Source: a virus. Taken from it: DNA of 58,940 nt. Every line of letters begins with the position of its first letter. The first letter of the stretch is position 1. Shown piece by piece: positions 1-58,940 of this stretch. Under the pieces are notes generated by a model. The model was not told the DNA's origin and made no database searches. It worked only from the letters and a program-made list of their open reading frames with translations. Location: positions 1-58,940 of the IMG/VR virus record IMGVR_UViG_3300031687_000012; one strand, 5' to 3'. A program made the translations under genes and the position numbers.

Positions 1-3000
1 ACTGCAAAATCAAAGAACTTGAGAGAGTACCGAGCAGTAAGATTCTCTAAGAACGATGCACACTCAGATAATCCATTCTATGGAAGTGCATACGACCACA
101 AAGAGTTATCACTTGGCGTATCAGATGTATTTAAAATTAGAGGAATATTCGAGGCAGTTCCAGGAACAGACACAAGTGGTGTTGCAACACCTCCGAACGC
201 AGCTATAACTATAACATCGGGTTCAATTTCAACAGGAAACGTACTTAAGGGACAAACAACGGGTGTTCGTGCCAAACTTATTGACTGGAACGGAACTGGC
301 AATACTGCATATTTCTACTATCTATCAACTAATACATTCACCGCAGGTGAAACAGTTGTTGATGAGACAACAGGTGCAATTGCAACGATAACAACATTAG
401 GAACTAATTCTCCTGATATCACAAAAAGATATTTCTTAGACAATGGTCAAAGAGATGGTTACTATGACCACGCAAAACTTGTATTAAAACAAGGACAAAC
501 AACACCAAACAATCAGATAACAGTTATCTTTGATATGTTTACAGGTGGTTCTGGTGATTTCTACAGTGTGAGTTCATATACAAATATTGATTACAAAGAT
601 ATTCCGAACTTTTCACCAAACAAAGTAGACATAGGTGGGTTCGAACCAGACGGACAATTTGAACTTGCAGATGCAATGGACTTTAGACCGTCTGTTGGAC
701 AATTATTTGGTAATTCCGCATTTGGTGGGGCAGGGTTCATATTCAACATTTCAAGTATACTAGATTTATCAGATTTTGGTAGTGGTGGTAACGGTGCAGG
801 TCATTTAATATCTCCGTTTGCATTTGATGCCAGAGACTTTGAATCAAGTAGAGCAAATATATCAGGAAACTCAAGTGCTGATATTAGTACTACTCGTGCA
901 TCTTACTCAAGATGTCCTTTGCCAACTTCAATGGTCAAAGCTAACATAGAGTTCTATGTACCTAGAATAGATAAGGTATACTTACATAGAGGTGGCGCAT
1001 TCGAAGTCGCACAAGGTAATCCTAGTTTAACACCTCAAAGACCAAATTCAATTGATGATGCATTAGAAATGTTTGAGATGTTTATACCTGCATTCACTAA
1101 AAATGTAAAACAGATTCAAGTTAGTTCTAAAGACTACAGAAGATTTACAATGGGTGACATTGGTAAGATTAATCAAAGAGTCACAAACTTAGAAAGAATT
1201 ACAGCACTATCATTATTAGAAAAAGACACGCAAACAAAACAAATACTAGATGCAGATGGTTTCGATAGATTCAAATCTGGTTTCTTAGTAGACAACTTCA
1301 GAGGCCACAAGATTGGTGATGTATCACATCCAGATTATCATGTTGGTATCGATACTAAACTAGGGCAGTTAAGACCACAGTCAGTATCAAACTTCTTTGA
1401 TATACAATTAAACACATCTCAATCAACTGGTTATAAACAGACTGGTGATTTAATCACATTACCGTTTACAGAAGTATCATATGTAAATCAAGATAAGGCA
1501 TCGAGACATCTCAATGTTAATCCATATCATGTATTCGCATTTATAGGTAATGTTAAATTAACACCTGGTTCTGATATATGGAATGATACAGAACAGTTAC
1601 CAGAAGTTAGAATAAACAGAGAAGGAAACTTTGACGCTGTTCTCTCAGAGAATGAAAATTCACTTGGAACGATATGGAATAACTGGCAGACTACATGGGT
1701 TGGTGAACCAATTGTTACATCAACTAACGCAGAGGCGTCAGTTCCAGGTTCGTGGTCAGGTGACCCCGCTCAAGGTGGTGAATGGGTCCAAGGTACAGTT
1801 ATAACAACAGAGATTACTGAAACACCAGAGATTCAATCAAGACAAGGTGTAAATACTTCAGTAGTTGAAGACTTTGTAGAAACAAGAAACGATAGAGTTG
1901 TTAGTGTTAGTGTTATACCTTTCATTAGAAGTAGAGAGATAACCGCAGTAGGAACTAACTTAAAACCAAACACAAAACACTTTGTATACTTCGATGGTAT
2001 CAGAGTAGATGGTTATGTAACACCTGGTAGTGCTGATTTCTCACAAGATGGCACAACAAGTAGAGGTGTTGGGGTAAAAACAAATGGTAATGGTAAAGTA
2101 GAATGTAAGTTCTTAATACCTAATGACCAATTCCAAAGATTCCCAACAGGACAAAGGTCACTAAAAATAACATCTAGTGCATTAAATCAAAGTAATCCTG
2201 ACTCATCGGGTTCAGAGATTTATCAGGCACAAGGTCTATTAAACAGTTCACAAACAGAAGTTGTATCTACTAGAAATGGTAGAGTTATAACAGAAAGATT
2301 ATCAGGCGAAAGAACAATAACGAGAAAGGGCGAAAGATTAAATGTGGAAAGTGATGGTTCATTACCACCTCCTCCGCCAATTAATCCTCCGGTACCACCA
2401 GCACCAATACCGCCGCCAATATTCATTATCAGCGAACCAGTATTAGTACCTGTTCCAGTTCCGGTCCCAGTACCTGTTCCAGTTCCGGTCCCAGTACCCG
2501 TTCCAGTTCCGGTCCCAGTAACACCGATACCGATACCAGTAACACCTCCGGTTTTACCTCCTAGGAAAAAACCACCTCAGGTGCCAGACCTATTTGAAAT
2601 ACCAGATAGAATATCTAGAGCCATTGCAAGAGAAGAAGGACCAGGTTGGAAAGACCCATTGGCCGAATCATTCTTAGTAGAAGCCGATGGTGGTATGTTC
2701 TTAACATCTATCGATATATACTTTAAGACTAAGGCAACTAACTTACCTGTATCAATAGAATTGAGAAACATGGTAAATGGTTATCCAGGACAGACAACTT
2801 TACCATTCTCTATTGTAACAAAGGATCCAGATACAGTCAACATAACAGACGATGGTTCTACTGCAACAACATTCACATTTGAATCTCCTGTTTTCCTAGA
2901 AGATAAACAAGAGTATTGTTTTGTAGTATATACAAACTCACCAGATTACGAGTGTTTCATATCCAGAATGGGCGAAACAGACTTAATTACTGGTCAAACA

Positions 3001-4482
3001 ATATCAGGACAACCATACGCTGGTTCATTATTCTTATCGCAGAATGCATCCACATGGACAGCAGAACAAACAGACGACTTGAAATTCAATATGAAGGCTG
3101 CTAAATTCACTAGGAATTCTACTGCCAACATAGTATTTGAAAACGAACATTTACCTCCAAGACCATTACAGAATAACTCAGTTGAGACATACAGTGACCA
3201 ATCATTCTTTAGAGTGTATAGTTACGCACATGGAATGTATGATACAACTTCGAATGTTGTAATATATGGTATACAAGGAGACAAAAAGAACGGTGTCTTA
3301 ACAGTCGCAGTTGCATCAACGACAGGAACTCCTGCCGAGAACACTTACATCAATCAGAACCTTGGCACAACAGGTGGAACAGGAACTGGAATGAAAGTTG
3401 GTGGTTATGTTGTTAATTCTAGTAATGCTATTACTGCATTTACAATCAGTGACCCAGGTGTTGGTTATACCGCAGCTGACACACTAACAGTAGCAGGATT
3501 AAATAATAGTGCCTCTGGTACATTTACAGTCAGTTCTGTTGGAGATACCTTAGGTGGTATTCCAGTGGCTGCAATGAATAAGGTGTTTAGTAGTCTAACT
3601 AATTATGGCATAGATTCATTTGCCTGTACACCAGACTTATCATCATATAATTTAGATTATAGTAACGCAGTAGAATCAACAATTGGTGGAGGCGAAAACG
3701 CATTCGCTACTACTAACATGTATTACGATGTACTGCATACAATGATACCATCTTTAACATTTAAAGATACTACAATGTTGTCAAGTGTTAGAAGAACAGG
3801 AACAAATTCACCTGAGTCAACTGCATTAGATACAACATACACAATGCGTTCTACTAATGATTTCATAACATTGAATGATAATAACTATTTTGAGAAACCT
3901 AGTATTATCGCATCAAGTATTAATGAACAAGAAGAAGTAACTGGTGGGCCAACTAATAAATCATTCGAGTGTAGATTACAGTTTAATACTACTAATCAGA
4001 ACTTATCACCAGTGATTGATGTTGGTACTATTGGTGCATTGGGTATCATGAATAGAATCAACGATATTGATTCTGCTTCTGATTTACCAACTGCTATGCC
4101 GTACATCGATTCAACAGAACCCGATGGCGACAACAACGCAATGGTATACATAACAAGAAAAGTTAATCTTAAGAATCCTGCAACATCTTTAAAAGTAATC
4201 GCAGATAACTTTAGACCACCTGAATCTGATTTGAAATTCATGTTTAAGATATTGAAGAATGACGAGACAACACCTATCGATGACTTAGGGTTCGAATACT
4301 TCAATACGACAGGTGCGCCAGATGTAGTAACAGAACAAGATGCAAGAAACTTTAAAGAGTATGAATATACTGCCGAAGGTCTGCCAGAGTTCACAGGTTT
4401 TGTAGTTAAAATTGTTGGACAATCAAGTAATACTTCGATTATTCCTCTAGTGACTGCATTAAGGTGTATCGCACTTGCCTAA
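1..4482 (+). CDS. Large virion structural protein, baseplate or fibre associated (5' partial)
   Basis: The frame is open from base 1, so the true start lies upstream; the TTG at 19 has no special support. About 1490 residues are visible. The N-terminal part has a DNGQRDGYYDHAKL stretch followed by GSGDFYSVSSY. I associate this with DUF4815-type structural proteins of marine T4-like phages, from memory and not tested. A proline-rich linker lies at roughly residues 785-865, including a run of VP dipeptides encoded by a 24-bp tandem repeat. The C-terminal half is rich in beta-prone, Thr/Asn/Gly sequence, with no enzyme motif I recognise. It overlaps the next gene by 8 bases and heads the tail-fibre region, so a baseplate or tail-fibre role is likely but inferred. 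Confidence 0.75.
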   Translation, partial: TAKSKNLREYRAVRFSKNDAHSDNPFYGSAYDHKELSLGVSDVFKIRGIFEAVPGTDTSGVATPPNAAITITSGSISTGNVLKGQTTGVRAKLIDWNGTGNTAYFYYLSTNTFTAGETVVDETTGAIATITTLGTNSPDITKRYFLDNGQRDGYYDHAKLVLKQGQTTPNNQITVIFDMFTGGSGDFYSVSSYTNIDYKDIPNFSPNKVDIGGFEPDGQFELADAMDFRPSVGQLFGNSAFGGAGFIFNISSILDLSDFGSGGNGAGHLISPFAFDARDFESSRANISGNSSADISTTRASYSRCPLPTSMVKANIEFYVPRIDKVYLHRGGAFEVAQGNPSLTPQRPNSIDDALEMFEMFIPAFTKNVKQIQVSSKDYRRFTMGDIGKINQRVTNLERITALSLLEKDTQTKQILDADGFDRFKSGFLVDNFRGHKIGDVSHPDYHVGIDTKLGQLRPQSVSNFFDIQLNTSQSTGYKQTGDLITLPFTEVSYVNQDKASRHLNVNPYHVFAFIGNVKLTPGSDIWNDTEQLPEVRINREGNFDAVLSENENSLGTIWNNWQTTWVGEPIVTSTNAEASVPGSWSGDPAQGGEWVQGTVITTEITETPEIQSRQGVNTSVVEDFVETRNDRVVSVSVIPFIRSREITAVGTNLKPNTKHFVYFDGIRVDGYVTPGSADFSQDGTTSRGVGVKTNGNGKVECKFLIPNDQFQRFPTGQRSLKITSSALNQSNPDSSGSEIYQAQGLLNSSQTEVVSTRNGRVITERLSGERTITRKGERLNVESDGSLPPPPPINPPVPPAPIPPPIFIISEPVLVPVPVPVPVPVPVPVPVPVPVPVPVTPIPIPVTPPVLPPRKKPPQVPDLFEIPDRISRAIAREEGPGWKDPLAESFLVEADGGMFLTSIDIYFKTKATNLPVSIELRNMVNGYPGQTTLPFSIVTKDPDTVNITDDGSTATTFTFESPVFLEDKQEYCFVVYTNSPDYECFISRMGETDLITGQTISGQPYAGSLFLSQNASTWTAEQTDDLKFNMKAAKFTRNSTANIVFENEHLPPRPLQNNSVETYSDQSFFRVYSYAHGMYDTTSNVVIYGIQGDKKNGVLTVAVASTTGTPAENTYINQNLGTTGGTGTGMKVGGYVVNSSNAITAFTISDPGVGYTAADTLTVAGLNNSASGTFTVSSVGDTLGGIPVAAMNKVFSSLTNYGIDSFACTPDLSSYNLDYSNAVESTIGGGENAFATTNMYYDVLHTMIPSLTFKDTTMLSSVRRTGTNSPESTALDTTYTMRSTNDFITLNDNNYFEKPSIIASSINEQEEVTGGPTNKSFECRLQFNTTNQNLSPVIDVGTIGALGIMNRINDIDSASDLPTAMPYIDSTEPDGDNNAMVYITRKVNLKNPATSLKVIADNFRPPESDLKFMFKILKNDETTPIDDLGFEYFNTTGAPDVVTEQDARNFKEYEYTAEGLPEFTGFVVKIVGQSSNTSIIPLVTALRCIALA
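2446..2517 (+). repeat. Three tandem 24-bp repeats encoding a VP run
   Basis: Three consecutive 24-bp units starting at 2446, 2470 and 2494 differ by a single C/T change. They encode alternating Val-Pro in the linker of the large structural protein. Flanking sequence continues the pattern more loosely (TPIPIPVTPP). It probably makes a stiff extended spacer and may vary in length by slippage. Confidence 0.85.
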
Positions 4483-4690
4483 GATAATACAGAAAGTGGA
4501 AGGATTTTCAGACCTAATTAGGGATGAAACCTCTCACGCTATTGTCAATACGAATGATGAACAGTATAGATTGACAATTAGAAGAAGAGAGTTAATGAGA
4601 ACTCAAAAGAATGAAATAAATACTCTTAAGATAGAGATAACAGAAATTAAAAACTTATTAAAAGATATAGTAGAGAAATTACATGGCTAA
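4475..4690 (+). CDS. Small coiled-coil protein of the tail region, unknown function
   Basis: A 71-residue protein starting at a TTG that overlaps the stop of the large structural gene by 8 bases. No earlier in-frame ATG exists, and the first internal ATG would remove more than half the protein. The N-terminus (KVEGFSDLIRDETSHAIVNT) resembles, from memory, a short conserved protein found beside fibre genes in T4-like marine phages. Residues 40-70 form a charged heptad-like helix (EINTLKIEITEIKNLLKDI), so trimerisation or adaptor binding is plausible. Its stop overlaps the next start. The function is unknown; the start codon is the main uncertainty. Confidence 0.7.
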   Translation: MPKIIQKVEGFSDLIRDETSHAIVNTNDEQYRLTIRRRELMRTQKNEINTLKIEITEIKNLLKDIVEKLHG

Positions 4691-7346
4691 AACAGTAGAC
4701 AACTTCGCAACAATTGAAGACTTTAGAACCACCTACAACGAACTCGCATTTGATGTGGGTGATGTTTCTGGTCTAAGGGATGGATTAAAGACTGGAAACA
4801 ACGGAACAATAGTTGATGCTGTCAATGTCTTAGAAGACAAACAGTTCTTCTTCCAAGAGTTCGTATTTGTTGCAACAAACAATCAGGTCGAATTTACAGG
4901 AGTAGATAGTTTCTCGAATGACTTAATCTTTGTAAAAGATAAGATTCAAGTATTCAAGAATGAAAGACATTTGATAGAAGATGTAGATTTCATCATTTCT
5001 AGTCCTACAGGAACTGGTGCTCACAAGGGTGTAACACTAACAGGTACTTATGCATCTGGTCAAGCCAATGCAATGTCCGCTAACGATAGACTACACACAT
5101 ATTCATACACTGGTGCATTCGTAGGAACAAACATTGCAAATGCTGTCGCCTCTTTCTTTCAGAAGACAGTTGAAGAGACAATTTATAACTCTAACTCGAA
5201 TGGTGTAATTCTAAATGGTGACAGTTCATCACCTACAACTTTACTAGAATCTGGTTATACAATACAACTTGCCGGTAAAACTTTCGCAGAAGAAGATATA
5301 TTACTCACAACAGGTAAGACACTAACTGCTCCCACTATCACTGATTCTACAATGAGTATCAATAGTGGTTCTATAACAGGCGCAGTCAACGGAACATTCT
5401 CAGGATTCTTAGACATCGAAGGTAACATCGATGTAAATGGTATAACTAATTTAGATGTTGTAGACATTGATGGTGCAGTAGATATGGCATCATCACTAGC
5501 AGTTGCCGGCAATACAGACTTAAATGCAAATCTTACAGTAGACGGAAACACAACATTAGGTAACGCCGCTACTGATAATATAACATTCACAGGTAAAGCT
5601 GCTTCTAATTTAAGACCAAATGCTAATAACACATATTCATTGGGTCTATCAACAGCAAGATGGTCAAATGTATATTCACAACTTGCAGATGTTACTGGAA
5701 TTGCAACAGTAGGAACTCTAACAGACGGAACATTAAGTATCACTGGCGGAGACATTACAGGTGTCGATGATATAACAGGTGCTGTAAACTCAGTATTCAA
5801 ATCAGATATCAATAAAGTTAATGAAGTCAAAGATTTTGATGGTACTCACACAATATTAAGAACAACAACCGACTCTCACGGTGTTGCTAATCGTGGTCAT
5901 TTAGTTGGAACAGTTGACACTTTAAGTAATCATACAACAGCAGGTTTAGCAGAAGATGCAAGTGCAACAGTATCAAGTAAAACAATGTATTTTACCGATG
6001 CAAGAGTTCTAACAAAAATAAATTCTACGAATATCGATGCATTGAGTAACGTAACCAACTCATCGCTTGCAAATGATGACGTTTTACTGTATAATGGTAG
6101 TGCATGGGCAAATACAAACATGCAAGAAAGAGTTGAAGATATCGCTGGTGCAATGTTCACTGGTAATACTGAAACAGGTCTCTCAGTCACATACAACGAT
6201 GCTTCGGGTAAAACAAATCTAGTAGTTGCAGATTCAGACTTTGCGATAACTGGTGCAGTCACAGGTACTGTAACTCAGACTGCAAAGGGTAATGTAACGA
6301 TTGATACTGCATTAACACCAATCAATCTTTCGACACTAACAGATGCAACTGTAACAAGTCCTGCGACTGACCATATTCTAGTCTATACTTCTAGTAACAA
6401 ATTTGAAAATACACCTCTCGCAGAGAAAGTAGAAGATGTAGTTGGTGCAATGTTTACTGGTAATACTGAAACAGGTCTTAGTGTTGTATACGATGACAGT
6501 TCAAACGACATCAATGTTGTTGTAGATAATTCAAACTTCGCCTTAACAGGCAAAGTATCAGGTACTGCTACTCAGACTGCAAAAGGTAATGTATCTATTG
6601 CAACGACAGTCAATCTTGCATTATCAGACCTTCCTTCAATCTCTTTAACTAATTTAGCAGATGCAACTATAACATCTGCCGCTTCTGACCACATCTTAGT
6701 ACATGATGGCAGTGATTTTAAAAACATTGATATTAAAGAGAAGGTACAAGACATTGCTGGTGCAATGTTCACATCAACAAATACCGAAACAGGTCTTACT
6801 GTTACTTATCAAGATGGTACAAACGACATAGATGTTGTTGTAGATAATTCAAACTTCGCCTTAACAGGTAAAGTTACTGGTACTGCAACTCAGACTGCAA
6901 AGGGTAATGTATCCATTGCAACATCAGTTAATCTTGCATTAGCAGACCTTCCTGCAATAACTTTAGAAAACTTAAGTAATGTTAATACTGGCGCAGGCGT
7001 TGGCCAAGTATTAGGATACAATGGGTCCTCATGGGGTCCTATTAATCAGAGTACAACTACAGATTCCACTACTGAGGGAACGAATAAATACTTTACAGAT
7101 GGAAGAGTCAATGATGTCATTATTGCTGGTACAGGTCTTGCAAAGTCCTATAATGCCAACGCAGATGGCGGTACCGATACTTCTATAGATGGCAGAGTGA
7201 CCATGTCAGTAAATACTAGTAATGGTGTTAAAATAGATGGTGATGATGTCGAATTAGATTACAGTGTGATAACAGACTCGGATTTATCTGGTGGTCTACC
7301 AAGTGGCTCAGGTAAATCTGTTGGTCATTTGTTCTTTTTAGTATAG
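4683..7346 (+). CDS. Tail fibre-like virion protein with repeated TETG/TAKGNV modules
   Basis: 887 residues starting at an ATG that overlaps the previous stop. The N-terminal 200 residues (NFATIEDFRTTYNELAFDVG) look like an attachment domain. A central part has repeated short blocks of Asn-Gly-Asp type. The C-terminal half carries three near-copies of a module beginning VEDIAGAMFTGNTETGLSV at about residues 484, 582 and 687. These alternate with ALTGKVTGTATQTAKGNV blocks. The same modules occur in the 15070-17640 protein. Such repeats are typical of fibre proteins of marine T4-like phages. No enzymatic motif is visible. A receptor-contacting or shaft role is inferred from composition and position. 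Confidence 0.8.
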   Translation: MAKTVDNFATIEDFRTTYNELAFDVGDVSGLRDGLKTGNNGTIVDAVNVLEDKQFFFQEFVFVATNNQVEFTGVDSFSNDLIFVKDKIQVFKNERHLIEDVDFIISSPTGTGAHKGVTLTGTYASGQANAMSANDRLHTYSYTGAFVGTNIANAVASFFQKTVEETIYNSNSNGVILNGDSSSPTTLLESGYTIQLAGKTFAEEDILLTTGKTLTAPTITDSTMSINSGSITGAVNGTFSGFLDIEGNIDVNGITNLDVVDIDGAVDMASSLAVAGNTDLNANLTVDGNTTLGNAATDNITFTGKAASNLRPNANNTYSLGLSTARWSNVYSQLADVTGIATVGTLTDGTLSITGGDITGVDDITGAVNSVFKSDINKVNEVKDFDGTHTILRTTTDSHGVANRGHLVGTVDTLSNHTTAGLAEDASATVSSKTMYFTDARVLTKINSTNIDALSNVTNSSLANDDVLLYNGSAWANTNMQERVEDIAGAMFTGNTETGLSVTYNDASGKTNLVVADSDFAITGAVTGTVTQTAKGNVTIDTALTPINLSTLTDATVTSPATDHILVYTSSNKFENTPLAEKVEDVVGAMFTGNTETGLSVVYDDSSNDINVVVDNSNFALTGKVSGTATQTAKGNVSIATTVNLALSDLPSISLTNLADATITSAASDHILVHDGSDFKNIDIKEKVQDIAGAMFTSTNTETGLTVTYQDGTNDIDVVVDNSNFALTGKVTGTATQTAKGNVSIATSVNLALADLPAITLENLSNVNTGAGVGQVLGYNGSSWGPINQSTTTDSTTEGTNKYFTDGRVNDVIIAGTGLAKSYNANADGGTDTSIDGRVTMSVNTSNGVKIDGDDVELDYSVITDSDLSGGLPSGSGKSVGHLFFLV

Positions 7347-7356
7347 TGAAACAATT

Positions 7357-8994
7357 ATGTCAGATGATATTTTTATAAAACAGGACCAAGTTATAGGGCA
7401 ACAACCCTTTATTAGTCAGACTGCGGTCAGTGGACAAGCATATACAACATCACAAAGAGTCTATCAAGTTCCATCGATTGGACAGACTCCGTTTACATAT
7501 GTAAATCGTACTCCTACTATAACACAAACGGCTTTAAATGTTCAGAATCCTTCAACTTATCAACATAGAAGTCCATTAACTTATCAACATAGAAGTCCGT
7601 CAACTTACAATCATAGAAGTCCTTTTACATATAATCATAGGTCTCCGTTTACATATAACGCAAGACAACCGGCCAGCTATCAACATCAATCGCCTTCGAC
7701 TTATCAGGTTAGTTATTCAAGACGAGAATCGTCTAACTATGACCATAGAAGTCCGTTTATAACGCAGGTTTCTAGAAGCGCACAAGAACCTAATATTACT
7801 CAGACTAGAACTCCGTTGATTTATCAACATCAAAGTACGTTTACCTATGACCATAGAAGTCCGTTGACATATGACCATAGGTCACCTGTTATTAGTCAGT
7901 CTACTTACAACCATAGAGAACCTATAATTTATCAAAGTAGAACCTCCGTGCAGAGTTCGTTTACTTATCAACATAGAAGTCCGTTTACTTACGACCATAG
8001 AGAACCAAGTACATATAATCATAGGTCATCTTTTCAGAGTCCGTTGATTTATCAACATCAAAGTCCTGCGACATATAATCATAGGTCATCTTTTCAAAGT
8101 CCGTTTACTTACGACCATAGAAGTCCGTTGACATATGACCATAGGTCTCCGTTTATTTACCAAAACACTGCAAGTAAACAGACTACCGTTACTTACAACC
8201 ATAGGTCGCCGTTGACATATGACCACAGGTCGCCGTTGACATATGACCATAGGTCACCATTTACATATGACCACAGAAGTCCTTTGACATATGACCATAG
8301 AAGTCCGTTGACATATAACCATAGGTCACCATTTACATATAGTAGAAGAACTCCTTTCATCTTTGATGGTGTAGATGGAGATGACGCTGGAGATAATTCA
8401 ACAACTTGGGGTCCAGGCGATAGTAGTGCAATTGCATATGTTTCTGCTTCAGATGTAACTAGTAATCGTCTTTGGGATTCTACAGTAAATTCCAGTTCCG
8501 CATCTGGTGCTCACAATGCAAATTGCCAAATGATTTTTAATTATCAAACAACTGGTTCAAACGCTAACACCCTTAGGGCCCGATGGCACATGGACAAATC
8601 AGCTCAAAGTACACAAATATCAAGATATGAAGACTTTATTCAAAGTCATAGTCCAAGTGGTATCGATAGTTCTTGGTCATGGGATGTTAAATGGGAAAGT
8701 ACAACTGCGAGTCCAGGGTATTTCACCTCGAATAACAACGGTATTGGAACCGGACCAAGTCTTGCTGAAGATACTTATCATAATGTATGGAATGGAACCA
8801 CTGCTACTCAAAGACTATTCAAGTGGGAAGGTAGTACTTCTAACCAATCCGAGGCAGAAGTTAATCTTATCTCAGCTAATGTGAAATTCACTGTAAGAAT
8901 ATCGAAATCTGGAGAAACTTCTTTGTTTACATCGACTACAGCGCAATCGGTGTCAGTCTTCGTACTTAATACTGGCGGCGGAGGAGGTCCATAA
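7357..8994 (+). CDS. Octapeptide-repeat protein (HRSP-x-TY type) with globular C-terminus
   Basis: 545 residues. From about residue 60 to 330 the protein is almost entirely an 8-residue repeat of the form TYDHRSPL/TYNHRSPF, with variants such as TYQHQSPS. The N-terminal 60 residues are a looser version (QQPFISQT, QTPFTYVN). After about residue 335 the repeats stop. A 210-residue non-repeat domain follows, rich in Ser/Thr/Trp/Gly, ending in a run of five glycines and a proline. The Pro position is fixed and the repeat length is even, which suggests an extended beta-type fibre shaft. The gene lies within the fibre cluster and overlaps the next start by one base (TAATG). It has relatives at 8994, 17668 and 19676. 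I recognise no named family. Confidence 0.8.
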   Translation: MSDDIFIKQDQVIGQQPFISQTAVSGQAYTTSQRVYQVPSIGQTPFTYVNRTPTITQTALNVQNPSTYQHRSPLTYQHRSPSTYNHRSPFTYNHRSPFTYNARQPASYQHQSPSTYQVSYSRRESSNYDHRSPFITQVSRSAQEPNITQTRTPLIYQHQSTFTYDHRSPLTYDHRSPVISQSTYNHREPIIYQSRTSVQSSFTYQHRSPFTYDHREPSTYNHRSSFQSPLIYQHQSPATYNHRSSFQSPFTYDHRSPLTYDHRSPFIYQNTASKQTTVTYNHRSPLTYDHRSPLTYDHRSPFTYDHRSPLTYDHRSPLTYNHRSPFTYSRRTPFIFDGVDGDDAGDNSTTWGPGDSSAIAYVSASDVTSNRLWDSTVNSSSASGAHNANCQMIFNYQTTGSNANTLRARWHMDKSAQSTQISRYEDFIQSHSPSGIDSSWSWDVKWESTTASPGYFTSNNNGIGTGPSLAEDTYHNVWNGTTATQRLFKWEGSTSNQSEAEVNLISANVKFTVRISKSGETSLFTSTTAQSVSVFVLNTGGGGGP

Positions 8995-10106
8995 TGGCAA
9001 CAGGACAACAACCACTAATATCGCAGGCACAACAACCGGTAATTAGAAACCAACAAGAACCTAATATTAGAAACCAACAAGAACCTAATATCAGAAGTCA
9101 GCAAGAGCCCAATATTAGAAGTCAACAAGAGCCCAATATTAGAGTTCAGCAAGAGCCTAATATTAGAAATACTCAACAGCCTTCGATATATCAGAATTCT
9201 GTAAATTCTCAACAACCTAATATTAGAAATCAGCAAGAACCTAATATCAGAGTTGGTCAGGAAACTAATCAACAACCTAATATTAGAAATCAGCAAGAAC
9301 CTAATATTCGTTCAAAACAAGTAACAGCACAACAACCTACTATTAAGAATGCACAAAGTCCTTATATTAGAAATGCCCAAGACCCAAGCATAAGAACTGG
9401 TCAGGCGACAGTACAACAACCTAGTATTGCGAATCTACAGTCTCCTTTAATTGCAAGAGCATCAATAGCCTCGCAAGAACCTAACATTAGAAGTCAACAA
9501 GAACCTAATATTAGAGTAAGTCGAGAACCAAATATTGCAAGTAGTCAGCAACCTAGTATTACTCAGACTAGAAGTCCCTTTATCTATAGGCACCCAATTA
9601 ACGCTCAAGAACCTAACACTAGAGTACACCAGTCACCGGTGATTTCACAGGCGATTGCGAATAATCAACAACCTAATATTAGGGATGCTCAGACACCTTA
9701 TATTGCTACTGGTCAAGAACCTAACATTAGAAATCAACAAGAACCCAACATTAGAAATAATCAAGAACCTAACATTAGAAATCAACAAGAACCTAATATT
9801 AGAAGTAAACGAAGTCCTTCTATTGCACAACAACCTACTATAAGTCAGCAACCTTATATTGCTAATGCACAACAAACTTATCAATTTACAACTGCGGTGC
9901 AACAAACTTACTTCCATAGGTCTCCGTTCATTTACCAATCGAATACTAACAGTAATAGACCAATAGGTCCAGTTGCAAAAGTTAAAGGAGTATTCATAAA
10001 AGATGCTGATGGTACCGTAAAACCATCAACAAAAGTATTCGTTAAGAAAGACAGTTCAACAGTTGAGAAAATACATCAAGTACCTGCAACAGACTTTAAC
10101 AAATAG
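8994..10106 (+). CDS. Octapeptide-repeat protein (QEPNIRxQ type)
   Basis: 370 residues, starting at the ATG that shares one base with the previous stop. Residues 5-310 are built of an 8-residue repeat NQQEPNIR, with variants such as QTPYIATG and SQQPSITQ. Near the end the pattern changes to YFHRSPFIYQ, the repeat type of the preceding protein. The last 50 residues (from PIGPVAKVKGVF) are a small basic non-repeat tail. The residue after Pro is usually Asn, and Arg, Asn and Gln dominate, with few acidic residues beyond the Glu in each repeat. A structural fibre component is inferred from location and repetitiveness. No homologous named family is known to me. Confidence 0.8.
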   Translation: MATGQQPLISQAQQPVIRNQQEPNIRNQQEPNIRSQQEPNIRSQQEPNIRVQQEPNIRNTQQPSIYQNSVNSQQPNIRNQQEPNIRVGQETNQQPNIRNQQEPNIRSKQVTAQQPTIKNAQSPYIRNAQDPSIRTGQATVQQPSIANLQSPLIARASIASQEPNIRSQQEPNIRVSREPNIASSQQPSITQTRSPFIYRHPINAQEPNTRVHQSPVISQAIANNQQPNIRDAQTPYIATGQEPNIRNQQEPNIRNNQEPNIRNQQEPNIRSKRSPSIAQQPTISQQPYIANAQQTYQFTTAVQQTYFHRSPFIYQSNTNSNRPIGPVAKVKGVFIKDADGTVKPSTKVFVKKDSSTVEKIHQVPATDFNK

Positions 10107-10110
10107 GATG

Positions 10111-10118
10111 ACTAAATA
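10111..10118 (+). promoter_or_regulatory. Late promoter box ACTAAATA, leaderless spacing
   Basis: ACTAAATA ends 5 bases before the ATG at 10124. It is a variant of the T4 late -10 box TATAAATA. With T4 geometry (box at -13 to -6) transcription would begin on the A of the start codon. Confidence 0.5.
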
Positions 10119-10123
10119 GTAAT

Positions 10124-10456
10124 ATGGCTATACTCGCAAATTTATTCATTGACCAAGGAACAGACTTCACTATTGTAGTCGATGTTTCAGATGCAACAGG
10201 AGAGATTTTAAATCTTTCAGGTTATGTTTCTGCTGGTCAAATTAGAAAGACTTACGGTTCTTCAACCGTTTCAGCGACATTCACTACTACCAATGCAAAC
10301 GCTACAGGTAAAGTAACCATGTCTTTGACTGATACTCAAACTTCAGCATTAGAATCTGGAAGATATGTTTATGATATGAACATAACCAGTGCTAGTGGTG
10401 TAACTACAAGAGTTGTCGAGGGCCAAGCAATCATAACACCAGGAGTGACAAGATAA
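10124..10456 (+). CDS. Small beta-sandwich structural protein of the fibre region
   Basis: 110 residues beginning MAILANLFIDQGTDFTIVVD. The pattern, a short strand, then 'G.D', then LNLSGYVSAGQIRKTYGSS, then ESGRYVYDMNI, resembles the N-terminal domain of baseplate upper proteins (BppU-like) and related proteins of marine T4-like phages. That match is from memory. It probably acts as an adaptor that joins fibres to the baseplate. It is preceded by a late-promoter variant at leaderless spacing, and its stop overlaps the next ATG by one base (TAATG), so the two are likely translated together. Confidence 0.65.
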   Translation: MAILANLFIDQGTDFTIVVDVSDATGEILNLSGYVSAGQIRKTYGSSTVSATFTTTNANATGKVTMSLTDTQTSALESGRYVYDMNITSASGVTTRVVEGQAIITPGVTR

Positions 10457-10695
10457 TGGCAATCAAGGGAGTCGTATCTAGAGTCGCAACTATAGGTGGT
10501 GTATTGTCCAATACAACAAATTTAAGAGCAAAACAGGTGACTGTTGGTGCTCAAGGTAACAATGACATTTCTGCCAAGTCAATCAATGAACTATCAGATG
10601 TAAATGCAACCGAAACTGATAATGGTCTTCTCTCATATGACCTATCGTCAGATAAGTGGACAACTACTACTACTATAGACGGCGGAACATTTTAG
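10456..10695 (+). CDS. Short fibre-type protein ending in IDGGTF
   Basis: 79 residues: a short beta-prone N-terminus (MAIKGVVSRVATIGGVLSNT), a middle with INELSDVNATETDNGLLSYD, and the C-terminal IDGGTF. The same ending closes the 10841-12568 protein, and IDGGTI closes the 14852-15070 protein. The middle motif (LSDVN followed by DGLLSYD..SDKW) is common in fibre proteins of marine myoviruses. It is translationally coupled to the upstream gene. It may be a small fibre subunit or cap; no enzyme features are seen. Confidence 0.65.
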   Translation: MAIKGVVSRVATIGGVLSNTTNLRAKQVTVGAQGNNDISAKSINELSDVNATETDNGLLSYDLSSDKWTTTTTIDGGTF

Positions 10696-10698
10696 TTT

Positions 10699-10706
10699 AC
10701 TAAATA
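10699..10706 (+). promoter_or_regulatory. Candidate late promoter ACTAAATA upstream of structured leader
   Basis: ACTAAATA lies just after the stop of the 79-residue gene. Transcription would start near 10712 and give a leader of about 130 nt before the ATG at 10841. The box is the same variant as at 10111. Confidence 0.4.
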
Positions 10707-10711
10707 ATAGT

Positions 10712-10840
10712 AACAAATCAAGGATACCGACCAGTGAAGGTATCGACCCACATTGTGAGTGGACTGAATTTATATTATGTAATCACGACTCAGGAGTGCT
10801 GAGTCAAAACAATTAATTTAATTTTTATAGGAAAATAAAA
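10712..10840 (+). promoter_or_regulatory. Structured 5' leader with three hairpins
   Basis: This non-coding gap contains three successive stem-loops. The first pairs GATACC (10723-10728) with GGTATC (10739-10744). The second pairs CCAC (10748-10751) with GTGG (10759-10762). The third pairs GACTCAG (10787-10793) with CTGAGTC (10799-10805). An AT-rich stretch and a weak AGGA ribosome site follow before the ATG at 10841. No terminator T-run follows any stem. It may stabilise or regulate the fibre mRNA; it matches no riboswitch class I can name. Confidence 0.45.
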
Positions 10841-12568
10841 ATGGCAACAGTAATTCAAATCAAAAGAAGTACAGGTTCCGCGGCTCCTTCAACTAGTAAT
10901 CTAAGTGAAGGTGAAATGGCGTATGTACAAGATAGAAGTAATTCTGGCGCATCTGCTAAACTATTCATCGAGTCAGTCGATGCCAGTAATAATGCAGCTA
11001 TCCACTCAGTGGGTGGTAAGTATTATACTGATATCGTTGACGGAACTTCAGCAACACCTGCTAACTTAAAAGTTGGTAATGGTTCTACTGCTGGTGCAAC
11101 TTTACAAATCATGGAAGACTCCGATAACGGAACAAACTTCGTTGGTCTTAAAGCTGCAGATGCTCTTGGAGCATCAGTAACTTTCACACTACCTAGTGCT
11201 GATGGTTCAAATGGACAAGTTATAGGAACAGATGGTTCAGGAAGTCTTTCTTTCGTATCAACAACTTCAACCCTTGCTGGTGGTAGTGATGTAAGCATCA
11301 CATCTGCTGCTGATGGAGCGATGTTATTATATGATACAGGAACATCAAAATGGATCGATAATGTAATGTCTGGAGACGCCACTATGGCTGACACAGGTGT
11401 TCTAACTATTGGATCCCAAAAAGTCCTCAACTCTATGTTGGCTGACGATGCAGTTGGAGCAGATGAATTAGCTTCAAACGCAGTCGTAACGGCATCTATC
11501 GTTGACGCAAACGTAACAACTGCAAAAATCGCTGACGATGCTGTAGATGCTGATAAATTAGCATCAAGTGCCGTAGTATTCGCTTCATTAGCGGGTGCAT
11601 TGGTTCAGGCATCTGGTGAAGCTTTCGCAGATAACGACACAACTTTAATGACTTCAGCTGCTATTCAGGACAAAATCCAAGCATTAGCAACTACAGAAGA
11701 CTTAGACCTTGCAGGTGATAGTGGAACTGGTGCAGTCGATTTAGACTCTCAGTCACTAACAGTCTCTGGTACAGCAAACGAAGTTGAAACAAGTGTTAGT
11801 GGAACGACTATAACAGTCGGTTTACCAAACAATGTAACAGTCGCTAACAACTTAACAGTTTCAGGAAACTTAATATCAGACGATATTACAACTGCAACTT
11901 TAACAACATCTGGTAACTTAACAGTCACAGGAAACTTGGCAGTTAATGGTACTACAACAACAGTAAACTCTTCAACAGTAAATATCGCAGACCCAGTTTT
12001 CGAAATTGGTTCAGATAGTTCAGACGATAACCTAGACAGAGGTATCAAATTTAAGTACAACTCCGGTGGTGCTAAGATTGGTTTCTTTGGTATGGATGAT
12101 ACAGATGGTTCTTTTGTTGCTCTAGAAAGTGCAACAGATAGTTCATCTACATTCTCTGGTACTGCAATGGCTGGTAAATTCGGAAACTTAACTATTGCTA
12201 ACGCAACAATGAGTGGAAGTATTAACAGTTATGCAGGTACTGCTCCTACAGATGGTCAAATCCTAATTGGTGACACATCTTCAGGTTTAATGGACAAAGC
12301 TACTCTTACTGCTGGTGACGGAATCGATATCACTAATGGTGCAGGTTCTATATCAATCAGTGCTGAACAGTCAACTGCATCTAATTTAGGTGTTGTTATT
12401 GTCGCTGCTGGTGAAGGTATGGACGTTGCTTATAGTGGTGGAACTGCTACGATTACTGGAGAAGATGCAACAGTATCTAACAAAGGTATCGCTAGTTTTG
12501 CTACAGCAAACTTTACTGTAACAAGTGGTGCAGTGGCTATCACTGCTATTGACGGTGGAACATTCTAA
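10841..12568 (+). CDS. Tail fibre-like protein with Mtd-type N-terminus
   Basis: 575 residues. The start (MATVIQIKRSTGSAAPSTSN, then LSEGEMAY) matches the pattern of the small N-terminal domain of major tropism determinant-like fibre proteins (R-S/G-T...P...L..GE.A). A long Thr/Ser/Gly/Asn-rich shaft follows, with NLTVSGNL and NLTVTGNL motifs and a segment FEIGSDSSDDNLDRGIKFKY, which is widespread in marine phage fibres. The C-terminus is IDGGTF. It lies behind the structured leader. The role is virion structural, probably fibre; the host receptor cannot be inferred. Confidence 0.78.
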   Translation: MATVIQIKRSTGSAAPSTSNLSEGEMAYVQDRSNSGASAKLFIESVDASNNAAIHSVGGKYYTDIVDGTSATPANLKVGNGSTAGATLQIMEDSDNGTNFVGLKAADALGASVTFTLPSADGSNGQVIGTDGSGSLSFVSTTSTLAGGSDVSITSAADGAMLLYDTGTSKWIDNVMSGDATMADTGVLTIGSQKVLNSMLADDAVGADELASNAVVTASIVDANVTTAKIADDAVDADKLASSAVVFASLAGALVQASGEAFADNDTTLMTSAAIQDKIQALATTEDLDLAGDSGTGAVDLDSQSLTVSGTANEVETSVSGTTITVGLPNNVTVANNLTVSGNLISDDITTATLTTSGNLTVTGNLAVNGTTTTVNSSTVNIADPVFEIGSDSSDDNLDRGIKFKYNSGGAKIGFFGMDDTDGSFVALESATDSSSTFSGTAMAGKFGNLTIANATMSGSINSYAGTAPTDGQILIGDTSSGLMDKATLTAGDGIDITNGAGSISISAEQSTASNLGVVIVAAGEGMDVAYSGGTATITGEDATVSNKGIASFATANFTVTSGAVAITAIDGGTF

Positions 12569-12609
12569 GGAAACTGAGAATATTTTAATTTAATCAATAG
12601 GAGATAGAC

Positions 12610-13434
12610 ATGGCAACAGTTATACAGTTTAAAAGAAGTTCTACTCAGAACGCAGTTCCGACTACAGGCAATTTAGCCTTAGGGGAACTGGCTGTCAATA
12701 CTTATCACGGTAGATTTTATACCGAGAAGAATGATGGTTCCGCTGCTGTTGTAGAGATTGGGTCTAACCCAAAAACTCTACAAATTAATGACGCTATAAC
12801 ATTTCCAACCAGTGATGGTTCAAATGGACAAGTTCTTACAACCAATGGTTCAGGAACAGTTTCATTTGAAACCTTAGGTGGTTCAGGTGTTTCAATTTAC
12901 AAATACACCGTTTCGGGTAACCAAACTGTATTTACAGGTAACGATGATGACAGTAATGCATTATCTTACACTGTAGGTTCAGAACAGGTATTCTTAAATG
13001 GTGTTAAGTTGATTGATGGTGGTGCAGATTATACTGCAACAAACACAACGACTATTACGCTGGCGGAAACTGCAATTGCAGGTGATACAGTAGAAGTAGT
13101 AGCAGTCACGGCTGCTAATTTAGTACAAGGATTCTATACAAATAGTGTCTTTAGTGCAACTACTGCTAACCAAGTATTATCAAGTAATGCAGTTACGAAT
13201 AAGGGTATTAAATATGTAATTACTGCCACTCATGCGAGTGCAGGAACACATTCAGCCGAAGTATTATTAATCAATGATGGATCCAGTGCATATTTCGTCC
13301 AATATGGCGATATATTCAGTGCTGCTTCATTATTTTCGTTGACTGCTGATGTTAATTCAGGAAACATGAGACTCTTATGTACACCTGCTAACACCAACAC
13401 AACGGTTAATACTTTCCAAATAAGACAATCATAG
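12610..13434 (+). CDS. Tail fibre-like protein, Mtd-type N-terminus, shared C-terminal domain
   Basis: 274 residues. The N-terminus (MATVIQFKRSSTQNAVPTTG, NLALGELAVNT) parallels the previous gene. The middle has SDGSNGQVLTTNGSGTVSFE, a common fibre linker, then a beta domain with VFLNGVKLIDGGADYT. The C-terminal 90 residues (KGIKYVITATHASAGTHSAE through MRLLCTPANTNTTVNTFQIR) are homologous by eye to the whole of the next protein and to the C-terminus of the 13934 protein. A GGAG ribosome site (ATAGGAGATAG) precedes the ATG. Likely a fibre tip or receptor-binding subunit by inference. Confidence 0.78.
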   Translation: MATVIQFKRSSTQNAVPTTGNLALGELAVNTYHGRFYTEKNDGSAAVVEIGSNPKTLQINDAITFPTSDGSNGQVLTTNGSGTVSFETLGGSGVSIYKYTVSGNQTVFTGNDDDSNALSYTVGSEQVFLNGVKLIDGGADYTATNTTTITLAETAIAGDTVEVVAVTAANLVQGFYTNSVFSATTANQVLSSNAVTNKGIKYVITATHASAGTHSAEVLLINDGSSAYFVQYGDIFSAASLFSLTADVNSGNMRLLCTPANTNTTVNTFQIRQS

Positions 13435-13445
13435 GGGGATAGAAA

Positions 13446-13856
13446 ATGGCTATAACAAGAAGTTTTAAACTTGCTGAATTTATTCGTCACATGTCTTATA
13501 ACTCTAGTACAGATAGGATAGAAACAGTAAAAGAAATACAAGATGAGAATACATCAACGGGCGGAGTCACTAAGACTGCAACTACTGAATTTTCACTTGA
13601 CAATTTTACTCATGCTACCTATAGAGCTGCGAGATATATCGTGGCTATGTCAGAGGGAAGTAATTTCCATTCAACGGAGATAATGTTGGTACATGATGGT
13701 TCCACTGTTACTTTAACACAATACGGAACACTGAAAGATACTAACTTAGCGACATTTGATGCAGACATTAGTGGCACAACTGTTAGACTATTATGCACAC
13801 CTGCGAGTACAAACTCAACGGTCATAAAGTTCAACAGAACTACAGTAGAAGCTTAA
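13446..13856 (+). CDS. Small fibre-tip-like protein sharing the C-terminal domain of its neighbours
   Basis: 136 residues. From residue about 55 (YRAARYIVAMSEGSNFHSTE, then LVHDGSTVTLTQYGTL, then TVRLLCTPASTNSTVIKFNR) it repeats the C-terminal domain seen in the genes on both sides. The first 50 residues (RSFKLAEFIRHMSYNSSTDR) are unique. A strong GGGGGA ribosome site lies 6-10 bases before the ATG. A rho-independent terminator follows the gene, so it ends a transcription unit. It may be a free-standing receptor-binding domain or a chaperone; structural role inferred. Confidence 0.72.
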   Translation: MAITRSFKLAEFIRHMSYNSSTDRIETVKEIQDENTSTGGVTKTATTEFSLDNFTHATYRAARYIVAMSEGSNFHSTEIMLVHDGSTVTLTQYGTLKDTNLATFDADISGTTVRLLCTPASTNSTVIKFNRTTVEA

Positions 13857-13875
13857 ATACAGTAATTTATTATGT

Positions 13876-13901
13876 AAAGGGGACTTTTAGTCCCCTTTTT
13901 T
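13876..13901 (+). terminator. Rho-independent terminator after fibre genes
   Basis: Stem GGGGAC (13879-13884), loop TTTTA, stem GTCCCC (13890-13895), then six T. Flanking AAA and TTT extend the pairing. It lies between the 136-residue gene and the next late promoter. Confidence 0.9.
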
Positions 13902-13920
13902 GAGCTCAATATAAAAATAA

Positions 13921-13928
13921 CATAAATA
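13921..13928 (+). promoter_or_regulatory. Late promoter CATAAATA, leaderless spacing
   Basis: CATAAATA ends exactly 5 bases before the ATG at 13934, directly after a terminator. No Shine-Dalgarno sequence lies between. Predicted transcription start is the A of the start codon. Confidence 0.65.
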
Positions 13929-13933
13929 ACACC

Positions 13934-14752
13934 ATGGCATCAAAAGTAAAATTTTTCGCAGATTTAGGTGTTCAGTCGAAACTAAACACCCAAGTAGATG
14001 GCGACCTCACTGTTGCAGGTAACTTGACTGTTACCGGAAATTCACTAACCGTTAATTCGACCACAACTTCTGTTGGCGATTCTATGTTCGAATTCGCAAA
14101 TCAGAATACTGAAGCAGATTTAATCGATATTGGTTTCTACGGAAACTATAACGATGGTTTATCAGATGGTGGTGCATCTGAATACACAGGTCTATTCAGA
14201 GATGCATCGGATTCTACATGGACATTATTTGATGGTTTAGAAGTAGAACCAGGGACTACAGTTAATACTAGTGGTTCGGGTTACGCACTTGCTGATTTAA
14301 AACTTGGAGATTTGACATCTTCAACATTGACGGCAGCTGGGTTACTATATCCTACTTCAGATGGTTCTAACAATCAAGTCTTAATGACTAATGGTTCAGG
14401 ACAATTATCGTTTCAAGATGCTGGGTCAGGATTGACAGCAGGTACAGTCACAACAACTTCTACCACTATCACGAATTTAGACACGATGGCAATTGCAAGT
14501 TATAGGGGTGCAAAGTACACTGTAACAGTCTCAGACGCTACAGGAGGCGATTACGAGATAACAGAGATACATGTGATACATGACGGCACTAATGCGAGTA
14601 TAACGCAGTTTGGTACAGTATTACAGGGTACTTCTAGTGAGTTGGGAACATTCTCAGTAGATATTGATTCAGGAAATCTAAGATTAAGAGTTACATCCTC
14701 CTCTTCTAATTCAACTGTATACAACTTCAAGAGAATCGACCACTCAACATAA
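13934..14752 (+). CDS. Tail fibre-like protein with shared C-terminal domain
   Basis: 272 residues. The N-terminus (MASKVKFFADLGVQSKLNT, then VDGDLTVAGNLTVTGNSLTV) and the segment ANQNTEADLIDIGFYGNYND are widespread in fibre proteins of marine T4-like phages. A linker SDGSNNQVLMTNGSGQLSFQ follows. The C-terminal 85 residues (YRGAKYTVTVSDATGGDYEI through LRLRVTSSSSNSTVYNFKR) share the domain seen in the two preceding genes. It is a separate transcription unit, with a terminator upstream and a late box 5 bases before the ATG. It may be an alternative fibre subunit. Confidence 0.78.
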   Translation: MASKVKFFADLGVQSKLNTQVDGDLTVAGNLTVTGNSLTVNSTTTSVGDSMFEFANQNTEADLIDIGFYGNYNDGLSDGGASEYTGLFRDASDSTWTLFDGLEVEPGTTVNTSGSGYALADLKLGDLTSSTLTAAGLLYPTSDGSNNQVLMTNGSGQLSFQDAGSGLTAGTVTTTSTTITNLDTMAIASYRGAKYTVTVSDATGGDYEITEIHVIHDGTNASITQFGTVLQGTSSELGTFSVDIDSGNLRLRVTSSSSNSTVYNFKRIDHST

Positions 14753-14802
14753 AAAAAGTCATTATTTTTTATAGTAAGTAATGGTTTAGAACATCACCAA
14801 TC

Positions 14803-14810
14803 TATAAATA
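14803..14810 (+). promoter_or_regulatory. Late promoter TATAAATA
   Basis: A perfect T4-type late box in the 99-base gap before the ATG at 14852. The predicted leader is about 36 nt and contains AAAAGGACA, a ribosome site 9-15 bases before the ATG. Confidence 0.7.
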
Positions 14811-14851
14811 ATAGTATTAATTACTAACACTTTTACAAAAGGACACAAAGA

Positions 14852-15070
14852 ATGGCAACAACACAAACATTTGTAATCGAGTATGGGTTATCAGTTGGGT
14901 CATCAGAAGTTATCAATTCGAGTGGAAAAATCGCCGCAGGCGCTATGACCAACATTGATACCGATGATATCGCTGAGGGTTCATCTTCACTTTACTTTAC
15001 TTCAGGAAGATTCAATAGTTCTTTTGATACAAGACTATCTAATGCCACTATAGATGGAGGCACTATCTAA
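14852..15070 (+). CDS. Short fibre protein ending in IDGGTI
   Basis: 72 residues. The N-terminus (TFVIEYGLSVGSSEVINSSG) is paralogous to the start of the next gene (NFIIKNGLTVGTTEVITSAG). The centre has IAEGSSSLYFTSGRF, matching repeated EITEGS..LYFTN.R motifs in that protein. It ends IDGGTI and its stop overlaps the next ATG by one base. It looks like an N-terminal attachment module standing alone, either a cut-down fibre or a small subunit. Behind a perfect late promoter and a good ribosome site. Confidence 0.7.
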   Translation: MATTQTFVIEYGLSVGSSEVINSSGKIAAGAMTNIDTDDIAEGSSSLYFTSGRFNSSFDTRLSNATIDGGTI

Positions 15071-17640
15071 TGACAAGTAAGAATTTCATAATCAAAAACG
15101 GCTTAACAGTAGGAACTACTGAAGTCATAACATCTGCTGGTGTAGTTACTGGTGCAGGTGTCAACGAGGCAGTTGACGATAGAGTCAATTCACTATTAAC
15201 AGCAGGTGCAGGCATTGGGCTTGCATATGATGACGCTGCTGGAACATTGACAATCACAGGTAATGTTGGGGACATCACAGGCGTAAACGCTGGTGCTGGT
15301 CTAACAGGAACTGCAACATCTGGTGATGCAACACTAAACATTGGTGCTGGTACAGGTATTACTGTAAACGCCGATAACATTGCAATCAATTTCAAAGACG
15401 AAGACAATATGTCTTCAAACAGTGCAACTCATGCCGCTACTCAACAATCAGTCAAGGCATATGTAGATTCACAAATACAAACCAAAGATAATACAGACGA
15501 AATCACTGAAGGTTCAAATCTTTACTTTACAAATGAAAGAGTAGATGACAGAGTTAATGCATTACTAGTTGCCGGAACAGGTATCACATCTACATACGAT
15601 GATGCCGCTGGAACACTTACACTTAACGGACAAGTTGGTGATGTAACAAGTGTCGTATCAGGAACTGGTCTAACAGGTGGTGGAACGAGTGGTGATGTAA
15701 CAGTAAATGTTGTTGGTGGTACAGGTATAATCGCAAATGCGAATGATATCGCAATCGATACTTCTGTAACAGTAGATTTAACTACTAGTCAAACACTTTC
15801 AGGCAAAACACTAACATCTCCAATCTTAAATACTGCTCTATCTGGTACTGCATTCTTAGACGAAGACGACTTCTCAAGTAATGCGAATGATAAAGTTGCA
15901 TCTCAACAATCTATTAAAACATATGTTGATGCATCTGTTGCCGCTAAAGACAATACAGACGAGATAACAGAAGGTTCAAGTAACTTATACTTTACAAATG
16001 CAAGAGCAGACGCTAGAATAACTAACGCATTAGTTGACGAAGACAATATGGCTTCAGATAGTGCTACTAAAGTTGCATCACAACAAAGTATTAAGGCATA
16101 TGTAGATTCAAGTGTTGCCGCTAAAGATAATACAGACGAAATTACAGAAGGTTCAAACCTTTATCACACCACTGCAAGAGCAAGAGCATCTATAAGTGCT
16201 GGTGGTGACTTAGCATACAACAGTACAACTGGTGTAATGAGTTTCACGAACGATGCAGGAGATATTTCTTCAGTAGTCGCTGGAACTGGTACAACAGGTG
16301 GCGGAACTGCTGGTGATGTAACAATAAATGTTATTGGCGGAGAAGGTATCACTGCAAACGCAAACGATATCGCATTATCATCCTCAGTTGCTGGTGATGG
16401 TCTTGCATTCTCATCTGGTGTTTTGAATGTAGAAGTAGACGATAGTTCTATAGAAACAAGTTCAGATACATTACAAGTAAAAGCAGGTGGTGTTACTAAC
16501 GCCATGTTGGCAGGTTCTATTTCAAATGCTAACCTTGCAGGTTCAATCGCAAACGCAAAATTGGCCAACTCATCAATTACAATAGACGGAAGTGCTGTTG
16601 CATTGGGTGGTTCAATTACTACTAATAACACACAACTTACACAAGAAAATGTAGAAGACTTTGTTGGTGGTATGTTAGATGGTACCGAAACAGGTATCTC
16701 TGTATCATACGATGACACTGCTGGTAATCTTGATTTTGTCGTAAGTGGTGTCACAAATGCCATGTTGGCTGGTTCAATCAACCAAGACAAACTTGCAGGT
16801 TCAATTGCAAACGCAAAACTTGCTAACAGTGTAATAACGATTGATGGTCAATCTACTGCATTGGGTGGTTCAGTCACAACAACTAATACACAAAGAAGTC
16901 AAGAAGAAATTGAAGACTTCGTTGGTGGTATGCTAGATGGTACCGAAACAGGTATCTCAGTATCATATGATGATACAGATGGCAACATCGACTTTGTTGT
17001 AGACAACTCAGACTTTGCTCTAACAGGCGATGTTACTGGTACTGTTACTCAGACTGCAAAAGGTAATGTGTCTATTTCAACAACAATCGCTGCTAACTCA
17101 GTTGCACTTGGCTCAGATACAACAGGTAATTATATTGCCGCTGTGAGTGCAGGTACTGGTATCTCAGTAAGTGGTTCTGGTGAAGGCGCAACATCAACAG
17201 TCAGTATTGGACAGGCAGTTGCAACATCCGATAATGTTCAGTTTGCAAACTTAGTGTTATCAGGCAACTTAACAGTTAATGGTGCAACAACTACAGTTAG
17301 TTCAACTAACACAGCAATCGAAGATGCATTGATAGAATTAGGGACAGGTACTTCAGGTACGCCTTCTAACGATGCTGGTTTTGTTATTGAAAGAGGAAGT
17401 TCCGACAATGTATTCATTGGTTGGGACGAGAGTGCAGATGCTATAACATTTGGTACTGGTAGTTTTACTGGTGCATCTACAGGTAATTTAAGTATTACAC
17501 CAAGTGCAGTTAATACAGGCGCCTTGACGATTACTAATGCTAGTAACTCAGGCGGAACTGCGAGAAACATATTTCAGTCAACATCAGCTCCAGGCGGAAG
17601 TGATGGCGCAGTTGGCGATTTATGGGTTCTCTACTCTTAA
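15070..17640 (+). CDS. Large tail fibre-like protein with repeated marine-phage modules
   Basis: 856 residues. It begins MTSKNFIIKNGLTVGTTEVI and continues with several copies of blocks such as NTDEITEGSNLYFTNERVDD, SATKVASQQSIKAYVDSSVA and VVSGTGLTGGGTSGDVTVNV. Two VEDFVGGMLDGTETGISVSY modules and one TGTVTQTAKGNV module match the 4683-7346 protein. A segment with ALIELGTGTSGTPSNDAGFV and ERGSSDNVFIGWDES near residue 760 is a widespread fibre motif. The C-terminus (TSAPGGSDGAVGDLWVLYS) looks like a tip or chaperone-binding tail. Virion fibre function is inferred from these modules. Confidence 0.8.
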   Translation: MTSKNFIIKNGLTVGTTEVITSAGVVTGAGVNEAVDDRVNSLLTAGAGIGLAYDDAAGTLTITGNVGDITGVNAGAGLTGTATSGDATLNIGAGTGITVNADNIAINFKDEDNMSSNSATHAATQQSVKAYVDSQIQTKDNTDEITEGSNLYFTNERVDDRVNALLVAGTGITSTYDDAAGTLTLNGQVGDVTSVVSGTGLTGGGTSGDVTVNVVGGTGIIANANDIAIDTSVTVDLTTSQTLSGKTLTSPILNTALSGTAFLDEDDFSSNANDKVASQQSIKTYVDASVAAKDNTDEITEGSSNLYFTNARADARITNALVDEDNMASDSATKVASQQSIKAYVDSSVAAKDNTDEITEGSNLYHTTARARASISAGGDLAYNSTTGVMSFTNDAGDISSVVAGTGTTGGGTAGDVTINVIGGEGITANANDIALSSSVAGDGLAFSSGVLNVEVDDSSIETSSDTLQVKAGGVTNAMLAGSISNANLAGSIANAKLANSSITIDGSAVALGGSITTNNTQLTQENVEDFVGGMLDGTETGISVSYDDTAGNLDFVVSGVTNAMLAGSINQDKLAGSIANAKLANSVITIDGQSTALGGSVTTTNTQRSQEEIEDFVGGMLDGTETGISVSYDDTDGNIDFVVDNSDFALTGDVTGTVTQTAKGNVSISTTIAANSVALGSDTTGNYIAAVSAGTGISVSGSGEGATSTVSIGQAVATSDNVQFANLVLSGNLTVNGATTTVSSTNTAIEDALIELGTGTSGTPSNDAGFVIERGSSDNVFIGWDESADAITFGTGSFTGASTGNLSITPSAVNTGALTITNASNSGGTARNIFQSTSAPGGSDGAVGDLWVLYS

Positions 17641-17667
17641 TAAATAACCATTTAAGGATTATATAAT

Positions 17668-19629
17668 ATGGCGACAGGTTCACAAAAGGTCAAAACACCC
17701 ACAGGTTGGAATTCTACAAGAGGTGCATGGGTAAAAACTGCATCAGGTACTTGGAAAGATGCAGAACAAATCTATGTCAAGACTCCAACAGGTTGGAATA
17801 ACGCATCAGGACAGGCAAGTGTCCAACAACCTTATCCGTACATTGCTAACAATCAAGAACCCAATATAAGAAATAGGCAAAACCCTTATCCTTATATTGC
17901 TAATGCTCAAGAACCGAATATAAGAGATGCACAACAACCGTATCCTTATATTGCTAATGCTCAAGAGCCTAATATTAGAGATGCAAGACAACCTGCGATT
18001 TATCAAAATCCAGTAAGCGCACAAGAACCTAATATTAGAAACCAACAAGAACCTAATATTAGAAGTCAACAAGAACCTAATATTAGACCGGCGAGACAAC
18101 CTTCTACATATCAACATAGAAGTCCGTCAACATATAGAGACCCTAGAACATATCAACATCCGACTACCTATCAGCATAGAAGTCCTTTGACTTATCAGCA
18201 TAGAAGTCCGTTGACATATAACCATAGGTCGCCGTTGATTTATCAACATCAATCGCCTTCTACATATAGTAATAGACAACCTAGTACATATAATCATAGG
18301 TCACCTTATCAGAGTCCGTTTACTTACAATCATAGAAGTCCGTTGACATATAACCATAGGTCACCGTTTACATATCGTAATCCGTTTACCTATAACCATA
18401 GAAGTCCTCTAACATATAACCATAGGTCTCCTTATAGAAGTCCGTTCACTTATCAACATAGAGAACCGAACACTTATAACCATAGGTCACCTTATCAGAG
18501 TCCGTTCACTTATCAACATAGAGAACCGAACACTTATAACCATAGGTCACCGTTTACATATCGTAATCCGTTTACCTATAACCATAGAAGTCCTTTAACA
18601 TATAATCATAGAAGTCCTTACACTTATAACCATAGGTCACCGTTTACTTACCGTAATCCGAGTACCTATAACCATAGAAGTCCTTCAACATATAATCATA
18701 GAAGTCCTTACACTTATAACCATAGGTCGCCATTTACATATCGTAATCCGTTCACCTATCGTAATCCGTTTACATATAACCATAGGTCACCGTTTACATA
18801 TCGTAATCCATTTACCTATCGTAATCCGTTTACATATAATCATAGGTCGCCGTTTACATATCGTAATCCGTTTACCTATCAGTTGCCGTTCACATATAAC
18901 GCAAGACAACCGTTTACATATAACGCAAGACAACCAGGCACATATAACAACAGACAACCGTTCACTTACAATCATAGAGAACCGTACACTGTTAATGCAA
19001 GACAACCGTTTACATATAATGCTCGTACTGGAGTTAATGTCCAATCTGTTGGACAACAACCAAGTATTTACTCATTCCGTAACCCGTTCAACTTCCCAGG
19101 TGGTGGCGGAGGTTGCTTCGCTCCAGGTTCATTGATATGGCTTGCAGATGGAAGTCATTCGCCTATTGAAGATTGTGTTCTTGGTCAATATGTAATGACT
19201 TGGAACGAAAGTACAAAACTTCTAGAACCTAGAGAGATATCTCTAATCATGCAACCAAGAATGTGTCCTATATTTGATGTTACATTCTCAGATGGAAGAG
19301 TATTACAAATGACTGATACTCATCCATTAATGTTACCAAATGGTCAATGGGGTGCATTAGATGTTGAGAAATCAGTTAGAGAACATGAATGGATGCAAGA
19401 TATAGAAACTCATGAAATCGCAATTGGCGATAGTATCTTTAGTATGTTAGATGGTATAATGTTTGACAGACAAGATGAAATGGGCTTAGAAATAGTATCT
19501 GTAGAAGAACATTCAGAGATGGAAGTACATAACTTAAGTGGAGTTCAAGACAACAATAACTTCTTTGTTAATGGAATGCTCGCTCATAACTTTGGTAATC
19601 AGTTCCAGTCTCCACAGGTTAAGAACTAA
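17668..19629 (+). CDS. Octapeptide-repeat protein with C-terminal Hint autoprocessing domain
   Basis: 653 residues. Residues 1-50 contain two VKTPTGWN copies. Residues 50-145 are QEPNIR/PYIAN octapeptides, and residues 145-450 are TYNHRSPF octapeptides mixed with 6-residue TYRNPF units. After a Gly run a Hint domain begins at Cys483 (CFAPGSLIWLADGSHSPIED). It has the block-B-like TDTHPLML (Thr549-His552) and ends FFVNGMLAHN with His640-Asn641. Hint domains carry out N-S acyl shift and peptide cleavage or ligation. The residue after Asn641 is Phe, not Cys/Ser/Thr, so classical intein splicing is unlikely. Cleavage before Cys483 or transfer of the repeat segment to another nucleophile is more plausible. 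Ribosome site AAGGA at 17654. Confidence 0.85.
   Translation: MATGSQKVKTPTGWNSTRGAWVKTASGTWKDAEQIYVKTPTGWNNASGQASVQQPYPYIANNQEPNIRNRQNPYPYIANAQEPNIRDAQQPYPYIANAQEPNIRDARQPAIYQNPVSAQEPNIRNQQEPNIRSQQEPNIRPARQPSTYQHRSPSTYRDPRTYQHPTTYQHRSPLTYQHRSPLTYNHRSPLIYQHQSPSTYSNRQPSTYNHRSPYQSPFTYNHRSPLTYNHRSPFTYRNPFTYNHRSPLTYNHRSPYRSPFTYQHREPNTYNHRSPYQSPFTYQHREPNTYNHRSPFTYRNPFTYNHRSPLTYNHRSPYTYNHRSPFTYRNPSTYNHRSPSTYNHRSPYTYNHRSPFTYRNPFTYRNPFTYNHRSPFTYRNPFTYRNPFTYNHRSPFTYRNPFTYQLPFTYNARQPFTYNARQPGTYNNRQPFTYNHREPYTVNARQPFTYNARTGVNVQSVGQQPSIYSFRNPFNFPGGGGGCFAPGSLIWLADGSHSPIEDCVLGQYVMTWNESTKLLEPREISLIMQPRMCPIFDVTFSDGRVLQMTDTHPLMLPNGQWGALDVEKSVREHEWMQDIETHEIAIGDSIFSMLDGIMFDRQDEMGLEIVSVEEHSEMEVHNLSGVQDNNNFFVNGMLAHNFGNQFQSPQVKN
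18421..18540 (+). repeat. Near-identical 60-bp tandem duplication inside repeat protein gene
   Basis: Bases 18421-18480 and 18481-18540 are nearly identical, including synonymous positions, and encode the same run of 20 residues apart from a few changes. This points to recent unequal recombination. It is a larger-scale copy on top of the 24-bp and 18-bp units. Confidence 0.85.
19114..19593 (+). other. Hint domain (intein/hedgehog-type) within the 653-residue protein
   Basis: Domain boundaries by motif: N-terminal catalytic Cys codon at 19114, TDTHP codons near 19312-19326, C-terminal His-Asn codons at 19585-19590, followed by Phe. No homing endonuclease insert is present; the span of about 160 residues fits a mini-Hint fold. 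Only 12 residues follow the terminal Asn. Confidence 0.8.
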
Positions 19630-19675
19630 TGAATCTAATAATCAATAAAAACATGATAGTAAGGGGTAATATCTA

Positions 19676-21004
19676 ATGCCACAACAACCGGTAATAGCAA
19701 ACGCTCGAGCGAGTGTCAGGTCCCCTAGTATAGGACAACAACCTTACATTGCAAATGGTCAAACTCCATTTATTCAACCTACGCAGGGTCCTGCTATAAG
19801 AAACGGCCAGACACCGTACATCGCTAATAGTCAGACGCCTTATATTGCTAATGGACAGACACCTTATATTGCTAATGCGAGGTCGCCTAGAAACGGTCAA
19901 TCGCCTAGTAATGCACAAGAACCTAATATTAGAAGTGCTCAGTCACCTAGTAATGCTCAGTCACCTAGTAACGCACAAGAACCTAACATTAGAAGTGCCC
20001 AGTCACCTAGTAATGCTCAGTCACCTAGTAACGCACAAGAACCGAACATTAGGTCTATACAAGAACCTAATATTAGAAACAATCAGCAACCTAATATTAG
20101 AAATGCTCAGACGCCTAGTAACGCACAAGAACCGAACATTAGGTCTATACAAGAACCTAATATTAGAGCTCAACAAGAACCTAATATTAGAAGTGCCCAG
20201 TCACCTAGTAACGCACAAGAACCTAATATAAGAAGTTATCAGTCTCCTTATATTGCGAGCGCACAACAGTCTGCTCAAGAACCTAATATAAGAAGTTATC
20301 AGTCTCCTTATATTGCGAATGCTCAGCAAACAGCACAACAACCTAACATTAGAAACCAACAAGAACCTAATATTAGAAATGGTCAGTCACCTAGTAATGC
20401 ACAAGAACCTAACATTAGAAGTCAACAAGAACCTAATATTCGTTCAGCACAACAATCAGCACAAGAGCCGAATATCAGAAATGCTCAGACTCCTTATATT
20501 GCGAATGCACAAAATCCATTTGCTAGAAGTCAACAAGAACCTAACATTAGAAACCAACAAGAACCTAATATTAGAGCTCAACAAGAACCTAATATAAGAA
20601 ACAGACAGACTACTTCTAATTATCAGAATCCTGTAAATGCTCAGAATCCATTTATTAGAAATGCTCAGACACCATTTACATATGACCATAGAAGTCCGTT
20701 GACATATGACCATAGGTCACCATTGACTTACAATCATAGAAGTCCGTTTACTTACAGAAATCCTTCAAGTAGTCAGACTCCGTTTACTTATGACCATAGA
20801 AGTCCTTCGACATATGCTAGACAAGGTCAAACACCTTTCACATATCAACATCAAAGTCCTTCAACATATGCTAGACAAGGTCAAACACCTTCTACTTATG
20901 ACCATAGAAGTCCTTCGACATATGCTAGACAAGGTCAGACAACTGTTATCCGTTGGGATGGTGTTCTATCGCAAACGTGGCCAGGCACTCCTATATCGTC
21001 ATAA
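19676..21004 (+). CDS. Octapeptide-repeat protein with mixed NIR and HRSP repeats
   Basis: 442 residues. Residues 1-330 are QxP-type repeats: QTPYIANG at the start, then QEPNIRSA interleaved with 6-residue SPSNAQ units. Residues 335-430 switch to TYDHRSPL and STYARQGQTP repeats. A short tail ends RWDGVLSQTWPGTPISS. The N-to-C order, NIR type then HRSP type, is the same as in the 653-residue protein. A ribosome site AAGGGG lies about 12 bases before the ATG. Reading frames on the other strand and in other phases stay open here only because the DNA is repetitive. Structural role in the fibre region is inferred. Confidence 0.8.
   Translation: MPQQPVIANARASVRSPSIGQQPYIANGQTPFIQPTQGPAIRNGQTPYIANSQTPYIANGQTPYIANARSPRNGQSPSNAQEPNIRSAQSPSNAQSPSNAQEPNIRSAQSPSNAQSPSNAQEPNIRSIQEPNIRNNQQPNIRNAQTPSNAQEPNIRSIQEPNIRAQQEPNIRSAQSPSNAQEPNIRSYQSPYIASAQQSAQEPNIRSYQSPYIANAQQTAQQPNIRNQQEPNIRNGQSPSNAQEPNIRSQQEPNIRSAQQSAQEPNIRNAQTPYIANAQNPFARSQQEPNIRNQQEPNIRAQQEPNIRNRQTTSNYQNPVNAQNPFIRNAQTPFTYDHRSPLTYDHRSPLTYNHRSPFTYRNPSSSQTPFTYDHRSPSTYARQGQTPFTYQHQSPSTYARQGQTPSTYDHRSPSTYARQGQTTVIRWDGVLSQTWPGTPISS
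19917..20036 (+). repeat. 60-bp tandem duplication inside repeat protein gene
   Basis: Two adjacent 60-bp copies (from about 19917 and 19977) encode AQEPNIRSAQSPSNAQSPSN. They differ at only a few synonymous bases, a sign of recent duplication. A related longer repeat containing AQEPNIRSIQEPNIR recurs at about 20034 and 20124. Confidence 0.75.
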
Positions 21005-21007
21005 ATA
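21000..21007 (+). promoter_or_regulatory. Late promoter CATAAATA
   Basis: CATAAATA overlaps the stop codon of the repeat gene (21002-21004). The predicted leader is about 20 nt and contains TTAGGAA, before the ATG at 21032. Confidence 0.6.
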
Positions 21008-21031
21008 TAAGACAATTTAGGAATTTACATT

Positions 21032-22600
21032 ATGAGTATCAAAAGCAAATCATTCGAGCATACAAAGGAATTACTCCAAGGACTCGACCCAACAGATAAG
21101 AGTTTTCATCTACAGTTGGGTCAGTTCGATGTTCTAAAAGACTACAAAGAAACCGACACATACAAATCATTAAAGTATGTTACAGAGAATCACACCGGAA
21201 AACTAAAACAAGTTAAATGGGGTGACATGACTAAACTAATCAAGGAAGAGAAATTTCTTGGTTGGAATAAACTACAGTCCCATGCATGGGCATATCATTA
21301 CTTTCTACCCCACGGATATACTGCACCACCTGAAACTCCTGTACCAGGAATTTCGTCCATGGATTTCAAAAATTCAAATAACGAATATCAGAAGATGCAA
21401 GACTTCACTGATAAAGACTTTGACGACCAACAGAATAACAGTATCAACTCTGTATATTATCATGGCGCCAAGGCTCATTGGTTAGTAGACAGTATCAGAG
21501 AAGAGGGTTTATGGAATGCGATTCAAGGCACCGTAAGTACAGCAGGTAAAAATCGTCATGGAGAATTGATGTATCAGTTATCAATACATCCAGGTTCAGT
21601 TCGTTCTGGTGTATTTGAAACAATGAATGACCCAAATTTAGATTTATGGATATGGGACAATCATGATGCTATACCTTTGCCAGAGACATCTATAGATGAT
21701 ATGATTGATGAGATGAAAGGACAACTTGTAGAACGAGATGCAGAACACTATTCAATATCTTTTGCATATACTCGTGGTTACTTAGAGATACATAGTGACT
21801 TGTTGAAGATGAACTTCAGAGGAAGTGTAACCGATTATAACATGAAAGTGAACCAGTTGTCAAAGGGTAAACATCTAAACATATACATTGGTTATGATTC
21901 TAGACATACTAATATCGCTGAGTTAAGTGCAAAGTGTGTTAAAAGTAGTATATTATCTGGTGCCGGTAGAGGCGATGTGCATGATATGTTGGGAGATTGG
22001 ACTCCTGAGGTTAAGTATCTTGACATATCAAAGATTCCAGAGTATACTAGAGAGTATGCAGCTCAATCAACAGAGTTCACATATAGTAGATTCTTGATTC
22101 CTTACTTAGAAAACTATGAAGGATTTAGTATTTTTATTGATGATGATATACTATTCAATGAAAGTATCTTACCAATGTTCTACTACTTAGACTTAGATGA
22201 TGCAGTTGCATGTGTACAGTATGATTTTGATAGTTATGCTGAAACAAAATTTAACGGTGAAAAGAATGTATCTTACCCTAAAAAACTTTGGTCATCATTA
22301 ATGATATTTAATAATGGTCACGAAGACTGTAAGAAACTTACACCAGAAGTTGTTAATACTGAAAGTGGTAAATATCTACATCAATTCGAATGGACAGATA
22401 AGATATCAGAGATACCAGAGTGGTATGTTATAACAGAAGGACACGATACAATAGAAGATAAGTGGCGTGCTTGTGCTGTACATTACACACGAGGCGGTCC
22501 TTGGATTGAGGGTATGGATACCTCTCAGATAGAACACCTAAATATGTATGAGAAATTAAGAAACAAACATCAACCAAAAGAGGTGTTTAAGTGGTCTTAA
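21032..22600 (+). CDS. Probable glycosyltransferase (GT8-like C-terminus) with unknown N-terminal domain
   Basis: 522 residues. From about residue 285 the sequence fits a nucleotide-sugar transferase of the GT-A type: LNIYIGYDSR, then a hydrophobic strand FSIFIDDDILF with Asp370-372 as the likely metal/UDP-binding DxD, then VHYTRGGPWIEGMD with His484 near the end. The N-terminal 280 residues contain YYHGAKAHWLVDSIREEGLW and HPGSVRSGVFETM, a conserved-looking region I cannot name. A ParB/sulfiredoxin-like fold is a loose guess. It directly follows the repeat-protein genes behind its own late promoter, so it may glycosylate virion proteins. DNA or cell-surface substrates are also possible. Confidence 0.65.
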   Translation: MSIKSKSFEHTKELLQGLDPTDKSFHLQLGQFDVLKDYKETDTYKSLKYVTENHTGKLKQVKWGDMTKLIKEEKFLGWNKLQSHAWAYHYFLPHGYTAPPETPVPGISSMDFKNSNNEYQKMQDFTDKDFDDQQNNSINSVYYHGAKAHWLVDSIREEGLWNAIQGTVSTAGKNRHGELMYQLSIHPGSVRSGVFETMNDPNLDLWIWDNHDAIPLPETSIDDMIDEMKGQLVERDAEHYSISFAYTRGYLEIHSDLLKMNFRGSVTDYNMKVNQLSKGKHLNIYIGYDSRHTNIAELSAKCVKSSILSGAGRGDVHDMLGDWTPEVKYLDISKIPEYTREYAAQSTEFTYSRFLIPYLENYEGFSIFIDDDILFNESILPMFYYLDLDDAVACVQYDFDSYAETKFNGEKNVSYPKKLWSSLMIFNNGHEDCKKLTPEVVNTESGKYLHQFEWTDKISEIPEWYVITEGHDTIEDKWRACAVHYTRGGPWIEGMDTSQIEHLNMYEKLRNKHQPKEVFKWS

Positions 22601-22625
22601 AGAAAAATTAAATTATGGAGTTATT

Positions 22626-23177
22626 ATGAATATGTTAATTTATTGTGAGAATGGTCATCTTACTATCAGAAAACCAAATGGCCTAGAATGGAGACATGAG
22701 AATGTCGACAAACCAGAATTGGGATTTGACTATGATGTTTTAATCTATGATGATATCGAAGTTAAGATTATGGAGTGGAAAGACGATGTTCAGTTTGATG
22801 ACCAAGTTAAACTTTCACTTACAGATGTAGAGTCAGATGCAATTGAGAATTACATTGAGAATTCTACACCACCTAATGATGTAACATTAGCAAATCAATA
22901 CAGTCAACAAATCAATGATGTTTGTAGAGAGTATACAGAACAACAAATGAATTCTTATGGATTCGAAAGTTTAGTAGATACTATGGCAGCTGCGAGAGAT
23001 GGTTCAAATCATCCTTTAAGGTCAGATGCAAGACGAGCATTAGAATACTATGATGTAATGTGGAATATTTACATCAATGTAATGAATGAAGTCAAGGCAA
23101 CTAGAGAAGATTTATTACCAAATGTTGATGACTTCATTAATAGATTTCCTCAACCGCAACAAGCATTGATTGAATAG
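22626..23177 (+). CDS. Conserved-looking protein of unknown function
   Basis: 183 residues. The N-terminus (MNMLIYCENGHLTIRKPNG, then DYDVLIYDDIEVKIMEWKDD) looks like a small beta domain. The C-terminal half is helical with MAAARDGSNHPLRSDARRAL followed by YYDVMWNIYINVMNEV. The latter recalls the helical segment of tail-fibre assembly or DUF4376-type proteins, weak evidence from memory. The gene starts at ATG 22626 behind TATGGAG. It lies between the glycosyltransferase and the first 2OG oxygenase. A chaperone for the fibre proteins upstream would fit but is unproven. Confidence 0.6.
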   Translation: MNMLIYCENGHLTIRKPNGLEWRHENVDKPELGFDYDVLIYDDIEVKIMEWKDDVQFDDQVKLSLTDVESDAIENYIENSTPPNDVTLANQYSQQINDVCREYTEQQMNSYGFESLVDTMAAARDGSNHPLRSDARRALEYYDVMWNIYINVMNEVKATREDLLPNVDDFINRFPQPQQALIE

Positions 23178-23181
23178 TAGT

Positions 23182-23925
23182 ATGTCTAAGTTTGACTTAG
23201 AAATAGTTGAGATAGATAAACCCTTTGCTATCCAAGAGATGCCTTTGGGAAATAAAATCTATGTGATTGATGACTATCTTGAACCAGCGATACATCGTTG
23301 GGTTCATAAAACTATTAGTCAAGGACCTAGATGGTCTAAATCGAATCAAGTAAACGCACAACATCCTACAGGTTTACCGCACCACTCCCTTTGGGGAGCA
23401 TCTTTCTTTAAGACAGATAATAATGGCGCACCGATGATGGAAAAGGGCGAAAATGATTGGACAACTGAGTCCGCTAGATGGTTTAATAGAAGAATATGTA
23501 CAGATTTTCAATTCAAATGGAAAAGATTTCAATACATGGGCACCAATTCTCAGACTCATGGTCAACACGGAACAACTCACTCAGATTGTGCAGCTGAAGA
23601 TGATTGGAACATATCGTTTCTATATTATTACAACACATTCTGGAATCCTGCATGGGGTGGTGATTTAAGATTCTATGAACCCGATGTTTATCAAGCAGGT
23701 TTAGACGGTAGAGATGAACACATAGAAAAACATTCAATAGGCAGTGTCGAGTTTAAACCAAACAGACTATTGATGTTTGACGGAAGAATACCTCATGGTG
23801 CAGATGCACCAAATTCTAGGGCCAGATACGCAGACAGATGTTCTATAGTACTTAGAGGTGACGAAATAGAACTTATTGAAAAGGAAGAATTATATAATGC
23901 CAACGATAGATTTCACTACATTTAA
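23182..23925 (+). CDS. 2-oxoglutarate/Fe(II)-dependent oxygenase (prolyl-hydroxylase type)
   Basis: 247 residues from the ATG at 23182, preferred over a TTG four codons upstream that overlaps the previous stop. The double-stranded beta-helix motif is visible: HSD (His133, Asp135), the strand WNISFLYYYN, GGDLRFYEP, distal His205 (RIPHGA), and an Arg such as Arg219 for 2-oxoglutarate. These enzymes use O2, Fe(II) and 2-oxoglutarate to hydroxylate a substrate side chain or small molecule. Its substrate is unknown. The next gene starts inside its 3' end. It belongs to the cluster of modifying enzymes after the repeat proteins. Confidence 0.8.
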   Translation: MSKFDLEIVEIDKPFAIQEMPLGNKIYVIDDYLEPAIHRWVHKTISQGPRWSKSNQVNAQHPTGLPHHSLWGASFFKTDNNGAPMMEKGENDWTTESARWFNRRICTDFQFKWKRFQYMGTNSQTHGQHGTTHSDCAAEDDWNISFLYYYNTFWNPAWGGDLRFYEPDVYQAGLDGRDEHIEKHSIGSVEFKPNRLLMFDGRIPHGADAPNSRARYADRCSIVLRGDEIELIEKEELYNANDRFHYI

Positions 23926-24769
23926 CGAAGAGAGTCTTAGAGACTTTAAACCGGTTTTAGCTAAATCTCTAGCACCCGATTGGTTTAAAAAGATGAAAGT
24001 CTTTCAACACGATAGAGGTAAGAGAATGCAAACTATTCGTGCTTGTCCTGCTATGGATGACTGGTTAAAATCTGGTTGGTTGATTCTTGCAAATAGAGAC
24101 ATGGAAGTTAATGTAGATGGTCCCTTTACATATACAACTGATGCTGAAGAGAATGAAAAGAAAAGTGGTACTAACGAATTTCAAGATTCCAGAAAACAAG
24201 GTCAGGCATCTCCTTCTCATCCAGCAGGTCAGTTTGGTTATGCATTTAGTTATCTAGGTGAAGACGGTCCAGTTAAAGATGCATTTAAAATGAGAAATGC
24301 CTGGAACATAATAACACCTAAAGGGTATTCATGTTTTTACTTAGACCCATTTCTATTTCAAAACAATCACTTCGCAACATGGCAGGGTGTTATAGATACA
24401 GACGACTTTAATATCAATCAAGACAATTCACAAATTATTTTCTATCCCAAAGTTAAACACTCCTTTGTTATACCAAAAGGAACTCCTTTGGTTCAAATCA
24501 TACCGTTCAAAAGAGAAGAGTGGGTGGCAACATATCAATTAAAAGATGAGAAGTCCTGGCACACCGACAGAGGTGAAAACAGACATCAAGATTTGCCTGG
24601 AATGGATGAAATAAATAGAACTAAGTATGCCAAACTTACAGATGAGAATCCAAATCAAATGGGTGCTTACAGAGCTGAAGGTCATTGGAAAAGTAAAGGT
24701 AAAAACTTTAAAGAAATGGAACCACCACCAGAGTGTCCGTTTCATAAAGGAGATGTAGATGGCGATTAA
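23897..24769 (+). CDS. Conserved phage protein of unknown function (DUF6065-like?)
   Basis: 290 residues from ATG 23897, with AAGGAAG 8-16 bases upstream, preferred over an earlier TTG. It overlaps the previous gene by 29 bases. Visible blocks are APDWFKKMK, TIRACPAMDDWLKSGWLIL, GQFGYAFSYL, FYLDPFLFQNNHFATWQGV and SFVIPKGTPLVQIIPFKRE, followed by a charged tail ending CPFHKGD. The pattern resembles a family of phage and bacterial proteins of unknown function that I remember as DUF6065, not verified. The beta-rich middle, with HSFVIPKGTPL, suggests a cupin-like barrel. Its place between two 2OG oxygenase genes suggests a linked role in modification. Confidence 0.6.
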   Translation: MPTIDFTTFNEESLRDFKPVLAKSLAPDWFKKMKVFQHDRGKRMQTIRACPAMDDWLKSGWLILANRDMEVNVDGPFTYTTDAEENEKKSGTNEFQDSRKQGQASPSHPAGQFGYAFSYLGEDGPVKDAFKMRNAWNIITPKGYSCFYLDPFLFQNNHFATWQGVIDTDDFNINQDNSQIIFYPKVKHSFVIPKGTPLVQIIPFKREEWVATYQLKDEKSWHTDRGENRHQDLPGMDEINRTKYAKLTDENPNQMGAYRAEGHWKSKGKNFKEMEPPPECPFHKGDVDGD

Positions 24770-25469
24770 ATTATTCAGTCCAGCAGTAATATGTATGAGA
24801 CAATGGTTGAGAGAACCAGAAGATAAAGTAGAAGGACTTACTCCTGAATATTTCGAACTATTGAAGAACGAAATGGATGCGATGAGAACGAGAGACCCAC
24901 AAGGAAGAAATAGGTCTAATGCTGGTCATGGTTGGCAGTCAAATGATGGTATAGATAATAATCCCATATTCAATAAGTTGATGAGAAACATTAAGAAGAT
25001 GGCTCAGAACGAACTGTTAGGATACTGTGGATTTGTACCTGGTGCTGGTCAAGTTAATATGCATAATGCTTGGGGAAACATAAACTACAAACATGGATTC
25101 AATCAACCCCATTTACATAATGGGTGTAGTTATTCTGGTGCTTGTTATATCAATGCAGATGGTGATGAAGGTGATATTAGATTCATAGAGACGGCAAAAC
25201 ATTTTGTGGGTATGCCTGTGGGTACTCCTAGAATGGAAGAGTCGTGGGGTATACAACCTAAAACAGGAGACATAGTTTTGTTCCCTAGTGGGTTGATGCA
25301 TATGGTATCAGTAAACACGACAGATAAAGATAGATATAGTATCTCATTCAACATGGACTTGAGTGTACCTGAAAATGATAGAGCCAGTTTCATTGATGAT
25401 GATGAGGCAAAGATAGAAAAACTTGATAATATTTTCAAAACAGACCACTTCGGCAAGCTTATTCAGTAG
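24759..25469 (+). CDS. 2OG-Fe(II) oxygenase of the TIGR02466/2OG-FeII_Oxy_5 type
   Basis: 236 residues, overlapping the previous gene by 11 bases. The core shows NAWGNINYKHGFNQPHLH (His118, His120), YSGACYINADGDEGDIRFI, TGDIVLFPSGLMHMV (distal His181), and DRYSISFNMDL with Arg192 for 2-oxoglutarate. This arrangement is that of the putative 2OG oxygenase family common in marine phages and bacteria. The substrate is unknown. An FPS-x-L-x-H segment in this gene and in the 39909 gene reflects shared fold rather than close relation. It closes the 21032-25469 block. Confidence 0.8.
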   Translation: MAIKLFSPAVICMRQWLREPEDKVEGLTPEYFELLKNEMDAMRTRDPQGRNRSNAGHGWQSNDGIDNNPIFNKLMRNIKKMAQNELLGYCGFVPGAGQVNMHNAWGNINYKHGFNQPHLHNGCSYSGACYINADGDEGDIRFIETAKHFVGMPVGTPRMEESWGIQPKTGDIVLFPSGLMHMVSVNTTDKDRYSISFNMDLSVPENDRASFIDDDEAKIEKLDNIFKTDHFGKLIQ

Positions 25470-25477
25470 CACATATT

Positions 25478-25485
25478 CATAAATA
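25478..25485 (+). promoter_or_regulatory. Late promoter CATAAATA, leaderless spacing
   Basis: The box ends 5 bases before ATG 25491, with no Shine-Dalgarno between (ACGGT). Predicted start of transcription is the A of the start codon. Confidence 0.65.
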
Positions 25486-25490
25486 ACGGT

Positions 25491-25751
25491 ATGGATATAG
25501 TCGTAGACCCACATTTACTTTGGAACATCGTTTTAACTGTTGTTGTAATTCCTGTCGGATGGATGATTCGAGGAATCTTTGCTGAACAGAAAAGAATGGA
25601 TATTCTAATCAACAAAACACGAGAAGAAATTGCCAAAGAGTATGTTACCAGAGAACAAATGGAACAGACATTTCAGCGTATTATAGACTCAATCGAGCGT
25701 ATAGACGAGAAGATAGATAGACTTCAAACCAAAACTTTCTTCCAAGATTAA
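25491..25751 (+). CDS. Small membrane protein with C-terminal coiled coil
   Basis: 86 residues. One transmembrane segment lies at about residues 9-29 (LLWNIVLTVVVIPVGWMI). A charged helix follows with heptad spacing (MEQTFQRIIDSIERIDEKID). The layout, a membrane anchor followed by a cytoplasmic coiled coil, is also seen in the 57050 gene. A holin-like, anti-holin or spanin-adjacent role is possible but there is no diagnostic motif. It is headed by a late box at leaderless spacing, so expressed late, just upstream of the neck genes. Confidence 0.65.
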   Translation: MDIVVDPHLLWNIVLTVVVIPVGWMIRGIFAEQKRMDILINKTREEIAKEYVTREQMEQTFQRIIDSIERIDEKIDRLQTKTFFQD

Positions 25752-25757
25752 ATTTAC

Positions 25758-25765
25758 TATAAATA
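25758..25765 (+). promoter_or_regulatory. Late promoter TATAAATA for neck gene operon
   Basis: A perfect late box. The predicted start is near 25771, and the leader contains AACAGGAAA about 12 bases before ATG 25790. Confidence 0.75.
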
Positions 25766-25789
25766 GTAGTATAAACAGGAAATACTACT

Positions 25790-26605
25790 ATGGCAAAACC
25801 AAACAGTAAAGCAACATTTAAAGAATACATCAAGAGGAAACTTGGTGCGCCAATCTTGGAAATCAACATTGATGATGACCAATTTGATGATAGAATAGAC
25901 GAGGCTCTACAATATTTCCACAACTACCACTATGATGGTACTCTTAAGACTTATCTCAAACATCAGGTAACTAGTGCCAAGAAAACTGGTATGAAAACCA
26001 ACGAGACTGAAACAGAATCAGCCGCAGGTACTCAGTACTACAACAATGAACAATTCGCTACTCAACAAAACTATATTGTTTTACCAGAGTCAGTCATTGC
26101 AGTATTAAACATATTCCCATTCGCAGACAAGTCTGCCCTAAACATGTTTGACATGAGATATCAATTAAGATTGAATGACCTATTCAGTCTAAATTCAACT
26201 AACATGTTGAATTATCAAATGGCACAACAACACATTCAGTTAATGAACGATGTTCTTATAGGTAGAACACCCATTAACTACAACCAACACCAGAACAGAC
26301 TATATCTCCATATGGATGGAAATATGATAAACGATGGCGAATGGTTAATTATAGAATGTTATAGAAAAATAGACCCAAATGACTTTACAGATGTATACAA
26401 CGATATGTGGTTAAAGAAATACGCCACTGCATTATGTAAGTATCAGTGGGGCGAAAACTTATCTAAGTTCTCTGGTATTGCACTTCCGGGCGGAATTACA
26501 CTAGACGGACAACAGATGAAAGACGAAGCCAAAGAAGAGATTCAAAGATTAGAAGACGAATCAAGATTGAATCATGACATGTTGCCTATGGACATGATGG
26601 GTTAA
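25790..26605 (+). CDS. 13: Neck protein gp13
   Basis: 271 residues. The N-terminus (FKEYIKRKLGAPILEINIDDD, FDDRIDEALQYFHNYHYDGT) is the typical signature of T4 gp13-type neck proteins in marine phages. With gp14 it forms the collar ring that closes the filled head and accepts the tail. Its position before gp14 and gp15 matches the T4-like order. Length is a little under the T4 protein (about 309). Starts with a good ribosome site behind a perfect late promoter. Confidence 0.9.
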   Translation: MAKPNSKATFKEYIKRKLGAPILEINIDDDQFDDRIDEALQYFHNYHYDGTLKTYLKHQVTSAKKTGMKTNETETESAAGTQYYNNEQFATQQNYIVLPESVIAVLNIFPFADKSALNMFDMRYQLRLNDLFSLNSTNMLNYQMAQQHIQLMNDVLIGRTPINYNQHQNRLYLHMDGNMINDGEWLIIECYRKIDPNDFTDVYNDMWLKKYATALCKYQWGENLSKFSGIALPGGITLDGQQMKDEAKEEIQRLEDESRLNHDMLPMDMMG

Positions 26606-26611
26606 TAAATT

Positions 26612-27463
26612 ATGCCTACTAATGTATTTTTCAACCATGCAGTAAACTCAGAACAACATCTTTACGAAGATTTAGTTGTAGAGTCACTTAGATTCTATGG
26701 TCATGACTGCATGTACTTACCTCGACAAGTTATCGAAGAGGATAGTATACTCAATGAAGATGTTCAATCTAAATTTGGTGATGCGTATGGTGTTGAGATG
26801 TACATCGAAAGTACAGATGGATTCGAAGGCGAAGGAGACTTAATGTCTAAGTTTGGTCTACAGATAAGAGACCAGGCAACATTCGTAATCGCATTAAGAA
26901 CATGGGAAAGATTCATATCATTAGATTCAAACCTTGCAACATCATTTAGACCCAACGAAGGAGATTTAATTTACTTCCCTCTTAGTGGTTCAATGTTTGA
27001 GATAAAATTTGTAGAACACGAAGACCCATTCTATCAAGTAGGTAAACTATTTGTATTTAAGATGAGATGTGAACTATTTGAATACAGTCAAGAAGACTTT
27101 GACACTGGTGTTGCTGATATAGACCTCATAGAAGACGAACAGGCATACTCATTAAATATGACAATGACATCTGGAAATTCTCAAGACTATATTGCTAATG
27201 AGAATCTTTCTCTTAGTGGTACAGTTGTTGCAGAAGTCGTATCTTGGAATCAACCAACAAGTAAACTACTTGCGAAAGATATCACAACAACACTACAAGT
27301 TGGTGATGTGCTAAATGGTGCCAATGGTGCAACATTTACTATTGGTTCAATAGACGACAGAATGACATTTAACAATGATGCAGCTGCTCAAAACTTAGAC
27401 TTTGAGAATAAAGATTCATCATACTTAGACTTGAGTGAAACAAATCCATTTGGAGAACCATAA
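26612..27463 (+). CDS. 14: Neck protein gp14
   Basis: 283 residues beginning MPTNVFFNHAVNSEQHLYED, with YLPRQVIEEDSILNED and VEMYIESTDGFEGEGDLMSKFG, motifs I know from gp14 of T4-like cyanophages. It forms the neck with gp13 and is needed for head-tail joining. Only 6 bases separate it from gp13, and its stop overlaps the gp15 start by one base (TAATG), so the three are one operon with coupled translation. Confidence 0.9.
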   Translation: MPTNVFFNHAVNSEQHLYEDLVVESLRFYGHDCMYLPRQVIEEDSILNEDVQSKFGDAYGVEMYIESTDGFEGEGDLMSKFGLQIRDQATFVIALRTWERFISLDSNLATSFRPNEGDLIYFPLSGSMFEIKFVEHEDPFYQVGKLFVFKMRCELFEYSQEDFDTGVADIDLIEDEQAYSLNMTMTSGNSQDYIANENLSLSGTVVAEVVSWNQPTSKLLAKDITTTLQVGDVLNGANGATFTIGSIDDRMTFNNDAAAQNLDFENKDSSYLDLSETNPFGEP

Positions 27464-28500
27464 TGTTCGGAACATATTTTTACAATGAAACTATAAAGAG
27501 GTGTGTATCAGTCTTTGGTACAATGTTCAATAATATAGAGTTTAAGAAAGTCAAGGCAGACGGAACAATTCTGTCTTCCCCTATGGTACCAATATCATAT
27601 GGACCAAAACAAAAATTCTTAGATAGAATATCAGAAGAAGCAAATCTGTCTGATAGGAATAGGAGTGCAATATCGTTGCCAAGGATGGCATTTGAACTTA
27701 CAGGTTTTGAATACGATGTGCAAAGACAACAGAATAAACTCATAAGAGCTGTCAAACCTGTCATGGAATCAAATGGCAAGAAAGGGTTTCAATACGCACC
27801 TGCACCATACAACTTAAATTTCACATTGTCTATTCTAACTAAGAACATGAACGATGCACTACAAATAGTAGAACAGATATTACCATATTTTCAACCAGAG
27901 TATACAGTCACAATGAAAATGGTTGACTCCATGGCAGACCATAGAGATGTACCCATAGTTCTAAACTCTGTATCATTCCAAGACGATTACGAAGGTTCTA
28001 TGGAAGATAGAAGAGTTATAGAGTATACTTTAGACTTCACAATGAAGACATACTTCTTTGGTCCTATCTATACTGGTAACATAATTAAAAGTGTGGTTGA
28101 AAGAACTTACATTGGTGACAACTCTAATACATTTACATCATCAACAATAGGTGCCTCAGGATTAGTCAAAGAGGTTAAACACTATGAACCTGCTTTTGCA
28201 GAGTCATCTAACTTAGTAAACAACACCTCCACAGTCACCTTTCCTACTGCAATAAATACTAGTATATCGGTAGGTGATGAAGTATTTGGAACTAATCTTA
28301 CAACAAACCCAACGATAACGAGTATCGCAGCTAACAAATTATCTATAGTACTAAGTGCAGCTGTCAACATGACATCCGCAATCAACAAGTTACAGTTTGT
28401 GGGTTCAGTAGATGCAGATGACACATTTGTTGTCGCAGAGAATGTCACATTCTATGACGATGGTGTTAAAGATGATTACAGTGAAGAAGACAATAGTTAA
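27463..28500 (+). CDS. 15: Tail terminator / sheath stabiliser gp15
   Basis: 345 residues. The start (MFGTYFYNETIKRCVSVFGTM, FNNIEFKK) and the ISYGPKQKFLDRI segment are characteristic of T4 gp15-type proteins, which cap the tail tube and sheath and connect the tail to the neck. Residues 230-345 form an extension rich in Thr/Asn (TSTVTFPTAINTSISVGDEV) beyond the T4 length of about 272. Such extensions often form extra beta domains in marine phages. It overlaps gp14 by one base and precedes the terminase genes. Confidence 0.9.
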   Translation: MFGTYFYNETIKRCVSVFGTMFNNIEFKKVKADGTILSSPMVPISYGPKQKFLDRISEEANLSDRNRSAISLPRMAFELTGFEYDVQRQQNKLIRAVKPVMESNGKKGFQYAPAPYNLNFTLSILTKNMNDALQIVEQILPYFQPEYTVTMKMVDSMADHRDVPIVLNSVSFQDDYEGSMEDRRVIEYTLDFTMKTYFFGPIYTGNIIKSVVERTYIGDNSNTFTSSTIGASGLVKEVKHYEPAFAESSNLVNNTSTVTFPTAINTSISVGDEVFGTNLTTNPTITSIAANKLSIVLSAAVNMTSAINKLQFVGSVDADDTFVVAENVTFYDDGVKDDYSEEDNS

Positions 28501-28502
28501 AT

Positions 28503-28898
28503 ATGAATGAAATAGATGAAACATTAGATGGCCTTCTAAATATAGAATCGGAAATCAAAAAAGAAACAAGAGTAGTTACACTTCCAACTCGACATGAGAA
28601 CATGGAAACAGACTACAAGTACGCTAGAGAAAATCTGTATGGACTCGTAGAAAGAGGACAAGATGCAATCGAAGGCATACTACAATTATCAAAAGAAACA
28701 GAACACCCTCGTGCATATGAAGTTGCAGGTCAGTTAATCAAAACAGTGGGTGAAACAGCAGAGAAACTTCTAGATTTACAGAGTAAAATGAAGAAGTTAG
28801 AGGGCGAAGAACAACAGAAGATAGGACAACAACACAATCATTTGTATGTTGGGTCAACTTCTGAATTACAGAAGTTCTTAAAAAAGAACAAAGACTAA
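28503..28898 (+). CDS. 16: Terminase small subunit gp16
   Basis: 131 residues, mostly helical, with a central region LYGLVERGQDAIEGILQLSK and YEVAGQLIKTVGETAEKLLD matching the gp16-like small terminase pattern of T4-like phages. It recognises DNA ends and regulates the large subunit during packaging. Its position between gp15 and gp17 agrees. The C-terminus is basic (LKKNKD). The spacing to neighbours is 2-3 bases. Confidence 0.88.
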   Translation: MNEIDETLDGLLNIESEIKKETRVVTLPTRHENMETDYKYARENLYGLVERGQDAIEGILQLSKETEHPRAYEVAGQLIKTVGETAEKLLDLQSKMKKLEGEEQQKIGQQHNHLYVGSTSELQKFLKKNKD

Positions 28899-28901
28899 AA
28901 T

Positions 28902-30497
28902 ATGGTTCAAGCGAAGAACGAAGGTTACTTAGGTAACAATTTAATCAAAAGGGCGGGTACAGAAACTAAGTACACCCAAGAACAGATAGCAGAATATCAA
29001 AAATGTTCTTCAGACCCATGCCACTTTATTGAAAACTATACTCAGATTATATCACTAGACGAAGGTTTAGTGCCATTTAAACTCCGTGGTTATCAAGATA
29101 AACTCATAAATCACTTCAATGACAATAGATTTAACGTAGTTCTTGCAGCCAGACAGAGTGGTAAATCAATAACATCATGTGCTTACTTACTATGGTTCAT
29201 ATTGTTCACTCCAGAAGTCACCGTTGCTGTTCTGGCGAACAAAGGTGCGATTGCCAGAGAGATGGTGTCTCGTATCGTAACCATGCTGGAGACCGTTCCC
29301 TTCTTCTTACAGCCGGGTGTTAAAATACTAAACAAAGGTAACATAGAGTTCGGCAATGATAGTAAACTAGTCGCAGCCGCAACATCTTCAAGTTCTATTC
29401 GTGGTATGTCTATTAACATGCTATATCTAGATGAGTTTGCATTCGTAGAAGATGCAGAGACCTTCTATACTGCAACATATCCAGTGGTAACATCGGGTAA
29501 AGACTCTAAGGTTATCATCACCTCGACTGCGAACGGTGTTGGTAACATGTTTCATAAGATATATGAGAGTGCAATACACAAACAATCAGAATATGAAGCA
29601 TTTACTATTGGGTGGCAAGATGTTCCTGGTCGTGATGAGGCATGGAAGAAACAGACTATTGCAAACACCTCAGAGGCGCAGTTTGAACAAGAGTATGGTA
29701 ACTCATTCTTAGGAACAGGTAATACTCTTATCAACGCAGACACCTTATTGGGTATGAGAGCCCTAGACGGTGAATGGCATAAAGACGGTCTAACAGTATA
29801 TGATAAACCAATGGAGAATCATAACTATGTAGTTACAGTCGATGTATCACAAGGAAGAGGGTTTGATTACTCTACTTTTAGTATCTTCGATGTGTCTCAG
29901 AGACCGTTTAAACAAGTTTGTACTTATAGAGATAACATGATTAGCCCCATGCTGTTTCCGGATTTAATAAATAAGTACTGTAGTAGATATAATGAAGCTT
30001 TAGTTATTATAGAAAATAACGCCGAAGGTTCGATGGTCGCTACACAATTGCATTATGATGTAGAATATCCAAATGTTTTCGTTCAAGGAATGACACATGC
30101 AAAGGATATCGGCATTACAATGTCTAGAAAAATTAAGAGAGTTGGATGTTCCACTCTCAAAGAACTATTAGAAGAGAATAGACTCACTGTAGTAGATAGA
30201 CCGACAATAACAGAGTTAATGACTTTTGTTAATAAAGGGTCGTCTTTTGAGGCAGATAGAGGGTATCATGATGATATGGTGATGAATTGTGTATTATTTG
30301 CATGGTTTGTTACTACAGAATTTTTTACGCATCTGACAGATACCGCTGTAAAAGACTTGTTATACTCAGAACAACAAAAGATGATTGAGGATGATATGTT
30401 ACCAGCAGGGGTATTCGGTGATAACTATGGGGCTGAGACGATTGTTGACTCTCAAGGACAGGCATGGTCAGTTGCACAACAAGAAAAACTCCTCTAA
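28902..30497 (+). CDS. 17: Terminase large subunit gp17 (packaging ATPase-nuclease)
   Basis: 531 residues, shorter than T4 gp17 (610). Walker A is AARQSGKS at residues 82-89, Walker B is MLYLDE at 173-178, and the coupling motif is TSTANG near 208. The nuclease half shows VTVDVSQGRGFDYST, then IIENNAEGS, then HDDMVMN, providing the acidic metal ligands of the RNase H-like fold. The protein translocates DNA into the prohead through the portal and cuts the concatemer. Tandem late promoters follow it. Confidence 0.95.
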   Translation: MVQAKNEGYLGNNLIKRAGTETKYTQEQIAEYQKCSSDPCHFIENYTQIISLDEGLVPFKLRGYQDKLINHFNDNRFNVVLAARQSGKSITSCAYLLWFILFTPEVTVAVLANKGAIAREMVSRIVTMLETVPFFLQPGVKILNKGNIEFGNDSKLVAAATSSSSIRGMSINMLYLDEFAFVEDAETFYTATYPVVTSGKDSKVIITSTANGVGNMFHKIYESAIHKQSEYEAFTIGWQDVPGRDEAWKKQTIANTSEAQFEQEYGNSFLGTGNTLINADTLLGMRALDGEWHKDGLTVYDKPMENHNYVVTVDVSQGRGFDYSTFSIFDVSQRPFKQVCTYRDNMISPMLFPDLINKYCSRYNEALVIIENNAEGSMVATQLHYDVEYPNVFVQGMTHAKDIGITMSRKIKRVGCSTLKELLEENRLTVVDRPTITELMTFVNKGSSFEADRGYHDDMVMNCVLFAWFVTTEFFTHLTDTAVKDLLYSEQQKMIEDDMLPAGVFGDNYGAETIVDSQGQAWSVAQQEKLL

Positions 30498-30512
30498 AGA
30501 GTTCTTAGATAA

Positions 30513-30528
30513 TATAAATATATAAATA
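30513..30528 (+). promoter_or_regulatory. Two directly adjacent late promoters before the sheath gene
   Basis: Two perfect TATAAATA boxes abut at 30513-30520 and 30521-30528. They would give starts at about 30526 and 30534. A small hairpin, TGTAAA (30533-30538) with TTTACA (30544-30549), lies near the mRNA 5' end. AACAGGAGAAAAG precedes ATG 30580. A strong late promoter is expected for the abundant sheath protein. Confidence 0.75.
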
Positions 30529-30579
30529 AAAGTGTAAACAACTTTTACAATGTAACAAATACATTAACAGGAGAAAAGT

Positions 30580-32583
30580 ATGGCATTTCAAGTTTCACCA
30601 GGCGTTCAAGTCAAAGAGATTGACTTATCGAATGTTGTTCCAGCAGTATCCTCAACAAGAGGTGGATTCGCTGGCGTATTCCAATGGGGACCTGTTGATG
30701 AGGTAAAAACCCTTTCAGATGGACAACAACTAGTTGAAGAATTCTACAAACCAGCAGACAATAACGCATCTGTTGAAGACTTCTACACTGCCGAGTCTTT
30801 CCTGAGATATGGGTCTTCATTATCAGTAGTTAGAATATCTAACACTGGTCTATTTAACGCAAACGCATCAGGCAACTCAGCAACATTATTAAAACATTCA
30901 GATGACTATGTAAACACCTATAAATCAGGTGGACAAAATGGTACAGTAGGAAAATGGGTGGCAAGATACGCAGGCGCTTTAGGTAACTCACTTAAAGTTT
31001 CAATGTGTGCATCTTCCAACGCATATTTCAATGACGCTGTAACTGCTGTCAACAATGGGTCAGGCTACGCAGTTGGTTCTACTTCAGTAGTAACCGATGC
31101 AGGCGCATCATTCTTAGTTGGCGACATCATCAAATTCACAAATCATTCAACGCATTATTCAGTTGAAGGAATCGCATCACAAACATTAACAATCAAGGCA
31201 TTAGGTCAACCCGCTGGGACTGGTCTTACAACTGCTATTGTTGATAATGAAAATATTGATAGATTTTGGGAACACTATGCATTGTTTGACAAGGCACCAG
31301 GAACATCAGCAGGGGCCACATTAGTTGGTTCTGTAAATGATGAAGTCCATGTTGTCGTATCAGACGAAGATGGTCTATTCACAGGCACTAAAGGTGCTGT
31401 GTTAGAATCACACGCATTCTTATCATTAGGGTCAGATGCAAAAGACTCAACAGGTAATTCAAATTATTATAAAGATGTGTTAGAGAGAGAATCTACACAT
31501 GTATGGTGGTCTGGTCATTCAACAGGAGTTTACGCTTCTGCTAATGAGACTAGAACATTGCAACAGGCAGTTAGTACTGCTTTCACTAGACCCGCTCTTC
31601 CAGAGAGTACATCACTAACTGGTGGTGCAGATGGAAGAAAAAATTCAACAGTCGCACAAAAAACCGCTGCTTGGGATACACATTTTGCTGATGCAGAAAC
31701 AATAGATATCTCATTCTTAGTAGTTGGTTCAACATTGAGTGACGCTGGGGGTGGTTCTGAGTCAGAAGTAGATACAGTTGCAAACCATAATTCATTAGTA
31801 AACAGTGCAATACAACTCGTAGAGTTAAGAAAAGACTGTATTGCAATTGCATCACCTAGAAAAACTTCAGTAGTTGGTGTCGCAAGTGAATCAACTCAAT
31901 CAACAAATGTTAAGGCAGATTACGCAAATTGCACATCTAGTTCTTACGCAGTATTCGACAGTGGTTGGACTTATCAATACGAGAAGTACAACGACAAATA
32001 TTGTTGGATTCCTGCATGTGGACACACCGCAGGCATCATGGCAAGAAGTGACTTACTTCAAGACCCATGGTTCTCACCTGCTGGGTTCTCAAGAGGACAG
32101 TACTTAGGTATCACTAAACTTGCTTTCAATCCGAAACAAGCATCTAGAGATGACCTATATCGTGCAAGAATTAATCCGATAGTTACATTCCCTGGACAGG
32201 GTACTGTACTATTTGGTGATAAGACTGCATTAACAAGTCCTAGTGCATTCGATAGAATCAATGTAAGAAGACTATTCATCGTATTAGAAAAGGCAATCGC
32301 TACTGCGGCTAAAGCTCAATTGTTTGAATTTAACGATTCATTCACAAGGGCTCAATTCCGTGCAAGTGTAGAACCTTTCTTAAGAGATGTGAAGAACAGA
32401 AGAGGTTTAGTAGACTTCTCAGTAGTTTGTGACGAAACAAACAATACAGATGCAGTTCAAGATAGAAACGAATTCGTTTGTTCAATATTCTTGAAACCTG
32501 CTAAATCAATCAACTACATAACTTTAAACTTTGTTGCCGCTAGAAGTGGTGTTCAGTTTGAAGAAATTTACGGCGCAGTATAA
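30580..32583 (+). CDS. 18: Tail sheath protein gp18
   Basis: 667 residues, close to T4 gp18 (659). The N-terminus (SPGVQVKEIDLSNVVPAVSSTRGGFAG split across the first 35 residues) is the classic sheath start. The C-terminal part has DDLYRARINPIVTFPGQGTV, LFGDKTAL and INVRRLFIVLEKAI, the conserved sheath core that contracts around the tube. The middle is variable surface domain. It has a strong Shine-Dalgarno (AGGAG) and tandem late promoters. Confidence 0.96.
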   Translation: MAFQVSPGVQVKEIDLSNVVPAVSSTRGGFAGVFQWGPVDEVKTLSDGQQLVEEFYKPADNNASVEDFYTAESFLRYGSSLSVVRISNTGLFNANASGNSATLLKHSDDYVNTYKSGGQNGTVGKWVARYAGALGNSLKVSMCASSNAYFNDAVTAVNNGSGYAVGSTSVVTDAGASFLVGDIIKFTNHSTHYSVEGIASQTLTIKALGQPAGTGLTTAIVDNENIDRFWEHYALFDKAPGTSAGATLVGSVNDEVHVVVSDEDGLFTGTKGAVLESHAFLSLGSDAKDSTGNSNYYKDVLERESTHVWWSGHSTGVYASANETRTLQQAVSTAFTRPALPESTSLTGGADGRKNSTVAQKTAAWDTHFADAETIDISFLVVGSTLSDAGGGSESEVDTVANHNSLVNSAIQLVELRKDCIAIASPRKTSVVGVASESTQSTNVKADYANCTSSSYAVFDSGWTYQYEKYNDKYCWIPACGHTAGIMARSDLLQDPWFSPAGFSRGQYLGITKLAFNPKQASRDDLYRARINPIVTFPGQGTVLFGDKTALTSPSAFDRINVRRLFIVLEKAIATAAKAQLFEFNDSFTRAQFRASVEPFLRDVKNRRGLVDFSVVCDETNNTDAVQDRNEFVCSIFLKPAKSINYITLNFVAARSGVQFEEIYGAV

Positions 32584-32594
32584 GGAGTAATTAG

Positions 32595-33092
32595 ATGGCA
32601 AGTATAGACCAATTCAAAGCACAACTTTTAGGTGGTGGGCCCAGAGCTAACCGATTTAGAGTTTTTATACCTAGAACAGGTAACAAGATTGAATTTTTAT
32701 GTCAATCAGCACAAATTCCCGCTGCTACATTAGGTGTTGTAGAACAACAGTTCAGAGGACATACACTGAAACTCGCAGGAGACAGAACATTTGAACCTTG
32801 GACAGTAACAATAATTAATGACGTAGAATTCTCATCAAGGACTGCTCTAGAAGGATGGCAAACAGACATCCAAGCACTAGACAGTGGTGAGGGACAAACT
32901 AATTTAGATTACCTAGTAGACAGAGCATTTGTCGAACAATTAAACAAAGACGATTCAGTCCTTGCAAGATACGAATTCTTTAATATGTTTCCCACCTCTA
33001 TTGGTGCGATTGACTTATCTTACGAGACAGTTGATACATTGGAGACATTTGATGTTGAATTCCAGTACTCGCATTGGGAAAGAGTTCTTTAA
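32595..33092 (+). CDS. 19: Tail tube protein gp19
   Basis: 165 residues (T4 163). It begins MASIDQFKAQLLGGGPRANRF, with FLCQSAQIPAATLGVVEQQF and LKLAGDRTFEPWTVTIINDV, the conserved tube-subunit pattern. It forms the inner tail tube of stacked hexamers. It follows gp18 by 11 bases with AAGGAGTAATT as ribosome site. Confidence 0.95.
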   Translation: MASIDQFKAQLLGGGPRANRFRVFIPRTGNKIEFLCQSAQIPAATLGVVEQQFRGHTLKLAGDRTFEPWTVTIINDVEFSSRTALEGWQTDIQALDSGEGQTNLDYLVDRAFVEQLNKDDSVLARYEFFNMFPTSIGAIDLSYETVDTLETFDVEFQYSHWERVL

Positions 33093-33124
33093 AAATAAAG
33101 TGAAATTAACGCCTAATTGGGTGT

Positions 33125-33132
33125 TATAAATA
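33125..33132 (+). promoter_or_regulatory. Late promoter TATAAATA, leaderless spacing before portal gene
   Basis: A perfect TATAAATA ends 5 bases before ATG 33138. If used, the portal mRNA from this promoter has no leader. Read-through from gp18-gp19 would give an alternative leadered message. Confidence 0.65.
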
Positions 33133-33137
33133 TAGTT

Positions 33138-34670
33138 ATGGATATTTTAGGATTTGAAATTACTCGTAAGAAAGACGAGTTACGAACAACGGATGTGGCC
33201 AAGAAAACGGCCACTTCATTTGTTGCACCGCAGGAAGATGATGGCACGCCCATTATTCAACAATCACCAGGCGGTTATATATCAGGTGGGGCATATGGTT
33301 CCTACATCGATATGGAAGGTGGTATCAAGAATGAGGTCGCCCTCATTAGAAGATACCGAGAAACATCTCTTGTACCTGAGTGTGACATTGCTATAGAAGA
33401 TATAGTAAATGAATGTATAGTTTCAGATACCCAAGATAGAGTAGTCTCGTTAGACTTGAGAGATGTAGATTTATCAGATGCAATTCAGAAGAAAATGCAT
33501 GCTGAGTTTAGGGAAATTCTTTCCTTAATGAAATTTCATCAAAATTCGCACGAGATATTCAGAAAATGGTATGTCGATGGTCGTATCTACTTCCACAAAA
33601 TAGTAGATTCCAAGAGACCTCAGGCAGGCATGGTTGATATTAGAAATATTGACCCATTAAAAGTTAAGAAAGTTCGTAATGTCGAGAAAGAGAAAGACGC
33701 AAAAACAAAAATCGATGTTATTAAGAGAGTTGAAGAATTTTATGTCTTCAACGACAAAGGATTTGATAAAGGTAGTGCCTCAGAAGGTTCTACAGTAAGA
33801 ATTGCACCAGAGGCAATCAGTTATACTACTTCGGGTATGTTAGATTACACGAAGAATGTTGTAATTGGATACTTACACAAGGCATTGAAGACTGCAAATC
33901 AGTTATCAATGATGGAAGATGCACTTGTTATTTACAGAATATCAAGGGCACCAGAAAGAAGAATATTCTATATTGATGTTGGTAACTTGCCAAAAGCTAA
34001 GGCAGAACAATATCTTGCAGATACTATGAACAGGTATAGAAATAAACTTGTTTATAATGCAGATACGGGCGAAGTTAAAGACGATAGAAAACATCAATCA
34101 ATGTTAGAAGACTTCTGGTTACCTAGAAGAGAAGGTGGCAGAGGAACAGAGATTACGACTCTTCCAGGTGGACAAAACTTGGCTGAGATAGAAGATATAG
34201 AATACTTCAAGAAGAAGTTATATCGTTCTCTGAATGTTCCTACTTCAAGACTTGAGGCCGAGAATGGTTTCAATATGGGTAGGGCATCTGAAATCAGTAG
34301 AGATGAACTTAAGTTTAATAAGTTCACCAGTAGACTGCAAACTAAGTTTGCTAGACTATTTACTGATTTACTTAGAACACAAATGATTTTAAAGAACATT
34401 GTATCAGGTGCAGAATTTGATGCAATAAAAGATTTCATACATTATGATTTTGCGACAGACAATCACTTTCAAGAATTAAAAGAAGGTGAGATTATAAGAG
34501 AAAGATTAGATATTCTCTCACAGGCTGAGTCATTTATTGGTAAATATTTTTCTGATGATTATATCAGAAAGCATGTACTTCGTTTTACAGACGATGATAT
34601 TTCTAGAATACAGAAAGAAATAGATTCAGAAGGACATGATAGTGAAGAAGAAGAAGGAGATGACTACTAA
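33138..34670 (+). CDS. 20: Portal protein gp20
   Basis: 510 residues from ATG 33138 (MDILGFEITRKKDELRT), chosen over a TTG seven codons earlier that would lie inside the promoter. Typical gp20 blocks are GGAYGSYIDMEGGIKNEVAL, IRRYRETSLVPECDIAIEDIVNE, RISRAPERRIFYIDVGNLPK, EQYLADTMNRYRNKLVYNAD and FWLPRREGGRGTEITTLPGG. It forms the dodecameric ring through which DNA is packaged and to which the neck binds. The C-terminus is acidic (EEEEGDDY). The stop overlaps the next ATG by one base. Confidence 0.95.
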   Translation: MDILGFEITRKKDELRTTDVAKKTATSFVAPQEDDGTPIIQQSPGGYISGGAYGSYIDMEGGIKNEVALIRRYRETSLVPECDIAIEDIVNECIVSDTQDRVVSLDLRDVDLSDAIQKKMHAEFREILSLMKFHQNSHEIFRKWYVDGRIYFHKIVDSKRPQAGMVDIRNIDPLKVKKVRNVEKEKDAKTKIDVIKRVEEFYVFNDKGFDKGSASEGSTVRIAPEAISYTTSGMLDYTKNVVIGYLHKALKTANQLSMMEDALVIYRISRAPERRIFYIDVGNLPKAKAEQYLADTMNRYRNKLVYNADTGEVKDDRKHQSMLEDFWLPRREGGRGTEITTLPGGQNLAEIEDIEYFKKKLYRSLNVPTSRLEAENGFNMGRASEISRDELKFNKFTSRLQTKFARLFTDLLRTQMILKNIVSGAEFDAIKDFIHYDFATDNHFQELKEGEIIRERLDILSQAESFIGKYFSDDYIRKHVLRFTDDDISRIQKEIDSEGHDSEEEEGDDY

Positions 34671-34846
34671 TGTCAGAAATAGCTAAACAAATAGTGGACC
34701 AAATAGAGTCCGGAAAATTACAAGATGCCCAGGATAGTATACATCAAGGTATCAAACAAAAGGCTGCTGACCAGGTCGACATGAAAAGAGTCGAAATGTC
34801 AGTTGATTGGACAAATGGCGAAAACTTGGGAACAGATAACAACTAG
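34670..34846 (+). CDS. 67: Small prohead core protein, gp67-like
   Basis: 58 residues, ATG 34670 overlapping the portal stop (TAATG). The sequence MSEIAKQIVDQIESGKLQDA followed by QDSIHQGIKQKA resembles the short gp67 core protein found between portal and protease genes of T4-like phages. It would help form the internal scaffold and be degraded by gp21 on maturation. The assignment rests on position plus the N-terminal pattern. Its 3' end overlaps the next gene by 32 bases. Confidence 0.7.
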   Translation: MSEIAKQIVDQIESGKLQDAQDSIHQGIKQKAADQVDMKRVEMSVDWTNGENLGTDNN

Positions 34847-35123
34847 TCTTAATGAAGCGAAGTTTAAACTTCCCTCAGGACAGACTGAAGTTAAGAAGGC
34901 TACTGAAAAAGTAGGCGGTAAAACTCTGGACATAAGGTTTGGCGAAGATAAACGAGGCAAGATTCATGTTTATGTTAATACAGTCTCAATGGGAGACCCA
35001 TACAGAAACATGAAAGAAGCTGAAAAAGAGATGAAGCATATAAAAATGGTAATGAAACAAATGAATGAAGACGACATCTCATTAAAGGAAATTTTAGGAG
35101 TTATAAATGAAACTAATATCTGA
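34815..35123 (+). CDS. Prohead core region protein, gp68 position
   Basis: 103 residues from ATG 34815 (MAKTWEQITTSLNEAKFKLP); an upstream TTG is possible. It is highly charged, with GKTLDIRFGEDKRGKIHVYVN forming a beta hairpin and a helical tail KEAEKEMKHIKMVMKQMNED. It occupies the place of gp68, between the core protein and the protease, but I see no decisive similarity. It overlaps both neighbours, so translation is coupled. A role in head-core assembly is inferred from position only. Confidence 0.6.
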   Translation: MAKTWEQITTSLNEAKFKLPSGQTEVKKATEKVGGKTLDIRFGEDKRGKIHVYVNTVSMGDPYRNMKEAEKEMKHIKMVMKQMNEDDISLKEILGVINETNI

Positions 35124-35760
35124 ATTTGTTGATTACGCAATTGAACCAGTAATCGTAGAAGAAAACGAGAAAGGTGAAAAAGAATATTTCATCGAAGGTG
35201 TATTCATGCAGGCTGATATTAAAAACAGAAATGGCCGTGTATACCCTAAAGAAGTCATGAAAAAAGAAGTAGACCGATATTGCAGAGAGTTCGTAGAGAA
35301 AGGACGTGCATTCGGTGAGTTGGGACATCCAGATGGACCAACAATTAATTTAGACAAAGTATCTCACATGATAACAAAATTAGAAGAAGATGGCTCTAAT
35401 TTCATGGGAAGAGCAAAGATTTTAAGCACTCCAAATGGTCAAATCGTAAGAAATTTGATTAATGATGGTGCAAAACTTGGCGTATCATCACGAGGTTTGG
35501 GTTCGCTCGAACAAAGAGGTGGTGCCCAATATGTTAAAGGCGATTTTCAACTTGCAACCGCAGCTGATATCGTTGCAGACCCCTCCGCACCTGAGGCCTT
35601 CGTTGAAGGAATCATGGAAGGTGTAGAATGGGTCTATGAGTCTGGTGTACTAAGAGCTAGAGATGTTGAAGTAATGCGTGATACTTTGCGTAATACCAAA
35701 ATGAACAAACTCGAAGAAACCAAACTAAAAATGTGGAAAAAGTTCGTAGAGAACCTATAA
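35107..35760 (+). CDS. 21: Prohead core protease gp21
   Basis: 217 residues (T4 212). It begins MKLISEFVDYAIEPVIVEEN. The family S77 features are the RNGRVYP block near residue 41, catalytic His74 in FGELGHPDGP, and the Ser in LGVSSRGLGS (Ser127/128), followed by ATAADIVADPSAPEAFVEG. It cleaves scaffold and capsid proteins after L/I-x-E during head maturation; gp23 here has such a site (LSE|A). A late promoter lies immediately downstream. Confidence 0.93.
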   Translation: MKLISEFVDYAIEPVIVEENEKGEKEYFIEGVFMQADIKNRNGRVYPKEVMKKEVDRYCREFVEKGRAFGELGHPDGPTINLDKVSHMITKLEEDGSNFMGRAKILSTPNGQIVRNLINDGAKLGVSSRGLGSLEQRGGAQYVKGDFQLATAADIVADPSAPEAFVEGIMEGVEWVYESGVLRARDVEVMRDTLRNTKMNKLEETKLKMWKKFVENL

Positions 35761-35762
35761 TA

Positions 35763-35770
35763 TATAAATA
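35763..35770 (+). promoter_or_regulatory. Late promoter TATAAATA for scaffold and capsid genes
   Basis: A perfect box in the 45-base gap before gp22. The leader carries AACAGGAGAAAAAA before ATG 35806, the same extended context (TATATAAATAAAAG) as the gp18 promoter. Confidence 0.78.
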
Positions 35771-35805
35771 AAAGAGTTAAGCTAAAACTCAAACAGGAGA
35801 AAAAA

Positions 35806-37176
35806 ATGGCAGATTTAGAAAAATCCCTAGAACAAGCGATAGAAGAGGCTATGAAACAGCCGACTGATAAAGCTCAAAAAGGTGACTCAAAACCTGTTAA
35901 GCAAGGTTCATCCGACGCCGCCAAAATTGAAGGTGGTAAGGCTGAAGTCGTCAAACCAGAAGAAAATCCTGTTGACAAAGCAGTTGCATCAGTTAAGAGC
36001 GCAGAGAAAGGAACCAAAGAAGTTAGTGGCGACCCACAACAGAAAGGTGAATCCCCTGCCGAGAAGCAACCTAAGTTGAAGAATGTTAAAGAAGAAGAAG
36101 TATCTGAATCAGAGAAACCTTCTAAGATGCAAACTATCAAGGCTATGGTCAACGCAATGAAGGATATGAGTAAATCAGATTTACAAGCAATGCATTCTAA
36201 AATGGATGACAGTGAAGATGATGAAGACTCAAAAGAGGTTGACGAATCCTTGACTAAAGCAGAGATTGCGAGAAGCATCGTAGAATTCTTAAAGAATTCA
36301 GACGAAGAAACAGTCGAAGAAACTTACAATTCAATTATTGAAGCTAAGAAAGAAGAAGACGAAGACGAAGAAGATGAGGACGAAGATGAAGATGAGAAGG
36401 ATGTTAAAGAATCCTCCGATATCGATTCCGACCTTGTTGAGATGGAAATAGAAGACGACCTATCTAAAATCTCAGAAGCACTTGACCTATCAGAAGAAAA
36501 TTCTGAGAAAGCAAGAGTTATCTTTAAGGCTGCAGTTACTTCTAAAGTGGCAGAAATAAAAGAAGCGTTAGAAACAACTTATTCAAATAATTTAAAAACC
36601 TCAGTAGAAACTGTTAAAGGCGACCTAACGGAAGCAGTTGACAAGTATCTATCGTATTGTGCAGAAGAGTGGACGAAAGAAAACGAACTTGCTATAGAAA
36701 GAGGTTTGAGGTCAGAGATGACAGATAACTTTATTGATGGACTTAAAACATTGTTCGTAGAACATTATGTTGAGATTCCAGAAGATAAATACAATGTTAT
36801 TGATGAACTCGCAAATCGTCTTGATGAGATGGAAGATAAACTAGACAACGAAGTATCTAAAAATATGGATGTTGTTCAAGAAAACGACCAACTCAAAAGA
36901 GGCAATGTGATAATTGAGGCCTGTAAAGACCTTACTGAATCACAAACAGAGAAGATGAATTCACTTGCAGAAGGTGTAGATTTCATTAGTGCTGAAGACT
37001 TTAGTGATAAAGTTCAAGAACTAAAGAATGCTTACTTTCCAAAAGATGGAAACATCGCTGAAGATACTGTAGTAGAAGAAGGAACTGGTGATTTCTCAGA
37101 AGAGAATGAAGTCAGACTTGACCCTGCAATGAATGCTTATACTTCAGCAATTAGTAAACTAAAACCTTTAGGATAA
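35806..37176 (+). CDS. 22: Prohead scaffold (core) protein gp22
   Basis: 456 residues, much longer than T4 gp22 (269). Very charged and helical: a Lys/Glu-rich N-terminal third, an Asp/Glu run (EEDEDEEDEDEDEDEKD, about residues 184-200), and a C-terminal helical core with LKTSVETVKGDLTEAVDKYL and YCAEEWTKENELAIERGLR, the conserved gp22 signature. LAEG near residue 388 fits the gp21 cleavage rule. It forms the internal scaffold that is proteolysed and expelled. A perfect hairpin overlaps its stop codon. Confidence 0.9.
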   Translation: MADLEKSLEQAIEEAMKQPTDKAQKGDSKPVKQGSSDAAKIEGGKAEVVKPEENPVDKAVASVKSAEKGTKEVSGDPQQKGESPAEKQPKLKNVKEEEVSESEKPSKMQTIKAMVNAMKDMSKSDLQAMHSKMDDSEDDEDSKEVDESLTKAEIARSIVEFLKNSDEETVEETYNSIIEAKKEEDEDEEDEDEDEDEKDVKESSDIDSDLVEMEIEDDLSKISEALDLSEENSEKARVIFKAAVTSKVAEIKEALETTYSNNLKTSVETVKGDLTEAVDKYLSYCAEEWTKENELAIERGLRSEMTDNFIDGLKTLFVEHYVEIPEDKYNVIDELANRLDEMEDKLDNEVSKNMDVVQENDQLKRGNVIIEACKDLTESQTEKMNSLAEGVDFISAEDFSDKVQELKNAYFPKDGNIAEDTVVEEGTGDFSEENEVRLDPAMNAYTSAISKLKPLG

Positions 37177-37187
37177 TCTAAAGGTTT
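37162..37187 (+). promoter_or_regulatory. Perfect 10-bp stem-loop between scaffold and capsid genes
   Basis: AAACCTTTAG (37162-37171) pairs with CTAAAGGTTT (37178-37187) around a 6-base loop containing the gp22 stop. No T-run follows, so it is not a standard terminator. It could be an mRNA-processing or stability element that raises gp23 over gp22. Confidence 0.6.
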
Positions 37188-37206
37188 AATTAATAGGAAA
37201 AAACAA

Positions 37207-38514
37207 ATGTTTTTATCAGAAAACTTACAAGAAAAGTGGAGCCCGATTCTAGAACACTCCGATTTACCAAAAATCGAAGACAACTACAAAAGAGCAGTCA
37301 CAGCAGTAATTCTTGAGAACCAAGAGAAAGCCCTAAACGAAGATAGAGCTACTCTCTCAGAAGCTGCACCTATTAATGCTACTGGTTCTGCCATATCTAA
37401 CTGGGATCCAATCCTAATTAGTTTAGTGCGTAGAGCCATGCCAAATCTCGTTGCTTACGACATTTGCGGTGTTCAACCGATGACTGGTCCTACAGGACTT
37501 ATCTTTGCTATGAAAGCAAGATATAACGATTACCCAACTCAATCTGCTGACAGATTGAAACAGACAGAAGCTATGGGTGTACTTGAAGTACAACAAGCAT
37601 CTGCTACTGCTGAAAATGCAGTTGCCGGCAACTATGCCGCTGTTGAAGGTGATCCATTTGCTAGTTCGAGTGCGTATGCTAACGCAACTCCTACTGGTAT
37701 GAGCACAGCTACATCAGAAGCATTAGGCGACACAGGAACTAACGATTTCGCCGAAATGTCATTTACAATTGAGAAATCAACTGTAACTGCTGTATCTAGA
37801 GCATTAAAAGCCGAATACACACTCGAACTTGCACAAGACTTAAAAGCTATCCACGGTCTTGACGCTGAATCTGAGTTGGCAAACATCCTTTCTTCTGAAA
37901 TCCTTGCTGAAATAAACAGGGAAGTAGTAAGAAACGTGAATATACAAGCTAAGACTGGTGCCACAGGCACTGCATCTGCTGGTACATTCAACTTAGATGT
38001 TGACGCTAACGGAAGATGGTCAGTTGAGAAGTTCAAAGGTTTGTTATTCCAAATCGAAAGAGAATCAAACGTAATTGCTAAAGAAACTCGTAGAGGTAAA
38101 GGTAACTTTATTCTATGTTCTTCAGACGTTGCATCTGCTCTTTCAATGGCAGGCGTATTAGATTACGCTCCAGCACTTTCAACTTCTTTGAATGTTGATG
38201 ACACAGGCAATACATTTGCTGGTGTTCTTAACGGAAGAGTTAAAGTGTATATCGATCCATATGCTGGGTCTGATTACATGACAGTTGGTTATAGAGGTTC
38301 AAACCCATATGACGCTGGTATGTTCTATTGCCCTTACGTTCCATTACAAATGGTTCGTGCAGTTGGTGAGAACACATTCCAACCGAAAATTGGTTTTAAA
38401 ACAAGATACGGAATGGTATCTAATCCTTTTGTTGGTGCTACACCTGCAAACGGAATGGCCACTGCTGGTACAAACCAATACTACAGAAAGATTGCAGTTT
38501 CAAACATCCTGTAA
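37207..38514 (+). CDS. 23: Major capsid protein gp23
   Basis: 435 residues, shorter than T4 gp23 (521). It begins MFLSENLQEKWSPILEHSDL. It has NWDPILISLVRRAMPNLVAY and GVQPMTGPTGLIFAMKARYN, diagnostic of gp23 in marine T4-like phages. LSEAAP at residues 50-55 is a gp21 cleavage site (after Glu52), so about 52 residues should be removed. C-terminal blocks are MTVGYRGSNPYDAGMFYCPY and RYGMVSNPF. It forms the HK97-fold hexamers of the head. The gene is followed by a strong terminator. Confidence 0.97.
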   Translation: MFLSENLQEKWSPILEHSDLPKIEDNYKRAVTAVILENQEKALNEDRATLSEAAPINATGSAISNWDPILISLVRRAMPNLVAYDICGVQPMTGPTGLIFAMKARYNDYPTQSADRLKQTEAMGVLEVQQASATAENAVAGNYAAVEGDPFASSSAYANATPTGMSTATSEALGDTGTNDFAEMSFTIEKSTVTAVSRALKAEYTLELAQDLKAIHGLDAESELANILSSEILAEINREVVRNVNIQAKTGATGTASAGTFNLDVDANGRWSVEKFKGLLFQIERESNVIAKETRRGKGNFILCSSDVASALSMAGVLDYAPALSTSLNVDDTGNTFAGVLNGRVKVYIDPYAGSDYMTVGYRGSNPYDAGMFYCPYVPLQMVRAVGENTFQPKIGFKTRYGMVSNPFVGATPANGMATAGTNQYYRKIAVSNIL

Positions 38515-38547
38515 ACTTAGTAGTTTCGAATTTATTCGAATTAAGAA

Positions 38548-38572
38548 GGGACTCTCAGAGTCCCTTTTTTTT
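38548..38572 (+). terminator. Rho-independent terminator after gp23
   Basis: Stem GGGACTC (38548-38554), loop TCA, stem GAGTCCC (38558-38564), then eight T. Confidence 0.93.
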
Positions 38573-38577
38573 AGCGT

Positions 38578-38585
38578 ACTAAATA
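38578..38585 (+). promoter_or_regulatory. Candidate late promoter ACTAAATA
   Basis: An ACTAAATA variant box 6 bases after the gp23 terminator. The predicted leader of about 34 nt contains a small hairpin, CTGTA with TACAG, and an ACGGAGAAAG ribosome site before ATG 38625. Confidence 0.5.
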
Positions 38586-38624
38586 CTACTGTACAATACA
38601 GTACGACACACACACGGAGAAAGT

Positions 38625-38846
38625 ATGAACAATACACAACCTAAAAGTGGCTTTGAAATCAGAGCCGATTTACTTCAACAGAGTGAGAGTATACTCACTG
38701 GAAACATATATAGAAATAATGATTCTATCGTCCAACATAACGATAATTTCCCAAACGACAAGAAACCATTAGGTGACCAATTCGTTTCCACGGAAGATGT
38801 TATTTCAACTGCAAGATTATTAAACGAATTTGTAAACGAGAAGTAA
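38625..38846 (+). CDS. Small protein between gp23 and tube-like gene, unknown function
   Basis: 73 residues: MNNTQPKSGFEIRADLLQQS, then DKKPLGDQFVSTEDVISTAR, then LLNEFVNEK. The pattern, a short helix (EIRADLLQQSESIL) followed by a C-terminal helix with EDVISTARLLNEFV, resembles small conserved proteins near gp23 in marine T4-like phages, from memory. It is a single-gene transcription unit with a terminator on each side, so it should be made independently of the capsid protein. Function unknown. Confidence 0.7.
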   Translation: MNNTQPKSGFEIRADLLQQSESILTGNIYRNNDSIVQHNDNFPNDKKPLGDQFVSTEDVISTARLLNEFVNEK

Positions 38847-38852
38847 AACTTT

Positions 38853-38873
38853 AGGGGACTTCGGTCCCCTTTT
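38853..38873 (+). terminator. UUCG-tetraloop terminator
   Basis: Stem AGGGGAC (38853-38859), loop TTCG, stem GTCCCCT (38864-38870), then a short T-run. The extra-stable UUCG loop closed by C-G is present. Confidence 0.88.
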
Positions 38874-38875
38874 CA

Positions 38876-38883
38876 CATAAATA
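38876..38883 (+). promoter_or_regulatory. Late promoter CATAAATA, leaderless spacing
   Basis: The box lies 2 bases after the terminator T-run and ends 5 bases before ATG 38889; the spacer GTATT has no ribosome site. Confidence 0.68.
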
Positions 38884-38888
38884 GTATT

Positions 38889-39434
38889 ATGGGTATAAAA
38901 ACAGATATAAACAAATCGATACTAAACAGAAATAACTTTAGACTTTTAATAGATAAAGTTCCTACTGTAGAGTATTATGTAAGAACAGTAAACATACCAG
39001 GTGTTCAATTTGGTGAGACTGTTCAGTCAGCGGGTGTTGGTCTAGATGCATTCTTTCCAGGCGATAAGGCATCATTTGATACATTAGAAGTATCATTCTT
39101 AGTAGACGAAGACTTAGAGAACTTTGTTGAGATGTACAACTGGATAGACTCTATCGTACCCCTAAGTGACCCAAAACTATATGGCACATACACGGATACT
39201 GCCGTGACTAGAACGAATGTTCTTGCATCTATTGATAACGATAGAAATCAGTACTCAGATATAACACTAGTTATAAACACAAATAAAAATTTACCTAATA
39301 GATACATAAGATTTCATGATGCATTCCCTACATCGCTAGGGTCAATCGAATTGGAATCAGGCGCAGATGCCGAACCGGCAGTAGTCAATGTATCATTTAG
39401 ATTTTCGTATTACGAGATAAAAACCACCTCGTAA
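38889..39434 (+). CDS. Tail tube-like protein at the gp3 position
   Basis: 181 residues. NNFRLLIDKVPTVEYYVRTVN followed by IPGVQFGETVQSAG and LEVSFLVDEDLENFVEMYNW resembles the tube fold of gp19 and tube-initiator proteins, a beta-barrel with 'F.v.v...vp.....v..p'. Marine T4-like genomes usually carry gp3 (tail completion) or other tail genes here, so it may be a tail-tube terminator, tube initiator (gp54-like) or gp3 equivalent. It has its own late promoter at leaderless spacing between two terminators and the recombination genes. Confidence 0.6.
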   Translation: MGIKTDINKSILNRNNFRLLIDKVPTVEYYVRTVNIPGVQFGETVQSAGVGLDAFFPGDKASFDTLEVSFLVDEDLENFVEMYNWIDSIVPLSDPKLYGTYTDTAVTRTNVLASIDNDRNQYSDITLVINTNKNLPNRYIRFHDAFPTSLGSIELESGADAEPAVVNVSFRFSYYEIKTTS

Positions 39435-39448
39435 TTTACTACAAACTG

Positions 39449-39458
39449 TAGTATAATA
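39449..39458 (+). promoter_or_regulatory. AGTATAAT-type promoter before uvsY
   Basis: TAGTATAATA has its -10 hexamer TATAAT at 39452-39457, 8 bases before ATG 39466. No -35 TTGACA at the usual distance. The same decamer occurs before gp55 (43341) and a shorter form before 52367. Probably an early or middle promoter. Confidence 0.5.
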
Positions 39459-39465
39459 GTATATT

Positions 39466-39909
39466 ATGAACTTAGAACAATTGAAAGCAGAATGGGAAAA
39501 GGATTGTGAGATAGACGATATCGAACTTGATACGGCATCTTTACATGTACCCAAATTACACGCAAAATACTCAGACCTATTAACCAGTAAAATCTTACTG
39601 TTAAAGAAATACAACCAAGACTACAACGAACTACTTAAGTATAAGTGGATGTGGTTCAATGGTAAACTTGACGATGATTTGATTAAAAAGTTTGGTTGGC
39701 AAACAGACCCATTTGATGGTCTAAAAATAATGAAAACAGACTTTAATTACTTCTTCAACTCTGATAAAGATTTAGTCGAATTACAAGCTAAGATTGACTA
39801 TTTACAAGTCACTGTTGACTTTGTAAAGAGATGCATGGATAATATCACATGGAGACATCAAACAATTAAGAACACAATAGAATGGCGTAAGTTCATGGCA
39901 GGCCAATAA
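39466..39909 (+). CDS. uvsY: Recombination mediator UvsY
   Basis: 147 residues. LEQLKAEWEKDCEID, KLHAKYSDLLTSKILLLKKY, WMWFNGKLDDDLIKKFGW and the C-terminal TWRHQTIKNTIEWRKFMAGQ are hallmark UvsY motifs. UvsY loads the RecA-like UvsX recombinase onto single-stranded DNA covered by gp32. It ends by overlapping the start of the next gene by one base (TAATG). It is preceded by an AGTATAAT box and no ribosome site. Confidence 0.9.
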   Translation: MNLEQLKAEWEKDCEIDDIELDTASLHVPKLHAKYSDLLTSKILLLKKYNQDYNELLKYKWMWFNGKLDDDLIKKFGWQTDPFDGLKIMKTDFNYFFNSDKDLVELQAKIDYLQVTVDFVKRCMDNITWRHQTIKNTIEWRKFMAGQ

Positions 39910-40604
39910 TGAACCTTAAGAAATTCGCAATGATATATCCTAGTTATCTAACTGAACATGAATGTGATACAATTCAAGCATTCTCTGAAAGATATGAAGA
40001 GGTTGTATCTGGTACAGGCAATAACGAGAACGATCCAGATGCTGAAAAGTTTCAGAATAATAATCAAGGAAACGTAGATGACAATATCAGACAATCGGAT
40101 GTCAGATGGTTAATACATAACGAGTTTCCATTCGAGATTTCAGACAAAATAGAAAAAGGAATCAACATGGCGTCAGCTGATGCTGGTTGGTTACATCAAT
40201 GGGACTATGTAGAACATCATCAATACACGACATATAGACATAGACCAGATGCACGAGTAACTGGAGACTTCTACACATGGCATACAGATTCAAGCGATGA
40301 ACCGCAATCTGCCGGTGGCAAATACAGAAAGTTAAGTTCTACTATTCAATTATCAAATCCAGAAGACTATGAGGGTGGATTGTTTCAGTGGATAGAACCA
40401 AGAGGAATGTTCGATATGTTGAGAAACAGCGAAAGTCTTCAGACTGTTTCTGTTGATGAATTTATTCAAACTGTTCCATTCAGTGGAAAAGAAAGAGGAA
40501 GTCTTATAGTATTTCCTTCTTTTGTACATCACCAAGTAACGCCAGTTACCAGAGGGACTAGGGTATCACTAGTCAGTTGGTTCCATGGACAACCTTATGT
40601 CTAA
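39909..40604 (+). CDS. 2OG-Fe(II) oxygenase, PKHD-type hydroxylase
   Basis: 231 residues. The N-terminus (MIYPSYLTEHECDTIQAFSE) is typical of PKHD-type hydroxylases. Metal ligands are WHTD (His125, Asp127) and His208 in FPSFVHHQVTPVTRGTR, with Arg218 for 2-oxoglutarate. GGLFQWIEPRG supports the fold. PKHD-type enzymes occur widely in marine T4-like phages between uvsY and uvsW; the substrate is unknown. It overlaps uvsY by one base and UvsW by up to 20 bases, so it sits in the recombination operon. Confidence 0.85.
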   Translation: MNLKKFAMIYPSYLTEHECDTIQAFSERYEEVVSGTGNNENDPDAEKFQNNNQGNVDDNIRQSDVRWLIHNEFPFEISDKIEKGINMASADAGWLHQWDYVEHHQYTTYRHRPDARVTGDFYTWHTDSSDEPQSAGGKYRKLSSTIQLSNPEDYEGGLFQWIEPRGMFDMLRNSESLQTVSVDEFIQTVPFSGKERGSLIVFPSFVHHQVTPVTRGTRVSLVSWFHGQPYV

Positions 40605-42003
40605 TCTAGTCACCGTCTCAAAGGTAGACGAGTGTTTTCTAAAAGTAAATTGCGATAAAGGTCTTGCAAGAGACTTATACGATTTCTTTTCATTTACTGT
40701 ACCTGGCGCTAAGTTCATGCCGTCATACAAAAACAAATGGTGGGATGGTAAAGTAAGACTATTCTCTCTAAAAACTCAGAAGATATACATAGGTCTACTA
40801 CCCTACATTGACGAGTTTTGTAGAGAAAGAGGATTTGATTTTGAGGGCGTAGAAGATGTCATCGGACACAAACATAAACTCAAAGATTGGAATGTAGAAG
40901 ACTTAAACTTACCCTTTGCTCCTAGAGATTACCAACTCGAAGCGTTCCATGAGACAGTCAAGTATGGTAGACAACTTCTTTTGTCTCCTACGGCGTCTGG
41001 CAAGTCTTTAATCATATATATGATAGCCAGATACTACAACATGAAAACAATTATAATTGTTCCTACTACATCGTTGGTAGAACAAATGACAAAGGATTTC
41101 CAAGAGTATGGATACGATAAACAAGTATGTAAAATTTATAGTGGTCAACCTGTATTCCCTGCTGACATTACGGTTACTACATGGCAGAGTTTTGCTAAAG
41201 CACCTAAAGAGGTCATGCAATCGTTTGAAGTAGTAATAGGAGATGAGGCACATCTATTCAAGGCACAAACACTCAAAGGCATATTAGAGAAGATGAAGAC
41301 CACTGCAATTAGAGTTGGTCTCACAGGAACATTAGACGGTACAGAAGTTCATAGACTACAACTAGAGGGACTATTTGGTCCTGTTAAGAAAGTAGTAACT
41401 TCGGCACAACTTATGGAAGAAGGAACTATTGCTAATCTGAAAATTGATTGTCTTATACTCCGTCATACTAAACAGAAGAAAATGTCGTATCAAGATGAGA
41501 TGGACTACTTAGTCGGCAATGATAGTCGGAACGAATTCATATGTAATCTAGTCTATTCACTGAAAGGAAACACTCTAGTATTGTTTCAGTTTGTAGAGAA
41601 ACATGGGGTTCTACTGCATAAGAAGATGTTTGAGAGATTGGGTGATAAACTACATTATGTATATGGTGGTACAGATGTAGAAGACAGAGAGAACGTAAGA
41701 GAAGTCGTGGAACAGGCCAGTGATAATGTCATACTAGCGTCATACGGAACTTTCTCAACTGGAGTAAACATTAAGAGAATAGATAATGTTGTATTCGCAA
41801 GTCCCTCTAAGTCGAGAATAAGAAATTTACAATCAATTGGTCGTGGTCTTCGTAAGGCAGAAGGTAAGACTGAGATGAGGTTATTTGATATATCAGATGA
41901 CCTACAATGTGAAAATCATACTTTAAACCACCTGAAAGAACGGATAAATATATATAACGAAGAAAGTTTTTCATATGAACTCAAACAATTTGACCTTAAA
42001 TGA
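40585..42003 (+). CDS. uvsW: DNA/RNA helicase UvsW
   Basis: 472 residues from ATG 40585; ATG 40597 (MSNLVTVSKV) is an equally good start. Superfamily 2 motifs: motif I SPTASGKS (residues 134-141), motif II GDEAH (219-223), motif III VGLTGTL, and motif VI QSIGRGLRK. The short N-terminal domain with WWDGKVRLFSLKTQKIYIGL is the UvsW DNA-binding part. It unwinds branched DNA and R-loops, switching replication from origin-dependent to recombination-dependent. It overlaps the next start by 4 bases (ATGA). Confidence 0.94.
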   Translation: MDNLMSNLVTVSKVDECFLKVNCDKGLARDLYDFFSFTVPGAKFMPSYKNKWWDGKVRLFSLKTQKIYIGLLPYIDEFCRERGFDFEGVEDVIGHKHKLKDWNVEDLNLPFAPRDYQLEAFHETVKYGRQLLLSPTASGKSLIIYMIARYYNMKTIIIVPTTSLVEQMTKDFQEYGYDKQVCKIYSGQPVFPADITVTTWQSFAKAPKEVMQSFEVVIGDEAHLFKAQTLKGILEKMKTTAIRVGLTGTLDGTEVHRLQLEGLFGPVKKVVTSAQLMEEGTIANLKIDCLILRHTKQKKMSYQDEMDYLVGNDSRNEFICNLVYSLKGNTLVLFQFVEKHGVLLHKKMFERLGDKLHYVYGGTDVEDRENVREVVEQASDNVILASYGTFSTGVNIKRIDNVVFASPSKSRIRNLQSIGRGLRKAEGKTEMRLFDISDDLQCENHTLNHLKERINIYNEESFSYELKQFDLK

Positions 42004-42494
42004 CATCACCTACAGATTTAGTACCAAATAGATACGAAGTAATAAAACTCAAAGACGGAGCAGAAATAGTCGGAATGACTAGAGACTGTGGAGATTACTT
42101 AGAGATAACATTACCTATGATATGTCAGTTATCTATTGTACCAGGAACACCAAGAACAAACGCAGTGTTTTACCCTTACTCACCATTGAGTTCGGACGAG
42201 AGAGTTCAATTACCAAAGTCACAAGTCGTTCATAGAAATCTAATGAATCCTCAGTTTATAGAATTCTATGACAATGCATCAAGCAAATGGTTTGATATGA
42301 TTGAGAACCAAAGTATACCTCTAATGACCAAACAAGACGAAAAGGTTGCAGATAGAATGAGAGGCGCTCTTAATGATATGATGAGTAAATACCAACACTT
42401 AGATGATGCGGACTTAGACAGAGCCTTAGAAGATTTAGAATTCGAAGATGATTTCGATGAAGATTATATAATCGACAAGAAGAAATTACATTAG
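42000..42494 (+). CDS. Conserved protein of unknown function, Sm-like N-terminus
   Basis: 164 residues. The N-terminal 70 residues (NRYEVIKLKDGAEIVGMTRD, YLEITLPMICQLSIVPG) have the strand pattern of a small Sm/LSm-like barrel, which is a guess. The C-terminal third is very acidic (DDADLDRALEDLEFEDDFDE). Proteins with this layout are common next to uvsW in marine T4-like phages, from memory. Starts at an ATG that overlaps the UvsW stop (ATGA), so translation is coupled. An RNA- or protein-binding role would fit. Confidence 0.6.
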   Translation: MTSPTDLVPNRYEVIKLKDGAEIVGMTRDCGDYLEITLPMICQLSIVPGTPRTNAVFYPYSPLSSDERVQLPKSQVVHRNLMNPQFIEFYDNASSKWFDMIENQSIPLMTKQDEKVADRMRGALNDMMSKYQHLDDADLDRALEDLEFEDDFDEDYIIDKKKLH

Positions 42495-42506
42495 GCTTTT
42501 GAAATG

Positions 42507-42514
42507 ACTAAATA
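42507..42514 (+). promoter_or_regulatory. Candidate late promoter ACTAAATA before small membrane genes
   Basis: ACTAAATA lies 12 bases after the preceding stop. A 6-bp hairpin TATAAC/GTTATA (42521-42537) follows. TATAAT at 42550-42555 is a second possible -10. ACTGGAGATACC precedes ATG 42580. Confidence 0.35.
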
Positions 42515-42579
42515 AGTGCGTATAACTTTGAGTTATATACATTTATCATTATAATTTATATATTTAAACTGGAGATACC

Positions 42580-42744
42580 ATGTCAGCTGCAATCAGATTG
42601 ATTCAGAAGAGCATGGTGGGACGATTCGAAGACCTGAAAGAAGTGCTACCCAGCATCATAGAAGCAATTGAGTTTATGACACTATTGACTCTTCCTGTTT
42701 TATTACCGTTTTTCATTATGTTTATGTCGAAAGGCATTGTATAG
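42580..42744 (+). CDS. Small membrane protein (54 residues)
   Basis: ATG 42580 behind a strong CTGGAGA ribosome site. The protein has an amphipathic N-terminal half (IRLIQKSMVGRFEDLKEVLP) and one transmembrane helix (MTLLTLPVLLPFFIMFM) near the C-terminus. Its stop TAG shares one base with a GTG start of the next gene. First of four tiny overlapping membrane-protein genes; no family recognised. Possible roles are host membrane takeover, superinfection exclusion or lysis control. Confidence 0.65.
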   Translation: MSAAIRLIQKSMVGRFEDLKEVLPSIIEAIEFMTLLTLPVLLPFFIMFMSKGIV

Positions 42745-42842
42745 TGTCTAACAAGACCAAAACAAACTTACAAGACACAGCAGAGGTGGCAACACTTCTG
42801 TTTGTGTTCTGTATATCTATAATAGGATTGGTACCAGCATGA
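42744..42842 (+). CDS. Very small membrane protein (32 residues), GTG start
   Basis: Starts at GTG 42744 (TAGTG overlap) and ends in TGA overlapping the next ATG (ATGA). MSNKTKTNLQDTAEV is followed by a single hydrophobic helix ATLLFVFCISIIGLVPA. Both junctions show coupled translation, which supports a real gene despite its size. Function unknown. Confidence 0.5.
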   Translation: MSNKTKTNLQDTAEVATLLFVFCISIIGLVPA

Positions 42843-43093
42843 AACACGATTCATGGAAAAGACCGAAAGATATGGTATATGCCGAATACAGGCAGGAAGA
42901 CCTTAATTTCAACTCACTAAATATAGTAGAAGATGCAACTCCTGAAGAAGTTGATGAGTGGATGAACACTGATTACTTTATGAAAGGCGAATTCGATGTA
43001 ATGAAATTGTTCGTACTAGTTCCTGCATTGATTCAAGTTACAGTATTTTTTATGATGCTCTTTATGTTTTATGTCAATAGTCTCTTTTATTAG
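42839..43093 (+). CDS. Small membrane protein with soluble N-terminus (84 residues)
   Basis: ATG 42839 overlaps the preceding stop. Residues 1-55 are charged (KHDSWKRPKDMVYAEYRQED, ATPEEVDEWMNTDYFMKGEF). Residues 57-84 form a transmembrane helix (LFVLVPALIQVTVFFMMLFM). Likely C-terminal tail-anchored in the inner membrane. The next gene begins inside its 3' end in another frame. Unknown function. Confidence 0.65.
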   Translation: MKHDSWKRPKDMVYAEYRQEDLNFNSLNIVEDATPEEVDEWMNTDYFMKGEFDVMKLFVLVPALIQVTVFFMMLFMFYVNSLFY

Positions 43094-43244
43094 AAAAACG
43101 CTCAAACTCATGTTTGGGTTAGGTAAGTCTGAAGACTTTGAGATAAGTATACTTAATATACTGATAATAGCTCTATTATTAGGAAGTATGTTTGTAGTAG
43201 GTAATGGATTACTCCTTATATGGATCCTGACCCTGGCGACATAA
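43071..43244 (+). CDS. Small membrane protein (57 residues)
   Basis: ATG 43071 overlaps the previous gene by 23 bases. MSIVSFIRKTLKLMFGLGKS is followed by DFEISILNILIIALLLGSMF and VVGNGLLLIWILTLAT, giving one or two hydrophobic helices. A positively charged amphipathic N-terminus and hydrophobic C-terminal half resemble small holin-like or membrane-stress peptides, with no diagnostic motif. Last of the four-gene cluster. Confidence 0.55.
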   Translation: MSIVSFIRKTLKLMFGLGKSEDFEISILNILIIALLLGSMFVVGNGLLLIWILTLAT

Positions 43245-43340
43245 TTAGTTTATCATGCAATTTGCATCCTAACAAGGGGGTTTTCAAATTAATTATAATT
43301 TAATTAACTTAAAAAACCACTATCCCTACAACAACTAATC

Positions 43341-43350
43341 TAGTATAATA
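43341..43350 (+). promoter_or_regulatory. AGTATAAT-type promoter before the late sigma gene
   Basis: TAGTATAATA, with -10 TATAAT at 43344-43349, lies 9 bases before ATG 43359, giving a predicted leader of about 3 nt. It is identical to the decamer before uvsY. The upstream gap (43245-43340) has AT-rich inverted sequence and no gene. Confidence 0.5.
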
Positions 43351-43358
43351 AGTACATC

Positions 43359-43901
43359 ATGGCAAAAAACGCAAAAACACAAGAACACTATGTTAATAAC
43401 AAAGAGTTCACAGCCGCAGTCGCCGAGTTCAACGCAAAAGTAGTACTCGCCCTGGCCGAAGGTAAAACACCTCCAAGAATGTCTAATTACATAGGAGAGT
43501 GCATCTATAAGATTGCTACTCGACTATCTACAAGACCAAATTTTATAAACTACACTTACAGAGACGAAATGATATGTGATGGCATAGAAAACTGCATCCA
43601 ATATATCAAGAACTTTAATGTAGAAAAATCTAATAATGCATTCGCATATATTACACAAATCTGTTACTATGCTTTCTTAAGAAGAATACAGAAAGAAAAG
43701 AAACAAGTCTATATCAAACAACAAGTCATATCAGACATAACACAAGAAACACTGGATTCTATCGATGGTGATACCACCGGTATGGTCAACACCAATGTAG
43801 AGTGGATGCAAGATAACATGAATCATGTTTCTTACGAACCACGCAAATCCAAAAGAGAAAAAGTCAAAAAAGAAAAAGGTTTAGATAAATTTACTGAATG
43901 A
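43359..43901 (+). CDS. 55: Late-transcription sigma factor gp55
   Basis: 180 residues. The region-2-like core YTYRDEMICDGIENCIQYIKNF, FNVEKSNNAFAYITQICYYAF and LRRIQKEKKQVYIKQQVI is the gp55 signature. It directs host RNA polymerase to TATAAATA late promoters, of which many occur in this window. The C-terminal end (KGLDKFTE) could be the sliding-clamp contact, as in T4 gp55, where a hydrophobic/acidic tail binds gp45. That reading is inference. A separate gp33 coactivator was not found. Overlaps gp47 by 4 bases. Confidence 0.93.
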   Translation: MAKNAKTQEHYVNNKEFTAAVAEFNAKVVLALAEGKTPPRMSNYIGECIYKIATRLSTRPNFINYTYRDEMICDGIENCIQYIKNFNVEKSNNAFAYITQICYYAFLRRIQKEKKQVYIKQQVISDITQETLDSIDGDTTGMVNTNVEWMQDNMNHVSYEPRKSKREKVKKEKGLDKFTE

Positions 43902-44965
43902 AAATAGCGATACTTAACGATACACATGCTGGTGTTCGTGGTGATATGTTGGAGATGTCCAAATATCAAGGAAGATTCTACAAAGAGATATTCTTCCCAT
44001 ACCTAGACGAACACAACATAACACAAATCTTACACTTGGGTGATTACTTCGATAGACGAAAGTTTGTCAACTTTGTAACACTTGAAGCAAATAGAGAACA
44101 CTTTATTAAACCCATGTTAGAGAGAGGCATCTCTATGGATTTGATACTGGGTAATCATGATGTATATTACAAGAATACAAATACTGTAAATGCACCAGAC
44201 TTACTACTATTTGAAAGTGATAATATCAATGTGATACATCATCCTATTGTCAAAGAATACGATGGAGTTAACCTTGCACTTGTACCTTGGATTAATAACG
44301 AGAACTATGCCGACAGTATAGATTTTCTATTGAGTGCAAACGCAGATACATGTATGGGTCACTTCGAGATAGAAGGTGCATTGATGATGCCTGGAATGAC
44401 ATGTCAACATGGTCTAGACCACACATATCTAAAACGATTCGATAAAGTTTATAGTGGTCACTTTCATCAAAAGTCAGAAGTAAAGAACATTAAGTATCTT
44501 GGTTCTCAAATGGAGTTCACATGGTCAGACTATGGTGATAACAAATACTTCCATATCTTTGATACAGATACACGAGAGATGTTACCAGTACATAATCCAT
44601 TAACAATGTTCGAGAAAGTCTTTTACGATGATAGTAAAGAGACATTTGAAACAATCAATAACAAAGACTATTCTAAGTACAAAGGTAAATTCTGTAAAGT
44701 AATAGTAGTAAACAAAGACAATCCATATTGGTTCGACTCAATGGTCGACAAACTTCATGCAGCCAATCCTTTGCATGTTGTCGTAGTTGATGACCACAAA
44801 CATATGGACTTGATGGACGACAATGATATAGAAGGAGTAGAAGATACTCTTACCATACTAGAAAAGTATGTTGATGGCTTAGAAATACAAGGTCAGAAAA
44901 AACCCCTTCTGGAAATGATGACTTCGTTGTATAATGAAGCACTTGAAGAACACAATTACCTATGA
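43898..44965 (+). CDS. 47: Recombination endonuclease subunit gp47 (Mre11/SbcD-like)
   Basis: 355 residues. The metallophosphoesterase motifs are NDTH (residues 7-10), LHLGDYFDRR, LILGNHDVYY, MGHFE and YSGHFHQKS. With gp46 it forms the end-resection nuclease that creates 3' single strands for UvsX-dependent recombination and degrades DNA. It overlaps gp55 and gp46 by 4 bases each, so the three are translationally coupled. Confidence 0.95.
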   Translation: MKIAILNDTHAGVRGDMLEMSKYQGRFYKEIFFPYLDEHNITQILHLGDYFDRRKFVNFVTLEANREHFIKPMLERGISMDLILGNHDVYYKNTNTVNAPDLLLFESDNINVIHHPIVKEYDGVNLALVPWINNENYADSIDFLLSANADTCMGHFEIEGALMMPGMTCQHGLDHTYLKRFDKVYSGHFHQKSEVKNIKYLGSQMEFTWSDYGDNKYFHIFDTDTREMLPVHNPLTMFEKVFYDDSKETFETINNKDYSKYKGKFCKVIVVNKDNPYWFDSMVDKLHAANPLHVVVVDDHKHMDLMDDNDIEGVEDTLTILEKYVDGLEIQGQKKPLLEMMTSLYNEALEEHNYL

Positions 44966-46680
44966 TTAATTTTAGCAAAATACGATACAAGAACTTGTTA
45001 TCGTCTGGAAACACATTTACTAGTTTCGACCTAGACAGGTCGCAGACAACATTAATTGTTGGAGATAATGGTGCAGGTAAGTCTACACTATTAGATGCAT
45101 TGTGTTTCGTATTGTACGGTAAAGGTTTTCGTAATCTTAAAAAAGACTTATTGGTAAACTCTATCAACCAGAAAGACATGGTAGTAGAGATAGAATTTAC
45201 AGTTGGTAGAAAATCATACAAAGTTATTCGTGGTGCAAAACCAAATAAGTTTGAGTTATATGTCAATGATACAATGCTCAATCAAGATGCGACAGTCAGA
45301 GATTATCAAGAACACTTAGAGAAGAACATCCTGAAGATGTCCTTTCGTTCATTCACTCAAGTTGCAGTATTAGGTTCAGCTAACTTCACTCCTTTCATGC
45401 AATTAAAGTCAGTAGAAAGACGAAGACTAGTAGAAGACCTACTCGACATATCTATATTCTCAACCATGCAAGACATTCTCAAGAAGAGAGTTACACAACA
45501 TAATATAGATGTCAGAGAAACCAAACACAACACCGAACTATTAGAAGAAAGAATAAATGGTCTCAATGAACAAGTAAATCTACTCTCAAAGTCTCGTGAT
45601 AAGAAAGTAGAGAAGTATCAAAATACAATAAAAGAAACTCAGGATAACATAGACTCTGTTATGGGAGTCATTAAACTAAATACTGAGGTGGTAAAAGAGA
45701 AGAGACATTCTATCTCAGACAAAGACCCACAAGGTGACAGATTAAAACAGGCCTTAGACTTAGAGAGTAAACTAGAGTCTTCACAAAGAAAGGCACTTAA
45801 AGAAATAGAATTCTACAAAAACAATGATGATTGTCCAACTTGCAAACAGGGATTAGATGAACAGCATAAGAAGAAACACATTAAAGATAAATCAGATAAG
45901 GTCAGCGAGCTCAAGGCGGCGGTGCTTTCAATTAACGAAACAATCGATGCCTCAAGAAATAGAATGGCAGAAATCAACGCTGTCCTCGGAGACATCGAAG
46001 AAGTCCAAAGACAAATAGGTTTACACCAAACAGAGATTTTATCTAATCAAAAGTACATAGAGAAATTGAATCAGGAAATCAGTGACTTAAAGAGTGAAGT
46101 TAATTCTGAGACTGGTGTAAATGATAAACTCAGTAGTGCTGAAGATGACCTAGATAAATTACATTCTAAGAAAGAAAGTCTTACAGATAGACAACATTAC
46201 TTTGACCTTGCAACAACCTTACTCAGAGACCAAGGTGTAAGACAAAGAATAATTAAACAATATGTTCCTGTAATGAACAAGATGATTAACAAGTATCTTG
46301 CAAATTTGGAATTCTATGTCGGGTTTGAATTGAATGAATCATTTGAAGAAACAATCAAATCCAGATTTAGAGATGTATTTAAGTATGATAATTTCTCACA
46401 AGGAGAAAAGATGAGAATTGACCTTGCATTGTTGTTCACATGGAGAGCAGTCGCAAGAATCAAGAACTCAGTCAATACAAACATACTTATACTTGACGAG
46501 GTATTTGACTCCTCTTTAGATTCACAAGGTACAGATGACTTCTTGAAGTTACTGAACTCACTGAATGAGAAGACAAATGCATTTATTATCTCCCATAAAG
46601 GAGACCAACTATATGATAAGTTTGAAGAAGTGGTTCGATTTGAGAAACACAAGAACTTCAGCCGTATCGCAATTTCATAA
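44962..46680 (+). CDS. 46: Recombination endonuclease subunit gp46 (Rad50/SbcC-like ATPase)
   Basis: 572 residues. Walker A GDNGAGKS (34-41), long coiled coil (about 170-430) with the zinc-hook CPTC at 291-294, ABC signature FSQGEKMRIDLAL, and Walker B NILILDEVFDSSLD. The hook dimerises two complexes by Zn2+. It partners with gp47 in resection. A CATAAATA late box overlaps its last codons and serves the next gene. Confidence 0.95.
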   Translation: MINFSKIRYKNLLSSGNTFTSFDLDRSQTTLIVGDNGAGKSTLLDALCFVLYGKGFRNLKKDLLVNSINQKDMVVEIEFTVGRKSYKVIRGAKPNKFELYVNDTMLNQDATVRDYQEHLEKNILKMSFRSFTQVAVLGSANFTPFMQLKSVERRRLVEDLLDISIFSTMQDILKKRVTQHNIDVRETKHNTELLEERINGLNEQVNLLSKSRDKKVEKYQNTIKETQDNIDSVMGVIKLNTEVVKEKRHSISDKDPQGDRLKQALDLESKLESSQRKALKEIEFYKNNDDCPTCKQGLDEQHKKKHIKDKSDKVSELKAAVLSINETIDASRNRMAEINAVLGDIEEVQRQIGLHQTEILSNQKYIEKLNQEISDLKSEVNSETGVNDKLSSAEDDLDKLHSKKESLTDRQHYFDLATTLLRDQGVRQRIIKQYVPVMNKMINKYLANLEFYVGFELNESFEETIKSRFRDVFKYDNFSQGEKMRIDLALLFTWRAVARIKNSVNTNILILDEVFDSSLDSQGTDDFLKLLNSLNEKTNAFIISHKGDQLYDKFEEVVRFEKHKNFSRIAIS

Positions 46681-46683
46681 ATA
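46676..46683 (+). promoter_or_regulatory. Late promoter CATAAATA, leaderless spacing, before deformylase
   Basis: The box overlaps the gp46 stop codon and ends 5 bases before ATG 46689; the spacer AAACC has no ribosome site. Confidence 0.65.
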
Positions 46684-46688
46684 AAACC

Positions 46689-47324
46689 ATGTATCAATTA
46701 ATAGAAGAAGCATCAAAAGTACTAAGAACTCCACCTCCGGAGTTTGACTTTGAAAATCCACCAGAAGACCCAATTGAAATTGCCAAGAACATGGCAGAGG
46801 CAATGGACAAATTTGGAGGTTTAGGACTCTCATGTAATCAAGTTGGATTACCGTATAGAATGTTTGTTATGAGAACAATGCATGAAGGCGATAAAGAATC
46901 AAAAGTCATCGCATACTATAATCCTAAGTTGACACGAGTGTCACAAGATACAGACTTAATGAAAGAGGGGTGTTTATCATTCCCAGACCTATTCTTAATG
47001 ATTAAAAGGTCTAAAATGATAGAATTCACATATCAAGATGAAACCGGTGAAGAGAAGAGTGCAATGCTAGAAGGCGTTGGTGCAAGATGTGTTCAACATG
47101 AGATTGACCACTTGAATGGAATCTTATTTTTACAAAGGGCGTCAAGATTAAAACTTGAGAGAGCTCAAAAGGCTCGAGTAAAAGAAAAAAAGAAAAGAAT
47201 AGAATATGAAAGAAGAATCGCACTTGCAAAATACTTCCAAGAGTTGCAGTCCTCCAAGAATGCTGAAATATCTAATGATGCCGGAGAAGTGTCAACAGAT
47301 AATAGAGTTTCACAAGAGTCATAG
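46689..47324 (+). CDS. def: Peptide deformylase
   Basis: 211 residues. Motif 1 GLGLSCNQ (44-51), motif 2 EGCLS (93-97, metal Cys96) and motif 3 HEIDH (137-141) are complete, so the enzyme should remove formyl groups from nascent proteins. Motif 1 has Ser-Cys where most have Ala-Ala, a common phage-like variation. A basic helical extension of about 60 residues follows the catalytic domain (KARVKEKKKRIEYERRIALA), absent from short phage deformylases. Phage deformylases are known in marine phages and may help the host process many new proteins. Late-promoter box at leaderless spacing. Confidence 0.93.
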   Translation: MYQLIEEASKVLRTPPPEFDFENPPEDPIEIAKNMAEAMDKFGGLGLSCNQVGLPYRMFVMRTMHEGDKESKVIAYYNPKLTRVSQDTDLMKEGCLSFPDLFLMIKRSKMIEFTYQDETGEEKSAMLEGVGARCVQHEIDHLNGILFLQRASRLKLERAQKARVKEKKKRIEYERRIALAKYFQELQSSKNAEISNDAGEVSTDNRVSQES

Positions 47325-47847
47325 ACACTTACAAGCTGTAGGAGATGGGTCTGATTACTTCGGTATCAGACTTATGCACATCCACAATCCTGACATTAGA
47401 CAATGGGTCTTTGAAGTCATGGTGGATTTAATTGGTGAAATAAGAAAAACATCTGACCAGATAGTATTTCCAGAAATGGTGGCAATCAATGAATGGCCGA
47501 TTGGTGGCATTCAAGACCCACACCTAGACACCTATTCTAATCAACAATTCGAAGCCGGTACCGAAGAAACTCATCCTGCCAGAGAGTGGACTTGTATTCT
47601 ATATCTAAATGATGACTTCAACGGTGGCAGAACTTATGTGCCAGATGGAGAGACATATGAACCAGAGATGGGTTCAGGTCTACTATTTCAAGGAATCTAC
47701 ATACCTCATGGTGTGACAAAAGTGAGAAGAAACTCACGACACACAATCTCATTATGGTTCACAACTGATTCGTCCAGAGTCATGCCCATATATCCAGTAA
47801 GAGACTTAGGTCTCAACGAAGACAACATCCGACACCAACCAGAATAA
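47260..47847 (+). CDS. 2OG-Fe(II) oxygenase (fourth of the window)
   Basis: 195 residues from ATG 47260 (MLKYLMMPEKCQQIIEFHKS), the start that gives the usual N-terminal 'L...eC..ii' of these enzymes. It overlaps the deformylase gene by 65 bases; a longer start at 47206 is less likely. Metal site: His88-x-Asp90 (QDPHLDTY), distal His150 (YIPHGV) and Arg160 (RHTISLWF). EWTCILYLNDDFNGGRTYV is the core strand. Substrate unknown. An inverted repeat follows its stop and overlaps the next promoter. Confidence 0.85.
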   Translation: MLKYLMMPEKCQQIIEFHKSHRHLQAVGDGSDYFGIRLMHIHNPDIRQWVFEVMVDLIGEIRKTSDQIVFPEMVAINEWPIGGIQDPHLDTYSNQQFEAGTEETHPAREWTCILYLNDDFNGGRTYVPDGETYEPEMGSGLLFQGIYIPHGVTKVRRNSRHTISLWFTTDSSRVMPIYPVRDLGLNEDNIRHQPE

Positions 47848-47858
47848 CCCTAGTTTCT

Positions 47859-47895
47859 CTAGGGGTTGACAGCGACCCTCGCTTTTTGTTACCAT
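47859..47895 (+). promoter_or_regulatory. Promoter/operator cassette copy 1
   Basis: CTAGGGGTTGACA leads to -35 TTGACA (47866-47871), then an 18-base spacer containing GACCCTCGCTTTTTG, then a -10-like TACCAT (47890-47895). A second TATAAT lies at 47901-47906. GGGT..ACCC forms an inverted repeat over the -35. A CCCTAG/CTAGGG hairpin (47848-47864) overlaps the 5' side. Copies 2 and 3 lie at 48407 and 51062. Confidence 0.65.
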
Positions 47896-47922
47896 TATCC
47901 TATAATGAAAAAAGGAGATAAC

Positions 47923-48123
47923 ATGTCAAACATTAAAAACATTAAAGACCACATCTTAAACGATGTACTATTCCTTGCAGAAGGGGACATATGGAATGTC
48001 ATTTTTGCAATTCAGGAAGAATTCGGTATTGCAAAAGTACCAAGTCCTACTGGTGGTGAAAGGGGTTTCATCAATAGACTAGTAGATTTAAGATTCAAAC
48101 AAGCAATAGAGGTGTCAGTATAA
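47923..48123 (+). CDS. Small protein of unknown function (66 residues)
   Basis: Starts at ATG 47923 with AAAGGAGA ideally spaced; an upstream ATG at 47905 is in frame but would place the ribosome site inside the gene. MSNIKNIKDHILNDVLFLAE, then IWNVIFAIQEEFGIAKVPSP and GFINRLVDLRFKQAIEVSV. Helical, with no known motif. The stop overlaps the next ATG by one base (TAATG). It heads the CobT/CobS transcription region under promoter copy 1. A possible gp33 role was considered but is not supported. Confidence 0.65.
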   Translation: MSNIKNIKDHILNDVLFLAEGDIWNVIFAIQEEFGIAKVPSPTGGERGFINRLVDLRFKQAIEVSV

Positions 48124-48410
48124 TGCCGAAGTTTAACGACCAAACAAAGGTCGCTGGAAGACTCTACAACAGGTGGAGTGTTACTGGCACATTTAATACG
48201 ACTCAAGATGCAGTCGAGAAATACAAGAGTCAATTCAAAATTGTAGACGGCGTAGTTCGTTGGGAATCTAATGAAGAGATTCCTTTTGGTGATTTGTTAT
48301 TAGATTTCTGTGAAGCTGGTCTGATTAGTCCGAAACAAGTAAGAGTTTCTTCAGAGGTCAGAGAAAAAGAAACTGATGAGTTTTGGGAAAGATTTGGACT
48401 TGGGGCCTAG
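48123..48410 (+). CDS. Small conserved-looking protein, unknown function (95 residues)
   Basis: MPKFNDQTKVAGRLYNRWSV, followed by TTQDAVEKYKSQFKIVDGVV and IPFGDLLLDFCEAGLISPKQ, with a charged tail EVREKETDEFWERFGLGA. It appears to be a compact alpha/beta domain. Coupled to the previous gene by a one-base overlap. Its stop codon lies inside promoter copy 2. Function unknown; linkage to the CobT-like gene is the only clue. Confidence 0.6.
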   Translation: MPKFNDQTKVAGRLYNRWSVTGTFNTTQDAVEKYKSQFKIVDGVVRWESNEEIPFGDLLLDFCEAGLISPKQVRVSSEVREKETDEFWERFGLGA

Positions 48411-48443
48411 GGGTTGACAATGACCTTCACTTTTTGATAGGAT
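48407..48443 (+). promoter_or_regulatory. Promoter/operator cassette copy 2 (leaderless geometry)
   Basis: TTGACA (48414-48419), 18-base spacer with GACCTTCACTTTTTG, then TAGGAT (48438-48443). ATG 48450 lies 6 bases after the -10, so the predicted transcription start coincides with the start codon. Confidence 0.68.
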
Positions 48444-48449
48444 ATAAAC

Positions 48450-50831
48450 ATGACAGAAAAACTTAAAAACCAAAAAGACTCACTCGCAAGATTAATGGCA
48501 ACAGAAAATCTTACGATTGTACATAAGAAAATACCAACTGCATACTTTGATGTTAAGAATAGGGTACTCGCTTGTCCTACTTTCAAAGAAGACATTTCTC
48601 CAGAACTATATGATTTGTTCATGGGGCATGAAGTTGGCCATGCACTGAATACTCCTTACGAGGGACTTCATTCCACACTAGTTGAGAATAGAACCCTTAA
48701 GGGTTATCTTAATGTTGTCGAAGATGTAAGAATCGAGAAGGCAATCAAACAAAAATATCAAGGGTTGAGAACTTCTTTCTTTAAGGCATACAATGAACTT
48801 ATGGAAAAGAACTTCTTCGGCATCGAGGGTAGAGACTTACAAGAACTTGCACTGATTGACAAAATCAATCTGATTACTAAGTGTGGTTCTAGAGTCAATA
48901 TCAAACTTACTTCTGAAGAACAAACATTCTTAGATATGGCAGAGGCATGTAAGACTTGGGAAGAAGTTGTCGCTTGTGCTAATTCAATCTATGATTACTC
49001 TAAAGAAAACGAAGACAGAACTGAAGAAGACGAAAAACTTTCTACTATGCCGATGCCTGATATCGAAGAGTCTGATGACGAAGAAGACGATGATGCAGAA
49101 TCAAATCAGATGCCTGGTGAATATGACGAATCAGAAGAAGAGTCTAAAGAAGAAGACGAGAAGGCAAAGGCCGAGTCAGATGTAGATGAGAAAGGCGAAG
49201 AGACTGATAACGAATTAAAAGAACTTGGTGCTAAGGGTGGCAAGTTCGAAGGCACTTACGATGAGTTAGATGGTGCTAGAGAGTCAATCACCGAACACTT
49301 TGCACACAACAACGAAGACGACTTTGTTGACGAAACTGCAACCATAAAAACTAATGTCGACTTGAGAACTAGATTCAAAGAAGCTGACATAGACTCTATG
49401 CTTTACTCTCACAAACAAGTTGCCGCTGATTGGCAAGAATGGTTAGTCGCTGGTGACTTCGACAAAAAGATGGCCGAAGATGCTTACTACACTGAAGACC
49501 ACAAAACTGAGGCTCTTGAAGAGAGAAGTAACACTATTCTTCTTGGCAAACATTACAGAAAACATCTTCAAAACAAAAACAAAAAGATTGTTGCCCACAT
49601 GGCAAAAGAGTTCGAGTTAAGACAAAATGCACATAGAAGTGCCAAGGCATATACAGGCACTAGTGGTGACCTTGATATGAATAGACTTGCTAAGTATCAG
49701 ATTGTAGATGACATTTTCAAAAGAGTCACATACATTCCAGACGGCAAGAATCATGGTGTCAATGTTTTACTTGACTGGTCTGGTTCTATTCACAATGAAT
49801 GTGCCGACATGTTAGAACAATCAATTATACTTTCAGAGTTCTGTAGAAAAGTAAACATTCCTTACAGAGTGTATCTCTTCTCAGATTCTATCGCAAGACA
49901 AGACAGATATGACTATGCAAGTGGCAAGGCAAAACTAGTTGAGATTATGACCAACGAAATGTCTAACAGAAAATACTCAGAGATTCTAGATTACTTATGT
50001 TGCATCCTAGTTGGCAGAATGCATGATGACCTTCAGTCAGTATGGGGTACTTCACCAAAGGCTGTGAAACTTGCTGATGAGTACAATGCAATATTCAGTT
50101 CAATTCAACAATGGGATACTGATATTTCATACTGGAGAGATACAAGATTCTCAAGACATTGTTGTCCTGAGAACTACAGATTAGGTGGCACACCTCTTGA
50201 CGAGTGTTTAGTTGCTATGAGAAAATTCTTACCAGAGTTCAACAGACAGTATGGTATTGAGAAATCAATTCTAACAATTATCACCGATGGGTTCAGTTTC
50301 AGAAGTGACTTCTTTGAAGAGTCAACTGAAGAACAAAGAGATTATAAGGCTCAGGCAGGCGATGACTACTACTGGTCTTCTAACAGAACAAGAAGTTTCA
50401 TCGACCCATACATCAACAAGAACTTCCTTTACACAACTAGTAACGGTTATGGCAGAAACGACTTCGAGAAGACTCAGAACATATTAGAGTGGATATCAGA
50501 GACTTGCAATGTCACCGTGACAGGATACTTTGTCTTCACCAAGAAGAGAGACTTCCAGTCAATGGGTGAATACATCATGCCTAACTTTTGGGAACATGTT
50601 GACGGGTTGTGGAAAGATATGAGAAAATCAGGTGTAGTTGTTGACACCAAGGGTTACAACAAATTGTTCTTGACCACTGCATCTAATCTTGCCACGACAG
50701 GCGATGACGAACTTGACGAAGAGTTCATTGGTGCAAACAAAAACAGAATCACTGCCGCTTTCAAAAGAAATCAGAGAGGCAAATCAACATCAAGATTTCT
50801 AACTAACGAATTTATAAAGGAGATTGCATAA
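48450..50831 (+). CDS. cobT: CobT-like protein: metallopeptidase-like N-terminus plus VWA domain
   Basis: 793 residues. An HEVGH zinc-peptidase motif lies at 60-64, followed by NVVEDVRIEKAI near residue 90, the pattern of the putative metallopeptidase domain in CobT-related proteins. A very acidic linker spans about 185-260 (EDEKAKAESDVDEKGEE). The C-terminal VWA domain has MIDAS DWSGS at 442-446. Marine T4-like phages commonly carry CobS/CobT-like pairs; true cobaltochelatase function is unproven. The MoxR/VWA pair may instead remodel a host or phage complex. Starts at a leaderless-spaced promoter, copy 2. Confidence 0.85.
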   Translation: MTEKLKNQKDSLARLMATENLTIVHKKIPTAYFDVKNRVLACPTFKEDISPELYDLFMGHEVGHALNTPYEGLHSTLVENRTLKGYLNVVEDVRIEKAIKQKYQGLRTSFFKAYNELMEKNFFGIEGRDLQELALIDKINLITKCGSRVNIKLTSEEQTFLDMAEACKTWEEVVACANSIYDYSKENEDRTEEDEKLSTMPMPDIEESDDEEDDDAESNQMPGEYDESEEESKEEDEKAKAESDVDEKGEETDNELKELGAKGGKFEGTYDELDGARESITEHFAHNNEDDFVDETATIKTNVDLRTRFKEADIDSMLYSHKQVAADWQEWLVAGDFDKKMAEDAYYTEDHKTEALEERSNTILLGKHYRKHLQNKNKKIVAHMAKEFELRQNAHRSAKAYTGTSGDLDMNRLAKYQIVDDIFKRVTYIPDGKNHGVNVLLDWSGSIHNECADMLEQSIILSEFCRKVNIPYRVYLFSDSIARQDRYDYASGKAKLVEIMTNEMSNRKYSEILDYLCCILVGRMHDDLQSVWGTSPKAVKLADEYNAIFSSIQQWDTDISYWRDTRFSRHCCPENYRLGGTPLDECLVAMRKFLPEFNRQYGIEKSILTIITDGFSFRSDFFEESTEEQRDYKAQAGDDYYWSSNRTRSFIDPYINKNFLYTTSNGYGRNDFEKTQNILEWISETCNVTVTGYFVFTKKRDFQSMGEYIMPNFWEHVDGLWKDMRKSGVVVDTKGYNKLFLTTASNLATTGDDELDEEFIGANKNRITAAFKRNQRGKSTSRFLTNEFIKEIA

Positions 50832-51064
50832 TGCAAATGATAGGTACAATAAACATAGACAAATTTCAAGAAGCTATACAACAGGTCGGTAAAGGACCGT
50901 GTGTAAAATTTGATTGCCCAAGACAACAAGCTTGTGGCGAAGAAGAGGTTGAATGCAAGGCATTTAGATTTTGGGTCAATAACGATTCATACACTACAAT
51001 GAGAAAAGGTCTGAAGACTTCTATTGCAATTGACATGGAAAGATTACTAAAAGAAATTGAATAG
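50831..51064 (+). CDS. Small four-cysteine protein between CobT-like and CobS-like genes
   Basis: 77 residues with GPCVKFDCPRQQACGEEEVE followed by CKAFRFWV. Four cysteines within 20 residues suggest a zinc or iron-sulfur site. The ATG overlaps the CobT stop by one base (TAATG), so expression is coupled. The C-terminal part (MRKGLKTSIAIDMERLLKEI) is helical. No family recognised; the position between the VWA and AAA+ genes suggests a partner or regulator. Confidence 0.65.
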   Translation: MQMIGTINIDKFQEAIQQVGKGPCVKFDCPRQQACGEEEVECKAFRFWVNNDSYTTMRKGLKTSIAIDMERLLKEIE

Positions 51065-51096
51065 GGTTGACAATGACCCTCGCTTTTTGATAGGAT
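51062..51096 (+). promoter_or_regulatory. Promoter/operator cassette copy 3 before cobS
   Basis: TTGACA (51067-51072), 18-base spacer with GACCCTCGCTTTTTG, -10 TAGGAT (51091-51096). AGGGT..ACCCT inverted repeat across the -35. The leader of about 33 nt carries a 12-codon reading frame (51105-51143) that overlaps the cobS start and ACGGAGAC as ribosome site. Confidence 0.68.
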
Positions 51097-51135
51097 GGAA
51101 ACTGATGAGAAAAACTACTTTAACGGAGACAAATT

Positions 51136-52350
51136 ATGAGTAAGTGGACATACGACCCAACAGAGTCGATTAATATAGGGAATGCAAATTTCCACCTGAC
51201 ACCTGACAGGAAAGAATTTATTCAGGCATTAAAGGAAAAATATCCGAATCAATTGCAATTCACGAAAGAGCAATTCAATTCGCTAGGACATTTTCCATAT
51301 TGGCTGAAGTCAAACAGGTATAACTTTAAAGATGGTTCAGTCTTTAATCTTCAACCTATTCTTGCTGTCGATAATAACGGCACGACTATTGCAGTTTCTA
51401 ATAAACCAGAACCTCTTGCAGTTCCTCAGATTAAGAGGGTTCAGCAGATGCCTGTTGCCGCTCAATCTGAGAGTGTGAATATCATGAGTGATGTCAAAAT
51501 CATTCCTGAGAAAATGTCAAACTATGTACCTTTTGGTCATGCTAAAGATGTTAAGAACATTCTTAAATCTAAGATATTCTTTCCATTCTTTGTGACAGGT
51601 CTTTCAGGTAATGGTAAAACATTAATGATTGAACAAACTTGTGCTCAGTTGAAGAGAGAACTCTTCAGAGTCAATATCACTATTGAGACAGACGAAGACG
51701 ACCTAATGGGTGGTCACACTTTACAGAATGGTAACATCATCTTCAGAGAAGGTCCAGTTATCAAGGCAATGAGAAAAGGCGCTGTCCTTCTTCTTGACGA
51801 AGTAGACTTAGGGTCTAACAAAATGATGTGCTTACAATCAGTTCTTGAAGGTAAAGGTTACCTAATCAAGAAGACTGGTGAGTGGGTTACACCGACTCCT
51901 GGTTTCACTGTTGTCGCAACTGCCAACACTAAGGGCCAAGGGTCTGAGGATGGCAAGTTCATTGGTACTCAAATCATGAATGAGGCGATGCTCGAAAGAT
52001 TCGCTATCACCATGCAACAAGAATACCCACCTGTGACTGTTGAGAGAAACATTCTGAAACAAGAAATGGCTTTGACTGGAGATGCTGACGATGACTTCGT
52101 TAAGAAACTAGTTGATTGGGCTGACATAATCAGAAAGACTTATTACGAAGGCGCCATTGATGATGTGATTACAACCAGAAGGTTAGTTCACATCGTTAGT
52201 GCTTACAAGATGTTTGGTGACAAACTCAAGGCAATTACAATGTGCATATCTAGATTCGATGAAGAAACTAGAAACGCTGTTCTCGACCTTTACACTAAAG
52301 TCGATGATGGTGTGCATTTAGAAAACCCTGTTGACGAAACAGACTCTTAA
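51136..52350 (+). CDS. cobS: CobS-like AAA+ ATPase (MoxR family)
   Basis: 404 residues. Walker A GLSGNGKT (155-162), Walker B VLLLDEVD (217-224), sensor region TVVATANTKGQG, and the arginine-finger region near NEAMLERFAI. The N-terminal 130 residues (FTKEQFNSLGHFPYWLKSNR) are a phage-specific extension. CobS is the ATPase of aerobic cobaltochelatase; phage homologues have been proposed to influence B12 synthesis or to act as general MoxR chaperones with the VWA protein. Behind promoter copy 3. Confidence 0.9.
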   Translation: MSKWTYDPTESINIGNANFHLTPDRKEFIQALKEKYPNQLQFTKEQFNSLGHFPYWLKSNRYNFKDGSVFNLQPILAVDNNGTTIAVSNKPEPLAVPQIKRVQQMPVAAQSESVNIMSDVKIIPEKMSNYVPFGHAKDVKNILKSKIFFPFFVTGLSGNGKTLMIEQTCAQLKRELFRVNITIETDEDDLMGGHTLQNGNIIFREGPVIKAMRKGAVLLLDEVDLGSNKMMCLQSVLEGKGYLIKKTGEWVTPTPGFTVVATANTKGQGSEDGKFIGTQIMNEAMLERFAITMQQEYPPVTVERNILKQEMALTGDADDDFVKKLVDWADIIRKTYYEGAIDDVITTRRLVHIVSAYKMFGDKLKAITMCISRFDEETRNAVLDLYTKVDDGVHLENPVDETDS

Positions 52351-52353
52351 GAG

Positions 52354-52359
52354 TATAAT
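52354..52359 (+). promoter_or_regulatory. AGTATAAT-type promoter before the DUF3310 gene
   Basis: GAGTATAATG carries TATAAT at 52354-52359, 7 bases before ATG 52367, giving a predicted leader of about one nucleotide. It would also serve gp45 downstream. Same box as before uvsY and gp55. Confidence 0.42.
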
Positions 52360-52366
52360 GATTAAT

Positions 52367-52675
52367 ATGGGTTTATTTACTAAGTCAAAAATCAAAGTCC
52401 AACGAGGCATTGACTACAAATACAATGAGGGAGAACTTCTAAAAGAGTTCTCTCAATATGTAGATTCAACTTATGACCAACACTACAGTCTGAACAAGTA
52501 TCAGGCAACTGAATTCATTATGGATGCAGGACACGGTGAAGGTTTTTGTATTGGGAATATTTTAAAGTATGCCCAACGATATGGCAAAAAGGGTGGGAAA
52601 AATCGTGCCGACCTTTTGAAAGTAATTCATTATGGATTCCTTGCTTTAAATAATCACGATAAAAATGGAGACTAA
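52367..52675 (+). CDS. DUF3310 (SaV-like) protein
   Basis: 102 residues from ATG 52367 (MGLFTKSKIKVQRGIDYKYN); ATG 52358 is an alternative. ATEFIMDAGHGEGFCIGNIL and KYAQRYGKKGGKNRADLLKV are the conserved core of DUF3310 proteins found in many phages; the group includes T7 gene 1.7, a nucleotide kinase, as a related case. A nucleotide-metabolism role is possible but not shown. Ends 3 bases before the gp45 start, with TGGAGAC inside its 3' end as gp45 ribosome site. Confidence 0.75.
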   Translation: MGLFTKSKIKVQRGIDYKYNEGELLKEFSQYVDSTYDQHYSLNKYQATEFIMDAGHGEGFCIGNILKYAQRYGKKGGKNRADLLKVIHYGFLALNNHDKNGD

Positions 52676-52678
52676 GAA

Positions 52679-53344
52679 ATGAAAATTTCAAGTGAAACAA
52701 AGGCGATATTAAAAAACTTCGCTACAATTAATTCGGGTATCAAAGTAGATTCAGGCAATCAACTTAAGACGATATCTAACATGAAGAATATTCTGGCTAT
52801 CGCTACGATACCAGAAACATTCGACAAGTCATTTAGTATCTACAATCTTGTAGAATTTCTAGGTGCAACTAGTCTATTAGAGAATCCAGAATTCAATTTC
52901 AATGATGCGTCATTGAGTATTGCTGATGCTGATACATCTCTAACTTACTTCTATGCCTCAGAGGGTATGGTCACTTCACCAGAGAAGATGATTACTATGC
53001 CACAGGCAGAGATTAATATAGAGTTATCTTCTACACTTCTAACTGAATTGCAAAAGGCAGCTTCAGTATTGGGTGTTAATGATTTGATACTTACATCTGA
53101 TGGGACTAAAATTCAGATGCAAGTAACTGATAAGAAGAATACAACTTCAAACACATTCAGTAGAGTTGTGGGCGAAGGCAATGGTGACACATTCACCATG
53201 AACTTCAAGATTGAGAACTTGAAAGTTTTAGATGGCAACTACTCAGTCGCAGTATCCTCAAAAGGCATATCTCATTTCAATAATAAAGATTTGGCTTTAG
53301 AATACTTTATTGCTTTAGAACCAGATAGTTCTTACAGCGCTTAG
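52679..53344 (+). CDS. 45: Sliding clamp gp45
   Basis: 221 residues (T4 228). MKISSETKAILKNFATINSG, KTISNMKNILAIATIPETFD, FSIYNLVEFLG and the C-terminal YSVAVSSKGISHFNNKDLAL, LEYFIALEPDSSY are typical clamp segments. It is a trimeric ring, the processivity factor for DNA polymerase and the coactivator that links replication to late transcription through gp55. Its start behind AATGGAGAC is well placed. It could be a RegA target. Confidence 0.92.
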   Translation: MKISSETKAILKNFATINSGIKVDSGNQLKTISNMKNILAIATIPETFDKSFSIYNLVEFLGATSLLENPEFNFNDASLSIADADTSLTYFYASEGMVTSPEKMITMPQAEINIELSSTLLTELQKAASVLGVNDLILTSDGTKIQMQVTDKKNTTSNTFSRVVGEGNGDTFTMNFKIENLKVLDGNYSVAVSSKGISHFNNKDLALEYFIALEPDSSYSA

Positions 53345-53345
53345 G

Positions 53346-53353
53346 CATAAATA
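53346..53353 (+). promoter_or_regulatory. Late-type box CATAAATA between gp45 and gp44
   Basis: CATAAATA starts 1 base after the gp45 stop. The start would be near 53359, leaving a leader of about 100 nt before gp44 at 53461. Use as a late promoter for a replication gene is unusual. Confidence 0.4.
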
Positions 53354-53356
53354 CTT

Positions 53357-53458
53357 ATGTGTGAAACAGCGCCAGTCTCCGCTACTTTCATGGGAGTATT
53401 AGAATCTCATCATCAATGGTCTAATACACGAACACTCGGAGGGGTTTGTTCTTCTTAA
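53357..53458 (+). CDS. Possible 33-residue upstream peptide before gp44
   Basis: An ATG frame (MCETAPVSATFMGVLESHHQ, then WSNTRTLGGVCSS) fills the gap and ends 2 bases before the gp44 ATG. It has no ribosome site. The promoter predicted at 53346 would start transcription inside its first codons. It includes an 8-bp stem (53396-53403 with 53420-53427). It may be a leader peptide or chance; low confidence. Confidence 0.25.
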   Translation: MCETAPVSATFMGVLESHHQWSNTRTLGGVCSS

Positions 53459-53460
53459 TT

Positions 53461-54405
53461 ATGAATACAAAAGAATTTTTATATGTAGAAAAGTATCGTC
53501 CAACTATCATTGCCGATACTATACTACCCAAAGGCGTTAAGAAAACATTCCGAGAGTTTGTTTCTAATAACGAGATACCAAATCTGATGCTTTGTGGTTC
53601 ACAAGGTACAGGCAAAACAACAGTCGCTAAGGCACTCTGTAACGAGTTAGGAGCTGATTTCATTGTCATCAATGGCAGTGACGAAGGCCGACTTATCGAC
53701 ACTTTGCGAACAAAGATTAAAAACTTCGCTTCTACTGTATCTCTTCAAGGTGGCCCGAAAGTGGTCATACTTGATGAAGCAGATTACATATCTGCTGACT
53801 CAGTACAACCTGCATTGAGAAACTTCATAGAAGAGTTCTCAAGTAACTGTAGGTTTATCTTTACATGTAACTACAAGAATCGAATCATTGCACCTCTACA
53901 TAGTAGATGTACTGTAATTGATTTCACAATACCCAAGAACGAAAAACAAGCACTCGCAATGGGTGGCCTTGATAGACTAAAATCTATATGTGACAATGAG
54001 GGTATTCAGTATGATGAAAAGGTATTAGTAGAACTTATACTAAAGTTCTTTCCAGATTTCAGACGATGTATCAACGAAGTTCAACGATATGGTGCAAGTG
54101 GTGTAATAGATAGTGGGCTACTAGCGACATTATCAGAAGAAAAACTCACACCATTGATTGATATGATTGCAGGTAAAAACTGGGGCGCCATGAGAAAATG
54201 GGTTGCTCAGAATTCTGATAATGATTTCAATGGCTTATATCGTAAGGTATTTGATGCACTCGAACAAAGATTAGAACCAAGTTCTATACCTGCAGCTGTT
54301 TTGTTCATCGCTGATTATCAGTACAAGGCTGCATTCGCTATGGATTCAGAAATTAACTTCACTGCATGTCTCACCGAGATTATGTCAGAGTGCAAGTTTA
54401 AGTGA
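53461..54405 (+). CDS. 44: Clamp loader large subunit gp44
   Basis: 314 residues from ATG 53461 (MNTKEFLYVEKYRPTIIADT), better than an upstream TTG. Walker A GSQGTGKT (46-53), Walker B VVILDEAD (101-108), and SRC (148-150) with the arginine finger. It forms the gp44/gp62 complex that opens and loads the gp45 clamp. GGAGGGG lies 15-21 bases upstream. Its stop overlaps a GTG that starts the next small gene. Confidence 0.95.
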   Translation: MNTKEFLYVEKYRPTIIADTILPKGVKKTFREFVSNNEIPNLMLCGSQGTGKTTVAKALCNELGADFIVINGSDEGRLIDTLRTKIKNFASTVSLQGGPKVVILDEADYISADSVQPALRNFIEEFSSNCRFIFTCNYKNRIIAPLHSRCTVIDFTIPKNEKQALAMGGLDRLKSICDNEGIQYDEKVLVELILKFFPDFRRCINEVQRYGASGVIDSGLLATLSEEKLTPLIDMIAGKNWGAMRKWVAQNSDNDFNGLYRKVFDALEQRLEPSSIPAAVLFIADYQYKAAFAMDSEINFTACLTEIMSECKFK

Positions 54406-54503
54406 TTGAATTATTAGTATGGAGTTTAATAGTAATTACATGGGCAACATATGGTATGCATGTAATAAAAGAGTATGTGAGAAATCACATTGATGGAGAA
54501 TGA
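54402..54503 (+). CDS. Very small membrane protein (33 residues), GTG start
   Basis: GTG 54402 overlaps the gp44 stop (GTGA). MIELLVWSLIVITWATYGMH forms one transmembrane helix, then VIKEYVRNHIDGE. The stop overlaps the next gene's ribosome-site region. Single-pass topology with a basic C-terminus. Plausible because of coupling; function unknown. Confidence 0.5.
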   Translation: MIELLVWSLIVITWATYGMHVIKEYVRNHIDGE

Positions 54504-54504
54504 A

Positions 54505-54918
54505 ATGAAAGTAGAACCAATAATGAAAAAACCAAGTCTATTAAGAAGACTTGCATTTGCACTTGTCAACGGTTGGCGAAGAGTTATGGATGTGAAATAT
54601 AATCCATTAAAATATATACCTGACCCAAGTTTACAAACTTACTTTATGTTAGTTTTGTTTACTGTATGGAGTGTGTTCTTCGGGTTTCTGGCTGCAAACT
54701 ACTTAGGGTTCTTTAACTACAATACTCTAATCAGTATCATCATACATATTGCAATACTATTACCGTTAGCATTTACCAATGCAATCTTTGTAGATGCAGA
54801 GAGAGATGGACACAAATGGTTAAAAGAATGGACAGAAGAAAGAAACAGATACCGTATTGTTGCTAACAGACTCAAAACTAAAAACTTAGTTATGTGGAAT
54901 CCAAACGAAGAAGCATAA
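54505..54918 (+). CDS. Two-helix membrane protein (137 residues)
   Basis: Start ATG 54505 (MKVEPIMKKPSLLRRLAFAL) with GGAGA at proper spacing; earlier ATG 54493 is possible. Two transmembrane segments: LQTYFMLVLFTVWSVFFGFL near residues 48-70 and LISIIIHIAILLPLAFTNAI near 78-100. Cytoplasmic ends are basic. Proteins with this layout occur in marine T4-like phages near the clamp-loader genes, but no function is known. Its stop overlaps the next ATG by one base (TAATG). Confidence 0.68.
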   Translation: MKVEPIMKKPSLLRRLAFALVNGWRRVMDVKYNPLKYIPDPSLQTYFMLVLFTVWSVFFGFLAANYLGFFNYNTLISIIIHIAILLPLAFTNAIFVDAERDGHKWLKEWTEERNRYRIVANRLKTKNLVMWNPNEEA

Positions 54919-55037
54919 TGGGTAAATTAAGACAGTGGTTCATGAGATGGTTTGACAATCAACTTGAAAAGTCCTTTCAAAGAACTGCGGATAGAATAAA
55001 CAAAGAAACCCAAGAAGCAAACAATGACACAATATAA
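54918..55037 (+). CDS. Small amphipathic protein (39 residues)
   Basis: ATG 54918 overlaps the preceding stop. MGKLRQWFMRWFDNQLEKSF followed by QRTADRINKETQEANNDTI. The Trp/Arg-rich N-terminal helix could lie on a membrane surface. It overlaps the next gene start by 14 bases. The coupled arrangement supports a gene; function unknown. Confidence 0.5.
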   Translation: MGKLRQWFMRWFDNQLEKSFQRTADRINKETQEANNDTI

Positions 55038-55290
55038 CGAAACAGTAGATAGACAGAGGAGATTAATCCTAGCACACGAATGGGCAAATGGCGTTAAGTC
55101 GCTTCATGCACATTCATTAACATCTTGTTGGTATGATACTAGGGGTAACGATGGTTCGGTACTCGATATAGAATTCAATAATGGTGTTGTCAAGAGAGAA
55201 GTTAGAGAGACAGGCGAAATTGTTTTCTTTGGCGAACCTCTCAATGATGAAGAACTCCTTAAAACTTTCGGAGCTCATACAGGAAAGTAA
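55024..55290 (+). CDS. Small protein of unknown function (88 residues)
   Basis: MTQYNETVDRQRRLILAHEW, HAHSLTSCWYDTRGNDGSVL, then DIEFNNGVVKREVRETGEIV. A short helix followed by a likely four-strand beta segment. It ends exactly at the gp62 start codon. No family recognised; expressed with the clamp-loader genes. Confidence 0.6.
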   Translation: MTQYNETVDRQRRLILAHEWANGVKSLHAHSLTSCWYDTRGNDGSVLDIEFNNGVVKREVRETGEIVFFGEPLNDEELLKTFGAHTGK

Positions 55291-55683
55291 ATGTCCAAAC
55301 GAAATCCTTTCGACTTCGTTAAGTCGGTCTCTTACGACAAAAAAGATATCATGGTTGATGATATCGAAGAGAAAGCATATCAACCATTCCTAATCAATAA
55401 GGCATTATCTTATCACCAAGATGCAGTCTTTCTAGTAAACGAGATGAATACCAGACATAGCACTGGCCACCGTCTTCAATACTGTTTTTTCATAAATACT
55501 CTTAGAAAACGACAAAGATTTTCTAAATGGCACAAACCTTTCGAAAGTAAGAAAGTGGAAACTGTAAAGAGCGCCTTCGGTGTCTCTTCACAAAGGGCCA
55601 AAGAATATCTTGAGTTATTAAGTGATAAACAGTATCGTGACTTGAAAGACAGTATGAAAATTGGTGGAAAGAATAATGGATGA
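55291..55683 (+). CDS. 62: Clamp loader small subunit gp62
   Basis: 130 residues, shorter than T4 gp62 (187). RNPFDFVKSVSYDKKDIMVD, YQPFLINKALSYHQDAVFLV and FINTLRKRQRFSKWHK are the recognisable gp62 block. The C-terminal half is reduced relative to T4, keeping SAFGVSSQRAKEYLELLS. It partners gp44 in clamp loading. It directly abuts the previous gene, and its stop overlaps the RegA start. Confidence 0.85.
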   Translation: MSKRNPFDFVKSVSYDKKDIMVDDIEEKAYQPFLINKALSYHQDAVFLVNEMNTRHSTGHRLQYCFFINTLRKRQRFSKWHKPFESKKVETVKSAFGVSSQRAKEYLELLSDKQYRDLKDSMKIGGKNNG

Positions 55684-56086
55684 CTTATTAGAATCAGTAA
55701 AAGACTTAGTAGAAATAACATTTCCTGAAAAGGATGACTTCTTAAAGATAAGAGAAACTCTATCTAGAATAGGTGTAGCGTCTCGAAAAGAAAAGGAACT
55801 CTTTCAGTCATGTCATATACTACACAAAAGGGGCAAGTACTACATTGTCCACTTCAAAGAGTTATTCAAACTCGATGGCAAACAAACAAACTTTGACGAA
55901 TCAGATGTCGCTAGACGAAACACTATTGTCGATTTATTGAGACAATGGAACCTTGTCAAGGTACTTGACTCAAAGAAAATAGAAGAGCCTAGAGCGCCAC
56001 TCTCTCAGATTAAGGTTATACCTTATAAAGAAAAGAGTCAGTGGAAACTCACACAAAAATACTCAATAGGCACTAACATAAACTAA
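55676..56086 (+). CDS. regA: Translational repressor RegA
   Basis: 136 residues from ATG 55676 (MDDLLESVKDLVEITFPEKD), overlapping the gp62 stop. FLKIRETLSRIGVASRKEKE, LFQSCHILHKRGKYYIVHFK and ELFKLDGKQTNFDESDVARR, with NTIVDLLRQWNLVKVL, are conserved RegA segments. It binds the start regions of many early mRNAs, including gp44, gp45 and its own, and blocks translation. The order gp45-gp44-gp62-regA is that of T4. Slightly longer than T4 RegA (122). Confidence 0.93.
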   Translation: MDDLLESVKDLVEITFPEKDDFLKIRETLSRIGVASRKEKELFQSCHILHKRGKYYIVHFKELFKLDGKQTNFDESDVARRNTIVDLLRQWNLVKVLDSKKIEEPRAPLSQIKVIPYKEKSQWKLTQKYSIGTNIN

Positions 56087-56089
56087 ATA
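56082..56089 (+). promoter_or_regulatory. Candidate late box ACTAAATA after regA
   Basis: ACTAAATA overlaps the regA stop. The predicted leader of about 31 nt contains AACAGGAG before ATG 56126. A TATAAATC at 56097 is a second, imperfect box. Confidence 0.4.
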
Positions 56090-56125
56090 TCCTTGTTATA
56101 AATCAATTAATAACAGGAGTATTAT

Positions 56126-56299
56126 ATGTTGGAATTTCTTCAATGGATAATTGCTTGGGTACAAGTGTTACCTTGGTTAGTAATGGGTGCATCTCTAGTT
56201 GCAGCTCTTACACCTACACCAGTTGATGATGGCATAGTCAAGAAAGCTTATAAACTGCTTGATTGGGTCGCATTAAATGTTGGAAAAGCAAAGGACTAA
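56126..56299 (+). CDS. Small membrane protein (57 residues)
   Basis: ATG 56126 with a strong ACAGGAG ribosome site. MLEFLQWIIAWVQVLPWLVM and GASLVAALTPTPVDDGIVKK, then AYKLLDWVALNVGKAKD. One hydrophobic helix is followed by a short amphipathic helix. The sequence resembles small phage membrane proteins annotated as holin-like in marine phages; not verified. A sigma70-like promoter for the next gene follows. Confidence 0.6.
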   Translation: MLEFLQWIIAWVQVLPWLVMGASLVAALTPTPVDDGIVKKAYKLLDWVALNVGKAKD

Positions 56300-56319
56300 A
56301 AAGTTCTATAAAAACCCCC

Positions 56320-56348
56320 TTTACAAATCAATGGAACTTCGATATACT
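56320..56348 (+). promoter_or_regulatory. Sigma70-like promoter (TTTACA-17-TATACT)
   Basis: TTTACA (56320-56325), a 17-base spacer, and TATACT (56343-56348) make a near-consensus host-type promoter. The start would be near 56355, with ATAGGAG upstream of ATG 56379. Probably an immediate-early promoter. Confidence 0.68.
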
Positions 56349-56378
56349 GGAGATTCATAATTTCAATAGGAGTATATT

Positions 56379-56669
56379 ATGGAATACGCAATTGCAATTG
56401 TAGTGTTATTTGTTATTGTTTACGCTTATCTCAATAGAGATGAAAGTGGTACTACAACTTCATCGGCTCCTGCTCCGGTTTCAAAACCAAGAGTAGTAAA
56501 GTCTGGTGTTGTTGTAGATAAAAACAATAATGGTGTTACATCTAAGGCTGAACTTAAGACATTAACTAAAGTCCAGTTACTAGAACTTGCTGATAAACAA
56601 TCACTGAAGGTAAAACGAAGTGGTTCTAAGGCAGCTGTAATCAACGAGATACACTCGCAGTTAAAGTAA
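56379..56669 (+). CDS. Membrane-anchored SAP/Rho_N-like domain protein
   Basis: 96 residues. An N-terminal transmembrane helix (AIAIVVLFVIVYAYL, 4-18), then a Ser/Pro/Ala-rich linker, then a C-terminal helix-extended-helix (LTKVQLLELADKQSLKVKRS, GSKAAVINEIHSQL) like SAP or Rho N-terminal domains that bind DNA or RNA. It could tether phage nucleic acid to the inner membrane. It has its own sigma70-like promoter and a strong terminator, so it is an isolated early unit. Confidence 0.68.
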   Translation: MEYAIAIVVLFVIVYAYLNRDESGTTTSSAPAPVSKPRVVKSGVVVDKNNNGVTSKAELKTLTKVQLLELADKQSLKVKRSGSKAAVINEIHSQLK

Positions 56670-56687
56670 GTCCTCACAAGGACACTG

Positions 56688-56716
56688 AAAGGGACTCATC
56701 TGAGTCCCTTTTTTTT
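56688..56716 (+). terminator. Rho-independent terminator after SAP-like gene
   Basis: Stem GGGACTCA (56691-56698), loop TC, stem TGAGTCCC (56701-56708), then eight T. The stem GGGACTC is shared with the gp23 terminator. Confidence 0.92.
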
Positions 56717-56740
56717 AGCCTCTAGATAACAGTCAATTTG

Positions 56741-56748
56741 TATAAATA
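56741..56748 (+). promoter_or_regulatory. Late promoter TATAAATA, leaderless spacing, before curli genes
   Basis: A perfect box ends 5 bases before ATG 56754. The spacer AGAGT has no ribosome site. It places the following five-gene curli-type operon under late control. Confidence 0.7.
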
Positions 56749-56753
56749 AGAGT

Positions 56754-57050
56754 ATGGAAGAGATTTTTAATCTAATAGGTGAAGTGGGTGCCCCAATTGC
56801 AGGAAGTATTCTGATGGGTTTCTTCATCTTTATAGTCATCAAACAGATACTAGAAGGTGTAGTAGACTCAATATCGACTTTAACAATGTTTTGTAAGTCG
56901 TTAGAGAATAGGGCAAGAACCATGTCAAACGAAATGATTAAGATAGACCTGTTAGTTTCATCAGCGTTGGAATTAAGACCAGACATAGAACGAATCGCTA
57001 GAGCAGAGAACTTCATAGAAGACGAAAAACTAGATGTAAGGAGAGATTGA
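56754..57050 (+). CDS. Small membrane protein at the head of the curli-type operon
   Basis: 98 residues. MEEIFNLIGEVGAPIAGSIL and MGFFIFIVIKQILEGVVDSI give one transmembrane helix at about 13-32. The remainder is helical with ENRARTMSNEMIKIDLLVSS, possibly a coiled coil. It pairs with the next gene of the same layout. Its stop TGA overlaps the next ATG (TGATG). A pore, anchor or holin-like partner to the CsgG secretion channel is inference. Confidence 0.65.
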   Translation: MEEIFNLIGEVGAPIAGSILMGFFIFIVIKQILEGVVDSISTLTMFCKSLENRARTMSNEMIKIDLLVSSALELRPDIERIARAENFIEDEKLDVRRD

Positions 57051-57319
57051 TGGATATCGCTCAAGTTATATCTGATTACGGATTCCCAATAGTCATGTCA
57101 GTAGGACTTGGCTATTTCATATATTATATTTGGTGGTTTGTAGGTGAAAAACTAGAACCCGAAATTGAAAAGATGCATTTTCAATTGATTAAAGTAATAG
57201 ACCAGACAAGAATGTTAGACCAAGATTTGATAAGATTACAACAGAAAGTTGATGTAGTTTTAGAAATGAAGGAGAATATGAAAGTACAAAGGTTACAAGA
57301 AGAGGCGAAACGAAAATGA
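57050..57319 (+). CDS. Small membrane protein with coiled coil, partner of the previous gene
   Basis: 89 residues from ATG 57050 with AAGGAGAG ideally spaced. One transmembrane helix (FPIVMSVGLGYFIYYIWWFV, about 13-32). The C-terminal half is a charged coiled coil (LDQDLIRLQQKVDVVLEMKE). It overlaps CsgF by 4 bases (ATGA). The layout repeats that of 25491 and 56754. Function unknown; co-expression with curli export genes suggests an inner-membrane support role. Confidence 0.65.
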   Translation: MDIAQVISDYGFPIVMSVGLGYFIYYIWWFVGEKLEPEIEKMHFQLIKVIDQTRMLDQDLIRLQQKVDVVLEMKENMKVQRLQEEAKRK

Positions 57320-57804
57320 ACAAATACTTAGTCACAGCAATACTATTCGGTGGAATATTCTTTATGAGCGCTATAAGTGCTGATATCGTACACAAATTTA
57401 AGAACCCTAGTTTCAGTGGTCAAGGTACTGCATCTCATTACCTAACTGTTGAGAACCAAGAGTTCACAAGAAAAAAAGAAATCATGGATTCACTTGAAGC
57501 TGCAAGAAAGGCTGCCGAGAGAGCTGAAGACAATACAACCATGGCAAAATTTATTCGTAACCTAGAGAGTAGAATCTATTCTCAGATGGCAAAACAATTA
57601 GTCGAATCAATGTTTTCAAACGATGGTTCAGTAAGATTTGGTTCATTTGTTCTAGAAGGAAATACAGTAACTTATGAGGTTATAACCAATGACGATGGTA
57701 CAGAGATGATTAGAATGACTATTATTGCTGAAGACGGAACGACCTCAGTTATTGAGATACCTGTAGGAACTGGAAACTTTGGCCAAGACCCAGACTTGGG
57801 ATAA
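57316..57804 (+). CDS. csgF: Curli assembly factor CsgF-like protein
   Basis: 162 residues. The signal peptide (MNKYLVTAILFGGIFFMSAI) ends near SAISA, before the mature start DIVHKFKNPSFSGQGTASHY. The F-x-NP-x-F block is the conserved N-terminus of CsgF, the part that plugs into the CsgG pore. The middle is a charged helix (RKKEIMDSLEAARKAAERAE) and the C-terminus a beta domain. In bacteria CsgF extends the CsgG channel and nucleates curli fibres outside the cell. Directly upstream of csgG. Confidence 0.85.
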   Translation: MNKYLVTAILFGGIFFMSAISADIVHKFKNPSFSGQGTASHYLTVENQEFTRKKEIMDSLEAARKAAERAEDNTTMAKFIRNLESRIYSQMAKQLVESMFSNDGSVRFGSFVLEGNTVTYEVITNDDGTEMIRMTIIAEDGTTSVIEIPVGTGNFGQDPDLG

Positions 57805-57807
57805 TAG

Positions 57808-58779
57808 ATGATAACTAGATTCATATTATCTGCCTTACTTCTCCTGACAGGATGTGCCTCAATACCTCAGTGGAGTGAAGACCCTAAAGATTGTAACTAT
57901 GAGAATGGTTTCAACAAAGATGTATTCACTGGCATAAACAAAGTAATGTCCAGAAAATACATTTGTATTGACCAACCAACTGTTGTTAGATTGCCTTCTC
58001 ATTTGGCATTATTGAATCTTCCTGCTGCTGACCAAAAACCTGTTGTCGCAGTATACAATTTTATAGATAAGACAGGTCAAAGAAAACCAGAGAGTAATCT
58101 CGCATCATTCTCTACTGCTGTAACTCAAGGTGCAACCGAAATGGTTATTGATGCACTCAAAACGGCAGGTAACGGACAATGGTTTAGAGTTGTTGAGAGA
58201 AACGGTATAGACAACTTAGTTCGAGAAAGACAGATTATTAGAAGTGCAAGAAAAGATTTCGCCAAGGCAAGTGGCGAAGAGAAGTACCAAGAATTAGCGC
58301 CATTACTATTTGCAGGAATTGTAATAGAAGGTGGCATAATAGGCTATGATTCCAATTTACTAACAGGTGGTCGAGGTGCAAGAACCCTCGGGATTGGTTT
58401 TAGTCGACAGTATCGTCAAGATGCTGTTACAGTTTCTATGAGGGCAGTTAGTGTTCTCACAGGCGAAGTTTTGTTAAATGTCCAAACGAGAAAGACTATC
58501 CTTTCTTATGGTTCAGGTGGAGATGTATTCCGATTCATTGAAGAAGGAACACAACTTATCGAAATTGAGGACGGAGTGGGTAATAATGAGTCCGTGACAT
58601 ACGCAGTACGAACAGCTATCGAGGCTGCCGTACTGGAATTAATCTACCAAGGACACGATAGGCGTCTTTGGAAAATAAAGGACGGTCATCGACATCCTCA
58701 TGAGGCTTCAGGTAAAAATGAGTTACATGAGTTAGAAGATGATTCTACTTTATCAACAGGAGAAGAAGAAAATGAATAA
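57808..58779 (+). CDS. csgG: Curli secretion channel lipoprotein CsgG-like
   Basis: 323 residues. Lipoprotein signal with lipobox LLTGC (Cys at about residue 16). AVYNFIDKTGQRKPESNLAS, GATEMVIDALKTAGNGQWFR, VVERNGIDNLVRERQIIRSA and FAGIVIEGGIIGYDSNLLTG are the CsgG core. CsgG forms a nonameric outer-membrane pore. The C-terminal 45 residues are His/Glu-rich (GHRHPHEASGKNELHELEDD), beyond the usual family end. It overlaps the next start by 8 bases. Phage use could be pore formation, surface display or lysis; untested. Confidence 0.9.
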   Translation: MITRFILSALLLLTGCASIPQWSEDPKDCNYENGFNKDVFTGINKVMSRKYICIDQPTVVRLPSHLALLNLPAADQKPVVAVYNFIDKTGQRKPESNLASFSTAVTQGATEMVIDALKTAGNGQWFRVVERNGIDNLVRERQIIRSARKDFAKASGEEKYQELAPLLFAGIVIEGGIIGYDSNLLTGGRGARTLGIGFSRQYRQDAVTVSMRAVSVLTGEVLLNVQTRKTILSYGSGGDVFRFIEEGTQLIEIEDGVGNNESVTYAVRTAIEAAVLELIYQGHDRRLWKIKDGHRHPHEASGKNELHELEDDSTLSTGEEENE

Positions 58780-58940
58780 AATTTTAAGTATTTTATTGCT
58801 AATGTCGACACCATTCGTTTTTGCTGCTGCTACTGATGATAACGAAGTTATGGTAACCCAAGTTGGAGACACATTGAAATTATATGTAGACCAAATTGGT
58901 TTTGGTAACAAAATGGGACTGAATAACTTCAGTTCTGGTT
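58772..58940 (+). CDS. Secreted curlin-like protein (3' partial)
   Basis: Begins at ATG 58772 inside the csgG 3' end and runs off the window, 56 complete codons. Signal peptide (MNKILSILLLMSTPFVFA, cleaved near AAA), then VMVTQVGDTLKLYVDQIGFG followed by NKMGLNNFSSG. The spaced Q-x-G...Q-x-G-x-x-N pattern is the curlin repeat found in CsgA/CsgB. So the operon probably encodes its own export substrate. Full length is needed to confirm repeat number. Confidence 0.65.
   Translation, partial: MNKILSILLLMSTPFVFAAATDDNEVMVTQVGDTLKLYVDQIGFGNKMGLNNFSSG

Follow-up and report, generated by a model that had tools for sequence, protein, structure and literature searches.

Why should a virus that spaces most of its genes less than 50 bp apart leave 145 nt (10696-10840) between a 79-aa ORF (10456-10695) and the tail-fibre ORF that follows it? 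The question arises in a 58,940-base virus record, analysed over its whole length and referred to here as the window, in which a sequence-only reading had singled out this gap as unusually long, and as occupied by a late-box variant and three stable hairpins, one of them of 7 bp, that fit no terminator. The gap is indeed long by local standards, since only four of the 20 gaps between listed ORFs from position 19 to 27463 exceed 50 nt (200, 145, 77 and 317 nt, the last of which has a 72-aa ORF inside it). The box and the three hairpins (H1, H2 and H3, from 5' to 3') could all be located within it, the 7-bp stem being that of H3 (Table 1).

Table 1. Features of the fibre leader and of the transcription unit that it opens, in window coordinates.
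Feature	Position	Strand	Remark
T4-type late promoter box ACTAAATA (late-box variant)	10699..10706	+	direct reading
Single-stranded AUCAAG, conserved, at the 5' end	10717..10722	+	last G pairs with C10747
Hairpin H1, 6 bp, 10-nt loop GACCAGUGAA	10723..10744	+	followed by GA bulge 10745-10746
Hairpin H2, 4 bp, 7-nt loop AUUGUGA	10748..10762	+	abuts the closing pair of H1
Conserved UAUUAUG in the H2-H3 linker	10773..10779	+	AUG in no conserved reading frame
Hairpin H3, 7 bp here, 5-nt loop GAGUG	10787..10805	+	
AGGA, probable Shine-Dalgarno of the fibre gene, outside the hairpins	10829..10832	+	direct reading
Tail-fibre gene, 575 aa, MATVIQIKRSTG...	10841..12568	+	PHROGs structural and tail-fibre families
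Intrinsic terminator, 10-bp stem, 3-nt loop, -14.6 kcal/mol, T-run	13876..13901	+	

Genomic setting

By PHROGs, the record carries a T4-type structural module consisting of a 1487-aa ORF, the fibre region, sheath stabiliser, terminase, sheath, portal, scaffold and major head protein; the PHROG of the 1487-aa ORF carries no name, and from its place we take this ORF to be VrlC-like. The best rows for the portal protein are those of Methylophilales phage Melnitz (54.7%) and Pelagibacter phage Mosig (54.1%), and since no matched isolate reaches 60% identity, the window belongs to a group that has no close isolate in the collection searched. A DNA-against-DNA search of the phage collection gave no match. 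The window encodes RegA (PF01818, E 6e-43) at 55706-56071; in record G024 the RegA match is split over two overlapping stretches. PHROGs families also place a peptide deformylase gene (46689-47324) and an endonuclease V gene (23170-23925) in this T4-like phage.

Some short sequences recur around the fibre gene. Near-identical 15-nt ends coding for DGGTF close both the 79-aa ORF (10681-10695) and the fibre gene (12554-12568), and DGGTI stands at the end of a 72-aa ORF (14852-15070); this common C-terminal tag, which flanks leader and fibre, might have a role in assembly or recombination. Positions 12585-12639, which lead up to and enter the second fibre gene (12610-13434), are 78% identical to 10813-10870, and the N-terminal part of the second fibre resembles that of the first (35% over the aligned stretch); the hairpin leader is not copied there.

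Evidence for a conserved fold

Folded by itself, the window sequence is mildly better than chance, with a z-score of -2.3 for 10696-10845 (3 of 200 shuffles as good) and of -1.5 for 10712-10840 (18 of 200). Stability had been claimed too broadly: three hairpins are present, but H2 is marginal, being missing from the minimum-energy fold of the whole leader and present in the centroid. Despite the modest z-scores, a chance fold is ruled out by covariation. The sequence-only reading had proposed that covariation and conservation of the stems be sought among relatives, and when this was done the stems proved to be kept with many compensatory changes. Across 47 distinct leaders, all 726 base-pair cells of the three helices (16 pairs) hold standard pairs, and in 11 of the 16 both sides have changed with pairing kept. 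The covariation score of this alignment, which was fitted to a covariance model and so favours the structure, is 0.589, against a shuffled mean of 0.153 and 0.113 for the best slid version; two coarser measures, both-sided pairs and pair types, were reached by 20 and 13 of 500 shuffles respectively, and the other three measures by none. Two checks are independent of this fit: RNAalifold, applied to 19 leaders of a single H3 type that had simply been aligned with MAFFT, returned exactly these three hairpins with 7 of 15 pairs compensated, and the unaligned sequences hold 16 different H1 stems of 5 or 6 bp among 82 distinct leaders.

Shared ancestry was taken into account with a tree-aware null of our own making (not R-scape itself), in which parsimony substitutions on a FastTree tree were re-dealt over columns in 60 replicates. 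In the ranking of 4278 column pairs the first eight places all go to proposed pairs, whose scores no null score reaches, and a ninth stands at E 0.017, so that 9 of the 16 pairs have E <= 0.017; the remaining seven have too little variation, or no support alone. Compensatory changes beyond phylogenetic expectation, as in a conserved structured RNA, are thus present. Double changes on the same branch were counted 6 (columns 13-33), 9 (15-31) and 8 (16-30) times in H1, 7 times at the third pair of H2, and up to 5 times in H3. This third pair is A-U, U-A or C-G, the other three pairs of H2 being constant in the 47 distinct leaders, while each of the five pairs modelled in H3 shows both-sided changes. 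An additional covarying pair, partly non-Watson-Crick, lies within the H3 loop (columns 89-99).

The pair that closes H1 over its GA bulge, G10722-C10747, is never mismatched in 84 distinct leaders, of which 78 have G-C and 6 have U-A. When IMG/VR was scanned for C10747 changed to A with its partner left free, 12 matches were found, nine of them before a fibre start, and all nine carry U at the partner position, although this set includes several near copies and some contigs that were already known; no fibre start is present at the remaining three matches. The scan also brought out C-G as a third type at the variable pair of H2. Among the 420 H1 pairs of the 84 distinct leaders there are eight G-T/T-G wobbles and no A-C. 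Wobbles that read as G-U on the mRNA strand, and never as A-C, indicate that it is the sense strand that folds, as RNA. From these comparisons we regard the leader as almost certainly a structured RNA, with a sense-strand fold that is under selection.

Loops that stay while stems change

In most leaders the loops of all three hairpins carry a (Y)AGUGA-like motif on stems that change. The H1 loop contains [GAT]TGA in 81 of the 82 distinct leaders and GTGA in 71. GTGA is present in the H2 loop of all 82, a count that is partly due to selection because many loci were found through an H2 pattern; the protein-based alignment shows GTGA in all of its rows too. For H3, a motif-blind parser finds AGTG in 65 of 82 loops, against 1.1 expected after shuffling, and this AGTG stands on 14 of 20 different 5' stem sequences. 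Folding alone gives a lower H3 count because another hairpin is sometimes chosen, with GTG in 57 of 82 leaders, and in all three loops in 50. H3 is the least strict of the three, as 17 of the 82 have no AGTG and some loops read ACAA, TTTA or ATATAC. Stems that drift under loops that mostly stay are the signature of a recognised loop, here three in series. At the 5' end, the AUC of AUCAAG is invariant in A1, A2 and A4, and the AAG nearly so.

A search of the window for more single AGUGA hairpins found H1 and two others against a shuffle mean of 7.3, a count below that of the shuffles, and therefore no sign of a wider regulon. By eye, CsrA-like GGA loops are seen in the window's H3 subtype only.

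The leader accompanies the fibre gene

Relatives were gathered from IMG/VR with the 79-aa ORF (38 loci) and with the fibre N-terminus (the best 80 of at least 574 relatives) as queries. A strict expression fits 77 of the 80 loci from the fibre query, and a covariance model matches all 80 as well as the window; it was built from the window and 18 of these loci, so that those 19 match by construction and the others do not. A more distant second fibre query again gave 80 matches among 80 loci (the best 80 of 505 relatives, many on the same contigs as those of the first query). In a search of 37 records, Mosig and Melnitz included, the model matches all 35 records of the clade, with one true copy in each, and neither of the two isolate genomes. 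Two weak matches in two of the 35 records (E 0.0018 and 0.14) were rejected as extra copies, both being inside open reading frames; the second-best match in the window scores 14.5 bits.

None of the best 80 of at least 580 loci around Mosig's own fibre matches the model, although four of these have less than 80 nt of upstream DNA and are uninformative. Where an upstream ORF was found at the Mosig-like loci (74 of 79, leaving out L311, which is without a start), the upstream gap is only 3-19 nt. It follows that promoter and leader were gained in one clade, or else lost in others. Phages that bear the leader are widespread, as a pattern for the H2 core is found on at least 119 IMG/VR stretches (80 among the matches listed). 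A cellular origin was considered and rejected: exact pattern matches in 84,980 species genomes number 18 and are scattered over unrelated taxa, and by our own arithmetic about 30 are expected by chance.

A fibre start follows the leader within 220 nt in 245 of 246 parsed instances (82 distinct leaders, on contigs that recur), the exception being L128. At nine loci, some of them near copies, genes are inserted after the 79-aa ORF, and in all nine the leader begins 121-130 nt before the fibre gene; the leader thus goes with the fibre gene and not with the upstream gene. Accessory genes between the 79-aa ORF and the leader were noted in L005, L013, L021, L023, L031 and L032 (and near copies), and one type, which starts MDEWSPLREIIVGT, is a candidate amidinotransferase by its looks.

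Promoter, terminator and ribosome site

A TAAATA-type box precedes AUCAAG in 81 of the 82 distinct leaders, at a median distance of 9 nt (IQR 9-11, range 5-34, with three of the 81 having boxes 20-34 nt upstream), and in the 82nd (L069) the DNA begins inside the box. With T4 late-promoter geometry, transcription would start at about 10712, some 12 nt before the beginning of H1. Other late-type boxes, at 10111, 13921, 25478 and 46676, end 5 nt before the start codons at 10124, 13934, 25491 and 46689; with a box so close, T4 geometry would make these mRNAs nearly leaderless, unlike that of the fibre gene.

That the hairpins fit no terminator holds up. H3 is followed by AAAACAAUUAA, with no U-run directly behind it and hence without the combination of G+C-rich hairpin and U-run that defines an intrinsic terminator. 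A consensus terminator scan found no site in the gap and listed no plus-strand terminator-like site from 7.9 to 19.4 kb; the same scan missed the clear terminator at 13876-13901, which probably ends a unit of promoter, leader, fibre, second fibre and 136-aa ORF. The next gene after this terminator has its own late-type box, that at 13921. A TTTATTATGTAA stretch, like the leader's linker, precedes the terminator.

Leader folds show no pairing between any of the three hairpins and the ribosome site, and place AGGA in a weak local hairpin of its own. The predicted unpaired fraction from -18 to +6 of the fibre start is 0.33, the second lowest of 32 window starts (0.26-0.78), and its mean over the 82 leaders is 0.43. 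When the fold is extended by 60 nt of coding sequence, H1 is predicted to form with a mean of 0.57 and H2 with one of 0.29, and H1 is predicted to be almost lost in a few leaders (0.06 in L001, 0.03 in L003). The penalty of H1 with H2 over the best fold has a median of 0.7 kcal/mol for the leader alone (maximum 6.4) and of 1.8 kcal/mol with the coding sequence (maximum 7.0, and above 4 in 13 of 82). We do not take a switch through alternative pairing with the fibre start to be conserved, none having been seen in a non-exhaustive look.

A putative docking leader and its alternatives

The sequence-only reading had suggested a regulatory RNA, an RNase-processing site or a stabiliser. The proposal finds support in general, but a pure RNase site leaves the common loop motif on changing stems unexplained. 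The reading that we prefer, and to which we give roughly even confidence, is that the leader is a cis-acting structured RNA in the 5' UTR of the late tail-fibre mRNA, with repeated loops that may be docking sites for a putative partner. The late fibre mRNA would begin with this leader, whose loops would dock a single RNA-binding partner. This partner, in all likelihood a protein encoded by the phage, would on binding set the translation or lifetime of the message; the timing or amount of fibre made would follow. H2, of 4 bp and energetically marginal, is yet unbroken in 47 of 47 leaders, as expected if a partner stabilises it. A partner-binding leader is favoured over a riboswitch, attenuator or antiterminator by the lack of pairing between hairpins and ribosome site, by the lack of a terminator in the gap, and by the terminator at the end of the unit. 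Against docking, the leaders whose H3 has no AGTG mean that three identical sites are not strictly required, and occlusion of the start codon by the hairpins is not obvious, though its predicted accessibility is low. Spacing is constrained towards both promoter and start codon, which a function at the promoter end would also predict. The poor formation of H1 and H2 predicted for some leaders once coding sequence is added, and the scarcity of further such hairpins in the window, also count against docking.

To judge from sequence comparison, the leader probably helps to control the making of a host-recognition fibre in an uncultured ocean bacterial virus. A bolder view is that the late-mRNA leader with its three (Y)AGUGA hairpins forms a new phage RNA class and serves as operator for a phage protein dedicated to binding it, perhaps the fibre protein or its assembly factor. 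We consider this extension rather unlikely; if true, fibre synthesis would be fed back to assembly, and ocean phages would have an RNA operator devoted to a host-recognition gene. The loop motif is clear and the natural variants number 84 distinct leaders, which makes the search for a putative binding partner directly testable.

The main rival is a passive stabiliser or processing platform at the 5' end, in which the hairpins shield the late fibre mRNA from 5'-end-dependent decay or define a processed end, with no dedicated partner. The placement of H1 just behind the inferred start site, the narrow spread of the distance from box to AUCAAG, and the freedom of the ribosome site from hairpin pairing in leader folds would all suit such a role, which we nonetheless think fairly unlikely. 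It leaves several things without explanation: the common loop motif on changing stems, the invariant AUC, the GA bulge with its covarying closing pair, a weak H2 that is never broken, and the three leaders with boxes 20-34 nt upstream.

A different reading starts from the linker between H2 and H3, which contains WWATG in 73 of the 82 distinct leaders (shuffled mean 19, maximum 31) and resembles both T4 RegA sites and a -10 element. Reading frames from the linker AUG run for 1 to 20 codons and reach the fibre start in 4 of 73 leaders; a leader peptide or other protein-coding leader was rejected on these short frames and on the variable lengths of stems and linker. Phage RegA might instead bind UAUWAUG as a translational operator, with the hairpins holding the site single-stranded. 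UAUUAUGUAA is similar to the consensus aaAAUUGUUAUGUAA obtained by SELEX for T4 RegA, and also to the sites of rIIB and gene 44 (PMC3014915), and PF01818 is found in 10 of the 12 leader-bearing records searched, window counted. As with T4 RegA operators, then, an unstructured A+U-rich stretch with an AUG occurs in a RegA-encoding T4-like phage. However, known RegA sites overlap or stand just 5' of the repressed start codon (PMC3014915), whereas the linker AUG (10777-10779) is not the fibre start codon, lies 64 nt upstream of it and stands among three conserved hairpins. Mosig and Melnitz encode RegA yet are without the leader, 9 of the 82 leaders are without the motif in its WWATG form, and the loops are not explained. 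By analogy with T4 this operator is conceivable, and we judge it quite improbable.

The likeness of the linker to a -10 element raises a further alternative, a nascent-RNA element like the putRNA of phage HK022, in which abutting hairpins would bind the elongating polymerase, perhaps helped by its pausing at the -10-like TATWAT, and would alter how it pauses or terminates. In both cases two side-by-side stem-loops lie near the 5' end of a phage transcript, just behind the promoter, with a -10-like sequence downstream (in HK022, that of the putL construct described in PMC9378689), and the promoter spacing is tight in most leaders. But putRNA consists of two long stem-loops in about 70 nt (PMC9378689), whereas H1 and H2 together span 40 nt with short stems of 6-7 and 4 bp, and the leader also differs in having a third hairpin, which would be left unexplained, and a late rather than an early promoter. 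As to terminators that would have to be read through, none is listed on the plus strand from 7.9 to 19.4 kb by a scan that missed the one at 13876-13901; that one closes the unit, beyond which the next gene has its own box. We hold this alternative to be very doubtful.

A small-molecule riboswitch with ligand-binding loops would agree with the short paired hairpins, conserved loops and compact junction. Yet there is no Rfam match, and an expression platform is not in evidence: the scan found no terminator in the gap, leader folds leave the ribosome site free of the hairpins, and no conserved alternative fold came to light. We hold a riboswitch to be highly improbable. A glutamine riboswitch is reported at a tmRNA gene in Melnitz (PMC9004378), and a pelagimyophage survey with Riboswitch Scanner reported, in the portion available, no riboswitches (PMC7029224). 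Least credible of all is a DNA-level element, such as a hairpin or homology arm aiding exchange of the fibre cassette: the fibre region is a variable host-recognition cluster in pelagimyophages (PMC7029224) and the DGGTF-coding ends (10681 and 12554) flank leader and fibre, but read on the sense strand H1 has eight G-T wobbles and no A-C, and the leader sits between a late box and the gene that it accompanies.

Comparison with known RNA families

Searches against Rfam 15 gave no match at the gathering threshold for the window, and for the loci of seven relatives only two sub-threshold matches, to unrelated families. The best Rfam score at E <= 5 in 10600-10950 is to freshwater-2 RNA (RF02980), at 18.3 bits against a gathering threshold of 49.9 (E 1.5); the likeness is that of a hairpin followed by a ribosome site, and the match covers H3 and the A+U-rich start region. 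In the titles and abstracts of the open literature, a scope outside which most subscription papers and preprints fall, we recognised no description of the leader.

Also comparable are the hairpin operator of gene 43 and the pseudoknot of gene 32 in T4/RB69, which are described as sites of autogenous repression (PMC3014915). These too are structured RNAs in phage mRNA leaders, and are recognised by a phage protein. They differ in that a single hairpin with a UAAC-type loop, or a pseudoknot, precedes a replication gene, whereas here three hairpins with AGUGA-type loops precede a fibre gene. The structured RNAs manA, wcaG and PhotoRC-II, known mostly from marine metagenomes and cyanophages, are associated with metabolic or photosynthesis genes (PMC2864571); the present leader matches no Rfam 15 model and stands before a gene for a tail fibre. 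This points to post-transcriptional control devices, overlooked by annotation, at the structural genes of ocean T4-like phages.
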